IMG/VR virus record: IMGVR_UViG_3300047409_000726
Span: 1 to 64,000 of that record
Source: a virus
DNA length: 64,000 nucleotides
Direction: 5' to 3' (one strand)
The first letter of the stretch is position 1. Each line of letters opens with the position of its first letter. A program made the position numbers and the translations under genes. Below, in pieces: positions 1 through 64,000 of this stretch. A model generated the notes under the pieces. It was not told where the DNA came from. It saw only the letters and a list, made by a program, of their open reading frames with translations, and did no database searches.

Positions 1-1
1 C

Positions 2-52
2 CTGGACGCAGCCACCGACGTGGTCAGTTTCTTCTATTCGGTAATCGTGTAA
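2..52 (+). CDS. C-terminus of an upstream gene (partial)
   Basis: An open frame runs in from the window edge and ends with TAA at 50-52. Its last residues read LDAATDVVSFFYSVIV. It stops four bases before the GTG of the next gene, the tight spacing seen elsewhere here. Too little is present to name a function. Confidence 0.45.
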   Translation: MDAATDVVSFFYSVIV

Positions 53-56
53 AAAA

Positions 57-3000
57 GTGGCTTCTATCCAGCCGAAGCAAATCCGCGCATCCCGACTGAA
101 ACAAGTCGGGGTGGCGGCCGGCATGATCCAGCCGAAACAGATTGAAGCGATTCTGCCGCTTCTGTCGATGCTCGATCAGACGCAATCGACAGGATCGGTC
201 GTGGCCTACGACTGTTTGCTCCTGACGGCGACGACGGACGACTCCGACGGCCGAGTGACAACCGGCGTCGATCTCTACGACGGCGTGACCCTCGTCAGCG
301 CAATGACCGAGGCGCCCGCCGGGACGTGGAACTACACCGTCGACAACGTCACGGCGGGTGCGCACAGCTACGTCGCTCGGAAAGTCTGGTCCGGGGGCAC
401 GGTCGACAGTCTTCCGGTCGCCCCGACAGCGCTCGCGGCTCTCGATCCATCGCAAATCACCACGGCCACTCTCGTCGCTTGGTACACGCCCAATTCGTTC
501 CAAATGAACCCGACGCTCTTCGGGACGAGAACGGTTACGGTCTCGGCGACAAGCGGTCTGAACGGAAGGACCGAGGGGCTACAGTTAGTCGTTCAAGCGA
601 CCGGCGTTCCTGGTACCGGAACCTTCAAGAGCAGCATCGACAACGGCGTAACCTTTCAAGAAGGTTCTCCTCAAACCATTCCGACGGGCGCCGGGACCTA
701 CGCCGTCCCGGGAACTGATTTCACGCTCACGTTCCAGCAAGCCGTTTCTTACACAGCGGCCGATGTCTACCGGTCCACGGCATCAAAATGGCTCGACACG
801 GTCGGCGCCTACCCGAACTCTACGAATAACCTCATCAACGACGCCTCGAGCGGCGGCGCCCAATCAAGACCGCGTTTCATTGCTCCGCCAACAGCAACCA
901 TCGGATCTACGGTCCTGCGCTTCGATGCGAACCTCGGCGCGCAAGCGTTCATGTGGTGCTCGGCCGGCTCGATCGCGACACTCGCGAGCGGCACCGACAA
1001 GAAGTTTTTCGTCGGCCTCGTTACAGACGTCCAACAGGCACAGATCCCCGCCATCGTTGCGCGACGTGACTTTTACGTATTCTCGAATCTCACCGACGTC
1101 GACCAACCTCGAATTTCCCTCGGCGTAAACCTCGCCTCAGGCGATCCAGAAGCGCTCTTCAGAGCAAATCGAGTGAGTGACGCGGGAGTAAACTCCGGAT
1201 TCAGTTCAGGTGCCGCAGCAGCCGCGGGGCTCTATTTCCTGGAAGACTCCTTCGACTCGCAGTTCCGAAGCCTAACCGCGAACGCCGCCGATCTCATCGG
1301 TGGCGACTCGGGTATTACGGCAGACGAAAGCGGCGCCACGATCACGACAACCCGCTTCGTCTTTGGCACAAACCAAGGACAATCGGGCAAGAGCAACGGA
1401 TCGACGATCGACGCCTCCGAGCTTTTCATCTTCGACAAGAAACCGACCTCTGAAGTCGAATGTTGGCAGTTGCGGGCCTACGTACTGGACTCGTACGCAA
1501 ATATCCCTCGTTGGAAGTGCGCGGCGCAGGTCCTTCCGCTCATCAGTTCGTTCGACGGTTGGGTGAAAAATCAGACGGCGACCTACGGGATCGCCACGAA
1601 CATGATCGACGATCCGGGTGCTCCAACGAGCATCCTGACAAGGTACGGCTACAGAGCTCCAAGAAAGAGCGACAACACGGCGTACCCTGGAAATTGGTAC
1701 CAAGGAAATTCCGGCGACTCGGCCGCCGAGCTCGACGTCTTTCGCGACCAGCAGATGATGCTCGGCGAGATCGGCGCCGTTCGAGAGATCCTGTGGTACC
1801 CGAACCGCGCGGACATCTCGGTCGGTGCTATCCCCGCGGTGTCGGACATCTACGATGCGAGCATTGCCAAATTCTTGGCCCTGTCCGAGCCGAACAGAAA
1901 CCTAGCGAAGATCACCCTACTGCTTCAATCGAACTGGGCCGCCTACGACGGAAACAGCCCCGGGACCTGGGGGAACTACACGGCATTCGTGAACTCGTGG
2001 GTCGCCCTGATGCTGCTCCCGCAGTATCAAAAGGTGACGCTCGGTGGGATCTCCAATCGTCCGGTGGTGGGCCTCTACTACACAGGAACGTCAACCGACT
2101 GGAACCTGAATCTCGCTCGCGTGACGACGCTGACCAACGCGATCACAGCCGCAGGTCTCGGGACGCCGGTCTACAAATTCTCGGGAACCGTGGACGCGCT
2201 GAGCGTCAGAGTCGCAGCGTCGAACACGATCGGTTGCCAATACTTTTCGGCCTACCTGCCGGGTCTAAGCCCGGGACACGTCGCGTACACGAACCTCATG
2301 AACGCCTGCTACACGGTCGACTTCCCAGCGAGCTTGAATGCCGCCAGGGCGTTTTCGTTAGCACACGACGTCGACAACCGTCCTAGAAACTCCTCTAACC
2401 CTTGGGCAGATTTTCCGACCTACACCGAACTCGAGCAATTCGAGCGCAACCGTTCGGCGCTCGCGAGATCGGCGACCAGGGCGAGTCCGAACGCCATGAC
2501 GAGCACGTACTCGGCCAATGAGGTCGACGAGGGCATGGTCTTTTTTCCGAGCGAGCAGACGATCGTTGCAGGCGTGAACACCCCGTCTCGTGGCATTTTC
2601 TTGGACGCGAAATCGAACGTTCGAAATGCCGTCCGAAACGGCGGGTTTCCGTCGACCTACACCGACACCTACATGGCGTGGAGCTTCAACGCTGCCGTCG
2701 GCGCGTCGCTTCCGGCCGGCTGGGCTCTGGTGCAGGATCTTTCAGGACCGTCAGGCGGCCTGACTGGCTCCGAACAGTACGCGGTTATCCGAAACACAAC
2801 GACGACGAATGCTCGGACCTGGACCGTCACGACGGTGGGATATCAAGTCTACGGAACCCTCGGTCCCGGTCTCGGCCACATCGGAGTGACGCTCGACGGA
2901 GGCGTGCAGATCGACATCAATCAAGACGACGGCGGCGGAACGACCCGGTACAACCAGCTCCTCTACGACTCAGGCGCACTTTCGAACGCCTCTCACACAC

Positions 3001-3065
3001 TCGCTGTCGCCCGGATCTCGGGGCAAGCCGAGTATGCAAAAGTGCGCGCGGAGAAAAACCGATGA
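57..3065 (+). CDS. Large fibre-like virion protein with lectin-like and possible glycosidase-like regions
   Basis: 1002 residues from GTG. The N-terminal ~130 residues look like a small beta domain. About residues 260-480 resemble a concanavalin-type jelly roll, ending in a segment on amino-acid changes of the kind [10 protein letters not shown]. Residues ~500-800 contain Trp/Tyr-rich alpha/beta sequence ([33 protein letters not shown]) reminiscent of GH99/WbsX-like barrels; this is a weak resemblance only and no catalytic residue is assigned. The C-terminal ~130 residues look like another beta domain. It overlaps the collagen-like gene by ATGA, and the pair probably forms part of a host-recognition fibre. 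Role is inferred from size, composition and neighbour. Confidence 0.7.
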
Positions 3066-3799
3066 TCGGGCCAGTCTGCAAAGGCGCCACCGGCCCCACG
3101 GGTCCGAGCGGCGGCCCGACAGGATCTACGGGGCCGACAGGATCGACGGGACCGACTGGTGTCACCGGACAGACAGGATCCAACGGTTCAACAGGGCCAA
3201 CCGGACCAACCGGACTCGCAGGAACACCTGGCGCAACAGGAGCAACAGGACCTACAGGACCTAGCGGTCCAACAGGCTCCGCCGGAACCGCGAGCACCGG
3301 AGCGACAGGCCCTACAGGACCGCAGTTCACGGGCGGCACCGTTCAAGCCACGAAGATCGCAACGAACACGTTCCTAACGAACACTCATGCAACCATCTGG
3401 GAGAACGTTACCGGCAGTGACTTCGCATACTCGGGCACCGGAGACTTCGCGCTCACGGCAGCCGGTTGCGTTCTCACTTACAACGGCGTGAGCGGTCGCA
3501 GCTTCTTGGTTATTTTGGGATGCGGCGTGGAGGGGCCAGGACTTACCCCCGCAGGAGTTTTTGGGATCGGCGTTTCCCTAAACGAAGATCTAGCCGGCAC
3601 GTCAGGAACTACAGACGCATCTGTCGCCGTAGGTGGAATGTTGGACGAGATGGCGATCGTGAACGGGAACGGATCAGCCACATCGCAGCGCAGAGTCACA
3701 TTGAATAACGGAGACACGTTGCGCCCTGTTTGCTTTCAAAATGACGGAAACAGAGATCTGCTCGTCGACGTGCTGTCTTTTTCCGTGATCCCGCAGTGA
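3062..3799 (+). CDS. Collagen-like fibre protein with C-terminal globular domain
   Basis: 245 residues. The start is ATG 3062, overlapping the previous stop as ATGA; the frame continues upstream but only as shadow sequence. Residues ~8-88 are Gly-X-Y triplets, mostly GPT, with two interruptions (GPSGGPTG and GTASTGATG). The remaining ~155 residues are beta-rich and resemble the C1q/TNF-like or jelly-roll trimerising heads found after phage collagen-like stalks. Expected to form a trimeric fibre. GPT triplets are the type whose Thr is O-glycosylated in Bacillus BclA, and glycosyltransferase genes converge on this gene from the other strand. Confidence 0.85.
3083..3324 (+). repeat. Collagen-coding 9-bp repeat tract
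   Basis: The DNA repeats units close to GGACCGACA/GGCCCTACA, each coding Gly-Pro-Thr or a variant. The tract keeps several long open frames in other phases, which are artefacts of the repeat. Confidence 0.85.
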
Positions 3800-3805
3800 A
3801 GAACC

Positions 3806-5875
3806 TCACGGCATCCACTGGATCTTCGACGTGTCGATCTCGCACCAGTGGCTCTCTCGCTCCTCAGCTCCGTAGGTCACGATGAGGTTCTTGCCGTATA
3901 AAACGGCGCCGGCTGCGTACTCGACGCCGTGATGGTGGAACGTGAACGCGCGTGACACCCTCGTCGGGAGCATCGTCTCGCCGTCGAGCTCGATGAACCG
4001 GTGCAGGTAGACGTTGTCGTTGTCCCGGTGAGCGACTTCATGGATCGACATGATCCAGGTTCCGTCCGGCATCAGGACAGGAGCCGTACCGCCCCTGTAA
4101 CGCGCCATCCTGAACGGCATCGTCTCTTTGATCTTTACCTTGCACCGCCCCGTCTCACCGTCCGTCACGATCACCGTGAAAGGTTCGTAACCGTAGATGA
4201 GATAGAGCTCCCCTTTCAAAGACCACGGAAGCCAATTCTTCTCGTACTCTTGCGTGCCTTCGTATTCGATCTCTTCGGCAAACTCGCCCGAAAGATCGTC
4301 ATGCAATCTCCCGATGACGACTCGGGACTTGTCGTCGCCGCTCGGGGTTTGACACGTCGTCGCCGTGAACCAGACTTTACCCGCGTGCACGTGCCAACGC
4401 TGATCTTCTAGACCCCAGATGCGCCCCTTGGGCCAACCCGCCGGGCAGCGTGCGGTCGAAAGGCGCCACGGGCCTTCAAGACCTCCTTCCGGCGTCCATG
4501 GCGCCCACACGTTCTCGGTCCGAATAATTTGGTCCTTGTGCCGAGCAACGAACCAGCGGCCACGTTCGTGGTTGTAATTGACGAGCCGAACGTTCACGAA
4601 GAGCTCGCCCTCGAATCGAACGATGGTCGGCGAAGACGTGAGGTACTCGGCAAGCTCACTCGTTGCGACGCCTGGCACATCCCCGTTCGTGTCGAACGTT
4701 CGCATCGAAACCGGCACGTCGAACCGGCCGCGCCGCACGACGGCGTCGTACTCTTGCGGCAAGTAATGGAGAAGGTTCCGAACAGAGTTCTCGTAACTCG
4801 CCCAAGCTAGCCCGGGAGTTCGAAGCACTGTTTCGCACGCCTCGTGCCCTTCGTCTTTTCGTCCGAGGTAGTAGGCCGTGACGCTGACCTCTTCAAGAGC
4901 TTGAGCCCGAACGTTCTGATCGACGAAGAGATCCTCACCCGTTGTCTCGCCAAATGGCTCGAGAGCCGTTTTCGCAAAACCGTACGCGGCGCGGTTTTTA
5001 CCTATCCCTCGCAAGTGCTTGGCGACCTCAACGAGCGGCTCCCCCCGTCGCCCGCTTTTCTCGGCAGCGTCGATGAGGCGCATGAGTCCCTCTTCGGTCT
5101 TGCCGACCCCCATGAGAGTTTTACCGAGCATGAGCTCTGCGTACCATCGCTCGCCTTCCCAGCCGCCTGCGGCCTGGCGCATGTCGAAGTACTTGACGGC
5201 CATGTAGTAGTAGGTTTGCGCGAGGTAGTACATCGCCCGAACGTTCTTCGGATCCTCCTCGAGCCGTCGGCGAAGCAGGCGCGCGTCGCGATCGTACTTG
5301 TCGCCCTTCGAGCCGCCGTCGTCACGATCATCGATCCAGAGCGAAAAGAGCTCGGACGCGGGCGCACGATCCGGGTTCGGAGCCCAGTACTCGTGTGTCG
5401 GCTCGCACGAGACCCAGTCAAAATCCATGCGACCAAGCCTCGTGTTCGGGTAGGCGAGCGAGTCCTGCTTTTGGATGAGCCGGTAGTGTGGGTCCCGGAG
5501 CATCGATTTTTCGAACGCCTTCTCGGCGACGAGCACCATGTCGGCGTCGAGGAAAAGCAAATAGGTCTTTTCGAGCTCCCACTTCTTCTCGTTCACCCAA
5601 AGCTTCGCCGCCTTCGACGCCCACGTGCGAGCCGTACCGAAATCGAACTCTCCGTAGGGCCAGCGAAAGGTGTTGCGCGTCATTCCGCCTTCTATCCAGC
5701 AAGGCGTTTCGCGTACCTTGGCCGCTTCGGCGATGATCTTCACCGTGCCGTCTGTCCCCCCAGTGTCGGAAACAACGACGGCGTCGACGAAGGGCAGCGC
5801 CGACTCGAGGCAACGCCCTATAACCTTCCCTTCGTTCTTCACGATCATGTTCAAGACGATCTTCGGCACAGTCAT
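3806..5875 (-). CDS. Three-part glycosyltransferase: GT2, TPR and GH130-like propeller
   Basis: 689 residues. The N-terminal ~180 residues are a GT-A family 2 glycosyltransferase: LNMIVKNEGKVIGRCLESA, VVVSDTGGTDGT, then the metal-binding LFLDADMVL. Residues ~215-380 are helical with TPR character (AMYYLAQTYYYM). Residues ~410-689 are beta-rich and read like the five-bladed propeller of GH130 mannoside phosphorylases: WGLEDQRW, EKNWLPW, RYRGGTAPVL, VEYAAGAVLYGKNLIVTYG. The last gene of a minus-strand cassette, overlapping the methyltransferase by ATGA and stopping six bases from the collagen-like gene. Likely builds or trims a glycan. Whether the propeller is catalytic or carbohydrate-binding is unknown. 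Confidence 0.85.
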   Translation of the reverse strand: MTVPKIVLNMIVKNEGKVIGRCLESALPFVDAVVVSDTGGTDGTVKIIAEAAKVRETPCWIEGGMTRNTFRWPYGEFDFGTARTWASKAAKLWVNEKKWELEKTYLLFLDADMVLVAEKAFEKSMLRDPHYRLIQKQDSLAYPNTRLGRMDFDWVSCEPTHEYWAPNPDRAPASELFSLWIDDRDDGGSKGDKYDRDARLLRRRLEEDPKNVRAMYYLAQTYYYMAVKYFDMRQAAGGWEGERWYAELMLGKTLMGVGKTEEGLMRLIDAAEKSGRRGEPLVEVAKHLRGIGKNRAAYGFAKTALEPFGETTGEDLFVDQNVRAQALEEVSVTAYYLGRKDEGHEACETVLRTPGLAWASYENSVRNLLHYLPQEYDAVVRRGRFDVPVSMRTFDTNGDVPGVATSELAEYLTSSPTIVRFEGELFVNVRLVNYNHERGRWFVARHKDQIIRTENVWAPWTPEGGLEGPWRLSTARCPAGWPKGRIWGLEDQRWHVHAGKVWFTATTCQTPSGDDKSRVVIGRLHDDLSGEFAEEIEYEGTQEYEKNWLPWSLKGELYLIYGYEPFTVIVTDGETGRCKVKIKETMPFRMARYRGGTAPVLMPDGTWIMSIHEVAHRDNDNVYLHRFIELDGETMLPTRVSRAFTFHHHGVEYAAGAVLYGKNLIVTYGAEERESHWCEIDTSKIQWMP

Positions 5876-6405
5876 TTCTTCATTCCCCAGAAGTAGAGAT
5901 CTTCATGTGTTTCTTCGAACCCGTGCGCCGCGAAAATCTCGCTCACGTTCAGCGCCGCGTACACGTCTGCGGCGAACAGGTTCCGATAGTAGCTCTCCCA
6001 ACCCGGGATGGCGCACGTCAGTGGCGACGAGTAAGTATCGGTTCGCACAGTCCCGTGCTCTTTCCTGTCTCCGCTTGCACACGTGAAAAGCAAAAGCCCA
6101 CCGCTCTTCAAGAGTCGAGCTGCCGCTTTCAAAGTTTCGGGCCAGTACTGATCGTGCTCGAGGCATTCGGTCGAGATGATCGTGTCGAAGCTCATCTCGC
6201 ACTCCGTCCATTTATGGAGAGGCGAGACAACGTCGACGTTCGGTCCCTCGCCTACGTCGATACCGACGTACACGCATCCCTCGAACAGGTAGCGATTGTT
6301 CCCGTTCACGTCGAGACTGCCAACATCGAGCACGCGCACGCCCTGAAACTTTTCCGGAAACTGCTCTTTCACCCGAAGACAAAAAGCTTTTTGTGCGTCA
6401 TGCAT
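5872..6405 (-). CDS. Class I SAM-dependent methyltransferase
   Basis: 177 residues. Motif I is VLDVGSLDVNG, the acidic residue ending strand 2 is in YVGIDVGEG, and the motif IV region is FDTIISTECLEHD followed by LLKSGGLLLFTCA. This is the Methyltransf_11 pattern. It lies between two glycosyltransferases and overlaps both (8 bp upstream, ATGA downstream), so O-methylation of a sugar is the natural guess. Substrate is not visible from sequence. Confidence 0.85.
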   Translation of the reverse strand: MHDAQKAFCLRVKEQFPEKFQGVRVLDVGSLDVNGNNRYLFEGCVYVGIDVGEGPNVDVVSPLHKWTECEMSFDTIISTECLEHDQYWPETLKAAARLLKSGGLLLFTCASGDRKEHGTVRTDTYSSPLTCAIPGWESYYRNLFAADVYAALNVSEIFAAHGFEETHEDLYFWGMKK

Positions 6406-7045
6406 CGACTGGGATCTCTTTCCCGTTGTAAGGAACGTCGAACAACTCGAGCCCGGGAGCTCCGCCCCACTTCTCGACGTACCGCTGCAAGTTGGTTGCG
6501 TACCAATCGAAGTGGCCTTCCATGTTCATGGCTCGACTCGTAGCCCAACCCTCGTGATGAATGGAAACCGGCAACTCTCTCCATTCGATACCAGCGAGCT
6601 TCATCCGTCGCTCGTAGTCTCGATCCTCGTAGTAAGCAGGAAAGAAACGTTCGTCGAAGTTCCCCACTTTGATCAAACACTCCGGGCGTAGCCCAAAGAG
6701 CGCGAAACCGAGACCGGAAACGAACACCTCTCCGCGCTCGAGTTCGCTAGAGAGCGCCTCGAAAGCGTTCGAGCCGAGCACGACGTCGTCGTTCGAAATG
6801 ACGACAGGCTCGTCTTTGCCGTGAGCGTATCTCAAAATCCGATTCCAGCTCGCGGCGACGCCGACGTTTCGACTAGGACGTTGGATCGCGATCCTTCTCG
6901 CAAGCGGGCCGTCACGCGGCGGCACGTACTGATTGCCGTTGTCGACGATGAAATATTCGCTCGGACGCACGCTGCCGCGCTCGGCAGAAACGATCAACTT
7001 CTCGAGCAGGTCGTACCTGTTGAGCACCGGAACACCGAGAATCAC
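6398..7045 (-). CDS. Family 2 glycosyltransferase (rhamnosyltransferase-like)
   Basis: 215 residues from GTG 7045. I chose this start because it overlaps the upstream stop as GTGA, has GAGAGG upstream, and begins right at the conserved first strand VILGVPVLNRYDLLEKL; the longer TTG start at 7072 is less likely. GT-A features: FIVDNGN, NVGVAASWN, the DxD-like VVISNDDVVLG, and FDERFFPAYYEDRDYERRM, typical of the rhamnosyl/GalNAc transferase branch. Likely transfers a sugar from a nucleotide donor within the same glycan pathway as its neighbours. Confidence 0.85.
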   Translation of the reverse strand: MILGVPVLNRYDLLEKLIVSAERGSVRPSEYFIVDNGNQYVPPRDGPLARRIAIQRPSRNVGVAASWNRILRYAHGKDEPVVISNDDVVLGSNAFEALSSELERGEVFVSGLGFALFGLRPECLIKVGNFDERFFPAYYEDRDYERRMKLAGIEWRELPVSIHHEGWATSRAMNMEGHFDWYATNLQRYVEKWGGAPGLELFDVPYNGKEIPVDA

Positions 7046-7224
7046 GACACCGACCTCTCGGATTTGATCCAATAGCGAATCGCTTCAGCGACGCCTTCAG
7101 CGAGAGATGTCCGTCGTTCGGCGCACCGCACGCGAAGCGCAGTCGCCAGATCCGCGGGCACGCGAACGTGAATGCGTTCCAACCCCTCGTCTGCCGAAAG
7201 CTTCTTTCTACGACGCGACGCCAT
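7042..7224 (-). CDS. Ribbon-helix-helix DNA-binding protein
   Basis: 60 residues; start ATG 7224 is inside a longer open frame whose upstream part is shadow sequence. After a basic N-terminus comes RIHVRVPADLATALRVRCAE and a second helix ending AIRYWIK, the CopG/Arc pattern of one strand and two helices. First gene of the glycosyltransferase cassette and coupled to it, so it probably autoregulates that operon. Confidence 0.7.
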   Translation of the reverse strand: MASRRRKKLSADEGLERIHVRVPADLATALRVRCAERRTSLAEGVAEAIRYWIKSERSVS

Positions 7225-7283
7225 CGTGCCGCAGGCACTATGACACAAAGGCGCCAAACCGAGCAAGAGCTCACGAAACGGTG

Positions 7284-7289
7284 TATACT
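7284..7289 (+). promoter_or_regulatory. -10-like hexamer TATACT before GTG 7297
   Basis: TATACT lies seven bases before a GTG start. A clear -35 box is not visible. If used, transcription would start at or next to the start codon, giving a leaderless mRNA. Similar spacing recurs at other gene starts in the window. Confidence 0.4.
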
Positions 7290-7296
7290 CGGACAC

Positions 7297-7548
7297 GTGA
7301 ACCCGCACTGGTTTATATGGTGGGCGGTGCGCCCTGGCACACGCGACGGCGGTCAATGGGTGCCGATGCAGTGGCTCACCGACGAACAACTTTGGCAGTA
7401 CGAAAACGACGTGCAGCGCGGCACGCCGGGCATCACGAAGCTCTACCGGTGGATGTGGAACGGGTTCGAGTGGCAGTACGACGAGCGCAGCGCGATCGCG
7501 CTCTACGTCCATGCCGGCGAGCAAAAATACGCGGCATTCTGGCCTTAG
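7297..7548 (+). CDS. Small Trp-rich protein, unknown
   Basis: 83 residues from GTG 7297 (VNPHWFIWWAVRPG...). An in-frame ATG at 7240 would add 19 residues but has only a weak GCAGG nearby and leaves 15 bp to the divergent RHH gene. The product is rich in Trp and Tyr (WHWNG-like pattern YRWMWNGFEWQYD). No family recognised. Confidence 0.6.
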   Translation: MNPHWFIWWAVRPGTRDGGQWVPMQWLTDEQLWQYENDVQRGTPGITKLYRWMWNGFEWQYDERSAIALYVHAGEQKYAAFWP

Positions 7549-7597
7549 AAACGCCGTCATCGACCTACAGATCAGAGTCAAGTAGAATCGTAAGACC

Positions 7598-8179
7598 GTG
7601 GGCTTTCCGTGGAAAATCGTCGCCGCTGGCGGGCTCGCCCTCGGCGCTCTTGGCATGGCGGCGATCGGGGTCAAGACGCTCGAAGAGAAGCGTCGGCCTA
7701 CCCCAAAACGAGTGGCCCTCATCGGCGACTCCTACGCGGTGGGGCTAGGGCCTGAGCTCGCGAAACTTTTCCCCGACTTCAAGTACGAAGGGCACGTTGG
7801 CACAACCACCTGGCAATGGGCTAACCACGATGAAGCGTGCGCGGTGTGTGGCGACTGGCTCACGGCATTCAAGCCCGACGTCGTGCTCATCGCACTCGGC
7901 GTAAACGACGGAACCTCACCCAACAGCGGGCACTACCAGACACTGGTGCGCGGCATTCAAGGGATCGGAGCGCGCGCCGTGTGGATCGAACCGCCGGCAG
8001 CCGTCAACGCGCCCGCCGCACGCAAAGCCATCGCTGCGCTCGGAATACCGACAGTGCCGGCGACCAACACACCACTCGCTTCCGACGGACTCCACCCGAC
8101 TTCGTACGCGCCGTGGGCGCACGAAATATTACAAACGCTAGGCCGCAATGATCTTTTGCCGCTGCAAAGAACCGTGTGA
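7598..8179 (+). CDS. Membrane-anchored SGNH/GDSL hydrolase
   Basis: 193 residues from GTG. Residues ~4-26 are a hydrophobic anchor. Block I is VALIGDSYAVGLG (catalytic Ser in GDSY), block III has GVNDG, and block V is SDGLHPTSY with the Asp/His pair. This family hydrolyses esters such as O-acetyl groups on polysaccharides. It overlaps the transglycosylase gene by GTGA, so it may deacetylate peptidoglycan or capsule during entry or lysis. A TCGACC-N17-TAGAAT promoter-like element lies at 7560-7588. Confidence 0.85.
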   Translation: MGFPWKIVAAGGLALGALGMAAIGVKTLEEKRRPTPKRVALIGDSYAVGLGPELAKLFPDFKYEGHVGTTTWQWANHDEACAVCGDWLTAFKPDVVLIALGVNDGTSPNSGHYQTLVRGIQGIGARAVWIEPPAAVNAPAARKAIAALGIPTVPATNTPLASDGLHPTSYAPWAHEILQTLGRNDLLPLQRTV

Positions 8180-8739
8180 TCTACTCACTGAAAGACCTTC
8201 AAGATCTGGCCGCTGCAACTGGATTTCCAGATCCAGTGCTCGCAGCAGCGGTAGCGATGGCTGAGAGCGGAGGCAACCCGTGCGCACAAGGTGATCCGAA
8301 CATCGGCGTGCACCCGTGCAACAGGCTCAACGGCACTAGCACGAGCTTCGGTCTTTGGCAGATCAACACGACATGGAACCCGCAGTACGACCCGCTGAGC
8401 TTGCTTAATCCGCAGTACAACGCACGCGCGGCGCTGGCGGTTTCTAACGGCGGCGTCACATGGAAACCGTGGTCTACGTTCAAGAACGAATCTTATCTGA
8501 AGTGGTACTCGCACGTCGTCTATCCGCCCCACGGGGGGCCTCCGATCATCCCGCAACCGGTGACACCACCGATTCCAAGAGAAAAGAACGGAAGGGTGGT
8601 GGCCGCAACGATCGGCGCCGCCGCAATCGTCGCCGCGGCGGGTTACGGCGCCTACAGGTGGCTCTCCGGGCGCCCCGAGCCGCGACCGCTTCCGCCACCG
8701 GAGCCGACCTACCCCATGTTCAGGAGGTACGAGCCGTGA
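8176..8739 (+). CDS. Lysozyme-like lytic transglycosylase with C-terminal membrane segment
   Basis: 187 residues. Residues ~12-110 follow the SLT/lysozyme-like fold: AAVAMAESGGNP with the catalytic Glu, then STSFGLWQINTTW and a NPQYNARAAL segment. A Pro-rich linker is followed by a transmembrane helix near residue 145 and a Pro-rich tail. The enzyme would cut peptidoglycan glycan strands. The membrane anchor and neighbours suggest a virion-associated or spanning lysis protein and not a free endolysin. Confidence 0.85.
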   Translation: MIYSLKDLQDLAAATGFPDPVLAAAVAMAESGGNPCAQGDPNIGVHPCNRLNGTSTSFGLWQINTTWNPQYDPLSLLNPQYNARAALAVSNGGVTWKPWSTFKNESYLKWYSHVVYPPHGGPPIIPQPVTPPIPREKNGRVVAATIGAAAIVAAAGYGAYRWLSGRPEPRPLPPPEPTYPMFRRYEP

Positions 8740-9158
8740 ACACGTTGCTCGTCGTCTCACTTGGAGCTTTGGCGGCGTCCTCAGGCATCTTTCTATTGAG
8801 TCGTAGGGCGGAAGCTCGAGATCTCTTGCCTGCGCCGGTACCGCCAGTGCCTCCGTCGCCCACCTACGGCGAAAGCACCGTCGTACAGCTCTCAGTTCCA
8901 CCAGGTTGGCGTCGCGTAAGCGGCTCCGAGGTCGCTGCATTACCGGAGCTTTCGGTTCGTGCGAACGTACTTCGATCGACGCCTGGCTTCACTTCGATGC
9001 AATACGGAACGCTCGCTCCGTTCAACGCCAGTGACGGCAAAACTTACGCGACGTGGATCGAACAGCACTATCACCCACCGGGCGGCGAGACACGACCGTG
9101 GGGTTACCATCACGGCGTCACGATTCTCGCAAATTCGTTACTAGCCGAATGGTTTTGA
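8736..9158 (+). CDS. Small membrane-anchored protein with exported domain
   Basis: 140 residues from GTG 8736, with AGGAGG eight bases upstream and GTGA overlap. An N-terminal helix (residues ~3-22) is followed by a Pro-rich linker and a domain starting PPGWRRVSGSEVAALPELS. The latter resembles the protein at 58604-59017 (GWR..., LS.RA..L, then a repeated Gly/Tyr pattern), in which the membrane helix is at the other end. Function unknown. Confidence 0.75.
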   Translation: MNTLLVVSLGALAASSGIFLLSRRAEARDLLPAPVPPVPPSPTYGESTVVQLSVPPGWRRVSGSEVAALPELSVRANVLRSTPGFTSMQYGTLAPFNASDGKTYATWIEQHYHPPGGETRPWGYHHGVTILANSLLAEWF

Positions 9159-9167
9159 GAGGACACC

Positions 9168-10619
9168 ATGCACGTACAACGCACATCGCAAGTTTCGCTG
9201 GCGCTCGGGTGGGATTTCGGAGCGCTCGCGTTCGGCGATCTCAGCTTCACGGAGCTCGGGGTGGGCGCCGAGCGCCAGTCTCGAGCAGCACAATGCGCTG
9301 GCCTGCCGACAGAGAAACAATGCCGAAGCATCCTGCCGCCGGGACAAGAACTCAGACAAGGTGAGAAGCTCGTGTCTCCGAACGGTAAGTACATGGCGAT
9401 CCTTCAAACCGATTCTAACTTCGTCATCTACAACGGCAGCCAACCACTTCGCGCGTGGGGGCAGAACGGCACGATCCGCGCGTTCATGCAAACCGATGGG
9501 GTGTTTGCTCTCTACGGTCCGGGTGATTCGCTCAAGTGGGATTCGGGAACTCAAGGCAACGGAGGCGCGCGCCTCGTCATGCAAGACGACGCGAATCTGG
9601 TCGTCTACGCACCGAACGGCCGCGACCTCTGGAGCAGCGAGACCAATGGTCCCCGCGTATACGAACCGAGCCGCAGCATCATCGACGTGATCACAGCTCC
9701 GACGCGATCTGCCGCAGAGGCAGCGATCTACGCGGCCACCGGACAGCACGTCACGGTCACATCGGTCAGCGTGAGCCCTGCGCAGATCGCTGCTGCCGTG
9801 CAAGCCGTCATGTCGTTCGTGCCCGTCATCGGCACAGGCATCAACGCGGCGATCGCCGCCGGTACCGCGCTCGCGAACGGCGAGAACATCACCGACGCAA
9901 TCGTAGCGGGTGCGAAGAACGCTCTGCCCGGCGGCCCACTAGCTTCTAAAGGTTTCGATATCGCCTACGGAGCTGTCAAAGCGATTGCGAACGGTCAGCC
10001 TCTCGATGAGATCGCACTCGCCGCGGCGCGAGAAGCGCTCCCAAGCGACGCAGCGAAAAAGGCGTTCGACATCGGCACCGCCATCGCACACGGTCAGAAC
10101 GTGCAGCAGGCGCTCGTTAGCGAGGCTGCGAGTTTTGCCGCCGGGCAACTCGACAAGATCGCGCTCCCGCCGATGCTCACCGAGGTTGCGCGGTCGATAC
10201 CGCCCGAAGCAACGCGCGTCGCGACGGCGATCGTCAATCACCCCGAGCTCGCCAATCTAGCGGCATCCGAAATCGCAAGACGACTAGGAACGAACGAGGT
10301 GACGGTCAACACCGCTTCGAAGGCCGTAACGGCCGCGAAGAACTCGAGCGCAATGGCCGAGCTCGCCAAGCTCACGCCGCAGCAGCAAAAAGATCTCGTC
10401 GCCTACATCGCGCTCGCACGGCTTACCCCCGATCAGCAAAAGCAACTCGCCGAGTATATCAAAGCGAAAACGAAGCCGAAGCCGCTCATGAGCGTTCACG
10501 AGACGACGCCCGCGAGAAAACCGGTCGTAGCGACCGCACCGAAAGCCGCCCCGAAACCAACGGTTACTGCGAGGGCCGGAGTTTATCCGCCGTACCCGAA
10601 GATGGGCGCGCACGTCTAG
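9168..10619 (+). CDS. B-lectin domain protein with Ala-rich repeat region; probable virion protein
   Basis: 483 residues. Residues ~60-165 form a bulb-type mannose-binding lectin domain with two QxDxNxVxY sites: LQTDSNFVIY and MQDDANLVVY; a third (MQTDGVFALY) is degenerate. Residues ~195-350 are hydrophobic and Ala-rich with a recurring unit of the form A...ALP...A.K.FD...A.A.G....A, repeated about three times, as seen in some phage internal or ejection proteins. The tail is Lys/Pro-rich. Sits at the end of the lysis-like cluster. Likely carbohydrate-binding and membrane-active; this is an inference. Confidence 0.75.
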   Translation: MHVQRTSQVSLALGWDFGALAFGDLSFTELGVGAERQSRAAQCAGLPTEKQCRSILPPGQELRQGEKLVSPNGKYMAILQTDSNFVIYNGSQPLRAWGQNGTIRAFMQTDGVFALYGPGDSLKWDSGTQGNGGARLVMQDDANLVVYAPNGRDLWSSETNGPRVYEPSRSIIDVITAPTRSAAEAAIYAATGQHVTVTSVSVSPAQIAAAVQAVMSFVPVIGTGINAAIAAGTALANGENITDAIVAGAKNALPGGPLASKGFDIAYGAVKAIANGQPLDEIALAAAREALPSDAAKKAFDIGTAIAHGQNVQQALVSEAASFAAGQLDKIALPPMLTEVARSIPPEATRVATAIVNHPELANLAASEIARRLGTNEVTVNTASKAVTAAKNSSAMAELAKLTPQQQKDLVAYIALARLTPDQQKQLAEYIKAKTKPKPLMSVHETTPARKPVVATAPKAAPKPTVTARAGVYPPYPKMGAHV

Positions 10620-10752
10620 GTGTCTCGGCGCTGTTGATCGCTTCCGAGCAAGACGCGCAGTAACCGGGCCTGAGTAGAGGATTCGCCCCCACGTGCGATC
10701 CCACGATCTGTAGCCGGTGACACCGTTTGCAAATCGACCGTTCCTTCGACAT
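10564..10752 (-). CDS. Small putative zinc-binding protein
   Basis: 62 residues with a CxxC (ICKRCH) and a second CxxC (YCASC) about 20 residues later, a plausible zinc ribbon. It starts 23 bp from the divergent gene at 10776 and its 3' end runs 56 bp into the lectin gene on the other strand. The Cys spacing is the main support. Confidence 0.5.
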   Translation of the reverse strand: MSKERSICKRCHRLQIVGSHVGANPLLRPGYCASCSEAINSAETPRRARPSSGTADKLRPSQ

Positions 10753-10763
10753 CGTCGTTCGGT

Positions 10764-10769
10764 TATTCT
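10764..10769 (+). promoter_or_regulatory. -10-like hexamer TATTCT before ATG 10776
   Basis: TATTCT ends six bases before the start codon, the same arrangement as upstream of 14466. No convincing -35 or Shine-Dalgarno sequence is seen. Confidence 0.4.
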
Positions 10770-10775
10770 ACACGC

Positions 10776-10955
10776 ATGGCTCGGAAGAAGCACGATCTGC
10801 CCGGCTGGTTCCCGTTCGCGATCGCGGCCGCAGCCGCCACGGCACTTTTCGCGGGCGCTCGATCGGGCTGGCGCCTCTCCGGCGATCAACCGAAGACCGA
10901 GCCGCCGCCCCCGCAAGGAGTCAACGACTGGCACGGTGTCGGCGCGTTCAGTTGA
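10776..10955 (+). CDS. 59-residue single-pass membrane protein
   Basis: Begins MARKKHDLPGWFPFAIAAAA, has one transmembrane helix (residues ~12-30), then a Pro-rich tail ending GVGAFS. It follows the pattern of the other small anchored proteins near 8176-9158. Function unknown; could be a holin- or spanin-like component. Confidence 0.6.
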   Translation: MARKKHDLPGWFPFAIAAAAATALFAGARSGWRLSGDQPKTEPPPPQGVNDWHGVGAFS

Positions 10956-10958
10956 GAA

Positions 10959-11081
10959 TCACTTCGCCGGTTTCTTCTTGCCCAATATCGTCGTGCGCTT
11001 CGGCTTGCGAGGCGGCGACGCGGGTTGTTTGCGAATTCGATCAAACCAGAATCGACCAGACTTTACTTTTGACTTTGCCAT
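10959..11081 (-). CDS. 40-residue very basic peptide
   Basis: Starts MAKSKVKSGRFWFDRIRK and is over a third Lys/Arg. AAGGAG lies 11 bases before ATG 11081, and that SD is formed by the end of the upstream gene. Last gene of the minus-strand chain. A nucleic-acid-binding role is a guess from charge. Confidence 0.55.
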   Translation of the reverse strand: MAKSKVKSGRFWFDRIRKQPASPPRKPKRTTILGKKKPAK

Positions 11082-11089
11082 TTTTCAGA

Positions 11090-11452
11090 TCACTCCTTGT
11101 CGTCGAACGTGCAACTCCACCCATCTTCACTCATCGTCATCTTTCGTTTCGATAGCGGCAACGCTTCCCATTTGCCATCCTTGAGCAAGTACCGATGGTC
11201 ATGTCCTTCGGTACACACGCCCTCCAAGTAGATGCCGCTGGAGATGACTCCGTCGGGTCCGGTGAGAGATTGAAGCGATACCGACGGAGCCACGGGTGCG
11301 GTGAACTCCCTGTGCGTGCCAGGACTGCCGTCGTGCGGCAACGTCCACTCGTTCCATTTTCCTTCCGTTGCCCACGCCGCGCCGCACGGGGCTAGCTCCG
11401 GCGCAGGAGGGCCGAGTTTACTGAGGTCGAAGTCGTCGTTCACGGTTCCCAT
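11090..11452 (-). CDS. Conserved-looking hypothetical protein
   Basis: 120 residues, acidic, with scattered Cys/His (PCGAAW, VCTEGHDHRYLL, WSCTFDDKE) that might bind a metal. Overlaps the upstream gene by 13 bp. No family recognised. Confidence 0.65.
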   Translation of the reverse strand: MGTVNDDFDLSKLGPPAPELAPCGAAWATEGKWNEWTLPHDGSPGTHREFTAPVAPSVSLQSLTGPDGVISSGIYLEGVCTEGHDHRYLLKDGKWEALPLSKRKMTMSEDGWSCTFDDKE

Positions 11453-11628
11453 TCTTGCACCTCTGTCAGCGCCATTTGAAACTCGAAAAACCAGTAGTGC
11501 GCGCCTGCAAAATGAAGTTCGTTGAGAACCTGCAAAGCCTTGAACAAGTAATACGTCACGTCACACAACGTGAGCGGATAGCCGCACCCATCGCAAAAGT
11601 GCTTGTCGGTATAGAGAGAATTAGGCAT
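11440..11628 (-). CDS. Small Cys-containing protein, unknown
   Basis: 62 residues starting MPNSLYTDKHFCDGCGYPLT. The CxxC near the start is followed by an aromatic helix. Overlaps both neighbours, fitting the coupled operon. Function unknown. Confidence 0.6.
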   Translation of the reverse strand: MPNSLYTDKHFCDGCGYPLTLCDVTYYLFKALQVLNELHFAGAHYWFFEFQMALTEVQEWEP

Positions 11629-11776
11629 CGCGCTGGGCCTTTCTCCTCATTTTCTCGCCCCGTCTCACCATTCTCCGCAGGCGCGACGGAAGTGTCCACA
11701 GGTACCACTTGCAGCGCAATAGATCGATCCACGCGACGACGTCGAGCCAGAGCCAGCGCAAGCGTTTACTCACCAT
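11621..11776 (-). CDS. 51-residue basic Trp/Leu-rich protein
   Basis: Begins MVSKRLRWLWLDVVAWIDLL and ends in a strongly basic stretch. It overlaps the upstream gene by 11 bp and the downstream ATG by 8 bp (ATGCCTAA). Amphipathic or membrane-associated by appearance. Supported by its fit in the overlap chain. Confidence 0.55.
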   Translation of the reverse strand: MVSKRLRWLWLDVVAWIDLLRCKWYLWTLPSRLRRMVRRGEKMRRKAQRDA

Positions 11777-11930
11777 TGCGCGGAGCCTTTCGTTCGAGCA
11801 TGCACATCGCGCACCCGTCTCGACCGTGCACGACGTTGTGTTTAGTGCAGGTCTGATGGTACGGCGTGTCTGTGCTCGGGGGCGGAGGGTAAACGAGGAC
11901 GATGTGGTGGTCGTCGATGGCGGTCTTCAT
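11766..11930 (-). CDS. Small Cys/His protein, unknown
   Basis: 54 residues from ATG 11930, which overlaps the upstream stop as ATGA (a longer start at 11978 is less likely). Contains C..H (TCTKHNVVHGRD) and CAMC, compatible with a zinc site. No family assigned. Confidence 0.6.
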   Translation of the reverse strand: MKTAIDDHHIVLVYPPPPSTDTPYHQTCTKHNVVHGRDGCAMCMLERKAPRNGE

Positions 11931-12607
11931 CCAATTCGACCTTCGAGAATCGACTGTTCGAGCGGCGTCATATCCCACTGTGCGACGACGGCGAAGAGCC
12001 CACTACCGAGCGCCCTCAAAAGAAACGGGTCAGGTGCCGGTGGGGTCTTCCTCCAAAGAGGCTCCCACATGACGAAGTAGTTCTCGAGATTTGCAGGACG
12101 GAACCTAGGCGGGATGAACGGCACAACGGCTGCGTACTGCTCAATCTGCCAAATGTTCTGCGCTCGACGCCATTCCCAGGTGACCTTCTCACCGAACAAC
12201 GACTGCGAAAACATCGTGTGCTTGGACTCAATGTCGTGCAGGTATCCGCGACGAGAACCGGTAAATTTGCACGCCGAGTTACCGTCCATCGTCGCTCGAT
12301 GGAATCGTACAACTTGAGCGTCGGCACGAACGATCGCGATCTTCGGCATGTGCGTGCCTTCGAAAAGCCCCGCGTCCCGAAGCACTGTGTTCATGTTGAA
12401 GACGCGACACCCGGCAGCGATGGCTGCGTACGCCTTCTTGAGCGCCTCGTCTTCGCGCTCGATCGCCGTCTTGGCAAGACGAGCGCGAGCGAGATTACCT
12501 TCTGCTTTGTCGAGACGTGCTTGCCTCAACTTTCGGACCGACGCTGCGTACTCGCGCTGCGCGCGCCTCGCCTCGCTGTAGCTAGCTTTCAACGGTTCGA
12601 CGTTCAT
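11927..12607 (-). CDS. Hypothetical protein with N-terminal coiled coil
   Basis: 226 residues. The first ~65 are a charged helix likely to form a coiled coil (RRAQREYAASVRKLRQARLD). The rest is mixed alpha/beta with aromatic patches (EKVTWEWRRAQNIWQIEQY). Overlaps both neighbours by four bases. I do not recognise the family. Confidence 0.7.
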   Translation of the reverse strand: MNVEPLKASYSEARRAQREYAASVRKLRQARLDKAEGNLARARLAKTAIEREDEALKKAYAAIAAGCRVFNMNTVLRDAGLFEGTHMPKIAIVRADAQVVRFHRATMDGNSACKFTGSRRGYLHDIESKHTMFSQSLFGEKVTWEWRRAQNIWQIEQYAAVVPFIPPRFRPANLENYFVMWEPLWRKTPPAPDPFLLRALGSGLFAVVAQWDMTPLEQSILEGRIG

Positions 12608-12897
12608 GTGTTTTCTCCTTCTACTTCGATGATCTTCGGCTCACTCTTGTCGGCGCCTAGTAGTGCGGATCTGAGAATTGCTTCGATGTCCTTCGGGTTC
12701 GTGTTGCTCCCGACGCCCACCCACTCACCTGTAACGTCCGTCACGGCGACGACGATGCGAGCGCCGCGCGGAAGTTTCTTCGCTGCGGCGTCGGCGATCG
12801 CCTGCGCTCGGCGCATAGCCTCGTCGCGCGGAAGATCGACGGGCACCACGAGCGCCTTTCGCTCTGCTTTCTTCTGACGCCGTCGCCGTGCGTTCAT
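12604..12897 (-). CDS. Small basic hypothetical protein
   Basis: 97 residues from ATG 12897 (ATGA overlap with the upstream stop). Basic N-terminus (MNARRRRQKKAERK), then a helix and a beta-alpha unit (GARIVVAVTDVTGEWVGVG). A longer frame upstream is shadow sequence. Function unknown. Confidence 0.65.
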   Translation of the reverse strand: MNARRRRQKKAERKALVVPVDLPRDEAMRRAQAIADAAAKKLPRGARIVVAVTDVTGEWVGVGSNTNPKDIEAILRSALLGADKSEPKIIEVEGENT

Positions 12898-13151
12898 CGA
12901 CGAGTCGTCCCTTCCGCCAAGACGACCTCGACGTACCGCCCCGGGATCAACTTCTCGCCCTCGTCCGTTTCCCCTTCGCCGGCCTTCCACGAGACGTGCA
13001 CGGCGTGGTCGTCGAAGGTGACGTCGCACACCGGGAGCTCTTTCTTCAACGCACGCCAGAGCTGCTTCGGCTTCGGGTGGTTGATGGTGACCTTCGGATG
13101 CGTCGCGAGCGCGATGCGGATCTGGGTCGTGAGAGCGTGGAGCGAGATCAT
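12894..13151 (-). CDS. Small hypothetical protein
   Basis: 85 residues, beginning MISLHALTTQIRIALATHP. Mostly beta by appearance, no motif recognised. Coupled by ATGA to the recombinase upstream and to the next gene downstream. Confidence 0.65.
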   Translation of the reverse strand: MISLHALTTQIRIALATHPKVTINHPKPKQLWRALKKELPVCDVTFDDHAVHVSWKAGEGETDEGEKLIPGRYVEVVLAEGTTRR

Positions 13152-14248
13152 TTTTTCTCTTCCTCCGGCGGCTCGCGGCGCGCGAGCGCTTCGTCGACGA
13201 GTCCTCGTGCGGCCGACTCTTCGATGAGCCCCGCACGGCGCACGTAGCCGAGCACTTCATTCGTCGCGCGGTGCCCAGTCGACTCCATGATGTCGGGGAC
13301 CTTGCGCCCGAGTTTGTACGCCGTCGTGACGAAGCCGCTTCGAAGTGAGTGCCCCCCGAAATCAGAGGGGTCTAACCCCAGCTTTTTCACGTAGTGTTGG
13401 ATCCGACGCGCGACCCCTTCGGGCGCGAGCGCCGCTTCCATGAGCGTCCCCGTCTGCATGTTGACGCCTCGGAACACCGGCCCCTTCTCTATCTTCGAGA
13501 GGGCCAACCAGCGCCTCAAGGAACGCACGGCGCAGTAGCGCTCGTCGCTGGCAGGGGTGAGGGCTACGACGAGCCCCTTGCCCGTCTGGTCGGCCTTGCT
13601 GCGTGGGATCCGCCAACTGATCCCTCCCTCGATCGATTCGAAGTGCTCGACACGTGCAGCAGCGATCTCGCTGCGTCGCCGACCGCCGCCGGCCCAGCCC
13701 ACGAGAATCATCGCGCGATCGCGAACTCCTCGGAGGTCGTCGGTTATCTGGTCGCACACACGGAAGAGCAACGCTTCGCCGTGCGCACCGAGATCTCGTT
13801 TCTGCTTTTTCGGTGCTGTCCCCTTGAGCCGTGCCAACGTGTCGAGCGTTTCACTGATAACCGGGTCTCTCCAAGGGCTTGTGTGTCCAGCTCTCTGATG
13901 ACCTCGACAAATGGCGGCTAGCGCGCGTCGGAGTGAGCTGTAGCTGAGGGGCCCCTTCGGTTTGCCGTTAGGAGTGTCCTCTGGCGCACGCCCCGTCTCG
14001 GCCAGCTCTTGAAGGTAGGCTCGGATAACCCTCGGCTCGGCCGGCAGCGGACGGACGCCGTGGCGAGCGCACCAAGAGGCGAAGCAGGCCAAGTCCAGCT
14101 CGTAGGCCCGCCTGGTGTTCGCAGGGACCGCGGCGTCGGCCGCCTCATCCGCTCGCTTGTCGAGCGCAACGAGCTCTTCCTGCGCGTCGCTGAGAGCGTC
14201 CGCGCCAGTCGGAACAATCCGGTTATCGGGATCGTGCACGAGAACCAT
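13148..14248 (-). CDS. Tyrosine recombinase / phage integrase
   Basis: 366 residues. N-terminal SAM-like core-binding domain (NTRRAYELDLACFASWCARH). Catalytic residues are visible: first Arg in GGGRRRSEIAA, the HxxR box in GHSLRSGF, the second His in STGHRATNEV, and the nucleophile Tyr in VLGYVRR. All four key positions are present, so it should be active. It leads the minus-strand chain ending at 10959. It could integrate the genome, resolve dimers or circularise it; I found no att site. Confidence 0.9.
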   Translation of the reverse strand: MVLVHDPDNRIVPTGADALSDAQEELVALDKRADEAADAAVPANTRRAYELDLACFASWCARHGVRPLPAEPRVIRAYLQELAETGRAPEDTPNGKPKGPLSYSSLRRALAAICRGHQRAGHTSPWRDPVISETLDTLARLKGTAPKKQKRDLGAHGEALLFRVCDQITDDLRGVRDRAMILVGWAGGGRRRSEIAAARVEHFESIEGGISWRIPRSKADQTGKGLVVALTPASDERYCAVRSLRRWLALSKIEKGPVFRGVNMQTGTLMEAALAPEGVARRIQHYVKKLGLDPSDFGGHSLRSGFVTTAYKLGRKVPDIMESTGHRATNEVLGYVRRAGLIEESAARGLVDEALARREPPEEEKK

Positions 14249-14453
14249 ACGTTATCACGCACCTGTTTTGGCTGTCCACAAGCCTCGCACACAGCGTCCA
14301 CAGTGCGTTTTCCGCGCGTACCCCCTGCGCGTTGCGATCGGCCTGCTACGGGCTTCTAGCGGCGCTTCCACGCGGCTTCGAGCGCGGACCGTGCCAGAGG
14401 CCGTTCTGACGACGTCCCCGCACGAGGGTCGCCGGCAGGCCCCGGAGAGGGTG

Positions 14454-14459
14454 TATTCT
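14454..14459 (+). promoter_or_regulatory. -10-like hexamer TATTCT before ATG 14466
   Basis: TATTCT lies six bases before the start codon, which would put the transcript start at the ATG. No clear -35. The rest of the 217-bp space between the divergent recombinase and this gene shows nothing further. Confidence 0.4.
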
Positions 14460-14465
14460 CCACTC

Positions 14466-15959
14466 ATGTCCGACCAAATCGTTCTCGCGTGGACCGTCAG
14501 CGTTGCAGGGACCCCCTTCGGACCCCTCCAAGCCCGAGCCCTCCTTCAAGCCGTCGCACTCTACCAAGACGACACGACCGATCCGGTGCTCGGGCAAATC
14601 TTCGGTCTCACCGTCGCCGACGATCAGACGACGAACGACGCGACGAGCGCGACGCGTACGCTCACGCTCAACATGAACGAACAGAACTCACCGACGGCGC
14701 CGCCGCCGTTCCCTTGTCGGCCGCGGACCTCGACGCTGCCCGTGCTCCCGTATCCGCTTCGCACGACGAAGACGCTCCCCGGTTCGTTCTTCGTTTCGAA
14801 TGGATCGAGCTCGGTCAAGACGTCGGCAACGCAACTGGCGTCACTCGTACCAGGCGACAGCATTCAGTTTCTGATTCAGGAAGGCGTCTTCTACACCGTG
14901 CTCGCGATCGTCGACGCAACCGAGATCACGCTCACAGGGCCGTACGCCGGCACGAGCGGGAACTCGGAAGCGTTCAAGGAAGTTACCGCGCCGTGCTCGC
15001 TCGATCACGCCGCGGTCTATTCGAGCGCCGACGACGACACGAACGGCGTGGCAACGACGCCAGCAATCGACCCCGGACCTGGCGCGCGTACGGTCGAGCT
15101 CACGTACTTGGACTCGAGCGGCGCGGGACCGTTCACCGCGCAAGCCGATCTCACGGGCCGTCGCCCGGCGCTCTTCGACTTCGGCGAGGCGCACGGAACG
15201 GACATCGCCGTGATCGTTAACCTCGCCATCGTGAGCGTCGGCGGATTCGCGAACAGCCTCGGTGAGATCACGCTGTGCGAGCTCTCGGGCGACTTGCCCG
15301 CCATCCCCGTGAACGCGACGCCAGGTACCGGCATCGGCGCAGGCCAAGGCGACCGTACGTTCTTCGTGCTCACCGACGAAGCACAGCTTCTCATCGAGCG
15401 GCACCTCGCGTACCTGCCGCCGAGCTACTTCGCGCTCGCACAGCAGGGCGCCGCGACACCGGCGCTCGAGGGCGACTTTCTCGTCACGACCGGATCGAAG
15501 GACGTACCGACGACCGAGGATCAAACGGGCGTCGTGAGCGGCGGTGACCTCATCGAGTTCGCCGATCAGATGGGCACGCTCTACACGGTCGATCAGGTGA
15601 CCCCCAAGATCATCCGGCTCACGACGGCGTACTCGGGGATCGACACGAACAACACCGGGCTCATGAACACCCCGAACAACAACAGCGTGCACACCAAGGG
15701 TAACCTCGGCGACGAGGTCATCAATAAACGGACCGGCGCTCGAGACGTTTCGCTTTCGGGAGCACCGCCGACCAACACCGAGCTCGCCGGGCCACTCGCT
15801 CAGTTCGTGGCGCTAGAGACCGCGTCACCGCCCCCGAACCCGCCCGGGGCACCCGCGACGGTGCCCGTACCGACGTTTCTCTCGGGGCTCTTCACGCGAA
15901 CGCTCCAGCTCGCCATGAAAGGCGTGCCCGTGACGCCGGCAACGATCTCTTTTGTTTGA
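14466..15959 (+). CDS. Probable virion structural protein with duplicated beta module
   Basis: 497 residues from ATG 14466. Composition (Thr, Ala, Pro, Gly, beta-prone) suits a virion or tail-associated protein. Two segments look like copies of one unit: around 120-155 (LVPGDSIQFLIQEGVFYTV...ITLTGPYAG) and around 360-395 (VSGGDLIEFADQMGTLYTV...IRLTTAYSG). Followed directly by a 2OG oxygenase gene. Precise role unknown. Confidence 0.7.
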   Translation: MSDQIVLAWTVSVAGTPFGPLQARALLQAVALYQDDTTDPVLGQIFGLTVADDQTTNDATSATRTLTLNMNEQNSPTAPPPFPCRPRTSTLPVLPYPLRTTKTLPGSFFVSNGSSSVKTSATQLASLVPGDSIQFLIQEGVFYTVLAIVDATEITLTGPYAGTSGNSEAFKEVTAPCSLDHAAVYSSADDDTNGVATTPAIDPGPGARTVELTYLDSSGAGPFTAQADLTGRRPALFDFGEAHGTDIAVIVNLAIVSVGGFANSLGEITLCELSGDLPAIPVNATPGTGIGAGQGDRTFFVLTDEAQLLIERHLAYLPPSYFALAQQGAATPALEGDFLVTTGSKDVPTTEDQTGVVSGGDLIEFADQMGTLYTVDQVTPKIIRLTTAYSGIDTNNTGLMNTPNNNSVHTKGNLGDEVINKRTGARDVSLSGAPPTNTELAGPLAQFVALETASPPPNPPGAPATVPVPTFLSGLFTRTLQLAMKGVPVTPATISFV

Positions 15960-16395
15960 GCTCCACCCCGACACGGAAGCGATCGGGTGCGCCGATCTCG
16001 TCGCGCGACTTCAACTCGAGCGCGCCCGAGACCCAGTAGGGCAGACCGCGAACCACTCCGTCGGCGGCTGGCAGACTCGCGCGTTTCGACTCGGCGCGGA
16101 CTGGCTCGGAGAGGCCATGTGGCGGCGCCTCGAGCGTTCTGGCGTCAGAAGCTCTCTCGGTACTTGCTGGGGCACCATCTTGCCCCCGGGCGCGGAGTAC
16201 ACGAAGCACCGACACGGCATCGGGCGAAATCTGATAGCGGTGTGGTGCCTCACGAGCAACAGCGGCGCGCTCCACGTAGAACCGGACGTCATCGTTCCGG
16301 ATCGCGCCGGGCAGTTAGTCGTTTTTCCGCAGAGCCTCTGGCACTGGGTTCCTAGCGTCGACGTCGAGCGTGTGACGATCGCTGCGAACCTCTAA
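15952..16395 (+). CDS. 2OG-Fe(II) oxygenase-like protein
   Basis: 147 residues from TTG 15952, overlapping the previous stop. The C-terminal half follows the family of putative 2OG-Fe(II) oxygenases: LPPGAEYTKHRHG, then SGALHVEP, PDRAGQLVVFPQSLWHWV and a terminal Arg in VERVTIAANL for the 2-oxoglutarate carboxylate. The second metal His is in LWHWV. Such enzymes hydroxylate proteins or small molecules. Target unknown; a virion protein is next door and a collagen-like fibre is elsewhere in the genome. Confidence 0.75.
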   Translation: MFELHPDTEAIGCADLVARLQLERARDPVGQTANHSVGGWQTRAFRLGADWLGEAMWRRLERSGVRSSLGTCWGTILPPGAEYTKHRHGIGRNLIAVWCLTSNSGALHVEPDVIVPDRAGQLVVFPQSLWHWVPSVDVERVTIAANL

Positions 16396-16404
16396 CCCCT
16401 CTCA

Positions 16405-17301
16405 TCAGATCGCCTCTTGTACTTCGGGGCCCATACTCTTGAAGTGAAGCGCCCACGTGCGCGGGAACGCCTTCGAAATAGCGTCACCGACGCACCAGGC
16501 ATACTGTCGGATCTCGAACTGCGCGTGCGGATCCATGCGAAGCGTGAGAAACGCGAGCCAGTTACGAAGGTTTCCGGTCGCGCGCATTCGCGAGTAGCGA
16601 GCAACGGGCGTGTCGATGCGCGCTATCTCCTTCGCGACGCCGTAGGAAAGCATCTGTTCGTAGGTCGCGTAGACACGCTGTTGTTCCTCGCGAATCATCT
16701 CTTGGATACTCTCAGCGGCAACGCGCTCATAATCGTTCGCTCGTAGTCCGGGGATTTCGAGCGCGCCCTTGCCACTCGCTTGCCGGTTCCCGCTCTTCTT
16801 CGCCGAGTCTACGATGCGCCGAACGCTCGGCACGTAGTGCAGGTTCGGCATCTGCACATACCGAGCGCTCATCTCGCTGTACGACTGCGTCCGGTGCCGG
16901 TGCCACTCGCGGTACACCATGATCGGCGCTTGGCACTCGATCGTGAGCCCGGCGAACTCGAACGGGGTCGAGTGCTTGTGCTCGTAGAGGTACGCGAGGA
17001 GCTTCGCGTCGCCGGGGATCGATCCTTTGCCGCCACAGTCGTGACAACTGTGGCGCTCGTCACTCACTGAATCTTTGAGCTCCCCTTCTCCTGTTCCGTT
17101 GCAACTCGGGCACGGGCCCGGCTCCCAACCTAGGAATCCCTTGTCCGTCGACATGCGCGCCGTCTCGATGATCTCCTCGTCGGAGCCCCAAGTGCGCTTC
17201 ACCTTGAGATAGCCACGGTCGAGCACGTCGTAGCTGAGGTTGTCGCGCAATCGCCACTCTCGTTCACCTTCGTATGGAGCGTTTTCTACGTGAAGTTTCA
17301 T
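16405..17301 (-). CDS. thyX: Flavin-dependent thymidylate synthase ThyX with zinc-finger insertion
   Basis: 298 residues. The ThyX signature is HRHRTQSYSEMSARY, with the surrounding YEHKHSTPFEF and the C-terminal NLRNWLAFLTLR also typical. It makes dTMP from dUMP using FADH2 and methylene-tetrahydrofolate. Unusual: between residues ~62 and ~98 there is an inserted Cys-rich loop, CPSCNGTGEG ... CHDCGGKGS, two CxxCxGxG motifs as in DnaJ. AGGAGA precedes the ATG. The next coupled gene set includes dNMP kinase and a MazG-like protein, so this is a nucleotide module. Confidence 0.93.
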   Translation of the reverse strand: MKLHVENAPYEGEREWRLRDNLSYDVLDRGYLKVKRTWGSDEEIIETARMSTDKGFLGWEPGPCPSCNGTGEGELKDSVSDERHSCHDCGGKGSIPGDAKLLAYLYEHKHSTPFEFAGLTIECQAPIMVYREWHRHRTQSYSEMSARYVQMPNLHYVPSVRRIVDSAKKSGNRQASGKGALEIPGLRANDYERVAAESIQEMIREEQQRVYATYEQMLSYGVAKEIARIDTPVARYSRMRATGNLRNWLAFLTLRMDPHAQFEIRQYAWCVGDAISKAFPRTWALHFKSMGPEVQEAI

Positions 17302-17343
17302 ATTCTTCTCCTATCGCTCGGCGTCCAGCCGAGAAAGTACAGA

Positions 17344-17415
17344 CTACGTTGAGCTCCGGCGAAGTCGCCGCTGATCTTTGACCATCTCGTTCCGTCGCGT
17401 GATCGTGATTCTCAT
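17344..17415 (-). CDS. Possible 23-residue basic peptide
   Basis: ATG 17415 overlaps the dNMP kinase stop as ATGA and the frame closes after 23 codons (MRITITRRNEMVKDQRRLRR...). Only the overlap and charge support it; it may simply be spacer before thyX. Confidence 0.3.
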   Translation of the reverse strand: MRITITRRNEMVKDQRRLRRSST

Positions 17416-18143
17416 CTGAACAACCACTGTTCGATCTCATACGTAACGGCCAACTCCAGACCGGTGAGCGTGCCACCGTTCACGATCACACCATCGAACT
17501 CAGAATCCGGAATCGAAGTTTGCTCGGTCTCGCTTCGGTGCTGTCCGGCGCTTCCAGAGAGCCCGGCGTTCGGTCGCGTGATGCGAATGAGCTTGCCGCC
17601 GGCAGTTTTGATCGCGTCGACCTCGTTCTCGAAACGAACATCCGGGATCACGACGCTCGCTTTCCAGTTCTCATCTCCAGGGCGCCAGTCGTGCGACAAC
17701 CCGCTCACGTTCGTGTAACTGTAGCCACCTTCGACGTCGAGCTTCTTCGCGACACCGATCGCGTAGTCGACCCACGTGCTCGAGTAGCAGACTCGGCCCC
17801 ACTCACTTCCGAGCTGTTGGAGTGCAAACCTCGGCGTGAGGTAGCAAGGATTCTGCTTCCCGCGTGCTATCGCTTCTGGGAGTGTGTACCCGCTCGTTTT
17901 CAATCCGCAACAAGCGCAACTGCCGTCACGATACGGCCCATGCTCTCGCGGGAGCCGCTCATCGGGCGCGTTCCGCGCCGAGCTTCGACCCCACATCTGG
18001 TCGAACGAGAAGCCGTAGACGTCACGGCAGATGCGCTTCATCGGATCAGCGAAGCTCACCTTCACGAAACCGTGCTTTCGAACGAGGAAGTCCGCGCACG
18101 TGTCCTTGCCGCTGTTCGACAATCCGGAAATACCTATGATCAT
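17412..18143 (-). CDS. Deoxynucleoside monophosphate kinase
   Basis: 243 residues. P-loop GISGLSNSGKDTCADFL at the N-terminus, then FADPMKRICRDVYGF, and VVIPDVRFENEVDAI, the pattern of T4 gp1-type dNMP kinases. An insert around residues 65-95 carries a Cys cluster (SCACCGLKTSG) that is not expected in the family and might bind metal. It converts dNMPs to dNDPs, matching the adjacent thyX. Confidence 0.85.
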   Translation of the reverse strand: MIIGISGLSNSGKDTCADFLVRKHGFVKVSFADPMKRICRDVYGFSFDQMWGRSSARNAPDERLPREHGPYRDGSCACCGLKTSGYTLPEAIARGKQNPCYLTPRFALQQLGSEWGRVCYSSTWVDYAIGVAKKLDVEGGYSYTNVSGLSHDWRPGDENWKASVVIPDVRFENEVDAIKTAGGKLIRITRPNAGLSGSAGQHRSETEQTSIPDSEFDGVIVNGGTLTGLELAVTYEIEQWLFR

Positions 18144-18152
18144 GTGTTTGCC

Positions 18153-18251
18153 CTATCCTTCGGCCAACGACCTAACGCCGGAATTCTCGCTCCAGTTATC
18201 CCAACGGAGTTGCACCGCTTCGACGACCACAGGTTTCTTTCGGAACTTCAT
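18153..18251 (-). CDS. 32-residue PGDYG-type N-terminal fragment
   Basis: Begins MKFRKKPVVVEAVQLRW, the well-known start of small phage proteins of the PGDYG family, usually ~100 residues. Here the frame ends after 32 residues. ATG overlaps the upstream stop as ATGA. Either a truncated remnant or a minimal functional version. Confidence 0.6.
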   Translation of the reverse strand: MKFRKKPVVVEAVQLRWDNWSENSGVRSLAEG

Positions 18252-18610
18252 CGCGGCCTCCCCGAGTTCGCGAACTTCTCTTGCGCCTCGATGGCGAGAT
18301 CGAGACACTCGAGCACGTCGAGGCCGAGATCGTCGATCCAGCGGATGGTCGAGAAGACGATGTTGCCGAGCTCTTTCTTGAGCTCGCGCTGGTACTCGTC
18401 TAGGGTCGGAGCACTACTTCGCGCGAGCCGCGCCAAGTCGCCGACACCGATCATGAGGCGTATGACGACGCCGGCCAGTTGGAGCTTGTGCAATTCGCCG
18501 TTGCCCCAAATCTGCCGCGCCTGCACTTTGAGCGCCAAGAGCCCAGCGCGTACGTCCGCACGCACCTGCGGATGTTTTCGAATGTCGATTTCCATTCCGT
18601 CGTAGTTCAT
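18248..18610 (-). CDS. MazG-like nucleotide pyrophosphohydrolase (probable)
   Basis: 120 residues, all helical. The segment ELKKELGNIVFSTIRWIDDLGLDVLECLDLAIEAQEK resembles the second half of MazG-like domains, where ExxD-type residues bind magnesium; the position usually Asp after EEL is Asn here (ELGN). Activity is therefore uncertain. Overlaps both neighbours by ATGA. Confidence 0.6.
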   Translation of the reverse strand: MNYDGMEIDIRKHPQVRADVRAGLLALKVQARQIWGNGELHKLQLAGVVIRLMIGVGDLARLARSSAPTLDEYQRELKKELGNIVFSTIRWIDDLGLDVLECLDLAIEAQEKFANSGRPR

Positions 18611-19230
18611 CTCGATGCTCTCCTTCGTGCTTTCTGCTCGGCTTTGAGTTGCACTCGCATACGCTCGTCCGTCCTTTTCAAGCTGGCGATCGTTTCGACG
18701 TGTTTCTCGATGATCTCGCGCTGCGCGCGGTTCGTCGCCTCGAGCGAGCGATACGCCTTGAGCACGACGAGCACGAGCGTGGGTTCTACGACGCCTTCAC
18801 GCTTCTCGATTTCGGCGAGCATCGCGTCGACCGGGCGGATGACGGGCTCGGGGCGCTTTCGCTCATGCCACACGCCGAGCTCCGGGTGCATCTTGCCGCC
18901 GGTCAGTGTGCGCCAAACCCAATCGAACGCGATGGCGCTCGGCGCGTCCTTGGCGATGCGGCTCTTCTTGCCGTGCGAGTAGCGCAAGCCGTCGTCGCCG
19001 TCGTTGTCCGAACCCGTCAACACCGCCACAAAGTGCGAAGGGCCTAAGCTGACATCGCCAGGGTGGCACTGACGAACCTGGACGCGGTAGGTGAACCTCG
19101 TCCCCGTCCGACGGCTCTGGAACGTCACGTGGGCGCTTCCAGCGAGCAGGAACCGGACGGTCACGGCGGGGTCGACGAGCTCGGCGCGAGGACCTGGTTG
19201 ATCGTCGAGAATCGTCATTTGCTGGAGCAT
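18607..19230 (-). CDS. Conserved phage hypothetical protein with C-terminal coiled coil
   Basis: 207 residues (an internal ATG at 19218 is an alternative start). Residues ~25-125 resemble a phage domain of the form FLLAGSAHVTF, TGTRFTYRVQ, FVAVLTGSDND, KSRIAKDAPSAIAFDWVW, but the zinc motif often following (CGRCGR) is absent. Residues ~145-207 are a charged helix. Function unknown. Confidence 0.65.
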   Translation of the reverse strand: MLQQMTILDDQPGPRAELVDPAVTVRFLLAGSAHVTFQSRRTGTRFTYRVQVRQCHPGDVSLGPSHFVAVLTGSDNDGDDGLRYSHGKKSRIAKDAPSAIAFDWVWRTLTGGKMHPELGVWHERKRPEPVIRPVDAMLAEIEKREGVVEPTLVLVVLKAYRSLEATNRAQREIIEKHVETIASLKRTDERMRVQLKAEQKARRRASR

Positions 19231-19524
19231 ATTTCTGAGACGGGCGGCACCGCCTTCTATTCACCTACCGTACACTTTTTTTGGAGAGGTTCGGGGGTCA
19301 ATCACCCCGTTCTGGTTTTTCGCCATTTTTCGTGACGAAAATACCTGGAATCATTTTCGGCATTTATTTCGTTAAATCTTGACTGGAATGATTGTGGTGA
19401 TGATTTAATTTAAGTGACTGTGTGACTCTAGGTGACTCAGTTTTGGTTATCGTTCCGAAAAAATAAAAACGGACCCCTGATTTGGAAAAATCCCGAAGCG
19501 CCTCTTGGGGAGAGTCACCTAGAG
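19231..19524. other. Non-coding AT-rich region, candidate origin or control region
   Basis: About 290 bp without a credible gene, lying between the end of the Prim-Pol operon and the next minus-strand operon. It is far more AT-rich than its surroundings (for example 19361-19415 and 19455-19495). It holds the mirrored GTGACTC/GAGTCAC repeats described separately. No clear promoter was identified. Confidence 0.5.
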
Positions 19525-19536
19525 TCACTGAGTCAC
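19414..19536. repeat. Mirrored triplet of GTGACT(C) repeats
   Basis: Three GTGACT copies start at 19414, 19422 and 19432, and three GAGTCAC copies at 19512, 19522 and 19530. Spacings are 8 then 10 on the left and 10 then 8 on the right, so the two sets are mirror images. 19422-19438 and 19512-19528 form a perfect 17-bp inverted repeat. The right set overlaps the end of the nuclease gene. Confidence 0.85.
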
Positions 19537-20103
19537 CTGCGGGCTTTTCCACTGCATGTGGTTGCTGGCGTTGGCCCAGCGCCGATCAAAGTAGTCTTTG
19601 ACGAAGCCGAGGTGACCGCCTTTGCCGTTGCTAACGCACCCGGTGACGGAACATCGACAACCTTTTCCGTGTGTGCTGTCGTGGAAGAACGATGCCTTTT
19701 TACACTCGATGCAGTTGAAAAATTGGACGGAGCTCCATTCGTTCGTTGTTGGTGAGTAACCAAAACCGAAGATGTGGTCGTCAGGGAAGAAAAAAGTTTC
19801 GGAATCGTCGTCGAACTGATCGCTGTAGTGGAGGGTTGCTCCGGCGATCACGATCTCTCCTTCCCAACCGGAGTGAAGGATTTTGTTTTTGTGTGGTTTC
19901 AGTTCTTCGAACGTTGTCGACGATTTGATCTCAACTAACACCGGAGTTTTTAGCTTCAGGATGAAGTCTGGGATGTAGCCGTTCAGATCGATCGGCTCGT
20001 AGTCCCATGCCCACGTTAGGGCGTCGAACATCGCCGCCCATCGTGCTTCGATGCGACTCCTGAATTGAACGCCTTCGTATTTTGTAGGAATGCCTTTGTT
20101 CAT
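19525..20103 (-). CDS. PD-(D/E)XK nuclease-like protein with C-terminal Cys cluster
   Basis: 192 residues; ATG 20103 overlaps the Prim-Pol stop as ATGA. N-terminus: YEGVQFRSRIEARWAAMFDAL, then GYIPDFIL and VLVEIKSS, giving the E...D...ExK arrangement of this superfamily. The C-terminal part has C/H residues (FNCIECKKASFF, GCRCSVTGC) that could bind zinc. Coupled to the primase, so a DNA-processing role is likely. Confidence 0.7.
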   Translation of the reverse strand: MNKGIPTKYEGVQFRSRIEARWAAMFDALTWAWDYEPIDLNGYIPDFILKLKTPVLVEIKSSTTFEELKPHKNKILHSGWEGEIVIAGATLHYSDQFDDDSETFFFPDDHIFGFGYSPTTNEWSSVQFFNCIECKKASFFHDSTHGKGCRCSVTGCVSNGKGGHLGFVKDYFDRRWANASNHMQWKSPQVTQ

Positions 20104-22487
20104 GGTGTTTTTATTCGTGCGACGAACCACGGAGTGCCTCCGCCTTGTTTCGGTCGGTGGTCGAACATGCGGCCTCCGACGTTTTGTTTTTTGTGTTTTT
20201 TAAGTTTCGCGCCGACTTCTCTCGCTGTGAGTTTTTCGGGTGCGCATTCACAGAGTTCGGCGAGGGCTGTCTTGAGTTCTAGGTGTGCGAACGCCGTTGC
20301 ACCTATTTCGTTCAGAAGATCCGAAACAAGTGTGGGCTTGCCGAGTTTCTCCCACGCAACAAGAACTTTTTCGAGAACACTAACTTCAGAGTCTCCAGAT
20401 TCCACGAGCTCAGCACGACCGACGTAGGGATCGGGCATGTCTGACCACACGAGCGCGCCGCGGATGATACGGCTCCAGTTTTCGAAGCTTCCCCACGATG
20501 AAAGTTTTTGGTCGGGACATCCGGCGGCGAAGTAGGCGCGCAAGATGGTGAGCACGGCGACGACGAGCGTCGGACGAACTTTGTTTACATGAGGTAAGAG
20601 TGGGTAGTACTTGAAGCCGCCCCGATCTTCGGGATGTTCCATAAAGGACTCGAGCCGGACGTGAAGGGCGCGTCGGATGAGCTCGGTCGACAAGGTGAGG
20701 TTCTTCGCCGTGATGAGCCAGAGCGCTCGCATTGGCATCGGGATCATCTCAGAGACCCCGAGCTTGCGTTCAGAAATAGTGCCGCTCGTGATCGTTGACG
20801 CAAGCACGGCAGAGTTGAGAGAGCCTTCTAGGTTATCAAGCAGTACGACAGAGTCACCGGAGATTGCGAGCGCGAGGATTCGTTTTCTCATTTCTGTTTC
20901 GTCGGCTAGCGCTATTTTTGGGAGTCCTCTGCCTGAGCAGACTGTACCGATGATGTCAGCGAGCATTCCTGCGCCGGCTCCGTTCACGTTCTTGTCGAGA
21001 AGTCCGAACGGAATTGGGCCATCGATTGCAGGACGAGCGAACGGCGTGAGAAGGAGAGCTAACCACGCGGAAACGTGTTCGTCTGTTTGCCAAGGAAACT
21101 CGTCGATGACGTCCAGGAGTGTAAGAATTGAGCTTCGTGCGTCGTCAATGGTTGGTTCGGTAGGAACGGGTGGGTAGTCCGCGTTCGGTTCGTAGAAAAT
21201 GCCCGTCATCCGATCGTAGCCGGGTGTGTCGAGTATCGTGCCGTCTGGACGAAACACCGGGGACTCTGCAACGGTTTCGAGATAACGAACCCCGGGCCAT
21301 TCTCCGCGTTTGTGAAGTTCGTTGACAGGATCGTCCGGGACGCTGCATTGAACGAGTTTCGGGATGCCGTCGCTTCCGGTCTTCCAACGTTGGAACAGGC
21401 AGACATGCGAAGCAAGTGCGCGGGTTCGTTCTTTTGGTATTGCAGAGATTCGTGGCGATTCGGGTTCGCGCACGATGTCGTCTTCTTTGGTTTTAACGTC
21501 GTCGCGGAGGATCTGTACGAGCTTCCATCCGCGTTTGAAAACGTTCGGTAGTTTTGCGATTGGCGAGAGCATTTGATCGGCGATTTCGAGTTCGTCGAAG
21601 CCGATGGTGATGGCTATTTTTTCTGTGTCGGTAGGAAGAGAAGGTTGAACGGGTGCGAGCCATTTCCTTATCTTTTTTACGAGCTTTTCTCCACCAACGC
21701 CGCCTCCGAGTGGCCGGTCTTTAATCAGGTCTTTTACTTTCCCCCATCTCGTGACGTTTTCGCCCGCGTCCATTTTTTCTTTCGTGCCGGTGACGCTCGC
21801 GCTGCGCGCTTTTGGGTTGTCCGAGCCTCCGGCCCAGGCGACGAGGTAGACGAAGAGCTCGGCATGCTCCGGTGTCCAACCTTCTTGAAGAAGGCCACCG
21901 CCAAGTGCGAGACAAAAATCGTGACGACCTTTTGCTGGAAAATATCTTGCGAGAAGACACGCCGCTGCGAGTTTTTTGACGGCTTCTTCAAGCTTCTTGG
22001 CGTCGACGACCGGAATTTTCGTTACGTCGCAACCGTCTTCGAAGTCGATGAACTCGCCCGAGACGTGGTGGCTTCCTGGAAACACCGTCTGTACGCCGCC
22101 CGTGCGCAGCTCGACGATCGTGCCGCCGTTGGGATCTTCGAACTTTTGGTGTTTCGGAACGTTCGAGAAGTAGAGCCAATGTGATGCGCGCTTCGATGCA
22201 CGGCCGAACCTGCCCGACGTCGCAGGTAAGAAGTACGGTGCAAGTGCGAGCGCTTCGGGGCAATCGATGTCGATGTCGACTAGACCCTTGGACGCTTCGC
22301 CGAGAATGATGCCTATGTTTTGCGGGATGCCGTTGAAGTACTGCGGCGCGGTCTCGTGAGTGATCCGCAGGTTTGTCCAGTCCGGGAGTGTCGGCCCTTT
22401 CTCACGGTATGGGATGGGCACCGGCTGCCATCCCAGATTTATGTATTCGATCGCTAGATCGAAAACCGTGAAGGGTGATGACGACAC
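20100..22487 (-). CDS. Primase-polymerase (Prim-Pol) with helicase-like domain
   Basis: 795 residues from GTG, with AGGAGG upstream. N-terminal archaeo-eukaryotic primase features: DIDID at ~71-75, then SGR near residue 91 with ASHWLYF, and ELRTGGVQTVFPGSHH at ~126-141. The C-terminal half resembles the D5/VirE-like ATPase of phage Prim-Pols, with VVLLDNLEG (Walker B region) and MPMRALWLITAKN. The Walker A region near residue 500 reads NVNGAGAGMLAD and lacks the lysine, so ATPase activity is doubtful. Likely primes replication; sits beside the candidate origin. Confidence 0.85.
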   Translation of the reverse strand: MSSSPFTVFDLAIEYINLGWQPVPIPYREKGPTLPDWTNLRITHETAPQYFNGIPQNIGIILGEASKGLVDIDIDCPEALALAPYFLPATSGRFGRASKRASHWLYFSNVPKHQKFEDPNGGTIVELRTGGVQTVFPGSHHVSGEFIDFEDGCDVTKIPVVDAKKLEEAVKKLAAACLLARYFPAKGRHDFCLALGGGLLQEGWTPEHAELFVYLVAWAGGSDNPKARSASVTGTKEKMDAGENVTRWGKVKDLIKDRPLGGGVGGEKLVKKIRKWLAPVQPSLPTDTEKIAITIGFDELEIADQMLSPIAKLPNVFKRGWKLVQILRDDVKTKEDDIVREPESPRISAIPKERTRALASHVCLFQRWKTGSDGIPKLVQCSVPDDPVNELHKRGEWPGVRYLETVAESPVFRPDGTILDTPGYDRMTGIFYEPNADYPPVPTEPTIDDARSSILTLLDVIDEFPWQTDEHVSAWLALLLTPFARPAIDGPIPFGLLDKNVNGAGAGMLADIIGTVCSGRGLPKIALADETEMRKRILALAISGDSVVLLDNLEGSLNSAVLASTITSGTISERKLGVSEMIPMPMRALWLITAKNLTLSTELIRRALHVRLESFMEHPEDRGGFKYYPLLPHVNKVRPTLVVAVLTILRAYFAAGCPDQKLSSWGSFENWSRIIRGALVWSDMPDPYVGRAELVESGDSEVSVLEKVLVAWEKLGKPTLVSDLLNEIGATAFAHLELKTALAELCECAPEKLTAREVGAKLKKHKKQNVGGRMFDHRPKQGGGTPWFVARIKTP

Positions 22488-22638
22488 GCGAGGGCAGTCC
22501 TCCTACGGGGGCAAGTTCCCCCCGGCCGTCATTTACCGCGCGAGGTACCAGCGACAGGTTCACGACGGACGAGGGATTCATGGAGGTACACGAGAAAAGA
22601 AACCGAGTCCAGATATTCTCAGGCTCTAGAGAAAAAAC

Positions 22639-22667
22639 TTGACGACCTGGTCGGGGTAACGGATAAC
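22639..22667 (+). promoter_or_regulatory. Promoter TTGACG-N17-GATAAC
   Basis: Good -35 (22639-22644) and -10 (22662-22667) with 17-bp spacing. The -10 ends eight bases before ATG 22676, so the expected transcript start is within a few bases of the start codon. It drives the plus-strand replication operon; the divergent Prim-Pol gene is upstream. Confidence 0.65.
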
Positions 22668-22675
22668 GCAGAGGA

Positions 22676-24127
22676 ATGGGTGCGCTCTTCGTTTCGGCGT
22701 CGGAGATTGAAGTTTGGGATTTGTGTCCGAGGAAATGGGCGTTTGGTTACATCGAAGGCCGGCGCTTGCCTCCGAACGAGTCCGCGGCTTTGGGCACTCG
22801 AGTTCACGCGATTCTCGAGAAGTGGCTCAAGGAAGGTGCGGCTCCCGACCTGCTAACGAACGAAGGTGAGATCGCTGCTTCTGGTTTGCATTTTCTTCCA
22901 CCGCCTCGGACGCCGACGCTCGTCACCGAGGAGAAATTTTCGTTCACGAGCCAGCGTGCTTGGTATACGGGTTTTAAGGATTTTCGATACCGCGACGCTA
23001 ATGGTTTGCTCCACGTGGGGGATCACAAGACAACCAAGGCGTTCACTTGGGCCAAGACATTGGACGAGATTCTTTGCCACCCGCAGGCGCTTGTTTACGC
23101 AGTCGACGAGTTTTTCCGAAACCCGAACGACGATCGCCTTGCCCTCGATTGGATCTATTACAAAACGACGGGTTCGCGGAAAGCAGAGCTTCGTTCTCAG
23201 ATCGTGACCAAAGATGTGGTTGCCGAGATGTTTTTCGAGCACGTGGATCCGGTTGCGGGGCACATCACGCAAATGCACGATGCGCCGCCCGGCACGTCCG
23301 CGCTCGAGTTCCCTCCCGACTTCCGAGCGTGCGATGCGTTCGGAGGCTGCGCATTTTTGAGTATTTGTAACCCGACCCCAACACAGAGAGTTCAAGCAAC
23401 CATGACCCAGGCAGGAATGTCCCTCACCGACAAGCTCAAGGCGATGAAGGCGGGCCGAGCGCCGAGCCCAATCCACCCTCCGGAGGCGTACCAGGCGCCC
23501 GCAGGGCCCGCGGCGGCGCCGCAGATGCCCCAAGTGCCGGCGATGCCACCTCAGATGCAGTTCGCCCTTCCGACGCCTCAGGGCGCGCCTGTGGCGCCGC
23601 AGGCGCAGCAACAGTTCTATCCTCCTGTCGAGGGCCAGGCAGCGCCCTTAGCGCTTCAGCCCGTGTCAGGGCCAGGGATGGCTCCTCAGGTACCTTTCCA
23701 ACCTGTTGCCGCGCCCCAGCCCCCGCCCGCACCGGCGGCGACGCCCGAGCCCCCGGCGACGCCGGCCGCTCCCAAGAAGCGCGGACGCCCGAAAGGGTCG
23801 ACGGCCGAGGCCGCACAGAATGAGGGCGGCTTTACCCTCTACGTCGGCTGCGCGCCGATCGGCAGTCACGTGACGAACGCTCTCGAGTACGTGAACGCCG
23901 CGCACGATCAACTGAGAGCGGCTCGTGGTGTCACCCACTACCGGGAAATGGAGTACGGCAAAGGTCCGAGCGAGCTCTGCGCGGCGCTCGAGGCGCTCCT
24001 CGCGCTCTGTGAAGGGACCCCGAACGCGCCCGCGGGCGACGTCGTGCTCGGCGGCGCGCAGATCGAGGAAGACACGGCGTCGGTTTGGTTCTCAAAGGCG
24101 GCGAAGATCGTGAGGGCGTTTCGGTGA
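22676..24127 (+). CDS. Cas4/RecB-like PD-(D/E)XK nuclease with AT-hook linker and extra C-terminal domain
   Basis: 483 residues. Residues 1-235: SEIEVWDLCPRKWAFGYIEG, GTRVHAILEKWL, TGFKDFRY and GDHKTTK (the DxK core), then CDAFGGCAFLSIC. One early Cys plus three late Cys match the iron-sulphur arrangement of Cas4/AddB-type nucleases. Residues ~255-380 are Pro/Gln/Ala-rich with an AT-hook-like KKRGRPKGS near 375. The last ~100 residues (FTLYVGCAPIGS ... YREMEYGKG) are a separate domain I cannot name. First gene of the replication operon. Confidence 0.85.
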   Translation: MGALFVSASEIEVWDLCPRKWAFGYIEGRRLPPNESAALGTRVHAILEKWLKEGAAPDLLTNEGEIAASGLHFLPPPRTPTLVTEEKFSFTSQRAWYTGFKDFRYRDANGLLHVGDHKTTKAFTWAKTLDEILCHPQALVYAVDEFFRNPNDDRLALDWIYYKTTGSRKAELRSQIVTKDVVAEMFFEHVDPVAGHITQMHDAPPGTSALEFPPDFRACDAFGGCAFLSICNPTPTQRVQATMTQAGMSLTDKLKAMKAGRAPSPIHPPEAYQAPAGPAAAPQMPQVPAMPPQMQFALPTPQGAPVAPQAQQQFYPPVEGQAAPLALQPVSGPGMAPQVPFQPVAAPQPPPAPAATPEPPATPAAPKKRGRPKGSTAEAAQNEGGFTLYVGCAPIGSHVTNALEYVNAAHDQLRAARGVTHYREMEYGKGPSELCAALEALLALCEGTPNAPAGDVVLGGAQIEEDTASVWFSKAAKIVRAFR

Positions 24128-24291
24128 TAGTCGGTCCCGCACCGCCATCGCAAGCGGAGATTCGTTTCGAACGCGATACAACTCTCGTAGATTTTCAGTT
24201 TTTCGTGCAAGCAATCACAAGAGGCGATTTCAAATTTGCGCTCGAGTGTTTTGTCGCTCGTTTGGAATACCCACCACGCGATTTAAATTGA
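24124..24291 (+). CDS. Small hypothetical protein
   Basis: 55 residues from GTG 24124, overlapping the previous stop as GTGA and ending three bases before the helicase ATG. Acidic/aromatic (DTTLVDFQFFVQAITRGDF). No function recognised. Confidence 0.55.
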   Translation: MIVGPAPPSQAEIRFERDTTLVDFQFFVQAITRGDFKFALECFVARLEYPPRDLN

Positions 24292-24293
24292 AA

Positions 24294-26603
24294 ATGCCCG
24301 ACTTTAAAGAAGCAGAACCGTCGCACGTCTCTCCGCCCGTCGTCGTGTCGGCCATCGACCAGTTACGGTCTTATCAGAAGCGCGATTACCGTGACGTGCT
24401 TGCGCGTTGTGAGGCGGTGCGTCGTGTCTTGTACGTTGCGTTCATGGGTTCCGGTAAGACAGTGCTCGCGGCGGCGTTGATTCGCACGTGGGTTGCTCGT
24501 GGCGAACACATTCTCATCTTGACGCACACGCGAGAGATTCTTCGACAGACGCACGACAAGTTGTTGAGCGCCGGCATTCCGGAAGAACAGATCGGGTGGA
24601 TCTGGCGAGATCACGTCCGAACGAATTCGAAGGCGTTGATTCAGCTCGCGAGCCTCGACACTCTCGTGCGACGAGATTTTCCGAAAGGGATCACACGCAT
24701 CGTCATCGACGAGGCCCATCACGCAACCGCGCAAAAGTGGCGCGGCGTGCTCGATGCTTACCCGGAAGCTCGTGTGCTCGGGCTCACAGGAACGCCGGTG
24801 CGTTTGGACGGGCAACCGCTTGGCGCCGTGTTCGAAGAGATGATCGAAAGCGAGCCGGTTGAAAGTTTGATCGAACAAGGTTGGATCGCACGTCCTTCGT
24901 ATTGGACGCCGATGTGGAATGTCGAACTACCGCGCCGTTCCGGACAAGACTTCGGTGATCTTGTTGCTGCGGAGATGATACCGCATGCGAGAGTGCTCGA
25001 GAGCATGGTCGCGGAGTATTCGAAGCACGCCGCCGGGTTGCCGGCACTTGGCTTCGCCGCCACTCGCGAAAAGGCCGAGCAGTACGCAGCACACTTCACT
25101 GCGTCCGGCATTCCGGCTGATACCCTCTTCGGTTCGGACACGGATCTTAAACGACAAGGGACGTTGGCGCGTCTCCGTAAAAGAGCGCTTCGTGTGCTCT
25201 GGACATGCAACGTGTTAGGCGAAGGTTGGGATTACCCTGGACTTCGTTGCGTGATGCTCGCGCGCCCGACGTTGTCGATCGCGCGGTACCTTCAACAAGT
25301 TGCGCGATGCATGCGTCCTGGGGATCCGCCTGTGGTGCTCGACTTGTGGGGGGCATGGAATGTTTTCAGCCCGCCTTGGTCCGATTTCGGATGGAGCTTA
25401 GAGGCAAAAGCGCGCAGAAGATTGTATAAAGGCGAGCGTAGTACCGACGGCGAGGTGACGTGGCTACCTCCTGTTGAGGTCGAAGGGCAACTTGTGCGTG
25501 CGGATACGTTGGTGCAGACACCGTGTTCGGTGTGTGGTGCGCCAGCAACTCGTGCGAGCGCGGCAAATGCGGCGATTGGAAAAAATAAACCGTACTGTGC
25601 GGCGCACGCTAGAGGTTTGAATTACGGTCTTCCGCCGCTCCCGTGTGCGATTTGTGGTGAGCCGGCAACTAAAATGAGTTCACAGAATGCGCGAGCTAAG
25701 GGCGGCGCACGGAAGCCTTACTGCGAGAAACACAAAGGCGGTCTTCTTACGAAAATTACGCGGCTTCCGTGTGCGGTCTGTGGTGCGCCCGCAACTCTTA
25801 ACAGCACAAAGATGTCTCTCAACAGAGGCGACAAGCCGTACTGCGTGCAGCACAAAGGAGGGCCTTCCGCAAAACTTCCACTGCTCCCGTGCACGATCTG
25901 TGGCGCGCCTGCGATTAAGAGTAGTTCACAGAATGCGCGGCTGCGCGGGCAAAAGCCATATTGCGAGAAACACAAAGGCGGCCCCTCCGCAAAACTCCCG
26001 CCGCTCCCGTGTGGGATCTGTGGGAAACCGACATCGCGCATCGCTTCGTTGAGCGCTCGGTCTCGTGGTGGAAAGGCGTATTGTAAAGAGCACCGTTACG
26101 GCGGCCGCAAAACTTCCCAAAACTTCCCGTTACTTCCGTGTGCGATCTGCGGGAAGCCGGCTACTAAGATGAGTTCGGAAACTGCGCGACTTCAAGGGCA
26201 CAGACCGTATTGTAGCGACCACAAGGCAGGCTCACATCCGTTACTTACTTGTGCTATTTGTGGGAAACCAGCTAGTAAAGGCAGCTCTAACAGCGCACGA
26301 TACAGAGGGGGCGGTGCGAAAGCGTATTGTAAAGAGCACAGGAAAGGGCCCGTAGCGCCTAAGCCGTTACTTCCTTGCGCGATCTGCGGAGAGCCAGCGA
26401 CCAAAAGCAGTTCGTTGCAAGCAGGCTACGAAGGGCGCAAGTCGTATTGTGAGAAACACAAAGGAGGAGGCCACAAACCCCCGTTACTTCCTTGCGCGAT
26501 CTGTGGGGCGGTGACGAACAGCCGGAATTCGACAGCCGCGCGTTACAGAGGCGGCAAAGCATATTGCGTGAAGCACAAGTACGGACGGAACGCGGATGCC
26601 TGA
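24294..26603 (+). CDS. SF2 helicase with nine tandem zinc fingers
   Basis: 769 residues from ATG 24294 (an in-frame ATG at 24246 overlaps the previous gene). Helicase core: Walker A FMGSGKTV (~50-57), LILTHTREIL, DEAH in VIDEAHHA (~138), LTGTPV, and motif VI QVARCMRPG. From residue ~410 to the end are nine units of ~36-43 residues with the form LPCAICGxPA...SS..AR..G.K.YC.KHKGG, i.e. CxxC-N18-20-CxxH. They should each bind one zinc ion and form a long DNA- or RNA-binding tail. Followed by a second helicase, overlapping by 8 bp. Part of the replication/recombination operon. Confidence 0.9.
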   Translation: MPDFKEAEPSHVSPPVVVSAIDQLRSYQKRDYRDVLARCEAVRRVLYVAFMGSGKTVLAAALIRTWVARGEHILILTHTREILRQTHDKLLSAGIPEEQIGWIWRDHVRTNSKALIQLASLDTLVRRDFPKGITRIVIDEAHHATAQKWRGVLDAYPEARVLGLTGTPVRLDGQPLGAVFEEMIESEPVESLIEQGWIARPSYWTPMWNVELPRRSGQDFGDLVAAEMIPHARVLESMVAEYSKHAAGLPALGFAATREKAEQYAAHFTASGIPADTLFGSDTDLKRQGTLARLRKRALRVLWTCNVLGEGWDYPGLRCVMLARPTLSIARYLQQVARCMRPGDPPVVLDLWGAWNVFSPPWSDFGWSLEAKARRRLYKGERSTDGEVTWLPPVEVEGQLVRADTLVQTPCSVCGAPATRASAANAAIGKNKPYCAAHARGLNYGLPPLPCAICGEPATKMSSQNARAKGGARKPYCEKHKGGLLTKITRLPCAVCGAPATLNSTKMSLNRGDKPYCVQHKGGPSAKLPLLPCTICGAPAIKSSSQNARLRGQKPYCEKHKGGPSAKLPPLPCGICGKPTSRIASLSARSRGGKAYCKEHRYGGRKTSQNFPLLPCAICGKPATKMSSETARLQGHRPYCSDHKAGSHPLLTCAICGKPASKGSSNSARYRGGGAKAYCKEHRKGPVAPKPLLPCAICGEPATKSSSLQAGYEGRKSYCEKHKGGGHKPPLLPCAICGAVTNSRNSTAARYRGGKAYCVKHKYGRNADA
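25521..26597 (+). repeat. Nine ~112-129 bp tandem repeats coding zinc fingers
   Basis: Units begin near 25521, 25641, 25767, 25887, 26007, 26136, 26248, 26374 and 26491. Each starts with a CCG/CTT-TGT/TGC-N6-TGT/TGC core. Copies are diverged at DNA level but keep every Cys and His, which argues for selection on the protein. Confidence 0.85.
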
Positions 26604-28377
26604 TCCCATCGACCTCTCCAACATCTTCGCTGCCGTTGCCGAAGCAACCAACGGCGCGCGGCGAGGTACGGCTCTCGGTAAGATTCGAGAAGCTGAAGGC
26701 GTAAGACACACGCCCGAGCTCGATAGGATCATCATGATCCCACGGCGTGTGCCCCTCACGCCCGACGAGGAAGCCGAACAGATCGATCTGCTCACGAATC
26801 ATCTCCGCACGCCGGGCGGGACGATGCGGCTCCGCCCGGTGCAGTCCCAAGCTCTCTACGAGATGCACGACTACGGTGGCCTCTTCGGGCCCATCCGAGT
26901 CTCCGGCGGCAAGACGCTCATCTCCCTCCTCGCGCCGCTCGTGCTCGAGGCGCAGCGGCCGATGCTCATCGTCCCCGCTGCCTTGATCGAAAAGACACGC
27001 ACCGAAGCCAGCAAGCTTGCTCAGCACTGGAAGCTCCCGCCGTTCCTTCACATCGTGAGCTACCAAGCGCTTGGCCGTGTCTCTGGTGCGGAGACGCTCG
27101 AGAAGGCAAACCCTGACCTCATCATCTGCGACGAGGCGCACAAGCTCAAGAACAAGCGCGCTGCCGTCACGAAGCGTGTCGCCAGGTATATGCACGACCA
27201 CCCCGAGACGCGCATGGTCATATTGACCGGCACGATCTCGAAGCGTTCGCTTCATGACTTCTCGCACCTTTTGCTCTGGTCTTTGAAGCTCCGAACACCA
27301 CTTCCGCGGCACTGGACCGAGCTCGAGGCGTGGGCGCTTGCGCTCGACGAGCGACCGAATTCAGTTGTGCCGCCGCTCTACCCGGGGGCGATTTTGAAGC
27401 TTGCGACCGAGGAAGACACTGGTGGCGCGACAGAGCGGGCGCGCAAAGCAGTGCGACGTCGGATCAATGGCACGCCCGGTGTCGTGACGGCTTCCGGTCC
27501 GGGTTGTGACGTGAGTCTTCGGGTGCAAGGGCACATCGTCGAGACGTTGGAAGTGACCGAGGAAGCGTTTGACCGACTTCGTTCGAAATGGGAAACGCCC
27601 GATGGTTGGCCGCTCTCTGACGGGTTTGCGATTTGGCGACACGCACGCGAGCTCGCTTTAGGGTTTTATTATCGATGGGAAGTTCGACCGCCCGACGAAT
27701 GGCTCGAGGCGCGGAAAGCCTGGTCGGCGTTTTGTCGGAAAGTTCTTGGAAGTAATCAACGCCGGCTCGATTCCGAGATGCAGGTTGCGCTCGCGTGCAA
27801 GGATCATCCTGAATGGTACGGTGACCAAGAGTACAAGGCGTGGGTCGCGATTCGTGACACGTTCAAACCGAAGACCGTTGCGGTGCCGTTCGACGACTCG
27901 GTTCTGGAGTACTGCCAAGAGTGGTCCAAGCACGGCGGACTCATCTGGTGCGAGCACATTGATTTTGCGAACCGGCTCTCGTCCATGACGGGCATTCCGT
28001 ACTTCGCTGGTGAAGGTCTCGATGCGCACGGAAATTCGATCGAGACCTACGACGGTACGACGGCGATTCTTTCGATCGAGGCGAATCGAGAGGGTCGGAA
28101 CCTTCAACGGTTTTCGAGAAATCTCGTGAGTTCGGTACCGCAGCAGGGCGACCGAATGCAGCAGCTCCTCGCGCGTACGCATCGTGACGGGCAAGAAGCC
28201 GATGAAGTGATCTGCGACATCGTAGTCTCGTGCGCCGAGCACGTTGAGGCGATGCACATCATGCAGAGCGACGCGCGCTACCAAGAGGACATCACCGGAG
28301 ATCATCAGAAACTTTTGCTCGCGGACATCGTCGTGCCGAACACGATGCACTTGAAAGGAGCGGTTTGGAACAGATGA
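26596..28377 (+). CDS. SNF2-like SF2 helicase/translocase
   Basis: 593 residues. Motif I VSGGKTLIS (~102-110), LIVPAALIEKT, motif II ICDEAHKLKNK, motif III VILTGTISKRS, and in the C-terminal lobe LSIEANREGRNLQ and motif VI QQLLARTHRDGQ, which is SNF2-like. ATP-dependent movement on duplex DNA is expected. Overlaps the zinc-finger helicase and precedes the SSB-like gene, so it probably acts in replication, recombination or remodelling of protein-DNA complexes. Confidence 0.85.
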   Translation: MPDPIDLSNIFAAVAEATNGARRGTALGKIREAEGVRHTPELDRIIMIPRRVPLTPDEEAEQIDLLTNHLRTPGGTMRLRPVQSQALYEMHDYGGLFGPIRVSGGKTLISLLAPLVLEAQRPMLIVPAALIEKTRTEASKLAQHWKLPPFLHIVSYQALGRVSGAETLEKANPDLIICDEAHKLKNKRAAVTKRVARYMHDHPETRMVILTGTISKRSLHDFSHLLLWSLKLRTPLPRHWTELEAWALALDERPNSVVPPLYPGAILKLATEEDTGGATERARKAVRRRINGTPGVVTASGPGCDVSLRVQGHIVETLEVTEEAFDRLRSKWETPDGWPLSDGFAIWRHARELALGFYYRWEVRPPDEWLEARKAWSAFCRKVLGSNQRRLDSEMQVALACKDHPEWYGDQEYKAWVAIRDTFKPKTVAVPFDDSVLEYCQEWSKHGGLIWCEHIDFANRLSSMTGIPYFAGEGLDAHGNSIETYDGTTAILSIEANREGRNLQRFSRNLVSSVPQQGDRMQQLLARTHRDGQEADEVICDIVVSCAEHVEAMHIMQSDARYQEDITGDHQKLLLADIVVPNTMHLKGAVWNR

Positions 28378-28390
28378 AGGAAAACTGATC

Positions 28391-28468
28391 GTGAGCTAGG
28401 CACGAACGGGGCGACACCTCTCAGGAGGCATCTGACGTTTCGTGCCTAGCTCGCGGGAATTTTTCCCG
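28391..28468 (+). other. Two-hairpin element upstream of the SSB gene
   Basis: 28391-28406 pairs with 28439-28454 over 16 positions with one G-U, enclosing a 32-nt loop that itself can pair CCTC with GAGG. A second hairpin, CGGGAA-TTT-TTCCCG, lies at 28454-28468. There is no U-run directly after. May be a terminator, a processing site or a translational control element in the leader of the next gene. Confidence 0.65.
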
Positions 28469-28491
28469 TCTACGAAAAGGAATATCAAAAC

Positions 28492-29253
28492 ATGCCCCCC
28501 ATCGATTGGTCCCAAATTGGAGCTGCGCCGATTTTCGAACGTGGAAACTACTTCAACCCAGGAAGGTACAAGCTCCGCTTGCTTCGGTGCCTGAGCAAGC
28601 AGACGCAAAAAGTTGGAGTGGCGTTCATCGCCGAATTCGAAGTCTTGGAGAGCGACAACCCCGCGCACCAGATCGGGAGCAAGGGGACGTACTTCGTCAA
28701 GATGGCTCAACAGCAGCAAGCGTTTTCCAACATCCTCGAGATGATGGCGGCGCTTCTCGGATTCGATATCACGAACAAAGAACACGTTACGCAAATCGAT
28801 CAGCAACTGAGGCCCCAGCTTGCGGGGCTCATGACGGCGCTCGAGACGCAGGGCACGGCCGTGCTCGGCGGACGCGAGACGATTTCCGTCGAGTGTCGGA
28901 TCACGCTGACCAAACAGCAGAGGGAGTTCACGCTTCACGTGTGGACGCCGTGGACACCTCCGCCAGGTTGGCAGCCTGTTCCGACGCCGGCACAGGCGCA
29001 GATGCCTCAGAGGTCAGCGGCGCAACCCGTCGCTCAGCCTCAGGGGTATCCGGCTGCGTACGCCCCACCGGCGTTTGCGCAGCCCGCGCTGGCGCAACAG
29101 GCGCCTCAGCAACCGCCGGGGTTCGCTCCGGCACCGATGCAGGCGCCTCAGCAACAGGCGTTTGCTCCGGCACCTCAGCAGATGCAAGCCCCCTACGGAC
29201 AACCCGCCATGCCCCCGGCTGGCGCGTTGCCTCCGTGGATGACTCCTCGGTGA
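28492..29253 (+). CDS. SSB-like / DUF669-like ssDNA-binding protein
   Basis: 253 residues, AAAAGGAA upstream. Residues ~15-145 look like an OB-type domain: NPGRYKLRLLRCLSK, VAFIAEFEVLES, GSKGTYFVKM, then ISVECRITL and FTLHVW. The remaining ~105 residues are a Pro/Gln/Ala tail, as in many single-strand binding proteins, ending PPWMTPR. Its place between helicases and DNA polymerase fits a replication role. Family assignment is by pattern only. Confidence 0.65.
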   Translation: MPPIDWSQIGAAPIFERGNYFNPGRYKLRLLRCLSKQTQKVGVAFIAEFEVLESDNPAHQIGSKGTYFVKMAQQQQAFSNILEMMAALLGFDITNKEHVTQIDQQLRPQLAGLMTALETQGTAVLGGRETISVECRITLTKQQREFTLHVWTPWTPPPGWQPVPTPAQAQMPQRSAAQPVAQPQGYPAAYAPPAFAQPALAQQAPQQPPGFAPAPMQAPQQQAFAPAPQQMQAPYGQPAMPPAGALPPWMTPR

Positions 29254-29264
29254 AGTGAAAGAGA

Positions 29265-29295
29265 GCCCCGCTCCGGTGCCCGGCCGGAGCGGGGC
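29265..29295 (+). terminator. 12-bp GC stem-loop just before the polymerase start
   Basis: GCCCCGCTCCGG (29265-29276) pairs perfectly with 29284-29295 around a 7-nt loop, followed by GAGTTTTCG. It could terminate transcription after the SSB-like gene. It also ends nine bases before the polymerase ATG and hides the only nearby purine-rich SD candidate (GGAG), so it may act on translation. Confidence 0.7.
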
Positions 29296-29304
29296 GAGTT
29301 TTCG

Positions 29305-31158
29305 ATGCAGTCCTTCGACACTGAAACCTTCCTCATCACCGACGGCAACCTTGCCCCGGATCTCGTGTGCATTTCTTTCGCCGGGCCCGACTACGTTGCC
29401 GAGCTTTACCACGCGATCGACGGCTCTCCGACGTTCCGCGCGATGGCCGACTGCGCCTTGGCCAAGAACACTCCGGTGATTGGTGCGAACACCGCCTACG
29501 ACATGGGCGTCATGCTTGCGCACGATCCGTCGCTCGCTGATCGGATCTGGACGCTCTACGACCAAGGGCTCGTGCGCGACGTGATCATGCGTCAGAAGAT
29601 GATCGATATCGCGAAAGGTTGCTACGGCGGATTCAGGCGCGGTGAAGACGGCAAGGCGTACAAGATCGGGTACAGCCTGGCCGATCTCACGAAGCGGCAC
29701 TTGGGTCATGAGCTCGACAAGGGTGCGGACACCTGGCGTCTCAGGTACTCGGAGCTCTACGAGGTGCCTTTGCCTGAATGGCCAGCGGAGGCGCAAGGGT
29801 ATGCCAAGGACGACGCGGTCGCGACGGTCGCCGTCTATCAGGCACAGGAGGCCGACGCGGCGCTGCTCCTCGACGAGCCGGCACGGTGCCGCACGGCGTG
29901 GATGCTCCACCTCATGTCCTGCTACGGGATCAAAACGGATCCGGAAGCCGTCGCCGCGTTCGTTCGGGCCACAGAGAAGAGCGTCGAAGAACTCAAAGCC
30001 GTTCTAGTAAATTGGGGCTTAGTACGTCCAAGCGGCACGCGAGACACGAAAGCTGCGAAGGCTCTTATGGTCAGCGTGTGCGCGGCCAAGGGTTTGGAGA
30101 TCGTAAAAACCGACGGCGGTGACGTCGCCCTCGACGACGCGACGTGCAAGAAGACAGGTGATCCTGTTCTCACCGCTTACGCAAACTTCTCGAGCCTTGC
30201 GAAAGTCGTTTCGACTGACATCCCGATCCTTCTCAAAGGCGTCGACACGCCGATTCAGACTCGTTTCGAACCGCTTCTAGAAACCGGTCGCACGTCGTCG
30301 AGCGCGCCCAATATTCAGAACATCAAGCGCCTGGTCGGGATGCGCGAGTGCTTTCGGCCTCGTCCTGGGTACGTCTTCGTCGACGCGGACTACGCGATGC
30401 TTGAGCTATGCACGTGGGCGCAGACGTGTCTCTGGGCCTTGGGGTACTCGAGGCTCGCGGAAGTTCTGAACGCCGGTGACGATCCGCACTTGGCCTTCGC
30501 GGCTCAGATCCTTGGCATCACCTACGATGAAGCGAAGGCGCGACGTAAGGGCGGTGACAAGGAAGTCGAGCAACGACGTCTCGTGGCGAAGGTCGGAAAC
30601 TTCGGTTTCCCTGGCGGCCTCGGCAAAGACAGTTTCGTCGAATACGCCGCGTCTTCGTACAAGGTGAGCATCACCGTTGAGAAAGCCGCGGAGCTGAAGA
30701 GTTTCTGGCTAGCACAATGGCCAGAAGCCCGAGCGTACTTCGATTGGATTGCGAAGAAAGAACAGGACAGCGGAATTTCGATGCAGCGCTTCGTCGTTGG
30801 ATCGTGGCGCTCCGGTATGCGGTACACGGTCGCGTGCAACGACCCGTTTCAGAGTCTCGGTGCGACGGCCGCGACGTGGGCCGGTTACGATCTCGCGCGG
30901 GCCTGCTACTACGAGCGAGACCATATTCTCTTCGGCTCGCGGCCCGTGAACTTCATCCATGACCAATACCTCGTCGAAGTACTCGACGACTACTACGCGC
31001 ACGATCGCGCGATGGCCGTGGCGAGCATCATGGTCGCGGCGGCGAAGCGAGCGATCCCTGACGTGACGCCGAAGGTCGAGCCTCTCTTGTGTAGGTACTG
31101 GAGCAAGGACGCGAAAGAAGTCTTCAAGGACGGGAGGCTCGTGCCGTGGCCCTCATAG
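29305..31158 (+). CDS. Family A DNA polymerase with 3'-5' exonuclease
   Basis: 617 residues. Exonuclease motifs: FDTET at the very N-terminus, NTAYDMG, and YAKDDAVATVAVY. Polymerase motif A is FVDADYAMLELCTWA, motif B RRLVAKVGNFGFPGGLG, and motif C FIHDQYLVEV. Motif C is HDQ where bacterial Pol I has HDE. No 5'-3' exonuclease domain, as usual in phages. Expected to be the main replicative polymerase. It overlaps the RuvC-like gene by 13 bp. Confidence 0.92.
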   Translation: MQSFDTETFLITDGNLAPDLVCISFAGPDYVAELYHAIDGSPTFRAMADCALAKNTPVIGANTAYDMGVMLAHDPSLADRIWTLYDQGLVRDVIMRQKMIDIAKGCYGGFRRGEDGKAYKIGYSLADLTKRHLGHELDKGADTWRLRYSELYEVPLPEWPAEAQGYAKDDAVATVAVYQAQEADAALLLDEPARCRTAWMLHLMSCYGIKTDPEAVAAFVRATEKSVEELKAVLVNWGLVRPSGTRDTKAAKALMVSVCAAKGLEIVKTDGGDVALDDATCKKTGDPVLTAYANFSSLAKVVSTDIPILLKGVDTPIQTRFEPLLETGRTSSSAPNIQNIKRLVGMRECFRPRPGYVFVDADYAMLELCTWAQTCLWALGYSRLAEVLNAGDDPHLAFAAQILGITYDEAKARRKGGDKEVEQRRLVAKVGNFGFPGGLGKDSFVEYAASSYKVSITVEKAAELKSFWLAQWPEARAYFDWIAKKEQDSGISMQRFVVGSWRSGMRYTVACNDPFQSLGATAATWAGYDLARACYYERDHILFGSRPVNFIHDQYLVEVLDDYYAHDRAMAVASIMVAAAKRAIPDVTPKVEPLLCRYWSKDAKEVFKDGRLVPWPS

Positions 31159-31622
31159 CGATCGATCCGGGCACGCGCGAACAGAACGCACACAAGTCTG
31201 CGGAGAAGACAGGCGTGGCAGTGTTTTTAGGAGGCGCACTAATTTTCGCGACAGCTTGCACAGTTGAAGAAGCTCTTCTCTCCATAAAAGACGCGATGAT
31301 TGGTGCGGATGACGATTGCATCATTGAAGTTCCTCAAGTTTATCCAACACAACACCAGAAGAGCGATCAGAATGATCTGATTGCCCTAGCTGTTACGGTG
31401 GGCCGATATGTTGAGCGCGCGACGTCGTGTGGCTTCCGGATTAAGCTTGTCAAGCCTCGCGAGTGGAAGGGGCAGCTTCCTAAGGACGTGTGCTGGGAAC
31501 GCGCTAAGGAAACTCTGACGCCGACGGAGCTCGCCACGATCCCCGAGCTTCCAAAATCTCACGCGCACAACATGTACGACGCAATCGGTCTCGGAACCTG
31601 GTTCCAGAAAAGGTGGAGATGA
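31146..31622 (+). CDS. RuvC-like Holliday junction resolvase
   Basis: 158 residues from GTG. RNase H-like fold: ALIAIDPGT with the first Asp, TGVAVFLGG, IIEVPQVYP with a Glu, and a C-terminal HNMYDAIGLG with the last acidic residue. The family cuts four-way junctions during recombination or packaging. Ends the core replication set and overlaps both neighbours. Confidence 0.8.
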   Translation: MALIAIDPGTREQNAHKSAEKTGVAVFLGGALIFATACTVEEALLSIKDAMIGADDDCIIEVPQVYPTQHQKSDQNDLIALAVTVGRYVERATSCGFRIKLVKPREWKGQLPKDVCWERAKETLTPTELATIPELPKSHAHNMYDAIGLGTWFQKRWR

Positions 31623-31858
31623 AGGTGGCCAAGAAAACGATGACGCTCAAAGCGTGGTTCGAAAGCACGCTCCCGAAAGGCATGACAAAGACCGCCTACG
31701 CCCAGATTTTGGCAGATCGAGCGGGCGGCAAGATCGGAATGTCGACGATCTTGAACACCCTCAAGGGCCACAGGCTCACGAGCTACGCCAAAGGCAAGGC
31801 GATCAGCGATCTCACCGGTGGCAAGGTTCCGCTCACAGAAATCGTGGAAACATTATGA
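31619..31858 (+). CDS. Small Cro/CI-like HTH protein (probable)
   Basis: 79 residues from ATG 31619 (ATGA overlap, AGGTGGAG just upstream). Sequence MTKTAYAQILADRAGGKIGMSTI, then KAISDLTGGKVPLTEI, resembles a lambda-repressor-like HTH. Could regulate the long downstream run of small genes. Confidence 0.55.
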   Translation: MKVAKKTMTLKAWFESTLPKGMTKTAYAQILADRAGGKIGMSTILNTLKGHRLTSYAKGKAISDLTGGKVPLTEIVETL

Positions 31859-32454
31859 CCGCTATTGAGCCTGTCGCAGTGGCAGACAGCGTTTGGCTTC
31901 GGCGCCCAAACGATCTTGAAAGCAAAGAAGCGCTCGCGGAGCTTTCGGCATCGCTTCAGGATCTTCCGTGCACGTCTCTCACGTACCCGGGAATTTGCGA
32001 AGCGCTCATCGAGGTCAAGGCGCGTGTGAAGAACTTGATCGCGCAGCGCGAGACGGTGCTCGGGCCGCTTCGAGAAGCAGAGCGCGCGGCGCGGGAGTGG
32101 TTCCGAGCTCCGCTCGAGACGTATCAGATGATCGAGAGCGTCTTGAAAGAACGTGTCGCCGGGTATCAAGAAACGCTTCGTCAAGAGAAGCACGCGGCGA
32201 TTGTCGCGGCCGGTCAGGCTCCGACACCGACGGCCATGGCGCAGCTCACGGCGCTCGCGACCCCTCCGACGCCGACGGCGATCACATTTCGGAAGACGTG
32301 GGAGGTCGAGATCACGGATCCGAACCTTGTGCCTCGGGAGTATCTACTCATCGACACGGCGGCACTTCGGAAGGTTTGCGTGGCGACCAAAGGCCAGATC
32401 CAGGTGCCCGGTGTACGTTTCTTTCAGAAAGACGGCGTGGCGGTAGGCACGTGA
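31855..32454 (+). CDS. DUF1351-like phage protein
   Basis: 199 residues from ATG 31855 (ATGA). A long helical region (LIEVKARVKNLIAQRETVLGP) is followed by FRKTWEVEITDPNLVPREYLLID ... VPGVRFFQKDGVAV, a C-terminal pattern seen in many phage proteins near recombination genes. Function unproven. Confidence 0.65.
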   Translation: MTAIEPVAVADSVWLRRPNDLESKEALAELSASLQDLPCTSLTYPGICEALIEVKARVKNLIAQRETVLGPLREAERAAREWFRAPLETYQMIESVLKERVAGYQETLRQEKHAAIVAAGQAPTPTAMAQLTALATPPTPTAITFRKTWEVEITDPNLVPREYLLIDTAALRKVCVATKGQIQVPGVRFFQKDGVAVGT

Positions 32455-32729
32455 GCTACGACTCCGAAGAACTCCAGATCGGCATCCTCGAGACGTTCGC
32501 GAGTACCGCGGCCCTCAGCCGGTACAAGGCTGACTTCGGGGAGCTCCCGGCCCGCACCCGGAAGTCGAAAGCACGCGCCGGATCGCTCGGCCCCGGCATC
32601 AACACTCAGGAGTCCTGGCAGAAGATGGTCACGGAGAGGATCAAGAGAGGGCACGTGTGCTGCCCACATTGCGGCGCCATCGCGCCTTCGCACCGTTGTC
32701 CGGTCTTCATCGTGGGGGTGTCGACGTGA
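32451..32729 (+). CDS. Small protein with C-terminal zinc motif
   Basis: 92 residues from GTG (GTGA overlap). Helical N-terminus, then HVCCPHCGAIAPSHRC, a likely zinc site. One of a run of small Cys-rich proteins. Function unknown. Confidence 0.65.
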   Translation: MSYDSEELQIGILETFASTAALSRYKADFGELPARTRKSKARAGSLGPGINTQESWQKMVTERIKRGHVCCPHCGAIAPSHRCPVFIVGVST

Positions 32730-32944
32730 AGAAGCAGCAGGTGGTCGTGCGGCAATACGGACGAAAGATGAATGGTCCCTGGCATCTCGTGCGCGACGAC
32801 ACGTTCACCATTTGTGGGAAAAGCCCAGCGCGTCTGCGCCTGCAAACAGTGACGACGCTCGGGCCGCTTAACATTTACCGGATATGCGTTCGCTGCGAGC
32901 ACGTGGTCAGCGCTACCGGCACCACCCGACTAGCAAAGCCATGA
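32726..32944 (+). CDS. Small Cys-containing protein
   Basis: 72 residues from GTG 32726. Contains HLVRDDTFTICGK and ICVRCEHVV, a C...CxxC pattern compatible with one zinc. Overlaps both neighbours by four bases. Confidence 0.65.
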   Translation: MKKQQVVVRQYGRKMNGPWHLVRDDTFTICGKSPARLRLQTVTTLGPLNIYRICVRCEHVVSATGTTRLAKP

Positions 32945-33165
32945 CGACGCTCTCGAGGCGCGATCTCTGGAAGCTTCGCGTGTACTACGCCAAGCAAGTG
33001 CTTCTCGGCCGTGGCTGGGTGTACTGGGAGCTCTTCGTGTACGCGATGCGCCGATCACCTGGCGTGGACACCTCGACGCCAGGACTCTGCGGCGCGTGCT
33101 CTGCTGGCAAGCACGAAGACTGCTCTAACTGGTGCTACTGCAACTGCGAATTTAACCGGGAGTAA
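32941..33165 (+). CDS. Small protein with Cys-rich tail
   Basis: 74 residues. Basic helical start (LSRRDLWKLRVYYAKQVLL), then CGACSAGKHEDCSNWCYCNCEF: seven Cys in about 20 residues, a likely metal-binding tail. No known family. Confidence 0.65.
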   Translation: MTTLSRRDLWKLRVYYAKQVLLGRGWVYWELFVYAMRRSPGVDTSTPGLCGACSAGKHEDCSNWCYCNCEFNRE

Positions 33166-33167
33166 AC

Positions 33168-33641
33168 ATGAAGAGCATCGTTCAAGATTGGGCCTGCAAG
33201 CTCGGGCTTCGTCACCAGGGCGTCTTGATGACAGCGATCCGTGGTTGCGACGGGCTCGAGAAGAACCACATCTCCAAGCGTGTCGCGCGACAGCTTCGCG
33301 CCGACGTTCTCAATTCTCACGTCGGCGATCCTCGAAAGTCGCGGTCGTTCATCCAAGTTTTCGACGAGGGCGTCTTCACCGACATGATCGAGGAGCTCAC
33401 GAGCGAGCTCGACGTTTACCCGCTCCACTACATCATGCACCTCGCGCACGCGGCAGAGGTGCTCGGATACAAGCACCCGGACCTAAACACGAACACGCGA
33501 TGGCGGATCCTCTACTTTCGGGTCTGCAAGCGGCTGCACGTGAATCCGGAAACGGAAGAACAACTCGATCGCCGCCTCGGTGCTTCCGAGGAAGAGTTTG
33601 CGGCGGACGGGAACAACGTGAACGATCTCATCCCTAACTGA
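33168..33641 (+). CDS. Phage hypothetical protein
   Basis: 157 residues starting MKSIVQDWACKLGLRHQGVL. Predominantly helical (MIEELTSELDVYPLHYIMHLAHAAEVLGYKHP). This kind of sequence occurs in phage early regions, but I know no function. Confidence 0.7.
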   Translation: MKSIVQDWACKLGLRHQGVLMTAIRGCDGLEKNHISKRVARQLRADVLNSHVGDPRKSRSFIQVFDEGVFTDMIEELTSELDVYPLHYIMHLAHAAEVLGYKHPDLNTNTRWRILYFRVCKRLHVNPETEEQLDRRLGASEEEFAADGNNVNDLIPN

Positions 33642-33650
33642 AAGGAAACC

Positions 33651-33674
33651 ATGAAGAAGCCCAAGTGGGAATGA
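33651..33674 (+). CDS. Possible 7-codon leader ORF
   Basis: AAAGGA, six bases, then ATG and MKKPKWE, with its TGA overlapping ATG 33671 of the next gene as ATGA. It has a better SD than the next gene and could couple ribosomes to it. Confidence 0.35.
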   Translation: MKKPKWE

Positions 33675-34090
33675 TGTCGAAGAGCCCGAGCCCGCAGAAG
33701 AAGCCCTGTCCGCAAGTCCACCCGAACGGCGAGCGCTGCGCTCTCGAAGCCGGGCACGAAGGCAATCACCAACTCTCGTACGCGCATCGGTGTCACGCCC
33801 GTGGTTGCGCCGCTCGCGTTCGCCCAGAGATGTTGATGTGTCGTTCGTGTTGGTTCCGTGTCCCTAGGCGGATTCAGAGCGCCGTCTATGCCGCCTACCG
33901 CCGCGGCCAGTGCGACGACATGAACCCAAGTGAGTCTTGGCACGAAGCGGCCGACGCGGCGATCGGCTACGTCGCGACGCTCGACGACGAGCCGTTACGT
34001 GTCTCGGAGATGAACGCTTTGAGGAAGTTCGGATACATGGTTCAGGAATCGAACGGCGGGCTCAGGGCTGTGCTCGTCGGGAGGGCGTAG
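33671..34090 (+). CDS. Zinc-binding protein with two Cys/His modules
   Basis: 139 residues (a second ATG at 33674). Module 1: CPQVHPNGERCALEAGHEG, like the tail of the MazG-like protein at 38736. Module 2: CHARGCAARVRPEMLMCRSCWFRVP ... IQSAV, like the protein at 43639. The two modules appear separately elsewhere in this genome. Function unknown. Confidence 0.65.
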   Translation: MMSKSPSPQKKPCPQVHPNGERCALEAGHEGNHQLSYAHRCHARGCAARVRPEMLMCRSCWFRVPRRIQSAVYAAYRRGQCDDMNPSESWHEAADAAIGYVATLDDEPLRVSEMNALRKFGYMVQESNGGLRAVLVGRA

Positions 34091-34093
34091 GCG

Positions 34094-34297
34094 ATGTCTC
34101 CTCTCGTGTTGATAGTTCTCGAGTGCGATGAGTGCTCTAGAACGACCAAAGGATCAGCGCGAATTCGGGTCGCCGAAAACGGAATCGAGATCGAGTACTA
34201 CGATATCTGCGTTGTCAGGGGCAGCGATTGGTTGTTCGAGGAGTTGTTTCAAAGAGCGTTTTGTCCGAAGCACGGGAAAGAGAGACGAAAACGATGA
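34094..34297 (+). CDS. Small zinc-ribbon-like protein
   Basis: 67 residues: LECDECSRTTKGSARIRV ... FCPKHGKE, a CxxC...CxxH arrangement. Overlaps the next gene by ATGA. Confidence 0.65.
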   Translation: MSPLVLIVLECDECSRTTKGSARIRVAENGIEIEYYDICVVRGSDWLFEELFQRAFCPKHGKERRKR

Positions 34298-34458
34298 CAC
34301 GTCGAAGCGACATGATGCTCGAGGACATCTTCGGGTGCGACCACACGCCGGAGACGCCTATCGTCGACGATTCGGGTGAGATTCTCTACTGGGTGTGTCG
34401 TTGTGGGAAGATGCATTCGGTACCTGAGAAAACCGCTCAAGAAAAGGAAGAGCCTTGA
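34294..34458 (+). CDS. Small Cys/His protein
   Basis: 54 residues: FGCDHTPETPIVDDSGEILY then VCRCGKMH. C..H and CxC-H could form one zinc site. Followed by a DUF4406 gene with TTGA overlap. Confidence 0.6.
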   Translation: MTRRSDMMLEDIFGCDHTPETPIVDDSGEILYWVCRCGKMHSVPEKTAQEKEEP

Positions 34459-34808
34459 AAGTAATCTACTTGGCACACCCACTCAGCGCCCCCACCCAAG
34501 AGGGCATCGACGAAAACCGCCGCAGGGCCGCGCTGTGGGCCGCGTGGGCACTCACGGTGTGCGGCGTTTCGCCGGTCTGCTCATGGATCGTGCTCACGGG
34601 CGTGCTCCCTGAGACGTCCGAGAACCGCAGGCTCGGGCTCGAAGCCGACAAGGCGCAGGTCGCGCTCTGTGATGAGCTCTGGTACGTCGGCGGGCGCATC
34701 TCGAGCGGCATGCGTGAGGAAGCCACCGTCGCGAAGAAGATCGTCGACTTGACGCACTTGGGAGAACGTCCGCCCAACGGTGTCCTGACGATGCTCGAAC
34801 AGCAATGA
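34455..34808 (+). CDS. DUF4406 / nucleoside 2-deoxyribosyltransferase-like protein, copy 1
   Basis: 117 residues from TTG 34455. YLAHPLSAPTQEGIDENRRRA, SWIVLTGVLPE, ADKAQVALCDELWYVGGRISSGMREEA follow the DUF4406 pattern, a Rossmann-like relative of nucleoside deoxyribosyltransferases. Closely similar to the gene at 35778. Likely acts on a nucleotide or related small molecule; the substrate cannot be read from sequence. Confidence 0.75.
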   Translation: MKVIYLAHPLSAPTQEGIDENRRRAALWAAWALTVCGVSPVCSWIVLTGVLPETSENRRLGLEADKAQVALCDELWYVGGRISSGMREEATVAKKIVDLTHLGERPPNGVLTMLEQQ

Positions 34809-35080
34809 CGATTGATCTCTCCACCCGCCCCCTAACCGACGGCGAGCTCGTTCGGCTTAAGGCGCGCCTACGTGAGTTCCGGTTCCAAGCGACGGCAGCC
34901 CGAGCGCTAGGCGTGTCCGTTGAGACGATCCAGGGCGCGCTCGAGGGGAAACGGGTGCAGTGCGCGAAGCGAGAAAAACTTCTTGCCAACCCCCTGTCAC
35001 TCGCTGTACCTTGCGTGCTGCATGAGAAAACTGAAGAAGCCGCCGCGTCAAAAACAGATTCGGATGGGCGAAGACCTTGA
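34805..35080 (+). CDS. Small HTH-like protein
   Basis: 91 residues. LREFRFQATAARALGVSVETIQGALEGKRV looks like a helix-turn-helix. The C-terminal third contains the promoter and start of the next gene in another frame. Possible regulator. Confidence 0.55.
   Translation: MTIDLSTRPLTDGELVRLKARLREFRFQATAARALGVSVETIQGALEGKRVQCAKREKLLANPLSLAVPCVLHEKTEEAAASKTDSDGRRP
34983..35012 (+). promoter_or_regulatory. Promoter-like TTGCCA-N18-TACCTT
   Basis: Lies within the preceding gene, nine bases before ATG 35022. The same TTGCCA -35 is found before the paralogous RHH gene at 36263. Confidence 0.5.
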
Positions 35081-35207
35081 AGCGCAGATTCATGAGTACC
35101 GAAAGATGCTCACCGACCAGACTGGAATCGAGGCTACGTTTTCTGACGCGACGCGAGCGCTTATCCGGAAGGGCCTCAAGACTTTGGGGATCAAGGCGTT
35201 CCGATGA
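35022..35207 (+). CDS. Ribbon-helix-helix protein, paralog A
   Basis: 61 residues. KQIRMGEDLEAQIHEYRKML ... GIEATFSDATRALIRKGLK matches 36263-36478 at many positions (Q.R..EDL...I..Y, G.E..FS.A.R.LI.KGL). RHH/CopG-type DNA-binding protein, likely an autoregulator of its own promoter. Confidence 0.7.
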   Translation: MRKLKKPPRQKQIRMGEDLEAQIHEYRKMLTDQTGIEATFSDATRALIRKGLKTLGIKAFR

Positions 35208-35443
35208 AGTTCTCTCGCGTCAGTCGCAAGCTACCCGTCGGAGTCGTGATTCACACCGACGTGCACGAGACGGCGAAGATGTTCGACAGTCTGTTCCGGA
35301 CCGGAACGACGAAACAAATGAAAGTGGAGTCGAACACGCCGATGACGTTGACGCTCGAGGTACCTGACGGTCACGACAAAGCAGTTGCCGCGGCGCTTCG
35401 AGAGATGGCGAACGAGCTGGACGGGATCAAGGCGCAGCGATGA
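35204..35443 (+). CDS. Small hypothetical protein
   Basis: 79 residues, ATGA overlap. Beta-alpha pattern (GVVIHTDVHETAKMFDSLF, MTLTLEVPDG). Unknown. Confidence 0.6.
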   Translation: MKFSRVSRKLPVGVVIHTDVHETAKMFDSLFRTGTTKQMKVESNTPMTLTLEVPDGHDKAVAAALREMANELDGIKAQR

Positions 35444-35781
35444 GCGACACCGAGAACAAGTTGCGGCTGTTTGCGAAGATCCTCTGCGAGCTGGCCTGGG
35501 ATCAAGATCCGCCGAGCGGCTACTTCGAGACTTCTCTCGATGACGCTCTCACGGAGCACAACATGACCCGCGACGGCCTAGACGCACTCGCCAAAGAGCT
35601 CGGGTTCGAGTGGCGATGCCAGGACGAGCCGGATGATCCGAAAACTCTTTGCAAAGCTTGCGGTGGCGGCTTCTTCGGCAGTCGGACCCGTAACCTCTGT
35701 TGCTGCGCGGAGGGCGCGAAAGTCGATCGTGGGGCCGAGCTTCGAGAGAAGCTTCGACGATTGGAAGGAGCCCTCATATGA
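35440..35781 (+). CDS. Small protein with Cys cluster
   Basis: 113 residues. Helical N-terminus, then LCKACGGGFFGSRTRNLCCC, a probable zinc site. Coupled to both neighbours by ATGA. Confidence 0.65.
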   Translation: MSDTENKLRLFAKILCELAWDQDPPSGYFETSLDDALTEHNMTRDGLDALAKELGFEWRCQDEPDDPKTLCKACGGGFFGSRTRNLCCCAEGAKVDRGAELREKLRRLEGALI

Positions 35782-36239
35782 TCGCCGCCTATCTTGCCCA
35801 CCAACTTTCCGCTCTGACCCGTGAGGGTATCGAGCAGAACCGTCGCAACGCCGCGAAGTGGGCCGCGTGGCTCTGGCGGCAAGGCTTCTCGGTCGAGTGT
35901 TCGTGGATCGTCTGCACCGGCGAGCTTGAGGAGACACCGGAGAACCGCGAGCTTGGGCTCAAGTCTGATTGCGAGCAGGTTCGTCGATGCGACGTCATGG
36001 TCCTCTGCGGCCCGCGCATCTCGAGAGGCATGCTCATCGAGGCCGGCGCGGCGAAGCTCATCGTCGACTTCACGCATCTCGGGCTGTCGCTTCCGAGCGA
36101 AGATCTCGAGTGGTGCGACGGCATGCCGGCCACGCTCGCCCACGTCGATGAGATGGCTGCGGCGTACAATCCGAGCGGGCCGGAGCTCGTGCAAAGCGAT
36201 CAGCTCGAGATCGATAAAAACAGGTTGCCATTTACGTAG
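35778..36239 (+). CDS. DUF4406 / nucleoside 2-deoxyribosyltransferase-like protein, copy 2
   Basis: 153 residues. YLAHQLSALTREGIEQNRRNA, SWIVCTGELEETPENRELGL, CDVMVLCGPRISRGMLIEAGAA align nearly without gaps to copy 1 at 34455, with ~45 extra C-terminal residues. The same kind of RHH gene follows both copies. Confidence 0.75.
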   Translation: MIAAYLAHQLSALTREGIEQNRRNAAKWAAWLWRQGFSVECSWIVCTGELEETPENRELGLKSDCEQVRRCDVMVLCGPRISRGMLIEAGAAKLIVDFTHLGLSLPSEDLEWCDGMPATLAHVDEMAAAYNPSGPELVQSDQLEIDKNRLPFT

Positions 36240-36252
36240 ACCGTTGTATCGT
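36225..36252 (+). promoter_or_regulatory. Promoter-like TTGCCA-N16-TATCGT
   Basis: Sits over the end of the preceding gene; the -10 ends ten bases before ATG 36263. Same -35 sequence as at 34983. Confidence 0.5.
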
Positions 36253-36262
36253 TTCGTAGCTC

Positions 36263-36478
36263 ATGCCATCACCGTCGAAGACCAAAAAACACTGGAAGCA
36301 GGGGTTTAAGGTCAAGCACCACTCGCTCGGAGCACCCGTGCAGCTTCGTCTGAGCGAAGATCTCAAAACCCGTATTCTCATGTACCAGGTGCAGGTGTTC
36401 AACAAGCTCGGCGTCGAGATGTCTTTCTCTGTGGCTTTGCGTTCGCTCATCGAGAAGGGACTAGAGGCTTCCCAATGA
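36263..36478 (+). CDS. Ribbon-helix-helix protein, paralog B
   Basis: 71 residues. Basic N-terminal arm, then APVQLRLSEDLKTRILMY and MSFSVALRSLIEKGLEAS. Paralog of 35022. Probable DNA-binding autoregulator. Confidence 0.7.
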   Translation: MPSPSKTKKHWKQGFKVKHHSLGAPVQLRLSEDLKTRILMYQVQVFNKLGVEMSFSVALRSLIEKGLEASQ

Positions 36479-36813
36479 CCCCCCGCGCGTCAGTCGGTGC
36501 CGTTCTCGCCTCTGCCCTTCGCAAGGTCGTGGGAAACCACCTCTCGCGTAGCGGTCTCGGACACGTCTGGAAGGACGATTTCACATGGCTCGAACTCGCG
36601 CGAGAAATTGATGCGGCTCTGCGCGGTCATCTAGTGCTTGTCGACAAGAAGATCTACGACGAGCTCGTTGCCGACGCGAATCAGATGCGTTACGCCCGCA
36701 AGTGCATCGAGGAGTACAAGGCGCGACTTCCACCGGACAAGAAGAAGGATGGGGTAAAAAACCCTTACGTGCGATGGGCGCTCGAACACATGCCGCCGAA
36801 GGAGGGGACGTGA
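36475..36813 (+). CDS. Hypothetical protein
   Basis: 112 residues, helical, e.g. FTWLELAREIDAALRGHLVLVDKKIYDELV. ATGA overlap upstream and GTGA downstream. Unknown. Confidence 0.65.
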   Translation: MTPRASVGAVLASALRKVVGNHLSRSGLGHVWKDDFTWLELAREIDAALRGHLVLVDKKIYDELVADANQMRYARKCIEEYKARLPPDKKKDGVKNPYVRWALEHMPPKEGT

Positions 36814-37154
36814 GCAAGAAGAAGGATCCTCGCTCGTCGTTTCTCAATGTCGACGATGATGAACTCGGAAGAGTAGATTTGCACCACGTGGGGGCGTGGA
36901 AACGTGTGCCGTCAACACGCGAAATGTTGATCGACACACTCGCTGCTGCTACGAACGCGAAGCACGCTATTGCGATCGTTGAAGCGCTTGAAGCGTACCT
37001 TGCGGAGCCTGCTGATCGTGTCGCTGGATTAATTGTCTTGCCTCCTGATCCTAGCCAAGAACTACGTGTGCTTCGTAGAGAGCGTGATGAAGCCGTAGCC
37101 CGCGCTGAGAAGGCTGAACAAGAGTTGGCGAAACGTGACGAGGAGGGCTCGTGA
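36810..37154 (+). CDS. Hypothetical protein with C-terminal coiled coil
   Basis: 114 residues from GTG. The last ~35 residues (SQELRVLRRERDEAVARAEK...) form a coiled coil. The short stretch before them is helical. Unknown function. Confidence 0.65.
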   Translation: MSKKKDPRSSFLNVDDDELGRVDLHHVGAWKRVPSTREMLIDTLAAATNAKHAIAIVEALEAYLAEPADRVAGLIVLPPDPSQELRVLRRERDEAVARAEKAEQELAKRDEEGS

Positions 37155-37450
37155 GCAAGAAGGACCAGATCCGAATCGGCCAAGAGGTCGGCCCCAACAC
37201 GCGCCTCGTCGAGCGCCGCAAGAACGGCCGCACGAGTGTCGGCACGCTCACGCCGATGAAGGACGGACAATCGCTTCTCACCGGCGCGGAGATCGTGAAG
37301 GTCTCCCTCGACGAAGACGACGAGTGGCACGACGTCGAGACGATCTACGCGCCTGAGCCGGCGCTCAGCGGGCCGCCGCAGGTCGCGACGCCCGCGTACA
37401 AGAAGGGCTACGACCGGATTTTTGGAAAGCAGAAGGTGGGGCTCGCGTGA
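37151..37450 (+). CDS. Hypothetical protein
   Basis: 99 residues from GTG. Beta-rich start (IRIGQEVGPNTRLVERRKNG), no motif. Coupled by GTGA on both sides. Confidence 0.65.
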   Translation: MSKKDQIRIGQEVGPNTRLVERRKNGRTSVGTLTPMKDGQSLLTGAEIVKVSLDEDDEWHDVETIYAPEPALSGPPQVATPAYKKGYDRIFGKQKVGLA

Positions 37451-37767
37451 GGTTCTTGCCGGAAGGTCGAACGTCGATGAAGTCGCGCTATCGCTACGCG
37501 CTTCGGACTCTCACAAGTCCACCACAGCGCCTCACGCTTGAGGCCGGACCGTTTGATGCCTCAGAGGCAATGGATTTCGGAGAAGCGGAAGCGAATAAAC
37601 AGACCGTGCTCACCGGGCGCGAGTGGGTGTACGACTACCAGAGGATTGTCGAGGCTCAACCGGGGTCGCCGCGCGTTTCGTTGCTCATGCCTGAGTACGT
37701 CATGCATTTGTTGGCGGTCGTGATCTTCGTGTTGACAGCGATCATGATTTTCGAACGTTGCACGTGA
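37447..37767 (+). CDS. C-tail-anchored membrane protein
   Basis: 106 residues. A soluble N-terminal part is followed by a transmembrane helix (HLLAVVIFVLTAIMIF) ending four residues before the stop. Unknown role. Confidence 0.65.
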   Translation: MRFLPEGRTSMKSRYRYALRTLTSPPQRLTLEAGPFDASEAMDFGEAEANKQTVLTGREWVYDYQRIVEAQPGSPRVSLLMPEYVMHLLAVVIFVLTAIMIFERCT

Positions 37768-37783
37768 AAGGATCGAAGTAAAA

Positions 37784-38035
37784 ATGGCTACTAGAGACGC
37801 AAAAGAAAAAGAGCTGTGGGCCGCGTTCGCGGTGGCGGCGATGCAGTCGTACAGCCCCGACGTCGCCGACGCCGACGACATGGATGAAGTGATCGACGGC
37901 ATGGTCGAGGTCGCGTCGACGTTCGCCGACGCGATGCTCGACGCTATGGACGCGCGGTACACCGAGAAGGGGCGCCGGGGCGCCAAGCGTCGCCGCGCGA
38001 GTGACGCGGACGATGATGACGACGAGGACGACTAG
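37784..38035 (+). CDS. Small helical protein with basic then acidic tail
   Basis: 83 residues. A helix rich in Met/Ala/Asp is followed by KGRRGAKRRR and a run of Asp/Glu. Stop TAG is directly followed by the next ATG. Confidence 0.65.
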   Translation: MATRDAKEKELWAAFAVAAMQSYSPDVADADDMDEVIDGMVEVASTFADAMLDAMDARYTEKGRRGAKRRRASDADDDDDEDD

Positions 38036-38335
38036 ATGGCGAACTTGAAAGAAGAGAAGCGCCAGAAGGCGAAAAAGCTCATCGAGCTCGCGTTTGACAA
38101 CCCCGACAGCGAAGAGGGGGACGCGGCCGCGTGGCGCGCGCTTCGCATCATCCGGAAGTATAAGTTGCTCGACACGCCACCGCTCGACGGCATTCTCGAG
38201 AACGAAACCGTGCGCGCGGTGAAGAACGTCGCCGACGTGGTCACGAATCCCGAGTTCGTCGGCAATTTGAAAAGTCTCGGGCAAACGCTCGGGGGGTTGG
38301 CGGCGGCAGCCAAGGCACGGAGGCGACGAGGATGA
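38036..38335 (+). CDS. Small hypothetical protein, DUF2786-like start
   Basis: 99 residues. KAKKLIELAFDNPDSEEGDAA..RALRIIRKYKLL resembles the N-terminal repeat of DUF2786 proteins; the similarity is weak. Basic C-terminus. Confidence 0.6.
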   Translation: MANLKEEKRQKAKKLIELAFDNPDSEEGDAAAWRALRIIRKYKLLDTPPLDGILENETVRAVKNVADVVTNPEFVGNLKSLGQTLGGLAAAAKARRRRG

Positions 38336-38739
38336 CAACAAAATTGATCCGTTCGTGTACCGCGTGCGGGACTTCGTTAGGTGAAGGTCATGAACGAGGC
38401 CCGTGGGTTTCGTTTTCTTTCAGTTTGGAAATGTTCCCAGGATATTCAGACTCGAAAGCTGTGCAAAGCAGTGAACACATCGACGTGTGCTCTGGTGCGT
38501 GTGCGAGAGAAGTGCTCGACAAAGCGGTTCGCGAATTCGAAGAATGCGTCACCGAGAAGCTAGCAGCAAACAGTACCGGCTCTGGCAATTTCTCGGGACC
38601 GTGCCCAGGTTGTGGGAATGCGCTGACGATTAACATGTCCGGTGGTGTAGATGTGGCACGACACGTCGGACGATCTTGTGAATGGTTCAGTTCACGTCCG
38701 CTTTTCAAGATACTTGAACTAGTTCGGAGTGGAGTGTGA
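38332..38739 (+). CDS. Protein with two CxxC pairs
   Basis: 135 residues. CTACGTSLGEG near the N-terminus pairs with VCSGAC, and later CPGCGNALTI. Probably binds zinc. Function unknown. Confidence 0.65.
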   Translation: MTTKLIRSCTACGTSLGEGHERGPWVSFSFSLEMFPGYSDSKAVQSSEHIDVCSGACAREVLDKAVREFEECVTEKLAANSTGSGNFSGPCPGCGNALTINMSGGVDVARHVGRSCEWFSSRPLFKILELVRSGV

Positions 38740-39146
38740 CCGGCTCCGGCGACTTCTCGATCGGCAGCAAAGTCTGGCCGGGCACCTCGAAGCTTCTCGA
38801 AGAGATGGGCGAGCTTCAACAGGTGCTCGGTAAGCTCATCGCCGTCGCGGGGAGCACCGAGCATTGGGACGGTGACCTCAGACCGAGGCTCATCGAAGAG
38901 ATCGGTGACGTCTCAGCAGCGCTTGGTTTTTTCATGGAGCAGAACTTCGTGGGCGATGAATCTTTGATCGCTAATAGAATCGTGGAGAAGCTTCGACTCT
39001 TTCGAAAGTGGCACACCGGGCAAGATCAACACATTCGATGCTCTGGGCGCAGTCCTATGGGAAATCGATGCGAAAAATTCAGCGGTCATCTTGGCTCGTG
39101 TCACGCGAATGACGGCGAGCACGTCGAAGATTGGATGAACACATGA
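38736..39146 (+). CDS. MazG-like pyrophosphohydrolase with zinc tail
   Basis: 136 residues from GTG. KLLEEMGELQQVLGKLI ... LIEEIGDVSAALGFFME gives the EExxE and ExxD pattern of MazG-like enzymes, which hydrolyse (d)NTPs. After residue ~100 comes CSGRSPMGNRCEKFSGHLGS then CH, the same Cys/His module as in 33671-34090. Coupled to the dCMP deaminase, so nucleotide-pool control is likely. Confidence 0.8.
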   Translation: MTGSGDFSIGSKVWPGTSKLLEEMGELQQVLGKLIAVAGSTEHWDGDLRPRLIEEIGDVSAALGFFMEQNFVGDESLIANRIVEKLRLFRKWHTGQDQHIRCSGRSPMGNRCEKFSGHLGSCHANDGEHVEDWMNT

Positions 39147-39592
39147 GACCGACTTGGCCCGAAACTTGGATGTCGATCGCGCGTGTCATCGCCGAGCGAT
39201 CCTACGACCCTCGCCTCAAGGTCGGCGCGATCATCGTCACGAGCGACAACACACAGATGCTCTCCGGCGGCTACAACGGTAACTACGCCGGTGGCCCACA
39301 CGAGCACGAGTCGCCTGAGCCTGGGCAGAGTGGGTTTATCCACGCCGAGGTGAACGCGCTCGTGAAGCTCGACTTCAACAACCCGAAAGAGAAACACCTG
39401 TACCTCACGCATTCGCCGTGCAGAATGTGCGCAAAACTCATCATCAACGCCGGCATCAAGCGTGTGGTGTACGGCGAGGCGTACCGAGACCCGAGTGGTG
39501 TGAAGCTCTTGCAGGGGGTTGGCGTCGATACGTATTCGTTTGAAGATGCTGTTTGGGCTGCGAAGAATCCGGGTGCTGGGCCGTCTCGATGA
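39143..39592 (+). CDS. dCMP deaminase-like protein
   Basis: 149 residues. Zinc-dependent deaminase motifs FIHAEVNALVKLD (HAE) and THSPCRMCAKLI (PCxxC). It converts dCMP to dUMP, the substrate of the ThyX encoded at 16405. ATGA overlaps on both sides. Confidence 0.88.
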   Translation: MRPTWPETWMSIARVIAERSYDPRLKVGAIIVTSDNTQMLSGGYNGNYAGGPHEHESPEPGQSGFIHAEVNALVKLDFNNPKEKHLYLTHSPCRMCAKLIINAGIKRVVYGEAYRDPSGVKLLQGVGVDTYSFEDAVWAAKNPGAGPSR

Positions 39593-39738
39593 AAATTCTT
39601 GTGCCGTTTTGGTCTTGTGACGTTCCCGTACCGGTGTGCTCGTCAAGATCACGTGACGGGTTGCGGTATGCGGTTGGACACTATTTTTGGAAGGACAGAT
39701 TGAAATTTATTCACCATCGCATACCGTGTACACCGTGA
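39589..39738 (+). CDS. Small hypothetical protein
   Basis: 49 residues starting MKILVPFWSCDVPVPVCSS. Supported by ATGA overlap upstream and GTGA downstream only. Confidence 0.5.
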   Translation: MKILVPFWSCDVPVPVCSSRSRDGLRYAVGHYFWKDRLKFIHHRIPCTP

Positions 39739-40097
39739 AAATCCACCGCTCCACCGGCTACATTCACATCGATCTCTCCGGGGCCGAGGCTGCGGTGCTC
39801 TTCGAAGAGCTCGAGAACGTCCGCGGCGGATCGAAGCTCCCGAAGGTTCGTCAGGTGTGCGAGGGGCTCAAGGAGTCGCTCGGGCTCAATGCTCTGATGG
39901 CCGTGTCGGAGTCGTACAGGCGGAAATACGCCCCCAGGAAGACACTATCGCTCGTCGTCAACGACGCGCCACGTGCCGATCACGCTCAACACGAAAAGCA
40001 CGTGAGCCACGATCGCGGTGGCGATGGCGACGTGAGTACGAGGGACGCCACTGACGACCCACGCGAATGCGAGCGTGAGCCCTTGAACGATCGCTAG
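39735..40097 (+). CDS. Hypothetical protein overlapping an antisense gene
   Basis: 120 residues from GTG. Residues 1-70 look normal (VKIHRSTGYIHIDLSGAEAA). After RKYAPRKT composition turns to low-complexity His/Asp/Arg, exactly where the minus-strand gene 39945-40124 lies. The true end may have been extended by loss of a stop. Confidence 0.55.
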   Translation: MKIHRSTGYIHIDLSGAEAAVLFEELENVRGGSKLPKVRQVCEGLKESLGLNALMAVSESYRRKYAPRKTLSLVVNDAPRADHAQHEKHVSHDRGGDGDVSTRDATDDPRECEREPLNDR

Positions 40098-40124
40098 CCC
40101 CGTCAGGCGTGTGGCGCGGCTCAT
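39945..40124 (-). CDS. 59-residue two-helix membrane protein
   Basis: Two transmembrane helices: GLAIVQGLTLAFAWVVSG and VAIATAIVAHVLFVLSVIG. ATG 40124 overlaps the upstream stop as ATGA. Could be holin-like; unproven. Overlaps 39735-40097 by 153 bp on the other strand. Confidence 0.6.
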   Translation of the reverse strand: MSRATRLTGLAIVQGLTLAFAWVVSGVPRTHVAIATAIVAHVLFVLSVIGTWRVVDDER

Positions 40125-40348
40125 GCCTCAGGTGCTCCGGGGATCTTCCGGTTCGTGATTATTTTGAGCGCGATCGAGAGCAGCGGGCCCTCGATGTGTT
40201 TCGGTACCAAGATGCCGAGTTCGCGCTGTGCCCGATCAAGCGCAGCGCCGAATGTTAGGTTGTTGTCGGCCGTGAGAATGTCGATGACCCTCTCGAGCAC
40301 CGGTGCGCAGTGTCGCGCGTCGCGTAGCGCTTCTTCGACGGCTGTCAC
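40121..40348 (-). CDS. Small helical protein
   Basis: 75 residues from GTG 40348, which shares one base with the upstream TAG. Sequence VEEALRDARHCAPVLERVIDIL is helical. Unknown function. Confidence 0.6.
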   Translation of the reverse strand: MTAVEEALRDARHCAPVLERVIDILTADNNLTFGAALDRAQRELGILVPKHIEGPLLSIALKIITNRKIPGAPEA

Positions 40349-40842
40349 TAGTCGTCCCCGTTGAACAACACGACCTGCGCAGCCTGCGCGCAGGCGTCCT
40401 GAAGCGATTCGCCTTGAAAGAACCCCTTCACTTCGTAGCCGTCGTTGGAGAGGCTTGCCTCGAACATCTTGATCTCTCGCTTGCCTTCGGCGTTGACGCC
40501 CATCTCGATGGATCGGACGCCGGCCTCGCGTGCACGGAGCCACCGGTCGAGCGCTTCGAAGATCCGCACAGCTCCCTCGCCCTCGGCTTGGCGTATCTCG
40601 GCTTCTCGTGACTCGACCTGCGCGCGTACGGGCACGATGGTGACCGTTTTCATACGGAAGATGAGCTTACACGCTAGGTCGAGGTAGGCGCTCTCAGGGT
40701 TCGCTCGAACGTATAGCTCGTCGATCTCGTTGATGGTGTCGCGGAGCGCTTCTGCGAGCTCGTGAATCACGTCCTCGGACGTCATGGGAGCGGGGCGAGG
40801 GGGCGAGGAGTGTTTCGAGCGGGTAAGCGGGGCGTCGTTCAT
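40348..40842 (-). CDS. Hypothetical protein
   Basis: 164 residues; ACAAAGGAACCC upstream. Helical centre (EDVIHELAEALRDTINEIDEL), beta-prone end. No family recognised. Confidence 0.65.
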   Translation of the reverse strand: MNDAPLTRSKHSSPPRPAPMTSEDVIHELAEALRDTINEIDELYVRANPESAYLDLACKLIFRMKTVTIVPVRAQVESREAEIRQAEGEGAVRIFEALDRWLRAREAGVRSIEMGVNAEGKREIKMFEASLSNDGYEVKGFFQGESLQDACAQAAQVVLFNGDD

Positions 40843-41342
40843 CTTGGGTTCCTTTGTGTGTAGAAACGGTCCTTTGGTTTGCTCGGCTGTGCGCAGCGAT
40901 GCGTAGCCCGGCGGCGCGCCGATTCGGGTGGCTTTGCTGAGCGCTGCTTTGTTGAGCGGTGCGTGGCGCTGCGGTGCCGAGACTTGCCGAGCATTGCTTT
41001 ACAACGCGACGTTGCGCCATGCTGAGCACCGTACCGCTCAGCGGAGTTTGTTGGGTTTGAAAAAAAGCTGTTCGGCACGGGGTTCGTTGAAAGTGTCCTT
41101 TGGTTTGCTTGGCAGTGCGTCACGACGCGGGGCAGGGTCGCGCGACGATCCGCTTCCCGGTGCACTGATCTGCTTGACCGTGCTGGGCACAGCGCCGCAC
41201 TGCGATGAGGGTTTTGAAAAAGTTGTTTGTGCGCGGGTTGTGCGAAAAGTGTGACTTTGATTTGCTGGGCTGAGCACGACTGAGCTTCGCGTCGCGTCGC
41301 TGGGCCGGGTTTCGCGAGGCGCTGCGTCGCTGGGTTTCTTTT
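40843..41342 (-). repeat. 500-bp gene-free spacer made of repeated leader-like modules
   Basis: No credible gene. In minus orientation the sequence CAGCCNNGCAAACCAAAG occurs near 40871-40889, 41097-41115 and 41254-41272, each followed by GNCACTTTC-like sequence; a fourth is at 42014-42032. Between them are mosaics of short GC words (GCTGAGC, GCGTCGC, GCGCTGC). Poly-T/A tracts (AAAAAAAGCTG, TTGAAAAAG) also repeat. Two of the four copies stand just upstream of genes and contain or precede the SD. Confidence 0.7.
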
Positions 41343-41987
41343 CTAGGCCACCTTCCGTTTCATCGCAGCCGTCCCGTCGACGCAGTCCCATGCGACGACG
41401 TGGAAGAGCCCAAACGGCCCGCGCTTCTCAGGGCGGAAGGCGCCGATACCTAGTTGTTCTCCGGCCTCGGTGAGGAGCTGTCTCACGAACGCCGGATCCA
41501 TGAGGTTCTCGTTGATGCGGATCGTGCACTTCAACGTCCAGCGTTCGATGCGTGGACGGTGAGCGAGCAGTGCGCCTTTCGTGCTTGGGTTGACGACCCG
41601 GCGACTGTCCACCTCGTAGGTCGTGATGCGCGTTTTCCGGTCTTCATTGTAGAGCGGTGCAAGCTCGTCGAGAACGAGCACCGCGGCCGGCACGCGATAC
41701 TTCATCGACTTGCGGGTGCCCTTCTCCTTGTGGTTGCCGCCGGCTTCGACGATCGCGCGTTGTACACCGGTGCCAGGGAACACGAGTGGGGAGTCGAGCT
41801 TCCCGTTCTCGCGGTAGCAGCTCTTCTCGGCGATCTCTCGCGGAGTGAGTTGCTTGACGGCTGTGATAGATGGCCGAGTGCCTGGGCCACTGCCGCCGGG
41901 TACGTTTTCGGCTGCTTCTGTTCCAAACGCCGCCATAAGTAGCGGCATCGTTCCTTCGATCCAAGTTTCTGTGTATTGAAAAGACAC
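41343..41987 (-). CDS. Conserved phage protein of unknown function
   Basis: 214 residues from GTG with AAAGGAG eight bases upstream. Segments LVFPGTGVQRAIVEAGGNHKE, SRRVVNPSTKGALLAHRPR and AFRPEKRGPFGLFHVVAWD look like a family I have seen in phage early regions, but I cannot give it a function. Confidence 0.7.
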   Translation of the reverse strand: MSFQYTETWIEGTMPLLMAAFGTEAAENVPGGSGPGTRPSITAVKQLTPREIAEKSCYRENGKLDSPLVFPGTGVQRAIVEAGGNHKEKGTRKSMKYRVPAAVLVLDELAPLYNEDRKTRITTYEVDSRRVVNPSTKGALLAHRPRIERWTLKCTIRINENLMDPAFVRQLLTEAGEQLGIGAFRPEKRGPFGLFHVVAWDCVDGTAAMKRKVA

Positions 41988-42152
41988 TGAGATTCTCCTT
42001 TGGTTGAAAATGAGCTTTGGTTTGCGCGGCTGAGCGTGGCGATGCGGTGCGCTGCGAGGCGTAGATCTGCTGAGGGCCGCTCTGTTGTGCGGGGGCGCGC
42101 TAGGCGGGGCGGCGATATGCTTTGCCGGGGCCTGCCCTGCGGCGCGGTGAAT
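41988..42152 (-). other. 165-bp spacer with one leader-like repeat
   Basis: Contains the fourth copy of the module (42014-42032) followed by GC-word mosaic similar to 40890-41050. No gene seen. Confidence 0.55.
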
Positions 42153-42698
42153 TTAGGTGAACGACCTTCCTCTCTCGCCGATGGCGTTCGCGAAGAGTGC
42201 AGCAACGACGCCGACGAACAGGCCGCCGATGTGGGCACCGACACTGACGTCGCCACCGTTGCCGGTTAGTGCCTGCCAAGTGCTGACAGCGCAAAAGGCG
42301 AAAGCGAATCCGATGAATCGGCGGTCGACCGCTACGGAGTACGTGACCAGGCCGCAGACAGCCCCGGAGGCGCCTACCATCGGGATTGAAGAGCCTGAAG
42401 CTACGATAATGTGGAGAGCGGCTCCGGCGACCGCTGCGAGGGCGTAGAGGCAGAGGAACCGAGCGCCCCCGATGACCCTCTCGACCAGGCTGCCGAAAAC
42501 GGCCAAAAAGGCCATGTTACAGCCCAGGTGAACGAGGGTCCTAGGGTCGTGCAGGAAGGAGTAGGTGAGGAGCGAGCCCAGGCCCGGATGGGCCGGAACT
42601 AGGCCGAATTTCTCGCAGACCGGCATCCCGCCACTCGAGAGCTCGAGGGCGTAAACGGCCGCGTTCAGCGTCACGAGAAGGAGGGTCACGAGGGGCAT
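42153..42698 (-). CDS. Rhomboid family intramembrane serine protease
   Basis: 181 residues, six hydrophobic segments. Diagnostic motifs: HLGCNMAFL in TM2, catalytic Ser in VGASGAVCGL, and catalytic His in VGAHIGGLFVG. All dyad residues are present, so it should cut membrane proteins within the bilayer. Rhomboids are rare in phages. Single-gene unit with its own promoter (TTGACC-N17-GTATCC), opposite the promoter of 42821. Confidence 0.9.
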   Translation of the reverse strand: MPLVTLLLVTLNAAVYALELSSGGMPVCEKFGLVPAHPGLGSLLTYSFLHDPRTLVHLGCNMAFLAVFGSLVERVIGGARFLCLYALAAVAGAALHIIVASGSSIPMVGASGAVCGLVTYSVAVDRRFIGFAFAFCAVSTWQALTGNGGDVSVGAHIGGLFVGVVAALFANAIGERGRSFT

Positions 42699-42709
42699 AT
42701 GGGGTAGAC

Positions 42710-42785
42710 GGATACCATACGAGGGTATTCAAGGTCAATCATTCTTTAGACGGCTGTTGACGTTGAATACCCGGCGTGGTAGGGT
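42710..42785. promoter_or_regulatory. Mirror-symmetric divergent promoter pair
   Basis: Plus strand: TTGACG (42757-42762), 17 bp, TAGGGT (42780-42785). Minus strand: TTGACC (42738-42733), 17 bp, GTATCC (42715-42710). The two -35 regions lie in a 16-bp inverted repeat with one mismatch (42723-42738 and 42757-42772), arm TTGACSTTGAATACCC, separated by 18 bp. Confidence 0.75.
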
Positions 42786-42820
42786 CCGTCTGCTCTGCCA
42801 TGACCTTCACAGGAGACCCA

Positions 42821-43045
42821 ATGCCCAAACGCCCAAACGGTCGCTATTCGGGCGTCGAACCGACCGGCACCCCCGCGGCGGTCGACCGGGCGCTCAAGAA
42901 GAACTCGAGGGACGACATGCGGGGCTACGACACGGACGCCCACGCTATCGCGAAGGTGCTCGTTCGCCACTACGGCGACGAGGCCGATGCGGTGCTCAAG
43001 CGCACGTTGGAGCTCCTTGGGGACGCACGGAGAACGAAGCGATGA
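42821..43045 (+). CDS. Small hypothetical protein
   Basis: 74 residues. I chose ATG 42821 because AGGAG lies five bases upstream. C-terminal helix IAKVLVRHYGDEADAVLKRTLELL. Unknown. Confidence 0.6.
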   Translation: MPKRPNGRYSGVEPTGTPAAVDRALKKNSRDDMRGYDTDAHAIAKVLVRHYGDEADAVLKRTLELLGDARRTKR

Positions 43046-43227
43046 CCGACCCACGCAAGCCTCAAACCAAAGACGGCGCCGTGGCCTTCGTGTCCGCCGT
43101 GCTCCGAAACGAGCCAGCGCTTCAGTCGCCGGACTTCAAGGTCGCGATGGATCTCAGCGAGTGTTTCGACATTCGCGCGAAGGACTTACTCGAGTACCGA
43201 AAGGGGATGGTTGAAAATGGCCGCTGA
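43042..43227 (+). CDS. Small hypothetical protein
   Basis: 61 residues, ATGA overlap. Helical (AVAFVSAVLRNEPAL). Unknown. Confidence 0.6.
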   Translation: MTDPRKPQTKDGAVAFVSAVLRNEPALQSPDFKVAMDLSECFDIRAKDLLEYRKGMVENGR

Positions 43228-43642
43228 AGAAAAACACACGTTCTCTTGCATAGGCATCACCAAGCAGCTCGAGGCGCTCACGAAACTCGCCGGCATCGGG
43301 CGGGGCATCGTGGTCACCGAGGAATTAGCTAGCAAGTTGGCTGACCGGCGCAATCGACGCGAAAAAATGGATCTCATCATCGACGAGCTTTGGCGCCGGT
43401 ACAAGTACGCGGCAGATCCAGTGATCGACGGCGCCTGCCTGTTCGTCGTAACGCTCGCCCAAGGGTTTGGTATTCGGTGCCGTTTCACGATGGCACGCTA
43501 CGGCCGAGCAAGTTGGACCCTCTTCGTCGCGTACGAAAACGAAGAGGGGCTCTGGCAAAACATCAACGTGCTTCGACAGGAAACAGCTCAGGTGCCAAAC
43601 GAGCTCGTGATGGGGCCGATCCCAGGAGACGACGTTACATGA
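43217..43642 (+). CDS. Hypothetical protein
   Basis: 141 residues from ATG 43217 (GGGGATGG upstream). Helical N-terminal half, beta-rich C-terminal half (CRFTMARYGRASWTLFVAYE). Unknown. Confidence 0.65.
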   Translation: MAAEEKHTFSCIGITKQLEALTKLAGIGRGIVVTEELASKLADRRNRREKMDLIIDELWRRYKYAADPVIDGACLFVVTLAQGFGIRCRFTMARYGRASWTLFVAYENEEGLWQNINVLRQETAQVPNELVMGPIPGDDVT

Positions 43643-43920
43643 ACCCTCCGACCGAGAGCGCCTGCCGTACGCGTGGCTGCGGCAAGGCCATCCCGATCCG
43701 GCAGTCGTTCTGCCGGAACTGCCTGAGCAAGCTCCCGAGCGAGATCCGGCATGCGTTACTGTTCGCGTCCGCCGAGATACGGCTCGAGGCGCTCAACAGA
43801 GCCGACAAGATCCTCTCCGGCGTCTCGGAGTCGATTCGTCCGGGCTCGGCGAAAGAACGGTTTCGAGCCGCACGCGATCACGCTGCGGCGGCCATGAGAA
43901 CTCTGGAGAGAAAACGATGA
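43639..43920 (+). CDS. Small zinc-binding protein
   Basis: 93 residues. CRTRGCGKAIPIRQSFCRNC then LSKLPSEIRHAL, matching module 2 of the protein at 33671 (C..GC....p...CR.C......IR.A). Likely one zinc site plus a helix. Unknown function. Confidence 0.65.
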   Translation: MNPPTESACRTRGCGKAIPIRQSFCRNCLSKLPSEIRHALLFASAEIRLEALNRADKILSGVSESIRPGSAKERFRAARDHAAAAMRTLERKR

Positions 43921-44099
43921 GTCCAAAACAAGAAGAACAAGTGCAACTGTGCGTCCGGTACCCCGAGTCGTTCACGAAGCGGCTAGACAAACTCGCAGAG
44001 CGTATGTCCGAACCTGGCATGCGCGTTACGCGCGTCGAGGTGCTCCGGCTCGCGGCGTTCCGTGGCGTCGAGCAACTCGAGACAGAAAAGAAGAAGTGA
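43917..44099 (+). CDS. Ribbon-helix-helix protein
   Basis: 60 residues. VQLCVRYPESFTKRLDKLAERM ... RVTRVEVLRLAAFRGVEQL is the RHH layout. Overlaps both neighbours. Probable DNA-binding regulator. Confidence 0.7.
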   Translation: MSPKQEEQVQLCVRYPESFTKRLDKLAERMSEPGMRVTRVEVLRLAAFRGVEQLETEKKK

Positions 44100-44413
44100 T
44101 GAAACGCAAACAACCGCCAGACATGATGGAACCGGTTCGGGCGCCGCCACCACCGCCATCAATTTCACACGAGGTTGAGAAGCGTCTGCGTTCTTCTAGT
44201 AAAGAGACCTGGGAGCGAGAAGAGATCGCATGGCTTCAGGCGTCCGAGATCGCGTGCGCCGTCGCCGATGCGTGGGTCTCTACCATCAACAAGTCGGTTC
44301 TCACGTACACCACAAAAGCGTTGCGGGTGAGCGTACCCGAAGACTTGTTCTCCGCGCTCTCTCGTCTCGAGCTCGTCACGCGCCCGAGTGCGATGCGAAA
44401 GGTGCGACCGTGA
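44099..44413 (+). CDS. Hypothetical protein
   Basis: 104 residues, TGATG overlap. Pro-rich start, then helices (EREEIAWLQASEIACAVADAW). Unknown. Confidence 0.6.
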   Translation: MKRKQPPDMMEPVRAPPPPPSISHEVEKRLRSSSKETWEREEIAWLQASEIACAVADAWVSTINKSVLTYTTKALRVSVPEDLFSALSRLELVTRPSAMRKVRP

Positions 44414-44685
44414 CACGGTACGCGCTCGATAGGACGGACGTCATCGCGTTCGTGGTTGTCGCTTTTGGTGTGTTGATCGCGCTGATCATGTTTTTTCCGT
44501 TATTCGGCACGAAGGAACCGCCACCGCCGCCGGCCCGCCGGTGTCAAACCATCCCCGCCGAAGTCGCAGCGTGGGGGCTCTCGGTGCAGAGCACGCCCTC
44601 AGGGCTCTACTTTTGCTATCAGCAAGGCGCCGGGCAGGGGATGATCGAGGTCGTTTGCACGCCGATGAAGGATTGTAAACCATGA
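44410..44685 (+). CDS. Single-pass membrane protein
   Basis: 91 residues from GTG. Helix VIAFVVVAFGVLIALIMFFPLF near the N-terminus, Pro-rich linker, then a domain with four Cys, possibly disulphide-bonded outside the membrane. Unknown. Confidence 0.65.
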   Translation: MTRYALDRTDVIAFVVVAFGVLIALIMFFPLFGTKEPPPPPARRCQTIPAEVAAWGLSVQSTPSGLYFCYQQGAGQGMIEVVCTPMKDCKP

Positions 44686-44893
44686 AGACCGCTCTTCTCC
44701 TGCAACTCCCGGACGGCCGTTATTTGGCCGACGACTTCACGACGTGGGTCGAGAACATCGCTGCCGCTCACCGCTTCATCCCCGGCGCGGCGCTCACCGC
44801 TTCATCCCCGGCGCGGCGCTCAATCATTGCTGGGAAGAGTTTCGGCGTCTCGGTGCGAAGGTCGTGCCTGTGCAAGCTAATACGCCGCTGTGA
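44682..44893 (+). pseudogene. Small gene frameshifted by a 26-bp tandem duplication
   Basis: Starts MKTALLLQLPDGRYLADDFT. At 44791 a second copy of 26 bp shifts the frame; as it stands the product ends at 44909 with odd sequence. Removing one copy restores AALNHCWEEFRRLGAKVVPV and a TGA at 44891-44893, an ending that looks natural. Could also be an assembly error. Confidence 0.65.
44765..44822 (+). repeat. 26-bp perfect tandem duplication
   Basis: 44765-44790 and 44791-44816 are identical, and six more bases (44817-44822) continue the period. The unit begins CGCTCACCGCTTCATC. Confidence 0.95.
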
Positions 44894-44899
44894 TAGGGT
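44894..44899 (+). promoter_or_regulatory. -10-like hexamer TAGGGT before ATG 44906
   Basis: Ends six bases before the start codon. TAGGGT is also the -10 at 42780. A weak -35 (GTGCAA) lies 18 bp upstream. Confidence 0.45.
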
Positions 44900-44905
44900 G
44901 CGACC

Positions 44906-45445
44906 ATGAACACTGTCGTTTCTGTGATCGTCGTGCTCAAGGTCTTTCTCATGCAAGCCCCGTTCGATTGGGATCGCTCGCTCTCGGTCGAGGAGCGCAC
45001 CGAATTCACGCGGCCCTATGCCGAAGCCGTTGCGCAGGCGGCGCACACGTACTGGGAAGCGGCGCTTCTCATGGCGCAGGCCATCTCCGAGACGCACATG
45101 GCGAGCTACGTGATCGAGGGTCGATGCATGGAGGGCCCGGTCGGGTATCGGTGCGATCCGAAGCACGGGGTGCCTCGAGCTCGAGGGCCGTGGCAGCTTC
45201 ATCTCGAAGCGTGCCGTAGCGCGTACGAGTTTCCCGAGACGTCGAACGAGTCGGTGATGGCGGAAGCCGAGTGCGCGATGCAGGCGATGAGATACTTCGC
45301 GCACGTCGGTAAGGATCACGCTCAGACGCCGAATCACGCGGCGTTCTGCGGCATGGGTCCGAAGCCTTGGGACTGGCCTGGCGCGAATAAACGGGTGAAC
45401 CTCGCAAAAACCATCTACCGACAGCTAACGAGCGTAGCGCAATGA
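44906..45445 (+). CDS. Lysozyme-like protein, probable endolysin
   Basis: 179 residues with a short hydrophobic N-terminus (VVSVIVVLKVFLM) that could be a signal or anchor. The core AAHTYWEAALLMAQAISETHMAS, YRCDPKHGVPRARGPWQLH, and AFCGMG resemble a transglycosylase/lysozyme-like fold, with Glu in AISETH as catalytic candidate. Followed by a tiny membrane protein, as expected for a lysis cassette. Confidence 0.65.
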   Translation: MNTVVSVIVVLKVFLMQAPFDWDRSLSVEERTEFTRPYAEAVAQAAHTYWEAALLMAQAISETHMASYVIEGRCMEGPVGYRCDPKHGVPRARGPWQLHLEACRSAYEFPETSNESVMAEAECAMQAMRYFAHVGKDHAQTPNHAAFCGMGPKPWDWPGANKRVNLAKTIYRQLTSVAQ

Positions 45446-45570
45446 CGGCCCTGGTGCTTCTTACGGCTCTCGCGTTTTTCGTCCCGTTCGGTACCGGGTA
45501 TTACGTGGGGCACGATGTGGGCGTCAACGCCGAGCGCCGCCGAAAGGAACGCGCCCGTCGTCGAGCCTAG
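45442..45570 (+). CDS. 42-residue membrane protein, candidate holin or spanin part
   Basis: MTALVLLTALAFFVPFGTGY is one membrane helix, followed by a basic tail (RRRKERARRRA). ATGA overlap with the lysozyme-like gene. Role inferred from context. Confidence 0.55.
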   Translation: MTALVLLTALAFFVPFGTGYYVGHDVGVNAERRRKERARRRA

Positions 45571-45585
45571 CGGTGCCTTTTTCCG

Positions 45586-46272
45586 ATGAGCAAAGTAATC
45601 ATATCGTCTCGTTGTGAGGGATGCGGAAAAGAGTTTGTGGGGCGTCGACCGGACATCAACAGAAAGCCCGCGAAGTTCTGTTCGCGCGCCTGTCGCAGTA
45701 AGTTGGTGTCGAAACGGTGCATCCGATGCGGAGCTCAGTTTCAGGTAAAGGCGTATCGGATAACGACAGCGCTCTACTGCTCGAAAGCCTGTCGCAGAGA
45801 CCAGGTGGAGCGTCTATGCGTGCAGTGCGGTGTCGTTTTTCACGTAGCTCGCTGTCGAGAGACGACAGCGTTGTACTGCTCGTTGAAGTGCAAAGACGAC
45901 GCGCACACGGTGCGCGCGAAGGATATGTCACGCACGCTGGCTAGATTTTGGCGGAACGTTGACAAGAAAGGACCGACACCGAAGCACGTGCGAAGACTGG
46001 GTCCGTGTTGGCTTTGGCGTGGTACTTTGGACGATAACGGGTACGGAATGATTTCCACGAAAACGTTGTCGAAGCACTCCCCGATCGTGAAGGCGCACCG
46101 TTTCTCGTTCTTCCTTGCGCACGGTCGATGGCCGAAGCTCTTCGTTTGCCATCGCTGCGATAACCCGGCGTGTGTTCGTCCGGACCATCTTTTCGAAGGC
46201 ACTCAAGCCGACAACATGACCGACATGGCGCGCAAGGGGCGCGGTCGTCGCGCGGCGCACCACTACCTGTGA
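45586..46272 (+). CDS. HNH homing endonuclease with three zinc fingers
   Basis: 228 residues. N-terminal three repeats of CxxC-N17-CxxxC type ([42 protein letters not shown]). The C-terminal HNH core is [36 protein letters not shown]. Likely a free-standing mobile endonuclease. The finger repeats would provide DNA binding. Confidence 0.85.
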
Positions 46273-46490
46273 CGAGGGAGCACAGGACCGCCCCACGGCA
46301 TTGCAACGCCAAAGAATCCGGCGATGAGTGAGAGCGCCCACAATGCGACCGCCACTATCACGACAACTTTTATTACCTGCTTCAACGGCGGGTTGCCGGG
46401 CCAGAGCGCGAGCAAACGGTCGCCGCCCCAAAGAAGCAGCGCCGCGATGAGAAGCGTGAGAACGAGTCCTAGGATGCTTGTCATGCGCAC
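46263..46490 (-). CDS. Two-helix membrane protein
   Basis: 75 residues (ATG 46484 is an alternative). Helices [17 protein letters not shown] and [19 protein letters not shown]. Resembles small bacterial and phage membrane proteins of unknown role (the middle [13 protein letters not shown] is characteristic). Its end overlaps the HNH gene by 10 bp. Confidence 0.65.
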
Positions 46491-46496
46491 AGAGTA

Positions 46497-47087
46497 TCAC
46501 GGCTTCCAGGTGACGTACGGCGACGGATCGTGGCCAATTGCCTCATGTCCACGCAACGTTGCGCGCCACACAGTGGAAGCGCCCGGTTTCGAGATCATAC
46601 CGCCTTCTGTTTTCGGCTTGTCGATGTACTGCCAGTTCCCGGTGCGTTTGATGAACTTCATCGCGTATCCGGTGTCTTCGAGCAATCCCTCAGCCTCGAG
46701 TTTCCTGGCTATTTTCGTGACTGTCGCGGTTGAGATGCCGAGGTCTTGAGCGACAGCTCCGCCAGGGCGGCCGTTCTCCTCTTTGAATTCGTCTAGGAGT
46801 TTTCGCTCGAGGTCGGTCAGTTCGATTTGTGATGTTTCGTTTACTTCTGGCCCCAACTCGTTCGGCGGGATGATTCGCACGATGTGGCTGATCGGAATGG
46901 TGTGTTCCTGGTGATACCACGGGCCCGTAGGCGAAAAGCGCACGTCGATCGAGGCACGCACGTTCACGCGGCCGATTTTGACTACTTTGAACACTCCCCC
47001 ACCGGAGCCGTAGGACACACGTCGTGATGGATCTTGTACCTCAATCCAGTCACCAGGTTTGAGGTCTCGTTTGTCAATCTCGGTCAG
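46497..47087 (-). CDS. Winged-helix regulator with KOW/SH3-like N-terminus
   Basis: 196 residues if started at CTG 47087, which overlaps the upstream stop as CTGA; no ATG/GTG/TTG start is available nearby in frame. N-terminal beta domain (LKPGDWIEVQDPSRR ... VFKVVKIGRVNVRA), then a MarR-like winged helix (LERKLLDEFKEENGR, STATVTKIARKLEAEGLLED). Probable transcription regulator. Confidence 0.65.
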   Translation of the reverse strand: MTEIDKRDLKPGDWIEVQDPSRRVSYGSGGGVFKVVKIGRVNVRASIDVRFSPTGPWYHQEHTIPISHIVRIIPPNELGPEVNETSQIELTDLERKLLDEFKEENGRPGGAVAQDLGISTATVTKIARKLEAEGLLEDTGYAMKFIKRTGNWQYIDKPKTEGGMISKPGASTVWRATLRGHEAIGHDPSPYVTWKP

Positions 47088-48214
47088 CGACGCTTCTTGC
47101 GCGCCGACCTCTTGGCTTTTGGGCGGCGTCGGGCCTCGCTCGCGCGATTGCCTTCGAGCTCGCGCTTCTTGGTTAGAAGCTCGTCCGCTAGCCACTCTCG
47201 AGAGGTGTCGCAAGCGCCGCGGAAGCCCTCGTAGAAGGCGTGTATCTCCTCGCGCGTGGCGTCCGATCCGAGCGCTTCTTGCGCTGCGCCCTCGCGTTGC
47301 GCGTCCCACACGAGCTGTTGGAACATTTTGCGCGAGATCTCTAGTGCATCAGCTTTCGTTTCGAGCGGATTCACCTGATCGGGAGGCATCTTGCTCGCCT
47401 CGACGAGTTGGTCGTAGACCCAGTCGAGGAAGTGGTCGCTTCTGATTTGATCCTGACCGTATTTCTCACCGGCGGCGTAGGCGTGCTCTTCTGGAGTCGA
47501 CTTAGAACGTCCGCCGCGCTTCGCCTCGCTCGCCCCCGGCCGCACGAACTTGACGACGCCCGCGGTCCCTGCTGCCCGCTTCATGTCGCTGTAGCTCTTG
47601 GAGGGCCCGGCGATGCGGCGGCCGCGGTTGTCGACGGCCTCGTAGTCGCGGACGGTGGTGCCGGGGCGCGGGGCGCCGAGTTTGAACTGGGGTTCGGCCG
47701 CTCGCCGTGCATGCCCTGCAATCGGCTTCGCCCCCGCCGGTAGCCTTGCGACGCCCGTACGCGCGCCCGGCCCCTGCGCGTGCCAGTAGCCGCTCTTCCG
47801 CCACACGGTGGCTTCCTCGTAGGGGTGCTGCCCGCCGCGAGGGAAGTAGATCTTCGTGTGGGCGTCGGAGCCGCTCGTGTGAGTTGCGCCTAGGTCGCGG
47901 GCGGCGTGCTCGACGAGGTCGCCCAAGGTGTTGAAGTCACGGACGATGCGGGGGGCGCGAGCCTCTCGTGTGCCTTTGCCGTGGTCGAGGAACGTGTAGT
48001 CCGCGTAGTCGCCAGCGAGTCGCCCGTAGTCGCCGCGGTGTCGGAATTCGGAGTCACCGACGTCGACGGGCGAACCGAGCCCTATGTCCGCGATGGCGGC
48101 ATCGGCTTGCGCGATATCGTCGTCATCGATTCCTGAGGCGTCGCCGTTGATCAGGTAGGACGCCCAGTAGATGGGCATCGAGTAGGTGACGGTGGTGATT
48201 CGAGAACGAGCCAT
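47084..48214 (-). CDS. Plasmid/phage-type protein with DUF6926-like N-terminus
   Basis: 376 residues. The first ~85 (YSMPIYWASYLINGDASGIDDDD ... FRHRGDYGRLAGD) resemble a domain found in plasmids and phages. The middle carries a region like mobile-element accessory proteins; the last ~60 residues are basic. Function unknown. Four-base overlap with the regulator downstream. Confidence 0.65.
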   Translation of the reverse strand: MARSRITTVTYSMPIYWASYLINGDASGIDDDDIAQADAAIADIGLGSPVDVGDSEFRHRGDYGRLAGDYADYTFLDHGKGTREARAPRIVRDFNTLGDLVEHAARDLGATHTSGSDAHTKIYFPRGGQHPYEEATVWRKSGYWHAQGPGARTGVARLPAGAKPIAGHARRAAEPQFKLGAPRPGTTVRDYEAVDNRGRRIAGPSKSYSDMKRAAGTAGVVKFVRPGASEAKRGGRSKSTPEEHAYAAGEKYGQDQIRSDHFLDWVYDQLVEASKMPPDQVNPLETKADALEISRKMFQQLVWDAQREGAAQEALGSDATREEIHAFYEGFRGACDTSREWLADELLTKKRELEGNRASEARRRPKAKRSARKKRR

Positions 48215-48217
48215 GTG

Positions 48218-49438
48218 TCAACTCCCGTGGATCTGTCCGTCGTCACCGACGTACAAGTCGAATGTTCCGTAGCTTTTAGCGGCTTCCTGCAATTCGTCGA
48301 GGCCGTCGTCGAAGAACCCGGCGCCGTGACCGTTGCGCGAGAGCCAGAAGTTGTGCCCAGCGCGCCCACTGTCGATGTTTTCCGCGGCGGCAAGTAAGTC
48401 CGCGTACCGATCCTGGAAGTCGGCGCAGTCAGCGATCATCTTGGCGCGCGTTTCGGGCGCGATGTCGCTGATCGAATAGTTATCGTCGAGCGGGTCGCCG
48501 CCATCGTCGATGGAGCTCCAGAGCGCAGCGTCGAAATACGCTTGCGTGAACGAGTCGAGACGCGGTGCTTGAACTTCCTTCGCCCGACCCCTCGCCGGGA
48601 CTCGTCCTCGTTTGTACGCGCTCCAACCTTGACCTCGAAGCGTGGCGTCGGGAGGGTACCATCCACCACGTTTGCCGCGCGCTAAATCTATTTCGGCTTG
48701 TTCTATGAGGGCGGCCGAGATGTGTCCGATGACACGGCCGTCGCCTGAGATCACTTCGAACGTGTTCGGCAGTCCGCGCGTTTCGCGAGCTTCGTGGTTT
48801 CCTGACTCGCTTACTAAGCCGCTAGCGAACGCTTCTGCTTCCGCGTAACCTAGCGCCGTGTAGATGCCGTTGTCCGGTCCGAAGTAGTCTTGCTTCGGTG
48901 AAGCGTTCTTGAAGAAACGATACCGAGTGACGCCGTCTCCTGGCGAGTACGTATAGATAGCGTAGCCTGGCGGCAGATCTGCGCGTAACTTGTCGAGACG
49001 TGTCTTGCCGCGGGCGTCGACGTGTTCCTCGACGACTTCTCCGACGCCGACGCGCGTGTCGACGTGGTCGTACTCCCCGTTCTCGACCGAGCTCCGGAAG
49101 CTCGCCTCGAGTTGCTTCGCCGCTTCGTGCCGCGTCGCGGGGTTGAACATCGTGCTCCAATTTTTCTCGGAGTCGAATTCTTTCGCGTACCGTTTTGCGC
49201 CCGCTTCGGTGAGATATTCGAATAGGCGCACAGCGAGCGCCGGGTCATAGGTTTTTTTGCGCCACTTGCGGAGCGCGTTCAGGAGCACGCTTCGCCCCTG
49301 CCCGCTCGGGCCGTCGGGAGATAGGTCGGACGTGTTCTCGATGTACATGACGAGCTCGGTTGCTGCTTGCTCATCCGTGGGCTCGCGGTGAGTCGGGCTT
49401 TTTCGTTTCGCTTTCGCTTTTGCTTTTGTGCGGGCCAT
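48218..49438 (-). CDS. Plasmid/phage-type protein of unknown function
   Basis: 406 residues from ATG 49438 (TAATG overlap). Basic N-terminus. The C-terminal ~110 residues (QAYFDAALWSSIDDGGDPLDDNYS, GHNFWLSRNGHGAGFFDDG, LYVGDDGQIHG) match a domain frequent on plasmids and phages and still uncharacterised. Confidence 0.7.
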   Translation of the reverse strand: MARTKAKAKAKRKSPTHREPTDEQAATELVMYIENTSDLSPDGPSGQGRSVLLNALRKWRKKTYDPALAVRLFEYLTEAGAKRYAKEFDSEKNWSTMFNPATRHEAAKQLEASFRSSVENGEYDHVDTRVGVGEVVEEHVDARGKTRLDKLRADLPPGYAIYTYSPGDGVTRYRFFKNASPKQDYFGPDNGIYTALGYAEAEAFASGLVSESGNHEARETRGLPNTFEVISGDGRVIGHISAALIEQAEIDLARGKRGGWYPPDATLRGQGWSAYKRGRVPARGRAKEVQAPRLDSFTQAYFDAALWSSIDDGGDPLDDNYSISDIAPETRAKMIADCADFQDRYADLLAAAENIDSGRAGHNFWLSRNGHGAGFFDDGLDELQEAAKSYGTFDLYVGDDGQIHGS

Positions 49439-50289
49439 TACTCGTCCTCTTCTTCCTCGAACTCTTCGTCGTCTTCCTCTTGGGATCGTTGAGCGACCTC
49501 TTCGATTTCGTCCGCGTCCGTCACTTCGTGAGCGTGAACCTCGTGAGAGATGACATGCGTGCCGCTCTTGAGCGTCGTCCAACCGATCGTGATCAGATCG
49601 GCTTCTGCGTGCTCTACGATCTTTTCGTAGTCGCGATCATCAAACGGAGTCCACGTCCCTCCGAATTCTTTTCGCCCGACAGCGCCCCCATCAGACCACG
49701 CCTCGTCCCATTCGATGCCGAGGTCTTCTGCGGCTTCTTTGAGATCGTCTTCTGTAAGTGTGACGAATACGCCGCGAGCGTTGTCGTCGGCCCACTCTAT
49801 GGCGATCTCTTCGGCGTCCTCGAAACTAGCGGCCCACACGTAGACTTTTTTGTCGGCGTAAGCTCCGAACTGGAATTGATACAGTGACATTCTGCTGTAT
49901 CGTTCGCCGTGGTCGCAATCTTCTGGGTTCGCGATCGGAACTTCCCTGTCGTCGGCGACTTGTCGCTTCGCGGTCACTCGTCCGGTTCTAGGCTCGTCTA
50001 ACTCATCGTCGTCGCCCCCCGTCGCCTTGTGCTCTCGCGCCTGCTCGATCAGGTCTCGCGCGATGTCCTTCGAGTCGAACCGCCGGTTGTTACCTGGCAC
50101 TCTCGACGAGCCCCAGTACCCGCGATGATCCTGATCGTAGTCGGACAAGCCCCAGTTCACCGTCCAGGTGCTGTCAGGCATGACCTGCAACCGAACGTCG
50201 ATCCCTTCGTCGGCGTCGTCCGGTTCGAGTGTTTCCTTGTTGATTCGCCGAAGCTCGGCCGACACGTCGTTGATACTCGGGAAACGCAT
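49438..50289 (-). CDS. Acidic hypothetical protein
   Basis: 283 residues from ATG 50289. Contains VYVWAASFEDAEEIAIEWADD and a long Asp/Glu C-terminus. Strongly acidic overall; could be a DNA mimic, but nothing proves it. Confidence 0.65.
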   Translation of the reverse strand: MRFPSINDVSAELRRINKETLEPDDADEGIDVRLQVMPDSTWTVNWGLSDYDQDHRGYWGSSRVPGNNRRFDSKDIARDLIEQAREHKATGGDDDELDEPRTGRVTAKRQVADDREVPIANPEDCDHGERYSRMSLYQFQFGAYADKKVYVWAASFEDAEEIAIEWADDNARGVFVTLTEDDLKEAAEDLGIEWDEAWSDGGAVGRKEFGGTWTPFDDRDYEKIVEHAEADLITIGWTTLKSGTHVISHEVHAHEVTDADEIEEVAQRSQEEDDEEFEEEEDE

Positions 50290-50290
50290 C

Positions 50291-50539
50291 TTACTCGTCC
50301 TCTTCTTGTTGTTGGCGTGCTGATTCTTCGTTTTCCCAAGCGACGCCAGTATGATCTTCGACGATGACTGCACGACGTCTCGAGAGGGTGTTTGCAAAAT
50401 TGACTGCGGATTGAAAGTCGGAACGACTGGTGAACACAGCGCGTACAACACCTTCTTCTGTTACGAAGATTAGTTGACTGTTTGTCGCGCCTACTTCTTT
50501 TGTTGCTAGTTTTTCTAGCGTTGGTACTTTGCTCGCCAT
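50291..50539 (-). CDS. Small hypothetical protein
   Basis: 82 residues from ATG 50539, which overlaps the upstream stop as ATGA. Beta-alpha layout (SQLIFVTEEGVVRAVFTS), Gln/Glu-rich end. Confidence 0.6.
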   Translation of the reverse strand: MASKVPTLEKLATKEVGATNSQLIFVTEEGVVRAVFTSRSDFQSAVNFANTLSRRRAVIVEDHTGVAWENEESARQQQEEDE

Positions 50540-50928
50540 CACGTCCTCCATTCGATCCACGCCCGATCAACGTCGAGCGGTAACTTTGTCGTGGGCACGC
50601 CCACCGTTTTCAATACGTCGCGGAGCGCTCTCCATTCCTCGCCCGCGACTTCTAAAAAATACTCGCGCTCGGAGTCGCTCTCGATGCCGTAGAGTCCTCC
50701 GCTCGTGAGCGTTTGCACGATGTCTTCGATGACGACGTCGGCTTCGGCGCGGACGTAGACGAAGTTGAACTCGCCGCGATCGTAGGCGGCACGCCTGTCC
50801 TCGAGCTCGTCTTGGTCGAGGTACGACGGATCCGGACTCGGATCGCTACCCACGACCACGCGGACGGACTCGAGCCGCACCGGGGACCGGCGGCGCTTGG
50901 GTTCGTAGGAGCGATGCTTCTTGGCCAT
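50539..50928 (-). CDS. Conserved plasmid/phage small protein
   Basis: 129 residues from ATG 50928. FNFVYVRAEADVVIEDIVQT, LTSGGLYGIESDSEREYF and EEWRALRDVLKTVGV match an uncharacterised family common on plasmids and phages. Confidence 0.7.
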   Translation of the reverse strand: MAKKHRSYEPKRRRSPVRLESVRVVVGSDPSPDPSYLDQDELEDRRAAYDRGEFNFVYVRAEADVVIEDIVQTLTSGGLYGIESDSEREYFLEVAGEEWRALRDVLKTVGVPTTKLPLDVDRAWIEWRT

Positions 50929-51001
50929 CGTGCTTCCCGTGCGCCCCCGTGGGGAGCGCTCATCTTGTCTCGAACAGTGTCCACCGACCCCAGGGGTGTC
51001 G

Positions 51002-51427
51002 TCAAGGGATGACTTCGTTGCCGAAAATATCCTCGAACATGAACCAGGTCGTGTCCGAGTAGCACTCGGCAATGTCCAGCGTGTCGTGGTCGACGAGGTC
51101 GTACACGGCCGACGTGAGGGCCGTTCGCCAGTCGGAACCGGTCCACTCCGGGCTCGTCGGCGTGAGGCGCGTACGGCCCACGTCGTAGGCTTCTGCCGTG
51201 TAGAGCACGGCGACCCAAAAGTACCCGGGTTTCGGGTCGTTGGTGGGGCAAATGAGAAGCGCGACGTCGCGCTCGCCGACGTACCGGCCGCGCTCTTTGC
51301 TAAGCGATGTGCGAAGCCACTTGTTGGCCGCACCGACCGCGTCGAGCTTCTTTCGGAGCTCGATCTGGTCGTGCTCGATTTCGGCTGCCTCGAGTTCCAT
51401 ATCCCTGGAAGCGTTTTCTGGGTTCAT
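51002..51427 (-). CDS. Hypothetical protein
   Basis: 141 residues, first gene of the minus operon ending at 46263. N-terminal coiled coil (MELEAAEIEHDQIELRKKL), then GRYVGERDVALLICPTND and WFMFEDIFGNEV. Unknown. Confidence 0.65.
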   Translation of the reverse strand: MNPENASRDMELEAAEIEHDQIELRKKLDAVGAANKWLRTSLSKERGRYVGERDVALLICPTNDPKPGYFWVAVLYTAEAYDVGRTRLTPTSPEWTGSDWRTALTSAVYDLVDHDTLDIAECYSDTTWFMFEDIFGNEVIP

Positions 51428-51462
51428 GCTCTAAAGACGCGGGAAACCGGTGGGATCTGACA

Positions 51463-51518
51463 CCTAGAACTAGGGCGAAAAAAGGTGTATGGTACGTGAA
51501 TAGACGGCGAACGCCGTC
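51463..51518. promoter_or_regulatory. Two AA-centred palindromes between divergent genes
   Basis: CCTAG-AA-CTAGG at 51463-51474 and GACGGCG-AA-CGCCGTC at 51503-51518, in the 103-bp space between 51427 (-) and 51531 (+). Candidate operator sites or transcript hairpins. Confidence 0.5.
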
Positions 51519-51530
51519 GTCCTACCTCGC

Positions 51531-51818
51531 ATGACCGAAAGACTCGTAATCGCGATCTTCGGCGTCATTCTCACGCTCGGGGTGATGTTACTGATCGCGC
51601 ATCTTCTTGAGCGTATGGCAGAGGATCTGCCGAAGCTGACCGTCGTCGGATTCGAGAAGCTCGAGGGCGACCAAGCCATCGTGACGTTGTCCGACGGTCA
51701 CAAGTTTCGCGGCAGCGGTACGGTCTGGCACTCGTGGCCGATGGGCAAGCGCGCGTCGACGAGCATCGAGATGATCTGTTCGGACGAGTGGACGAGGCAG
51801 ATGTGGGAGCTCGAATGA
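51531..51818 (+). CDS. Membrane-anchored small protein
   Basis: 95 residues. N-terminal helix VIAIFGVILTLGVMLLIAHLL, then SDGHKFRGSGTVWHSWPMGKR, a small domain seen in other phage proteins. Unknown. Confidence 0.6.
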   Translation: MTERLVIAIFGVILTLGVMLLIAHLLERMAEDLPKLTVVGFEKLEGDQAIVTLSDGHKFRGSGTVWHSWPMGKRASTSIEMICSDEWTRQMWELE

Positions 51819-51997
51819 TGACCGCGGTCGAGCGCGTTTGGTACTGGACAGCGGGCGTGCTCGCCGGCACCGCCAACAATTGGAGCGCCTACGTACAAGA
51901 CGGCTACGTCGTGTGCGAACATTGGAATCTCTGGGATCTACGGTGGGAAGAGATCCGTCGGCCGATCTCGGACTTCGAAGAAGGAGTGCCGGTATGA
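51815..51997 (+). CDS. Small Trp-rich protein
   Basis: 60 residues, ATGATG start overlapping the previous stop. TANNWSAYVQDGYVVCEHWN. Unknown. Confidence 0.55.
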   Translation: MMTAVERVWYWTAGVLAGTANNWSAYVQDGYVVCEHWNLWDLRWEEIRRPISDFEEGVPV

Positions 51998-52239
51998 GCG
52001 AAGAACTGGAACGACGTGTCGCAGCGCTAGAAGAGCGTAGTCGCGAGCAGGACAAGTTCCTTGCGTGGGTTTATGCGCGAACACTACCGAACCCGTATTC
52101 GTTGTCGGTCACCGAAGCCGAGAAATTGTCTTTGAAGGAGTTGAAAGAGAAGATGCGCCAAGTGATCTCGGGGGAAAAACGAGTGCGATCGTGGAACCTC
52201 GAGTACGGCAAACCCCTCTCGCCGGAGCTAGAAGAATGA
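51994..52239 (+). CDS. Small helical protein
   Basis: 81 residues. MSEELERRVAALEERSREQD is a short coiled coil. Overlaps both neighbours by four bases. Confidence 0.6.
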   Translation: MSEELERRVAALEERSREQDKFLAWVYARTLPNPYSLSVTEAEKLSLKELKEKMRQVISGEKRVRSWNLEYGKPLSPELEE

Positions 52240-52493
52240 AACGATCGTTTGAAAAGTTCTCGAAGAGGCTCGAGGCGGTCGGGCTGTTCGACGAAGTTCT
52301 CGACCTCTCCTTACAAGAGCATGTTACGCTTCGCGACCTCTATGAAGGTCCCGTTCGTGCTCCGTCGATCGCGAATGCGCGTAGAAAAATCTACAAGTGG
52401 CTCATGAAGGAAGGCAAGGGGCTCAACGAGGTTGCGCGGCTATTCGACCGGGCGCCGAGTGGGGTGCTCAAGCTCACGAGGGGGCGAGGGTGA
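52236..52493 (+). CDS. DnaA domain IV-like small DNA-binding protein
   Basis: 85 residues. VTLRDLYEGPVRAPSIANARRKIYKWL...GKGLNEVARLFDRAPSGVLKL follows the DnaA C-terminal domain layout (VTxxxL, R..A..L, basic helix, then HTH). No ATPase domain. It may bind specific DNA sites, for instance at an origin. Confidence 0.6.
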   Translation: MKRSFEKFSKRLEAVGLFDEVLDLSLQEHVTLRDLYEGPVRAPSIANARRKIYKWLMKEGKGLNEVARLFDRAPSGVLKLTRGRG

Positions 52494-52534
52494 GCGAGAG
52501 CGAAAAACAACCAGTACCGAAGACAGCGACGTAA
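52490..52534 (+). CDS. Possible 14-residue ORF
   Basis: GTG overlaps the previous stop as GTGA; reads MSESEKQPVPKTAT then TAA. The frame stays open after the stop (ELREELARCG...). Could be the start of a gene cut by a nonsense change. Confidence 0.3.
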   Translation: MSESEKQPVPKTAT

Positions 52535-52562
52535 GAACTTCGCGAAGAGCTAGCGCGTTGCG

Positions 52563-52700
52563 GTGTTAGAAGCAACAATCACACTGCGCTCGCGGTGTTC
52601 GCGCTGCGGCGAACAAGGCGTCGAATTTGGAATGGACCCGATCGGATCGCTTCGGTGCATGAAGTGCTGCAACCGTTGGTGGAAGGGTGGAGGGCAATGA
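52563..52700 (+). CDS. 45-residue zinc-ribbon protein
   Basis: From GTG 52563: RCSRCGEQGVEFGMDPIG, then LRCMKCCNRWWK. Two CxxC pairs. Stop overlaps the next ATG. Confidence 0.6.
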   Translation: MLEATITLRSRCSRCGEQGVEFGMDPIGSLRCMKCCNRWWKGGGQ

Positions 52701-52804
52701 AAAAACAGGTGTCGGGATATTTATGTGGAACTCCGTTCGAAGTGCGAGTTCAGATTTTGGAGTGGTGGCTACGCCACTTGCACGGGACTGCGGTGTCAGG
52801 ATGA
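52697..52804 (+). CDS. 35-residue protein
   Basis: MKKQVSGYLCGTPFEVRVQI; four-base overlaps on both sides are the main support. Confidence 0.5.
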   Translation: MKKQVSGYLCGTPFEVRVQILEWWLRHLHGTAVSG

Positions 52805-53391
52805 AGCAGTCGAGAACCGCAGCTCGTGAACGCCGGGTCCGGAGGCCACTTGCTTCTACGGTGGTCGGCCCACCTAGATATTTCGCTTACGCCGATCCGC
52901 CGTACCCGGGACATACGAAGCGCGGTCTCTATGCGGCGGACCCCAAGTGCGCCGAGGTGGATCACGCCGAACTCGTGGCCCGCCTCGTTCGCGACTACCC
53001 GGACGGCTGGGCGCTCTCGACCGGTTCGACGAACCTTCGTGAGGTGCTCTCGCTTTGCCCCGAAGGGGCTCGCGTGGGCTCGTGGGTGAAGCCGTTCGCG
53101 ATCTTCAAACCCGGCGTGAACCCCGGCTATTGCTGGGAACCGGTCATCTTCTGCGGGGGCCGTAGACTCGGGCGAGATATCCCCACGGTGCGCGATTGGG
53201 TCAGCGCCAACGTGCTCATTCAAAAGGGCTGCGCTGGCGCCAAGCCGGACGCGGTCATCGATTGGATCTTCTCGATGCTCGGCGCGATGCACGGGGATTA
53301 CTTGGACGACATTTACCCGGGCTCCGGGGCCGTCTCTCGTAGGTGGTCCGAAACCTTCGGGCTGGGTAGGGAAAGCAGGGCGCAATCGTGA
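52801..53391 (+). CDS. DNA N6-adenine methyltransferase (phage DPPY type)
   Basis: 196 residues. Catalytic YADPPYPGH near residue 31, SVWVKPF-like SWVKPFAIF, EPVIFCGGR, and the SAM-binding PGSGAV near the C-terminus. CAGAKPDAVIDWIFSMLGA is typical of MT-A70/phage adenine methyltransferases. Coupled to a Dam-like gene. Confidence 0.85.
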   Translation: MKQSRTAARERRVRRPLASTVVGPPRYFAYADPPYPGHTKRGLYAADPKCAEVDHAELVARLVRDYPDGWALSTGSTNLREVLSLCPEGARVGSWVKPFAIFKPGVNPGYCWEPVIFCGGRRLGRDIPTVRDWVSANVLIQKGCAGAKPDAVIDWIFSMLGAMHGDYLDDIYPGSGAVSRRWSETFGLGRESRAQS

Positions 53392-54272
53392 AGCAGCCGC
53401 AACTCGCAATCCCGCCCACCGTCGCGCATCCATTTTTGAAATACGCGGGAGGCAAGACCGCTCTCTTGTCGGAGATCCTTCCTCGGCTCCCGAAGAAGAT
53501 CAAAACCTACTACGAGCCGTTCGTCGGTGGTGGCGCGGTGTTCTTCGCGCTCGCGGCGGAAGAGAGGTTCAAGGAAGCGATCATCTCGGATTCGAATTCC
53601 GAGCTTGTATCAACTTACGCCACTCTGTGGACGCCGTGGGTCGAAGAAGTTATCGACAGGTTGAAATGGCACGCGAAGAAACATTCGGAAGCGCACTACT
53701 ACGAAGTTCGCGGGCTTGACATACGCGCCGGTCGCCACTCCGTAGAGCGAGCGGCGCGCATGATCTACTTGAACCGCACCTGCTTCAACGGTCTTTACCG
53801 CGTGAACAAAGGCGGGCGATTCAATGTTCCGTTCGGACGCTACGCGAATCCGACAATCTGCGACGAAGAAAACCTTCGAGCGGTAGCGAAACTGTTCAAC
53901 GAGAGGGTGCGTGCCGATAAGATGAAAGTCGGTATAGCTACGAGCGACTTCGAAAATGCGATTGTTTTTGCTCGTCGCGGCGACGCCGTCTATTTCGACC
54001 CTCCTTACGTGCCCGCCTCGGCGACGGCGAACTTCACCGCCTACAGCAAGGACGGCTTCGGTCCGTTGGATCAAATGCGTCTCTGTCGCGTCGCGACGAA
54101 ACTCGCCAGGAAAGGCGTCCACGTGCTGCTCTCGAATTCCGACACGCCGTTCGTGCGCAAGCTCTACAAGGGGTTCAAGATCGAGCGTGTTGAGGCGCCT
54201 CGACGGATCAACTCGAAGGGCGGCAAGCGCGGCAACGTCGGCGAGCTGCTCATCTCTGGGAGACGAACGTGA
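53388..54272 (+). CDS. Dam-type DNA adenine methyltransferase (D12 class)
   Basis: 294 residues from GTG. FLKYAGGKTALLSEIL, EPFVGGGAVFFAL, NRTCFNGLYRVNKGG and AVYFDPPYVP are the D12-class motifs. N6-methylates adenine, probably in GATC or a similar site. Likely protects phage DNA from restriction. Confidence 0.92.
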   Translation: MKQPQLAIPPTVAHPFLKYAGGKTALLSEILPRLPKKIKTYYEPFVGGGAVFFALAAEERFKEAIISDSNSELVSTYATLWTPWVEEVIDRLKWHAKKHSEAHYYEVRGLDIRAGRHSVERAARMIYLNRTCFNGLYRVNKGGRFNVPFGRYANPTICDEENLRAVAKLFNERVRADKMKVGIATSDFENAIVFARRGDAVYFDPPYVPASATANFTAYSKDGFGPLDQMRLCRVATKLARKGVHVLLSNSDTPFVRKLYKGFKIERVEAPRRINSKGGKRGNVGELLISGRRT

Positions 54273-54475
54273 GACACGAGACGTTGGAAATCGAACGACA
54301 GGCGCGCGTCGAGGCCCTGTGTTGGGTTGCCGACGAGCTCGAGGCGCAGATCGAAGAGCTCCGGCAAGATTGGGTGAAGGTACTTCTCTCGGCCGGCGCT
54401 CGGAGTCGCATCAACGCACTCTCTGAGGTTGCCGCGATGTGCCGAAAAGCCGCCACGCGAAAAGGGAAGAAATAG
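54269..54475 (+). CDS. Small helical protein
   Basis: 68 residues from GTG; a single charged coiled-coil-like helix (RQARVEALCWVADELEAQIEEL). Unknown. Confidence 0.6.
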   Translation: MRHETLEIERQARVEALCWVADELEAQIEELRQDWVKVLLSAGARSRINALSEVAAMCRKAATRKGKK

Positions 54476-54513
54476 ACCGCTCTCGACGTAGCTTCTATAA
54501 GGAGAGATTCACC

Positions 54514-55173
54514 ATGAAACGGCTGCTTACCCTCATCGTTTTCTTGTCCGGCTGTTCCGGTGGCGATTTCACGTCGGGACTTTTCTATGGCGTCGATGCC
54601 CCCGATGCGGGTGAAGCGCACACCGACTCCGCCCCATTCCTGGCAGGGGGCGCATCAGGCAAAGGTGGCGCACCGGGGTCGGGCGGCGCTCCTGAGCTCG
54701 ACGCAGGTCAAGGATCGGGCGGTTCGTCTCACGGTACCGGTGGTTCGTTTCAGGGAACAGGCGGATCGTTTCAGACCGGGGGCGCACCAGGGACGGGTGG
54801 TGGTTCTGGTGGTACCCCAGGAACGGGCGGAGTGGTGAGTACTGGCGGTACGGTAGGAACCGGTGGCGCAAGTGTCGACGCCGGGTGCGCGCTCGTCACG
54901 CACACCAACGGCCTCGGACAGACGTGGCAGGACTGCGTTCCGCTTAGTACCTACGACAAGGCGCAGGCGACGAAAGCGTGCGAGGCGTGGTGCGCGGTCA
55001 ACGGCGGCTGCGCGTGCCAAAACGGTACGTTGTGCAACGACAGTCACGAAAGAGTGTTCGTCTACAGGAATACCTTTTTCATGTCGTGGCCGTGGCAAGG
55101 CACAAACGCAGGCGACGCAGTGCAATCGGGGGCCGGGTGCGATCCTTATTTGTTGATCGGCAAGTGGAACTAG
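54514..55173 (+). CDS. Secreted lipoprotein with Gly-rich repeats
   Basis: 219 residues; AAGGAGA upstream. Lipoprotein signal MKRLLTLIVFLSGCSGG with a LSGC lipobox. Residues ~45-125 are GTGGS/GTGG repeats of the type common in Myxococcota surface proteins. The C-terminal ~90 residues hold about ten Cys (WCAVNGGCACQNGTLC), likely disulphide-bonded. May be acquired from the host. Confidence 0.8.
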   Translation: MKRLLTLIVFLSGCSGGDFTSGLFYGVDAPDAGEAHTDSAPFLAGGASGKGGAPGSGGAPELDAGQGSGGSSHGTGGSFQGTGGSFQTGGAPGTGGGSGGTPGTGGVVSTGGTVGTGGASVDAGCALVTHTNGLGQTWQDCVPLSTYDKAQATKACEAWCAVNGGCACQNGTLCNDSHERVFVYRNTFFMSWPWQGTNAGDAVQSGAGCDPYLLIGKWN

Positions 55174-55901
55174 GCGACGGACGCCGGATCGTCGTCGCCA
55201 TCGTCGGGCTCTTGCACGGCGCGCCTCAGGTTCTCGGAAACGAGTGCGAGGACACGCGCCCGATCGTCGTCGCTCGGACGGTAGCCGATTAGCGGGAGCG
55301 GTAAGAGCAATCGGTTTTGATCAAGCTCCGCAGGTTTGAATGATCCGCCTGGGCCGTTGGGTACGAAAGGGCCCACGCGATGTTGGTGAATCGTCGCTGG
55401 CATGTTCCCTGGTGTTGCAGGTAGAGCATCACGATAATGGGCGCACCACAGTGGGCGATGAAGAACCCACTCGGGCTTGCCGAGCATGCTCCAACCGCGT
55501 TGCGTGATGTACACGAGCGCTTCACCGTATTCGCTGACGAGTTTTTCGACGAACGCTTGGCAGCGGTCGGACCATGCCGGCGAGACTGCTTCCGGAGAGA
55601 TCGGGTCGTCCTCGATGTCGAGCGCCGGCACGATGTCTCCTGTGCCGACGTTGGCCCCATCGGCGACACTTCGAAGCGCTTGGAGTTGATCCGTCCAGCT
55701 TTGGCTTGGGCGAAAAAATGTGTAGAGACCTACTTTTGCGCCGATGCCACGTGCACGGCTGATGTGCGCTTTCGCTCGGTTGTCGAGGACGACACCGAAA
55801 CTCGCCCGTGCGATCACGAAGTCGACTCGGCCTTGAAACTCGGCCCACGGTAGGGCTGCCGGGTCTTGAAAATGGCTGAGATCGAGGCCGTACCCAATCA
55901 T
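55170..55901 (-). CDS. GH25-type muramidase (lysozyme)
   Basis: 243 residues. GYGLDLSHFQ at the start, FVIARASFG, and VPALDIEDDP with the acidic pair, the GH25 barrel pattern. Cleaves peptidoglycan glycan strands. Ends four bases inside the lipoprotein gene (tail to tail). Confidence 0.82.
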   Translation of the reverse strand: MIGYGLDLSHFQDPAALPWAEFQGRVDFVIARASFGVVLDNRAKAHISRARGIGAKVGLYTFFRPSQSWTDQLQALRSVADGANVGTGDIVPALDIEDDPISPEAVSPAWSDRCQAFVEKLVSEYGEALVYITQRGWSMLGKPEWVLHRPLWCAHYRDALPATPGNMPATIHQHRVGPFVPNGPGGSFKPAELDQNRLLLPLPLIGYRPSDDDRARVLALVSENLRRAVQEPDDGDDDPASVA

Positions 55902-55928
55902 GGTGAACGTATGGTAACATGCCTTTCA

Positions 55929-56339
55929 ATGGAGCTCGAGACCACGGGAACGCTCAGGACCGGTTTGGAGTTCGCGCCCAACACGTCCGAGGATTGCAAG
56001 AAACTCATCGGCAGGCTCCACACGCCCGCCTCGATTCTCGGCGCGTACAGGGCCGCGCGAGAGCAGTTCGGGACCAGTGACATCGTGCTCGCTGTGTCCG
56101 ATCAGGTGGGCCACATCGAGTACATGACGCGGCGCACGTACTGTGAGCATCTGAAGCAACTCTTCGGAGATAAGGCTCAAGGGTTCAAGCTGTGGCACAC
56201 GTCAGCGCAGACGCTCATGAAGCTCCCCCGAGAGTCGGAAGCGATGTGGTTCGTCGTGGACATACGTGGCGCTGACTACCCGTCCATGTGCGTCATCTAC
56301 GCGACACCGTACAAGGTCGAAGCCGCCGAGGCGAACTGA
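55929..56339 (+). CDS. Hypothetical protein
   Basis: 136 residues from ATG 55929 (55911 is possible). Mixed alpha/beta (DIVLAVSDQVGHIEYMTRR, MWFVVDIRGADYPSMCVIYAT). Unknown. Confidence 0.65.
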   Translation: MELETTGTLRTGLEFAPNTSEDCKKLIGRLHTPASILGAYRAAREQFGTSDIVLAVSDQVGHIEYMTRRTYCEHLKQLFGDKAQGFKLWHTSAQTLMKLPRESEAMWFVVDIRGADYPSMCVIYATPYKVEAAEAN

Positions 56340-56578
56340 TGAACTCGAAAACAGGTTTCTGGAGCGCGTTCGGCGCACTCGTCGGTGGAGCGGCAGGCGC
56401 CGCCGCAGGGTACTACGCGGCGCAGGCGCGCCCTGCGTTCCGCTACGCGGGCGCGCACCGCGGTCGCGGTCAAGAGCTCGAAGACGCGATGGTCGTCGGC
56501 GGTTCAGCAGGCGCGGTCGTCGGCGCGTTCATCGGCGGCGCGGTGTCTGCCGACGACGCACCTCAGCTTCCGAGGTAG
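56339..56578 (+). CDS. Glycine-zipper membrane protein
   Basis: 79 residues, TGATG overlap. Two Gly/Ala helices (SAFGALVGGAAGAAAGYYAA, VVGGSAGAVVGAFIGGAV). Could insert in membranes. Confidence 0.65.
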   Translation: MNSKTGFWSAFGALVGGAAGAAAGYYAAQARPAFRYAGAHRGRGQELEDAMVVGGSAGAVVGAFIGGAVSADDAPQLPR

Positions 56579-56580
56579 CG

Positions 56581-56730
56581 ATGCTCATGCGGTTTCATTG
56601 GTGGTGCATGCGTTGGGCGGCGCACTACGACCGCTCAGGGTACTCGCTCCGATCGTGGGCTTTCGATTGGATCGGTGGTCGCGCGGCAGATCTCCACGCG
56701 GCGCTCAGTTTCTCGTTCGATGAGCACTAA
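56581..56730 (+). CDS. 49-residue Trp-rich protein
   Basis: MLMRFHWWCMRWAAHYDRSG, starting three bases after the previous stop. Amphipathic. Unknown. Confidence 0.5.
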   Translation: MLMRFHWWCMRWAAHYDRSGYSLRSWAFDWIGGRAADLHAALSFSFDEH

Positions 56731-57038
56731 GGCTTGGGCTTCGGTTTCGAGTTTTCGATGTCCTTAGCGGTGGGCGTCTCGAACGGTGTCGGCTCGTTGT
56801 CCCGTTGTTTGAGCATGACCTCGAGCACGAGCCCCGGCACGTACTGATTCAAGAGCTCCTCGAGCTTTCGGCGCGTCGCGTGTATGTCGACACGAGATTC
56901 GGCGAGTTGTTGGATCGATTCGTCTTGTTCGAGAAGAAGCGAGTACACCTCGACGAGCACCCTCTTGGGGATGAGCACCATCTCCGAGGAAAGCGTGCGC
57001 GGTCCTGGTGTTGTTGGACGAGAACCGGAGTCGCTCAT
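56727..57038 (-). CDS. Small helical protein
   Basis: 103 residues with helix LIPKRVLVEVYSLLLEQDESIQ and a Pro/Lys tail. Unknown. Four-base tail overlap with 56730. Confidence 0.6.
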   Translation of the reverse strand: MSDSGSRPTTPGPRTLSSEMVLIPKRVLVEVYSLLLEQDESIQQLAESRVDIHATRRKLEELLNQYVPGLVLEVMLKQRDNEPTPFETPTAKDIENSKPKPKP

Positions 57039-57041
57039 CGC

Positions 57042-57359
57042 TCATCTCCTGAATCTTGGCGGCGTGCTTTGGCCGTCAACGTAGGCTCGGAGCCGATCGT
57101 CTTCCTCTTTCCGGCGACGTTTTTTCTCTTCCTCGAATTGCTCGAGGATGTCCTTCCGCCGGTTTCTGATGTCGGTTTTTTCTTCCCACTCCTGAGGATC
57201 ATCTTGTGGGCTGCGCTTCACCTCTGCCGCCCACCGGTCGATCCAGTCCTTGCGTTCGACTTCAACGGCGCGGAGCTTTGCCCAAAGCGCGGTGATGATC
57301 GCGGCGACGGCGCTCCCTAGCGCGACTAGTGCTGCCCACGGTATGTTGACAGCGCTCAT
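57042..57359 (-). CDS. Membrane-anchored coiled-coil protein
   Basis: 105 residues from ATG 57359. Helix WAALVALGSAVAAIITALWA, then a long charged coiled coil. The topology fits an i-spanin- or Rz-like component, an inference only. Confidence 0.6.
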   Translation of the reverse strand: MSAVNIPWAALVALGSAVAAIITALWAKLRAVEVERKDWIDRWAAEVKRSPQDDPQEWEEKTDIRNRRKDILEQFEEEKKRRRKEEDDRLRAYVDGQSTPPRFRR

Positions 57360-57415
57360 TTGTGCCACAAATTAGCACGTCTGCCCGAAATCTGCGCCGG
57401 CTACCCCATGAGGTA

Positions 57416-58168
57416 TCAGGTAGGTGCCGGTTCCGGCACTTTTGGCCGCGGTGCGTAATAGACGATGAGCACGCCGCCCACGACGACCGCTGCGACAGTC
57501 GCAACGATGGCAACGGTGCGTGCTGTGCTCGGGATCGCTTTCGCCGCGTCGGTGAGTCCCTTGGCCGTCGCGTCCGCGATGTCTCGAGCTTCGCCGAGTA
57601 GTGAGCTCGCCGAGTAGCCGATGAGCTGTATGACGCCCTTCGTCGCGATGTAGGCGCCTTCGATGCGAGCGCGAAGTTGTGCTTGCGCGCTGAATGACGG
57701 TACGTCCGGGAGTACGGGTGGGTTCAGGCGCCAAGACTTGTGAAGATCGAGGAGTTCCTTCGTGTAGATCCCACCGACGCGCATGACGGTGTTCTGGTGC
57801 GACTCGAGCATCGAAGCGGCGCCCGCGACGATGTCGGCGCTCGACTTGTCCTTCCAGGCGTTCCATTGCGTCAAGATCCCACCGGGATCGGTAGGGCTCA
57901 CACGTGCGCGAGAGAGTGAGAGCGTGACGCAGAACCCTGTTGGATCGTCCTTCACTGCTGCGGCCGTGAAGATCCCGGGTGGGCACTTCTGCGCTTCCGG
58001 TTGTCTCTCGAGAAGCTCGTTCAGGTCTCGCCAGAGCTCGAGATGCGCGCCGATGAACGGCTCCCACTCTTGACGGTACGCGAGCAAGTCTCCGACGTCG
58101 CCGAGCGCGAAGGGCGGCGCGCCGAACCCGACCACGCGGTGTGATCCGAAGAAGAGTGTTTCGTTCAT
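57416..58168 (-). CDS. Putative virion or membrane protein with C-terminal helix
   Basis: 250 residues from ATG 58168. Helical middle and a C-terminal membrane helix (TVAIVATVAAVVVGGVLIVYY) with a Pro tail. Belongs to the coupled minus set 58604-57416. Unknown function. Confidence 0.65.
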   Translation of the reverse strand: MNETLFFGSHRVVGFGAPPFALGDVGDLLAYRQEWEPFIGAHLELWRDLNELLERQPEAQKCPPGIFTAAAVKDDPTGFCVTLSLSRARVSPTDPGGILTQWNAWKDKSSADIVAGAASMLESHQNTVMRVGGIYTKELLDLHKSWRLNPPVLPDVPSFSAQAQLRARIEGAYIATKGVIQLIGYSASSLLGEARDIADATAKGLTDAAKAIPSTARTVAIVATVAAVVVGGVLIVYYAPRPKVPEPAPT

Positions 58169-58428
58169 GGGAATGAAGCCGTTGTTACGGCGTAGGTTGG
58201 GTATGTAGGTTGCGGACTTGGATCTACAGGCTTGAATATGCCCGTTCCCGAGCGCTGACCGAGTACGATGAAAACAGGTACCCCGATAGCGGCCCCCGTA
58301 ACCGATCCGATCAGAGCCCCGCGTATGTGTTTGTTCTTTCCGGATGCCAGCGCACCAATCGTCGCTCCGACGACTAACCCAAGCGACGCGCCGCCCATCG
58401 CGTAAACCGAAGTCCAACGATCCGTCAT
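58165..58428 (-). CDS. Glycine-zipper membrane protein
   Basis: 87 residues from ATG 58428 (ATGA overlaps at both ends). Helices YAMGGASLGLVVGATIGALA and GALIGSVTGAAIGVPVFIVL. Same style as 56339. Confidence 0.65.
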   Translation of the reverse strand: MTDRWTSVYAMGGASLGLVVGATIGALASGKNKHIRGALIGSVTGAAIGVPVFIVLGQRSGTGIFKPVDPSPQPTYPTYAVTTASFP

Positions 58429-58607
58429 CGTCGACGCTTCCTTTTTCGTACGGCGCGAGCAGCTTCTTCTATGACCCAACCCGTCGCCGCGCTGATCACG
58501 CTGGTCGCGACTGCGAACACCCAAGGCGACGGAGCGCGAACGACCGGCGCCGCGACGGTCGGCTCGCCGAGCCCGGAGATGGCTCTTCCGTTGTGGTAGA
58601 TCGTCAT
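58425..58607 (-). CDS. Single-pass membrane protein with basic tail
   Basis: 60 residues from ATG 58607 (ATGA overlap). Helix WVFAVATSVISAATGWVI, then RKRKRRR. Confidence 0.6.
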   Translation of the reverse strand: MTIYHNGRAISGLGEPTVAAPVVRAPSPWVFAVATSVISAATGWVIEEAARAVRKRKRRR

Positions 58608-59017
58608 TTGCCCCACGTTGCCAGCGTTGCCACAGTTCCGACGACGAGGCTCACGACCGTGAACACGCCGACTGCTTTATCGAGCTTGGTTGTCGTGGGC
58701 GGTGTGATCGTTCCGGCACCTTCGGGAGCGTCGTCCGGTAAGTAGATACCGCTCGTGCGGAAACATCCTTGCACGAAATTTCCTTGCGCGTCGCGGCTCC
58801 AAGCGCGCGGCTCGACACGAATGAGCGTCGTCACGCCGGGAAGCGGATAGCTTTCGGTGACGCCGAGCGGGATGTTCGTGTCGGCGGCGAGAGCGGCGGC
58901 TCGTTTTGAAAGTCCGTCAGGGATCGGACCCTCGGCGTCGGTCCACGATCTCCAGCCGTCAGGTGGCGCCACGTGCGAGCATTGCGCCGCGAGCTCGGGG
59001 CCAGCGCCAAATTGCAT
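58604..59017 (-). CDS. Exported-domain protein with C-terminal membrane helix
   Basis: 137 residues. GWRSWTDAEGPIPDGLSKRAAAL and GVTTLIRVEPRAWSRD resemble 8736-9158, which carries its helix at the N-terminus instead. C-terminal helix VGVFTVVSLVVGTVATLA. Unknown. Confidence 0.65.
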   Translation of the reverse strand: MQFGAGPELAAQCSHVAPPDGWRSWTDAEGPIPDGLSKRAAALAADTNIPLGVTESYPLPGVTTLIRVEPRAWSRDAQGNFVQGCFRTSGIYLPDDAPEGAGTITPPTTTKLDKAVGVFTVVSLVVGTVATLATWGK

Positions 59018-59042
59018 CGCCCCTCAGTCTACGTGCGTCGTC

Positions 59043-59072
59043 TTGACACGTCTAGGCGGCTCGGTGCAGTAT
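59043..59072 (+). promoter_or_regulatory. Promoter TTGACA-N18-CAGTAT
   Basis: Consensus -35 at 59043-59048. Spacing to TATACC (59070) would be 21, so CAGTAT is preferred. Leads the plus operon from 59103; GAAAGG is the likely SD. Confidence 0.55.
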
Positions 59073-59102
59073 ACCAAAAGTCTACCGAAAGGTGTCCCAA
59101 CG

Positions 59103-59279
59103 GTGCACGTAGCGACGAAGACCAAGCGTGCGGTCGTCAAACTGACTCCTGAGCAATATCGAGCTATTGAGCAACGCGCAGCGCGGTGCGGGGTGCGCAT
59201 GACGGCGTGGATGAGATCGATATTGCTACAGGCCGCAGCCGGCAAACGGATTCGAGAACCGAGTGGAGCGCTCATATGA
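59103..59279 (+). CDS. Ribbon-helix-helix protein
   Basis: 58 residues from GTG 59103. KRAVVKLTPEQYRAIEQRAARC, MTAWMRSILLQAA: an RHH fold. First gene of the right-end operon and probably its regulator. Confidence 0.7.
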   Translation: MHVATKTKRAVVKLTPEQYRAIEQRAARCGVRMTAWMRSILLQAAAGKRIREPSGALI

Positions 59280-59884
59280 TCTGGCAAATCATCGGCATCA
59301 TTTCGGTCATCGTCATAGGGCTTGCGTGGGCGCACGCCGAGCGCCGCGCTCGTCGAGCCGAGGCTCGAGTGCGTCAACTCACCGCACCGAAACCGAGTCC
59401 GGCTCAGGCGAAAATGATGGGTCTCGAGAGCCCCGGCGATCAGAAGGTACCGATCACGGTACGAGATTGGGATGCGCTGAAGCGCGCTCTTTGGCGTTCG
59501 AAGATCGTCCTCGAGATTGCCGAACGTCAGGCGAGCGTCATCCTCGAGCAGTGCTCGCACATGCCCCTCTGTCCTGGCAAGACGAGCGAAACCGAGCCGT
59601 GTTTCAAGGGCTGCGTCGATCGTGAGAAACGCTTGAGCGCGTGTGTCATTCTGGCTGCCGCAAGACAATTGACCGCAGCCGTCAATGCCCGCAAGCCCCC
59701 GGACGGCCCGTACTACGCGCCGACCCGCGAGTATTTCAGCGAGACGTTGTCGGCCCTTGCGGCAGCGCAGGTGGAGATCGAGATCCTGCGGGCGGCCTTG
59801 CGAGGAGAGGGTGTTGACTCGCTAGACATCGCGCTTACATTGAACCCGCCATCGACGCCGGCACAACTCGAGGAGCCCAAGTGA
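59276..59884 (+). CDS. Membrane-anchored protein with Cys-rich centre
   Basis: 202 residues from ATG 59276. Helix MIWQIIGIISVIVIGLAWAH, coiled coil, then CSHMPLCPGKTSETEPC and GC that may form a metal or disulphide site. Unknown. Confidence 0.65.
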   Translation: MIWQIIGIISVIVIGLAWAHAERRARRAEARVRQLTAPKPSPAQAKMMGLESPGDQKVPITVRDWDALKRALWRSKIVLEIAERQASVILEQCSHMPLCPGKTSETEPCFKGCVDREKRLSACVILAAARQLTAAVNARKPPDGPYYAPTREYFSETLSALAAAQVEIEILRAALRGEGVDSLDIALTLNPPSTPAQLEEPK

Positions 59885-60264
59885 AATTCATTCCCAGAAA
59901 CGACCACATCGTCGGCCGCATGATGATCAAGCGGTCGGACTCGACGATCATTCTGAACGACGCAACGAAGGTCACGAAGTACGTGTTCGTCGACGCCGTC
60001 GGTCCCGGCGCCGCAGAGAAGGGGATCAAGGTGGGCGACGTCGTGGTGATCACGAAGCTCATGAGCATCGTGCAAGACGCCGGGCGAGTTTACATTCCGT
60101 TCTGTGAAGAGAAAGACGTGGCGCTCTTCGCGACGGACGTGGACATCGAGAAAGATCTCTTGATACAAGTCCCGAGCGGTAGAGAGTTCGTTGCGTTCGA
60201 TCACGACCAGGCGATGCAGTCGGTCGGCGTTGACCCGGCGGTGCGCGAAGATAAGGCGGCGTGA
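59881..60264 (+). CDS. GroES/Cpn10-like protein (probable)
   Basis: 127 residues from GTG. FIPRNDHIVGRMMIKRSDSTI, VDAVGPGAAEKGIKVGDVVVIT and IPFCEEKDVALFATDVD follow the co-chaperonin beta-barrel layout, with a VGDxVV segment like that after the mobile loop. Phages such as T4 (gp31) encode such proteins to fold capsid protein. Moderate similarity only. Confidence 0.55.
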   Translation: MKFIPRNDHIVGRMMIKRSDSTIILNDATKVTKYVFVDAVGPGAAEKGIKVGDVVVITKLMSIVQDAGRVYIPFCEEKDVALFATDVDIEKDLLIQVPSGREFVAFDHDQAMQSVGVDPAVREDKAA

Positions 60265-60887
60265 TGCAAGGCAACCCCTTGCTGCGAGATGGTTGCGCGT
60301 GCCGCGCCCCGACGACGCGTACGCGCCGTAACCCGTTCTTGCGTTCGGGGCGTGTGCTCGGAGCTTCGCGTCGTGGGCGCTCCGTAGAGCCGGTCGAGCT
60401 CGAGGGGCGCGAGCCCGGTTCGTCGTGCAGACCGTTCCTCATCGTCCAAAAGGATCCGGAGCGGTTCGCGGCGTGCAACGCGCTCGCCGACGAGATCGGC
60501 GAGCTCAACGATCCGAAGAAGGTGTTCAGGTTTCTCGAGGGCTACTTGAGCAATTCGCCCAACGAGGTCTTCGGCGTTTTGACGCTCGACCTTCATGGGC
60601 GCATGAAGGGATACGCGGAAACAGGACGCGGTGAGGCGTCGAGCGTGATGGCGCCCGTGCTTCCTACGCTCCGAGCGGCAGTACTCGGCGGCGGAGAGGG
60701 CGCGATCATTTTCCACTGTCACCCTTCCGGGATCGAAGCCGAACCAAGCGGCGCGGACAAGGACACGACGAAGGCGTTCGCCGACGCATTCGAATCGATC
60801 AGCATGCCGCTCATCGATCACATCATCGTCGGGGGCGACGCTCGAAGGCGCAGCTACTACTCGTTCGCAGAGGACGGAAAGCTATAA
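60261..60887 (+). CDS. RadC/JAB-type MPN domain protein
   Basis: 208 residues (GTG 60261 or ATG 60264). A basic N-terminal ~55 residues, then the JAB metal site: Glu in PNEVFGVLTLD, IIFHCHPSGIEAEPSGADKD with the HxHPSG and Asp ligands. RadC-like proteins have this zinc site; biochemical role unknown. Confidence 0.8.
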   Translation: MMQGNPLLRDGCACRAPTTRTRRNPFLRSGRVLGASRRGRSVEPVELEGREPGSSCRPFLIVQKDPERFAACNALADEIGELNDPKKVFRFLEGYLSNSPNEVFGVLTLDLHGRMKGYAETGRGEASSVMAPVLPTLRAAVLGGGEGAIIFHCHPSGIEAEPSGADKDTTKAFADAFESISMPLIDHIIVGGDARRRSYYSFAEDGKL

Positions 60888-60891
60888 ACAG

Positions 60892-61359
60892 ATGGCACGA
60901 GAAGAGACGATTCAGCAGTACATCGATCGGTCGGTGCCGCCCGATCCGCAGTTCCCGCGCCTCAGTCGCGTAGGCTCCATTTCACCGGTCGGCAAAGCAG
61001 AAGTGGTGCAGTGGATTTTGCACCACGACCACCCGCTTTCGCCCGGGTTCGTTGTCATGCGCATGTACCGCCGCCTCACCGGTATCAAGATCTACTCCGT
61101 GAGCACCAGCGGAGAGATGGGGCTCTTGAATTTTCTACCGATCGCTCAGGTGAGCCTCACCGAAGAGATCATGGGGCCGCCGATATTGCTCGCAGAGATC
61201 GCTGCCTGCGAGGCGGGCGAGGACGACAAGGAAGAGATCGACGACCCAGAAGAACCGGAAGGCGAAGACGATCCGGAAGACGGTGAAAAGGTCGATCGTC
61301 CAACACCCGCGCCTCAAGCCTCACCGCCCGCCACCTCGAACGGCCCGGCCGCATCCTGA
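60892..61359 (+). CDS. Hypothetical protein with acidic tail
   Basis: 155 residues. A compact N-terminal ~110 residues (LTGIKIYSVSTSGEMGLLNFL), then a run of Glu/Asp and Pro. Unknown. Confidence 0.65.
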   Translation: MAREETIQQYIDRSVPPDPQFPRLSRVGSISPVGKAEVVQWILHHDHPLSPGFVVMRMYRRLTGIKIYSVSTSGEMGLLNFLPIAQVSLTEEIMGPPILLAEIAACEAGEDDKEEIDDPEEPEGEDDPEDGEKVDRPTPAPQASPPATSNGPAAS

Positions 61360-61365
61360 GTCGCG

Positions 61366-62982
61366 ATGACCACGAAGAAGAGAGAGGATCGCGAGGGGAG
61401 GAACGCGCTGAACGTTCCGGCGCAAGAGGACGAGGCGGACATCGTCGACGAGGTGCGTGCCGAACAAGACGAAGAGACCGGTGAGCTCTCGGCAGACGCG
61501 GAACGAGTTCGCGAAGCAGGCGCGCTCGATCCTGCGAGTGTGCGTCAGAATCGCCACATAAATCGTGTCGCGGACAAGAAGCGCAAAGGCGAGAAGGTCT
61601 CGTTCGGCATCGACGATCCGATCGTGCTCTACGAAGCGCTCAACAAGGTGTGGCCTAACGACAAGGTGAACGTGCACGCACAGAATCTGGTTACCAGAGA
61701 GGTGCACATCATCCGAAGTCACCCTCGATCAGGCGCTGATCTCTACGAACTTCTGAGGGCGATTCACGGGCCGCGCGAAGCGCAAGAGTACAAAATCGAA
61801 TTTCGGAGCGCGTCTCGTCAGGAGTATCTCGGCATTGCGCGCCTCACGATGCCCGACGCCAGGCCATCGGGGCAACAGGGGCAACCGTCGTACTACCAGC
61901 CGCCTCCTCAATACTCGCCGCAATCGCCAGCCGCGCAGGCGGCGCCTGTGCCTCAACCAACTCCGACGTTCGTTATGCCTCCCCCCGGAGGCGATCCGAT
62001 GGCGATGGTTGGGCAGGTGTTCGACCTATTCCAACGCTTTCAGGCGCAGATGGCGCCGCAAGCCCAACCGCAGCAACACCCCAACGTGCCCAACGTGTTG
62101 CCGCCGCCGCCTCAGACATCCGATCCCGCGGCGATGATGAATTGGATGCAGCAGGCTTTCGGGATTTTCCAGCAGATGCAATTGGCCGCCAGAGGTCAGC
62201 CGCAGCCGCAGGCGCAACCTCAGGCGGCGCCACCGAGCGGTGCTCCGATGGGCATGCCGCCGTTCCAACCGCCCCCGGGCACAACGTGGGTGTACGTACC
62301 GAATGCGGGATGGGTTGCGCAAGCGCTCGGCGTCGGTGTCGGCAGCAGTGGCGCCCCGCCGCAACGAAGTCCGTTCCAGCGTCCGGCTTACTACCCGCAG
62401 GGCGATCCCAACGGCGGCGCCCCGCCGCAAGATCCTCGCTATCCACCGTACGGACAGCGCGTCGCGCCCGAGCGATCACCGATACAGGCGTTTCGAGAAT
62501 CCGTTTCCATGATGCGCGACGCGCGCAACGTCGCCCAAGAGTTCAGTGACATCTTCGGTGGGGGCGGCGGGCCGGAACCTCCCGAAGTCGCCGAGGACGA
62601 CGATGACAGCCCCATCAAGATCATCGAGACAGGGCACGGGAAACTCGCTGTCAACAGAAGCGACGGCGCGCTTCGTTGGGCCGAGACGGGACTCATGCTC
62701 CTCCCCGACGTGTTCAAGTGGATAGGCGAGCAGCACGACAAGATTCAGACGGCGCAACGTCAAAAACAGCAGCCGGCGCCACCGAGACGAGTGTTGGCGC
62801 CTGGTTACGTCGAAGTCGATCAGAACTACGTACCGCCAAAAGGTTACGTCGCTGTGCCCATCGAAGCTACGCAAGACGAGCTGCCGGAGCCGCCCCCGAA
62901 CGTGCCGCCTGCGATCGACGAACAAGAGGAAGAGCAGCAGCGCCCGGCTTGGGGCGCTCCGGTGATTCCGCAGAACGGCTAA
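61366..62982 (+). CDS. Pro/Gln-rich protein of unknown function
   Basis: 538 residues. Residues ~75-170 look folded (DDPIVLYEALNKVWPNDKVN, EYKIEFRSASRQEYLGIARL). Residues ~170-400 are Pro/Gln-rich with repeated QPQ/PPP. Another folded part near 410-450 (KIIETGHGKLAVNRSDGALRW) and a Pro-rich end. Might be a structural or assembly protein. Unrecognised. Confidence 0.7.
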   Translation: MTTKKREDREGRNALNVPAQEDEADIVDEVRAEQDEETGELSADAERVREAGALDPASVRQNRHINRVADKKRKGEKVSFGIDDPIVLYEALNKVWPNDKVNVHAQNLVTREVHIIRSHPRSGADLYELLRAIHGPREAQEYKIEFRSASRQEYLGIARLTMPDARPSGQQGQPSYYQPPPQYSPQSPAAQAAPVPQPTPTFVMPPPGGDPMAMVGQVFDLFQRFQAQMAPQAQPQQHPNVPNVLPPPPQTSDPAAMMNWMQQAFGIFQQMQLAARGQPQPQAQPQAAPPSGAPMGMPPFQPPPGTTWVYVPNAGWVAQALGVGVGSSGAPPQRSPFQRPAYYPQGDPNGGAPPQDPRYPPYGQRVAPERSPIQAFRESVSMMRDARNVAQEFSDIFGGGGGPEPPEVAEDDDDSPIKIIETGHGKLAVNRSDGALRWAETGLMLLPDVFKWIGEQHDKIQTAQRQKQQPAPPRRVLAPGYVEVDQNYVPPKGYVAVPIEATQDELPEPPPNVPPAIDEQEEEQQRPAWGAPVIPQNG

Positions 62983-62986
62983 GCGC

Positions 62987-63187
62987 GTGCGTTATCGTAT
63001 CCTGATGAGCATCGAAGTTCGGGCGGCAGACGAGCGCCAAGCTCGAGAGCACGCGAAGAAACTCGGAGAGCTGCTCAAGTCGCCGCTCGTCAAAATGGCC
63101 GTCGAAGGAGAGGGCGTCGAGCTCGCAAACGGCGGAAGCCCCATCGTCTACCAGCCCAAAACACCGTCGTTTTTCGGGCTTCCCTAG
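62987..63187 (+). CDS. Small hypothetical protein
   Basis: 66 residues from GTG. ILMSIEVRAADERQAREHAKKL: strand plus helix. Unknown. Confidence 0.55.
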   Translation: MRYRILMSIEVRAADERQAREHAKKLGELLKSPLVKMAVEGEGVELANGGSPIVYQPKTPSFFGLP

Positions 63188-63227
63188 ACGAATACCGATC
63201 GTGCATCAGCCGCGACGCGAATTCGTG

Positions 63228-63233
63228 TAATCT
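63228..63233 (+). promoter_or_regulatory. -10-like hexamer TAATCT before GTG 63241
   Basis: Seven bases before the start codon of the homing endonuclease. No -35 seen; the gene may be leaderless. Confidence 0.4.
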
Positions 63234-63240
63234 TCTTGGT

Positions 63241-63891
63241 GTGCGCGTCATAGACCTCACTGGGCAACGGTTCGGGAGACTTCGCGTTCTCGGGCGAGTC
63301 GGTAGTCTACGAGGCGCGTTGTGGGAATGTTTATGCGATCCGGAATTTGGTGGTTGCGGCAACGTTACGCACGTTTGTTCCGGTGACCTTCGACGCAAAC
63401 GTCCTGTGCGTTCGTGCGGTTGCAATAGAGGAGGGTACGGAAGATTTTCCGCCACTCATGGGCATACGGTGGGAGAGCTTCGACTACACGGCGGATCTCC
63501 TGAGTATTGTTGTTGGCAATCGATGCTCCAACGGTGCAAAAACAAAAAAGCCCCAAGCTGGCGGCTGTACGGAGGGCGCGGTATTCGTGTTCACCAGGCT
63601 TGGATAGAAAGTTTTGAAGCGTTCTTGGAGTACATGGGCCCGAGACCGTCGATCGCATATTCTGTAGATCGGTTTCCGAACCAGAACGGAAACTACGAAC
63701 CAGGGAACGTGAGATGGGCTACCGCGAAGCAGCAAGGGCGCAATACACGCTCTTGCAAACTAACCGAAACGGACGCGGCTTTCGTTCGGCACTGGTGTGC
63801 TAGAGGATTCAGGGTCAAAGACATATCTGAAGCGTTCGGCGTTACCACGTCAACCATATCTGCGGTCAAATCTGGGAAAACTTGGGCATGA
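63241..63891 (+). CDS. HNH/AP2-type homing endonuclease
   Basis: 216 residues from GTG. N-terminal LTGQRFGRLRVLGR and SCGCNRGG (zinc motif). The core WQSMLQRCKNKKAPSWRLYGGRGIRVHQAW, SVDRFPNQNGNYEPGNVRWAT is typical of phage HNH endonucleases. The end has an HTH-like tail (VKDISEAFGVTTSTIS). A mobile gene, unlikely to matter for its neighbours. Confidence 0.85.
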   Translation: MRVIDLTGQRFGRLRVLGRVGSLRGALWECLCDPEFGGCGNVTHVCSGDLRRKRPVRSCGCNRGGYGRFSATHGHTVGELRLHGGSPEYCCWQSMLQRCKNKKAPSWRLYGGRGIRVHQAWIESFEAFLEYMGPRPSIAYSVDRFPNQNGNYEPGNVRWATAKQQGRNTRSCKLTETDAAFVRHWCARGFRVKDISEAFGVTTSTISAVKSGKTWA

Positions 63892-64000
63892 AAACCCATA
63901 CTGTTCAAGCAAATGAAACACCCGCGTCGATTGCAATTTTTTACGCCGGGTGCCCAAAATGTTCAGCGGATCTCATCAAATCGAATCCGCACAAAGAGTC
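63888..64000 (+). CDS. N-terminus of a gene running out of the window
   Basis: ATG 63888 overlaps the previous stop as ATGA. Visible: MKTHTVQANETPASIAIFYA then GCPKCSAD, a CxxC near residue 25. Cut by the window edge. Confidence 0.55.
   Translation, partial: MKTHTVQANETPASIAIFYAGCPKCSADLIKSNPHKE

Follow-up and report, generated by a model that had tools for sequence, protein, structure and literature searches.

A minus-strand open reading frame of a phage contig (positions 3806-5875, with an ATG start and a stop codon at 3806-3808) encodes a protein of 689 residues in which a GT2 glycosyltransferase domain, a TPR-like region and a GH130-like propeller follow one another from the N- to the C-terminus. 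It is a genuine gene with three modules in one chain. The window analysed here comprises 64,000 nucleotides of a virus record of 80,264 bases. This order of modules had been proposed in the first-pass annotation, and the Pfam matches, the profile searches, a structural model and its fold matches all agreed with it. The fusion is a real case of known parts in a new combination with an unnamed propeller family, and it is worth an assay. Searches of the open-access PMC literature turned up neither a report of a fusion of this kind nor one of a GH130-like family in viruses. The interpretation that we favour, tentatively and with rather less than even confidence, is that the protein is a bifunctional phage enzyme that builds a glycan in two steps.

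Seven of ten further proteins of the window matched entries in a PHROG scan, and three had no match. The types matched were phage helicase, DNA polymerase, exonuclease, primase, DNA methyltransferase or endolysin, so that the window was taken to be a phage contig. A gene for a collagen-like protein of 245 residues (3062-3799, plus strand; PF01391, 32.9 bits, cut-off 27.2) is convergent to the fusion gene, with 6 bases between their ends. Upstream of the fusion gene on the minus strand, a methyltransferase gene (5872-6405; PF13489, 3e-12; phrog_32762, 5.9e-50) overlaps its start by 4 bases and is in turn overlapped by 8 bases by a second GT2 gene (6398-7072, minus strand; PF00535, 25.5 bits, cut-off 23.3; phrog_29879, 8.6e-27). 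The protein encoded directly upstream of the collagen-like gene (57-3065, plus strand, 1002 residues) matched nothing in Pfam at E values up to 1 or in PHROG at values up to 0.1, and judged by its position is possibly a tail or fibre protein.

The fusion was compared with a phage relative, L002, that is 81% identical overall. The dN/dS ratios, derived from Jukes-Cantor values, were approximately 0.12 for the GT2 domain, 0.09 for the TPR-like region and 0.14 for the propeller, indicating purifying selection on each of the three.

The GT2 domain spans approximately residues 1-185 (5321-5875, minus strand). Residues 10-114 scored just above the PF00535 cut-off (24.6 bits vs 23.3), and the DxD-type metal and nucleotide-sugar motif, Asp110-Ala-Asp112, was present and invariant across four fusions. 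The TPR-like helical region that follows, approximately residues 186-385 (4721-5320, minus strand), was recognised by a profile of four relatives; in the fusion protein alone no TPR model exceeded its cut-off (TPR_17: 14.8 bits vs 24.4). The profile of the four fusion N-termini matched many TPR structures, and TPR were also found in the relatives L114, L125 and L126. Over profile positions 4-252 the same profile matched SunS (7msp) with an E value of 1.6e-9, a match that spans both the GT2 and the TPR parts, which occur in the same order in SunS and its structural relative 7msk. In contrast to the fusion, those solved chains (335-430 residues) have no propeller, and the score of the fusion against the SunS equivalog model TIGR04195 of NCBIfam was 24.8 bits, below the cut-off of 350. 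SunS is a peptide glycosyltransferase. Another parallel is FlmG, which contains TPR and is not known to carry a propeller. FlmG is a modular glycosyltransferase of flagellin (PMC7591256), and like the fusion it would be a modular protein glycosyltransferase, with a part that chooses the substrate.

The propeller, residues 382-689 as modelled (3809-4732, minus strand), was far less conspicuous in sequence searches. Neither Pfam, PF04041 (GH130) included, nor NCBIfam gave a match for it at E values up to 10, in searches in which the HMMER filters drop most weak matches. There was no PHROG match below E 0.1 (the best was 0.21), and neither a phmmer search of the PDB nor a search of plasmids returned any match. 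The search of phage records gave a single match, the first link of the propeller to another protein: a single-domain protein of Actinomycetia phage DSL-LC01 that is annotated as a beta-mannosyltransferase (27.5% identity over 31% of the length, E 1e-3). Propeller profiles searched against the PDB gave weak GH130 matches only (7fip, E 0.41 and 0.081), and adenosine kinase matches of one such profile (E 0.49-0.77), made through the EKNW stretch, were regarded as fortuitous. For one stand-alone relative a match to GH43 was recorded below threshold (PF04616, E 0.02, 14.7 bits, cut-off 32.2). The family is unnamed in the libraries searched, and the component parts of the fusion are of known kinds.

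A model of the full-length protein built from two sequences was of no use (pLDDT 38.3), and the propeller was therefore modelled by itself. The AlphaFold2 model of the propeller from 61 sequences had a pLDDT of 86.5 and a pTM of 0.87. The top-ranked Foldseek matches were GH130 enzymes (3qc2, 7fip and 4kmi), the best match in the PDB being 3qc2 (BACOVA_03624) with an E value of 5.3e-8. The best VIA match was RaMP1 (5ay9; Z 24.4, rmsd 3.2, 282 aligned residues), and the titles of ranks 1-21 (Z 24.4 to 21.1) were mostly mannoside phosphorylases, a mannoside synthase or GH130. The titles of four entries among these ranks (3r67, 3taw, 1vkd and 4onz), which belong to GH130, name a putative or predicted glycosidase. 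The GH43 enzymes began at Z 19.7 and the GT108 mannosyltransferases/phosphorylases MPT-1, MPT-2 and MPT-4 of Leishmania lay at Z 18.1-19.2 (6q4y: Z 19.2, rmsd 3.4, 255 residues). Placement of the C-terminal part in an unrelated fold, which the first-pass annotation had named as fatal to its proposal, did not occur; GH130 was the best match. In a comparison that uses no structure, hhalign of the 61-row propeller profile with 15 GH130 sequences from Chloroflexota genomes gave 92.1% in global and 89.5% in local mode. The local controls gave at most 4.1% in 20 column-shuffled alignments, 0.2% with the reversed alignment and 0.0% with the GT2-TPR profile, so the likeness of the propeller to GH130 is above chance. 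The model confirmed a GH130-type five-bladed fold, the number of blades being taken from the GH130 match and not from a separate count.

The propeller thus shares with GH130 its whole-propeller fold, a GxED motif with the catalytic aspartate and profile-profile similarity. It differs in having only 10-15% identity, no PF04041 match, its own invariant EKNW and RG motifs, and an attached GT2-TPR half. The likeness to GT108 is one of fold, with 11-12% identity in the fold matches, and the listed GT108 chains have no GT2-TPR half. MPT-2 is a GDP-Man-dependent mannosyltransferase of GT108, and GT108 illustrates the use of a GH130-like fold for synthesis (PMC8950772). The order of the fold matches bears on an alternative that we consider unlikely, in which the propeller, as a phosphorylase or hydrolase, would trim back or recycle what the GT2 half makes: its nearest solved fold relatives are GH130 phosphorylases and beta-mannosidases, which rank above GT108 (Z 24.4 vs 19.2). 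True GH130 domains are also found fused to a transferase. One open frame of a Chloroflexota genome (L153, 1-2250) resembles the fusion in joining a transferase to a propeller, but it is bacterial and consists of a GT4 and a true PF04041 domain. On the other hand, the propeller family occurs in synthetic neighbourhoods, with GT2 and methyltransferase genes, which argues against trimming or recycling.

The conserved pocket bears on whether the propeller is catalytic. The motifs and residues noted in the propeller are GLED with Asp491, EKNW (545-548), Arg594, His612 and Glu652. The catalytic aspartate of GH130, singled out in the first-pass annotation as the residue to look for, is present: hhalign set the propeller GLED on the GH130 GIEDPR and thereby equated it with Asp491, and the GxED aspartate was conserved in all 60 rows of the 61-row alignment that have a residue there. 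The equivalent D142N mutant of a GH130 enzyme is inactive (PMC4599007), and the PDB title of 6q4z names MPT-2 D94N as inactive. Lys546, Asn547, Trp548, Arg594, Gly595, His612, Tyr623 and Glu652 were invariant in all 61 rows, and the invariance of the pocket positions extends over stand-alone and fused members alike.

Two residues of the fusion depart from the family. Residue 415 is Ser, vs Asn in 58 of the 61 rows, and residue 672 is Glu, vs Asp in 57; these changes were confined to the fusions and L030. Motif order and spacing tentatively equate Asn74, Arg89, Lys199 and Asp363 of BT3780 with residues 415, 430, 546 and 672, so mapped that positions 415 and 672 would belong to the -1 subsite of GH130. 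The EKNW motif was not set by hhalign on the GH130 NKD motif. In GH130 phosphorylases the phosphate site consists of three basic residues, and hhalign placed His612 on the conserved His, while Arg594 was two columns away from the GH130 Lys; both are tentative candidates for phosphate binding. In GH130 hydrolases a pair of Glu residues replaces the basic residues (PMC4599007), whereas Arg594 and His612 are invariant, which speaks against a trimming hydrolase as far as their tentative equivalence holds.

The departures at Ser415 and Glu672 and the unsure mapping of the phosphate site count against a catalytic, synthetic propeller. The two substitutions off the family consensus would suit a propeller without catalysis of its own, serving to bind the glycan or to position the acceptor, and accessory domains are common on transferases. 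We nevertheless regard a purely non-catalytic role as improbable, even more so than trimming, since the GxED aspartate and eight further positions show little or no variation, beyond the needs of binding alone. A catalytic propeller working in the synthetic direction is favoured over a passive module by the conserved pocket, the purifying selection and the repeated pairing with transferases. The first-pass annotation had suggested a built-in processing or binding step; the conserved pocket and the repeated pairing with several glycosyltransferase families appear to fit a second synthetic step better.

Scans of viral contigs for the propeller gave 21 loci at first. A wider alignment raised this to 124 relatives out of 183 pattern matches, and 80 of the relatives were retained. 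The open frames of 52 of these 80 were measured and had 290-399 residues from stop to stop, which corresponds roughly to a propeller without further domains. The propeller also occurs in two Synechococcus phage records. The stand-alone phage propellers OQ999401, OR032571 and PQ898602, annotated as beta-mannosyltransferase or 'MGP protein', belong to the same family but are single domains, 20-27% identical to the fusion propeller; the beta-mannosyltransferase label in two phage records is the depositor's annotation. The viral fold library also held giant-virus proteins of 430-1300 residues that matched the propeller with E values of 1e-7 to 1e-19, several of them unnamed and some named sugar or LicD transferases. 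The fold search of viral models listed proteins of Pithovirus, Solivirus (1279 residues, under the name fucosyltransferase) and Indivirus (1297 residues, with a name referring to LicD).

The complete GT2-TPR-propeller arrangement was found in three further phage lineages: L002, with its near-copy L003; L011/L030, 41% identical to the fusion; and L114, 41% identical in the N-terminal part and 38% in the propeller, in which the GT2 domain was below the Pfam cut-off (19.2 bits vs 23.3). Beside the L030 fusion gene lie a gene for a second, divergent propeller (10610-11662) and one for a protein with an HtrL_YibB match (8324-10108). A Chloroflexi MAG (G001) had two genes in the opposite order, with the propeller first and then GT2 and TPR, and a third in which the propeller is followed by GT25. 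The idea that the propeller is confined to phages was dropped once these genes were found. In a survey of the phylum the propeller was present in 1 of 301 Chloroflexi genomes, G001 itself, compared with PF04041 in 35 of 101 genomes of the same phylum, and a scan of genome contigs with the fusion alignment confirmed none of 38 pattern matches as relatives. In contig 94 of G001 (L127, 19-2910) a neighbouring frame of 963 residues has a Methyltransf_24 domain and, on visual inspection, a stretch resembling a degraded propeller that lacks the GxED motif.

A tree of 39 propellers placed the four phage fusions on one side of a branch with support 91/100, which is not one of the starred forks. The three Chloroflexi genes lay elsewhere in the tree (90/73), with the second propeller of L030 among them. 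The opposite domain orders and the tree suggest that the propeller has been joined to transferases at least twice independently. A fold known chiefly for breaking mannosides is represented here by an unnamed, virus-rich family that was apparently joined to glycosyltransferases at least twice and in differing orders, and pairing in both orders is unusual.

If the protein is the two-step glycan-building enzyme favoured above, the GT2-TPR half would likely take a first sugar from a nucleotide-sugar donor and attach it to a protein bound by the TPR part. With moderate likelihood, by analogy with GT108, the propeller would then work in the synthetic direction and add a second sugar, probably beta-linked and of the mannose type, by a single-displacement mechanism in which Asp491 takes part in the proton relay. 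The neighbouring methyltransferase and the second GT2 might modify the same glycan, and the acceptor might be the adjacent collagen-like protein; these last two steps are guesses from gene order.

The collagen-like neighbour is favoured as a putative acceptor. Collagen-like genes were near three of the four fusions, and the neighbourhoods of L002 and L114 contain them together with a GT2-methyltransferase gene. Against this acceptor, collagen-like repeats were not found in L011 or L030, and such repeats were near only 12 of 80 stand-alone loci, a count from short flanks with no background rate. With the same chemistry, the acceptor could instead be a host surface polysaccharide, so modified as to exclude other phages, or the phage DNA. 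Such roles have been proposed for phage glycosyltransferases in papers on aquatic phages (PMC10202952 and PMC7029224). We hold this to be possible yet doubtful, because the likeness of the GT2-TPR half to SunS suggests a peptide acceptor and a collagen-like gene accompanies three of the four fusions; it is an alternative to the last step only and otherwise overlaps the two-step scheme.

A broader proposal, which we advance as speculative and put slightly lower still, is that the propeller founds a new inverting glycosyltransferase family of the GH130/GT108 fold in phages, giant viruses and some bacteria, that it supplies a modular second step to the GT2, GT25 or other transferase to which it has been joined in either order, and that here it would attach a sugar of the beta-mannose type to collagen-like fibres of the phage. 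Glycosyltransferases have two classical folds. If the propeller synthesises, it would represent a viral transferase family built on neither of them, and would offer a testable route by which phages glycosylate proteins such as their own fibres.

Elsewhere in the window, a protein of 483 residues (9168-10619, plus strand) has, by eye, QxDxNxVxY-like stretches (QTDSNFVIY and MQDDANLVVY), which we take to resemble the bulb-type mannose-binding lectin motif. A Pfam scan at E values up to 1 did not return the bulb-type mannose-binding lectin family for this protein, which matched phrog_19296, an entry of unknown function.
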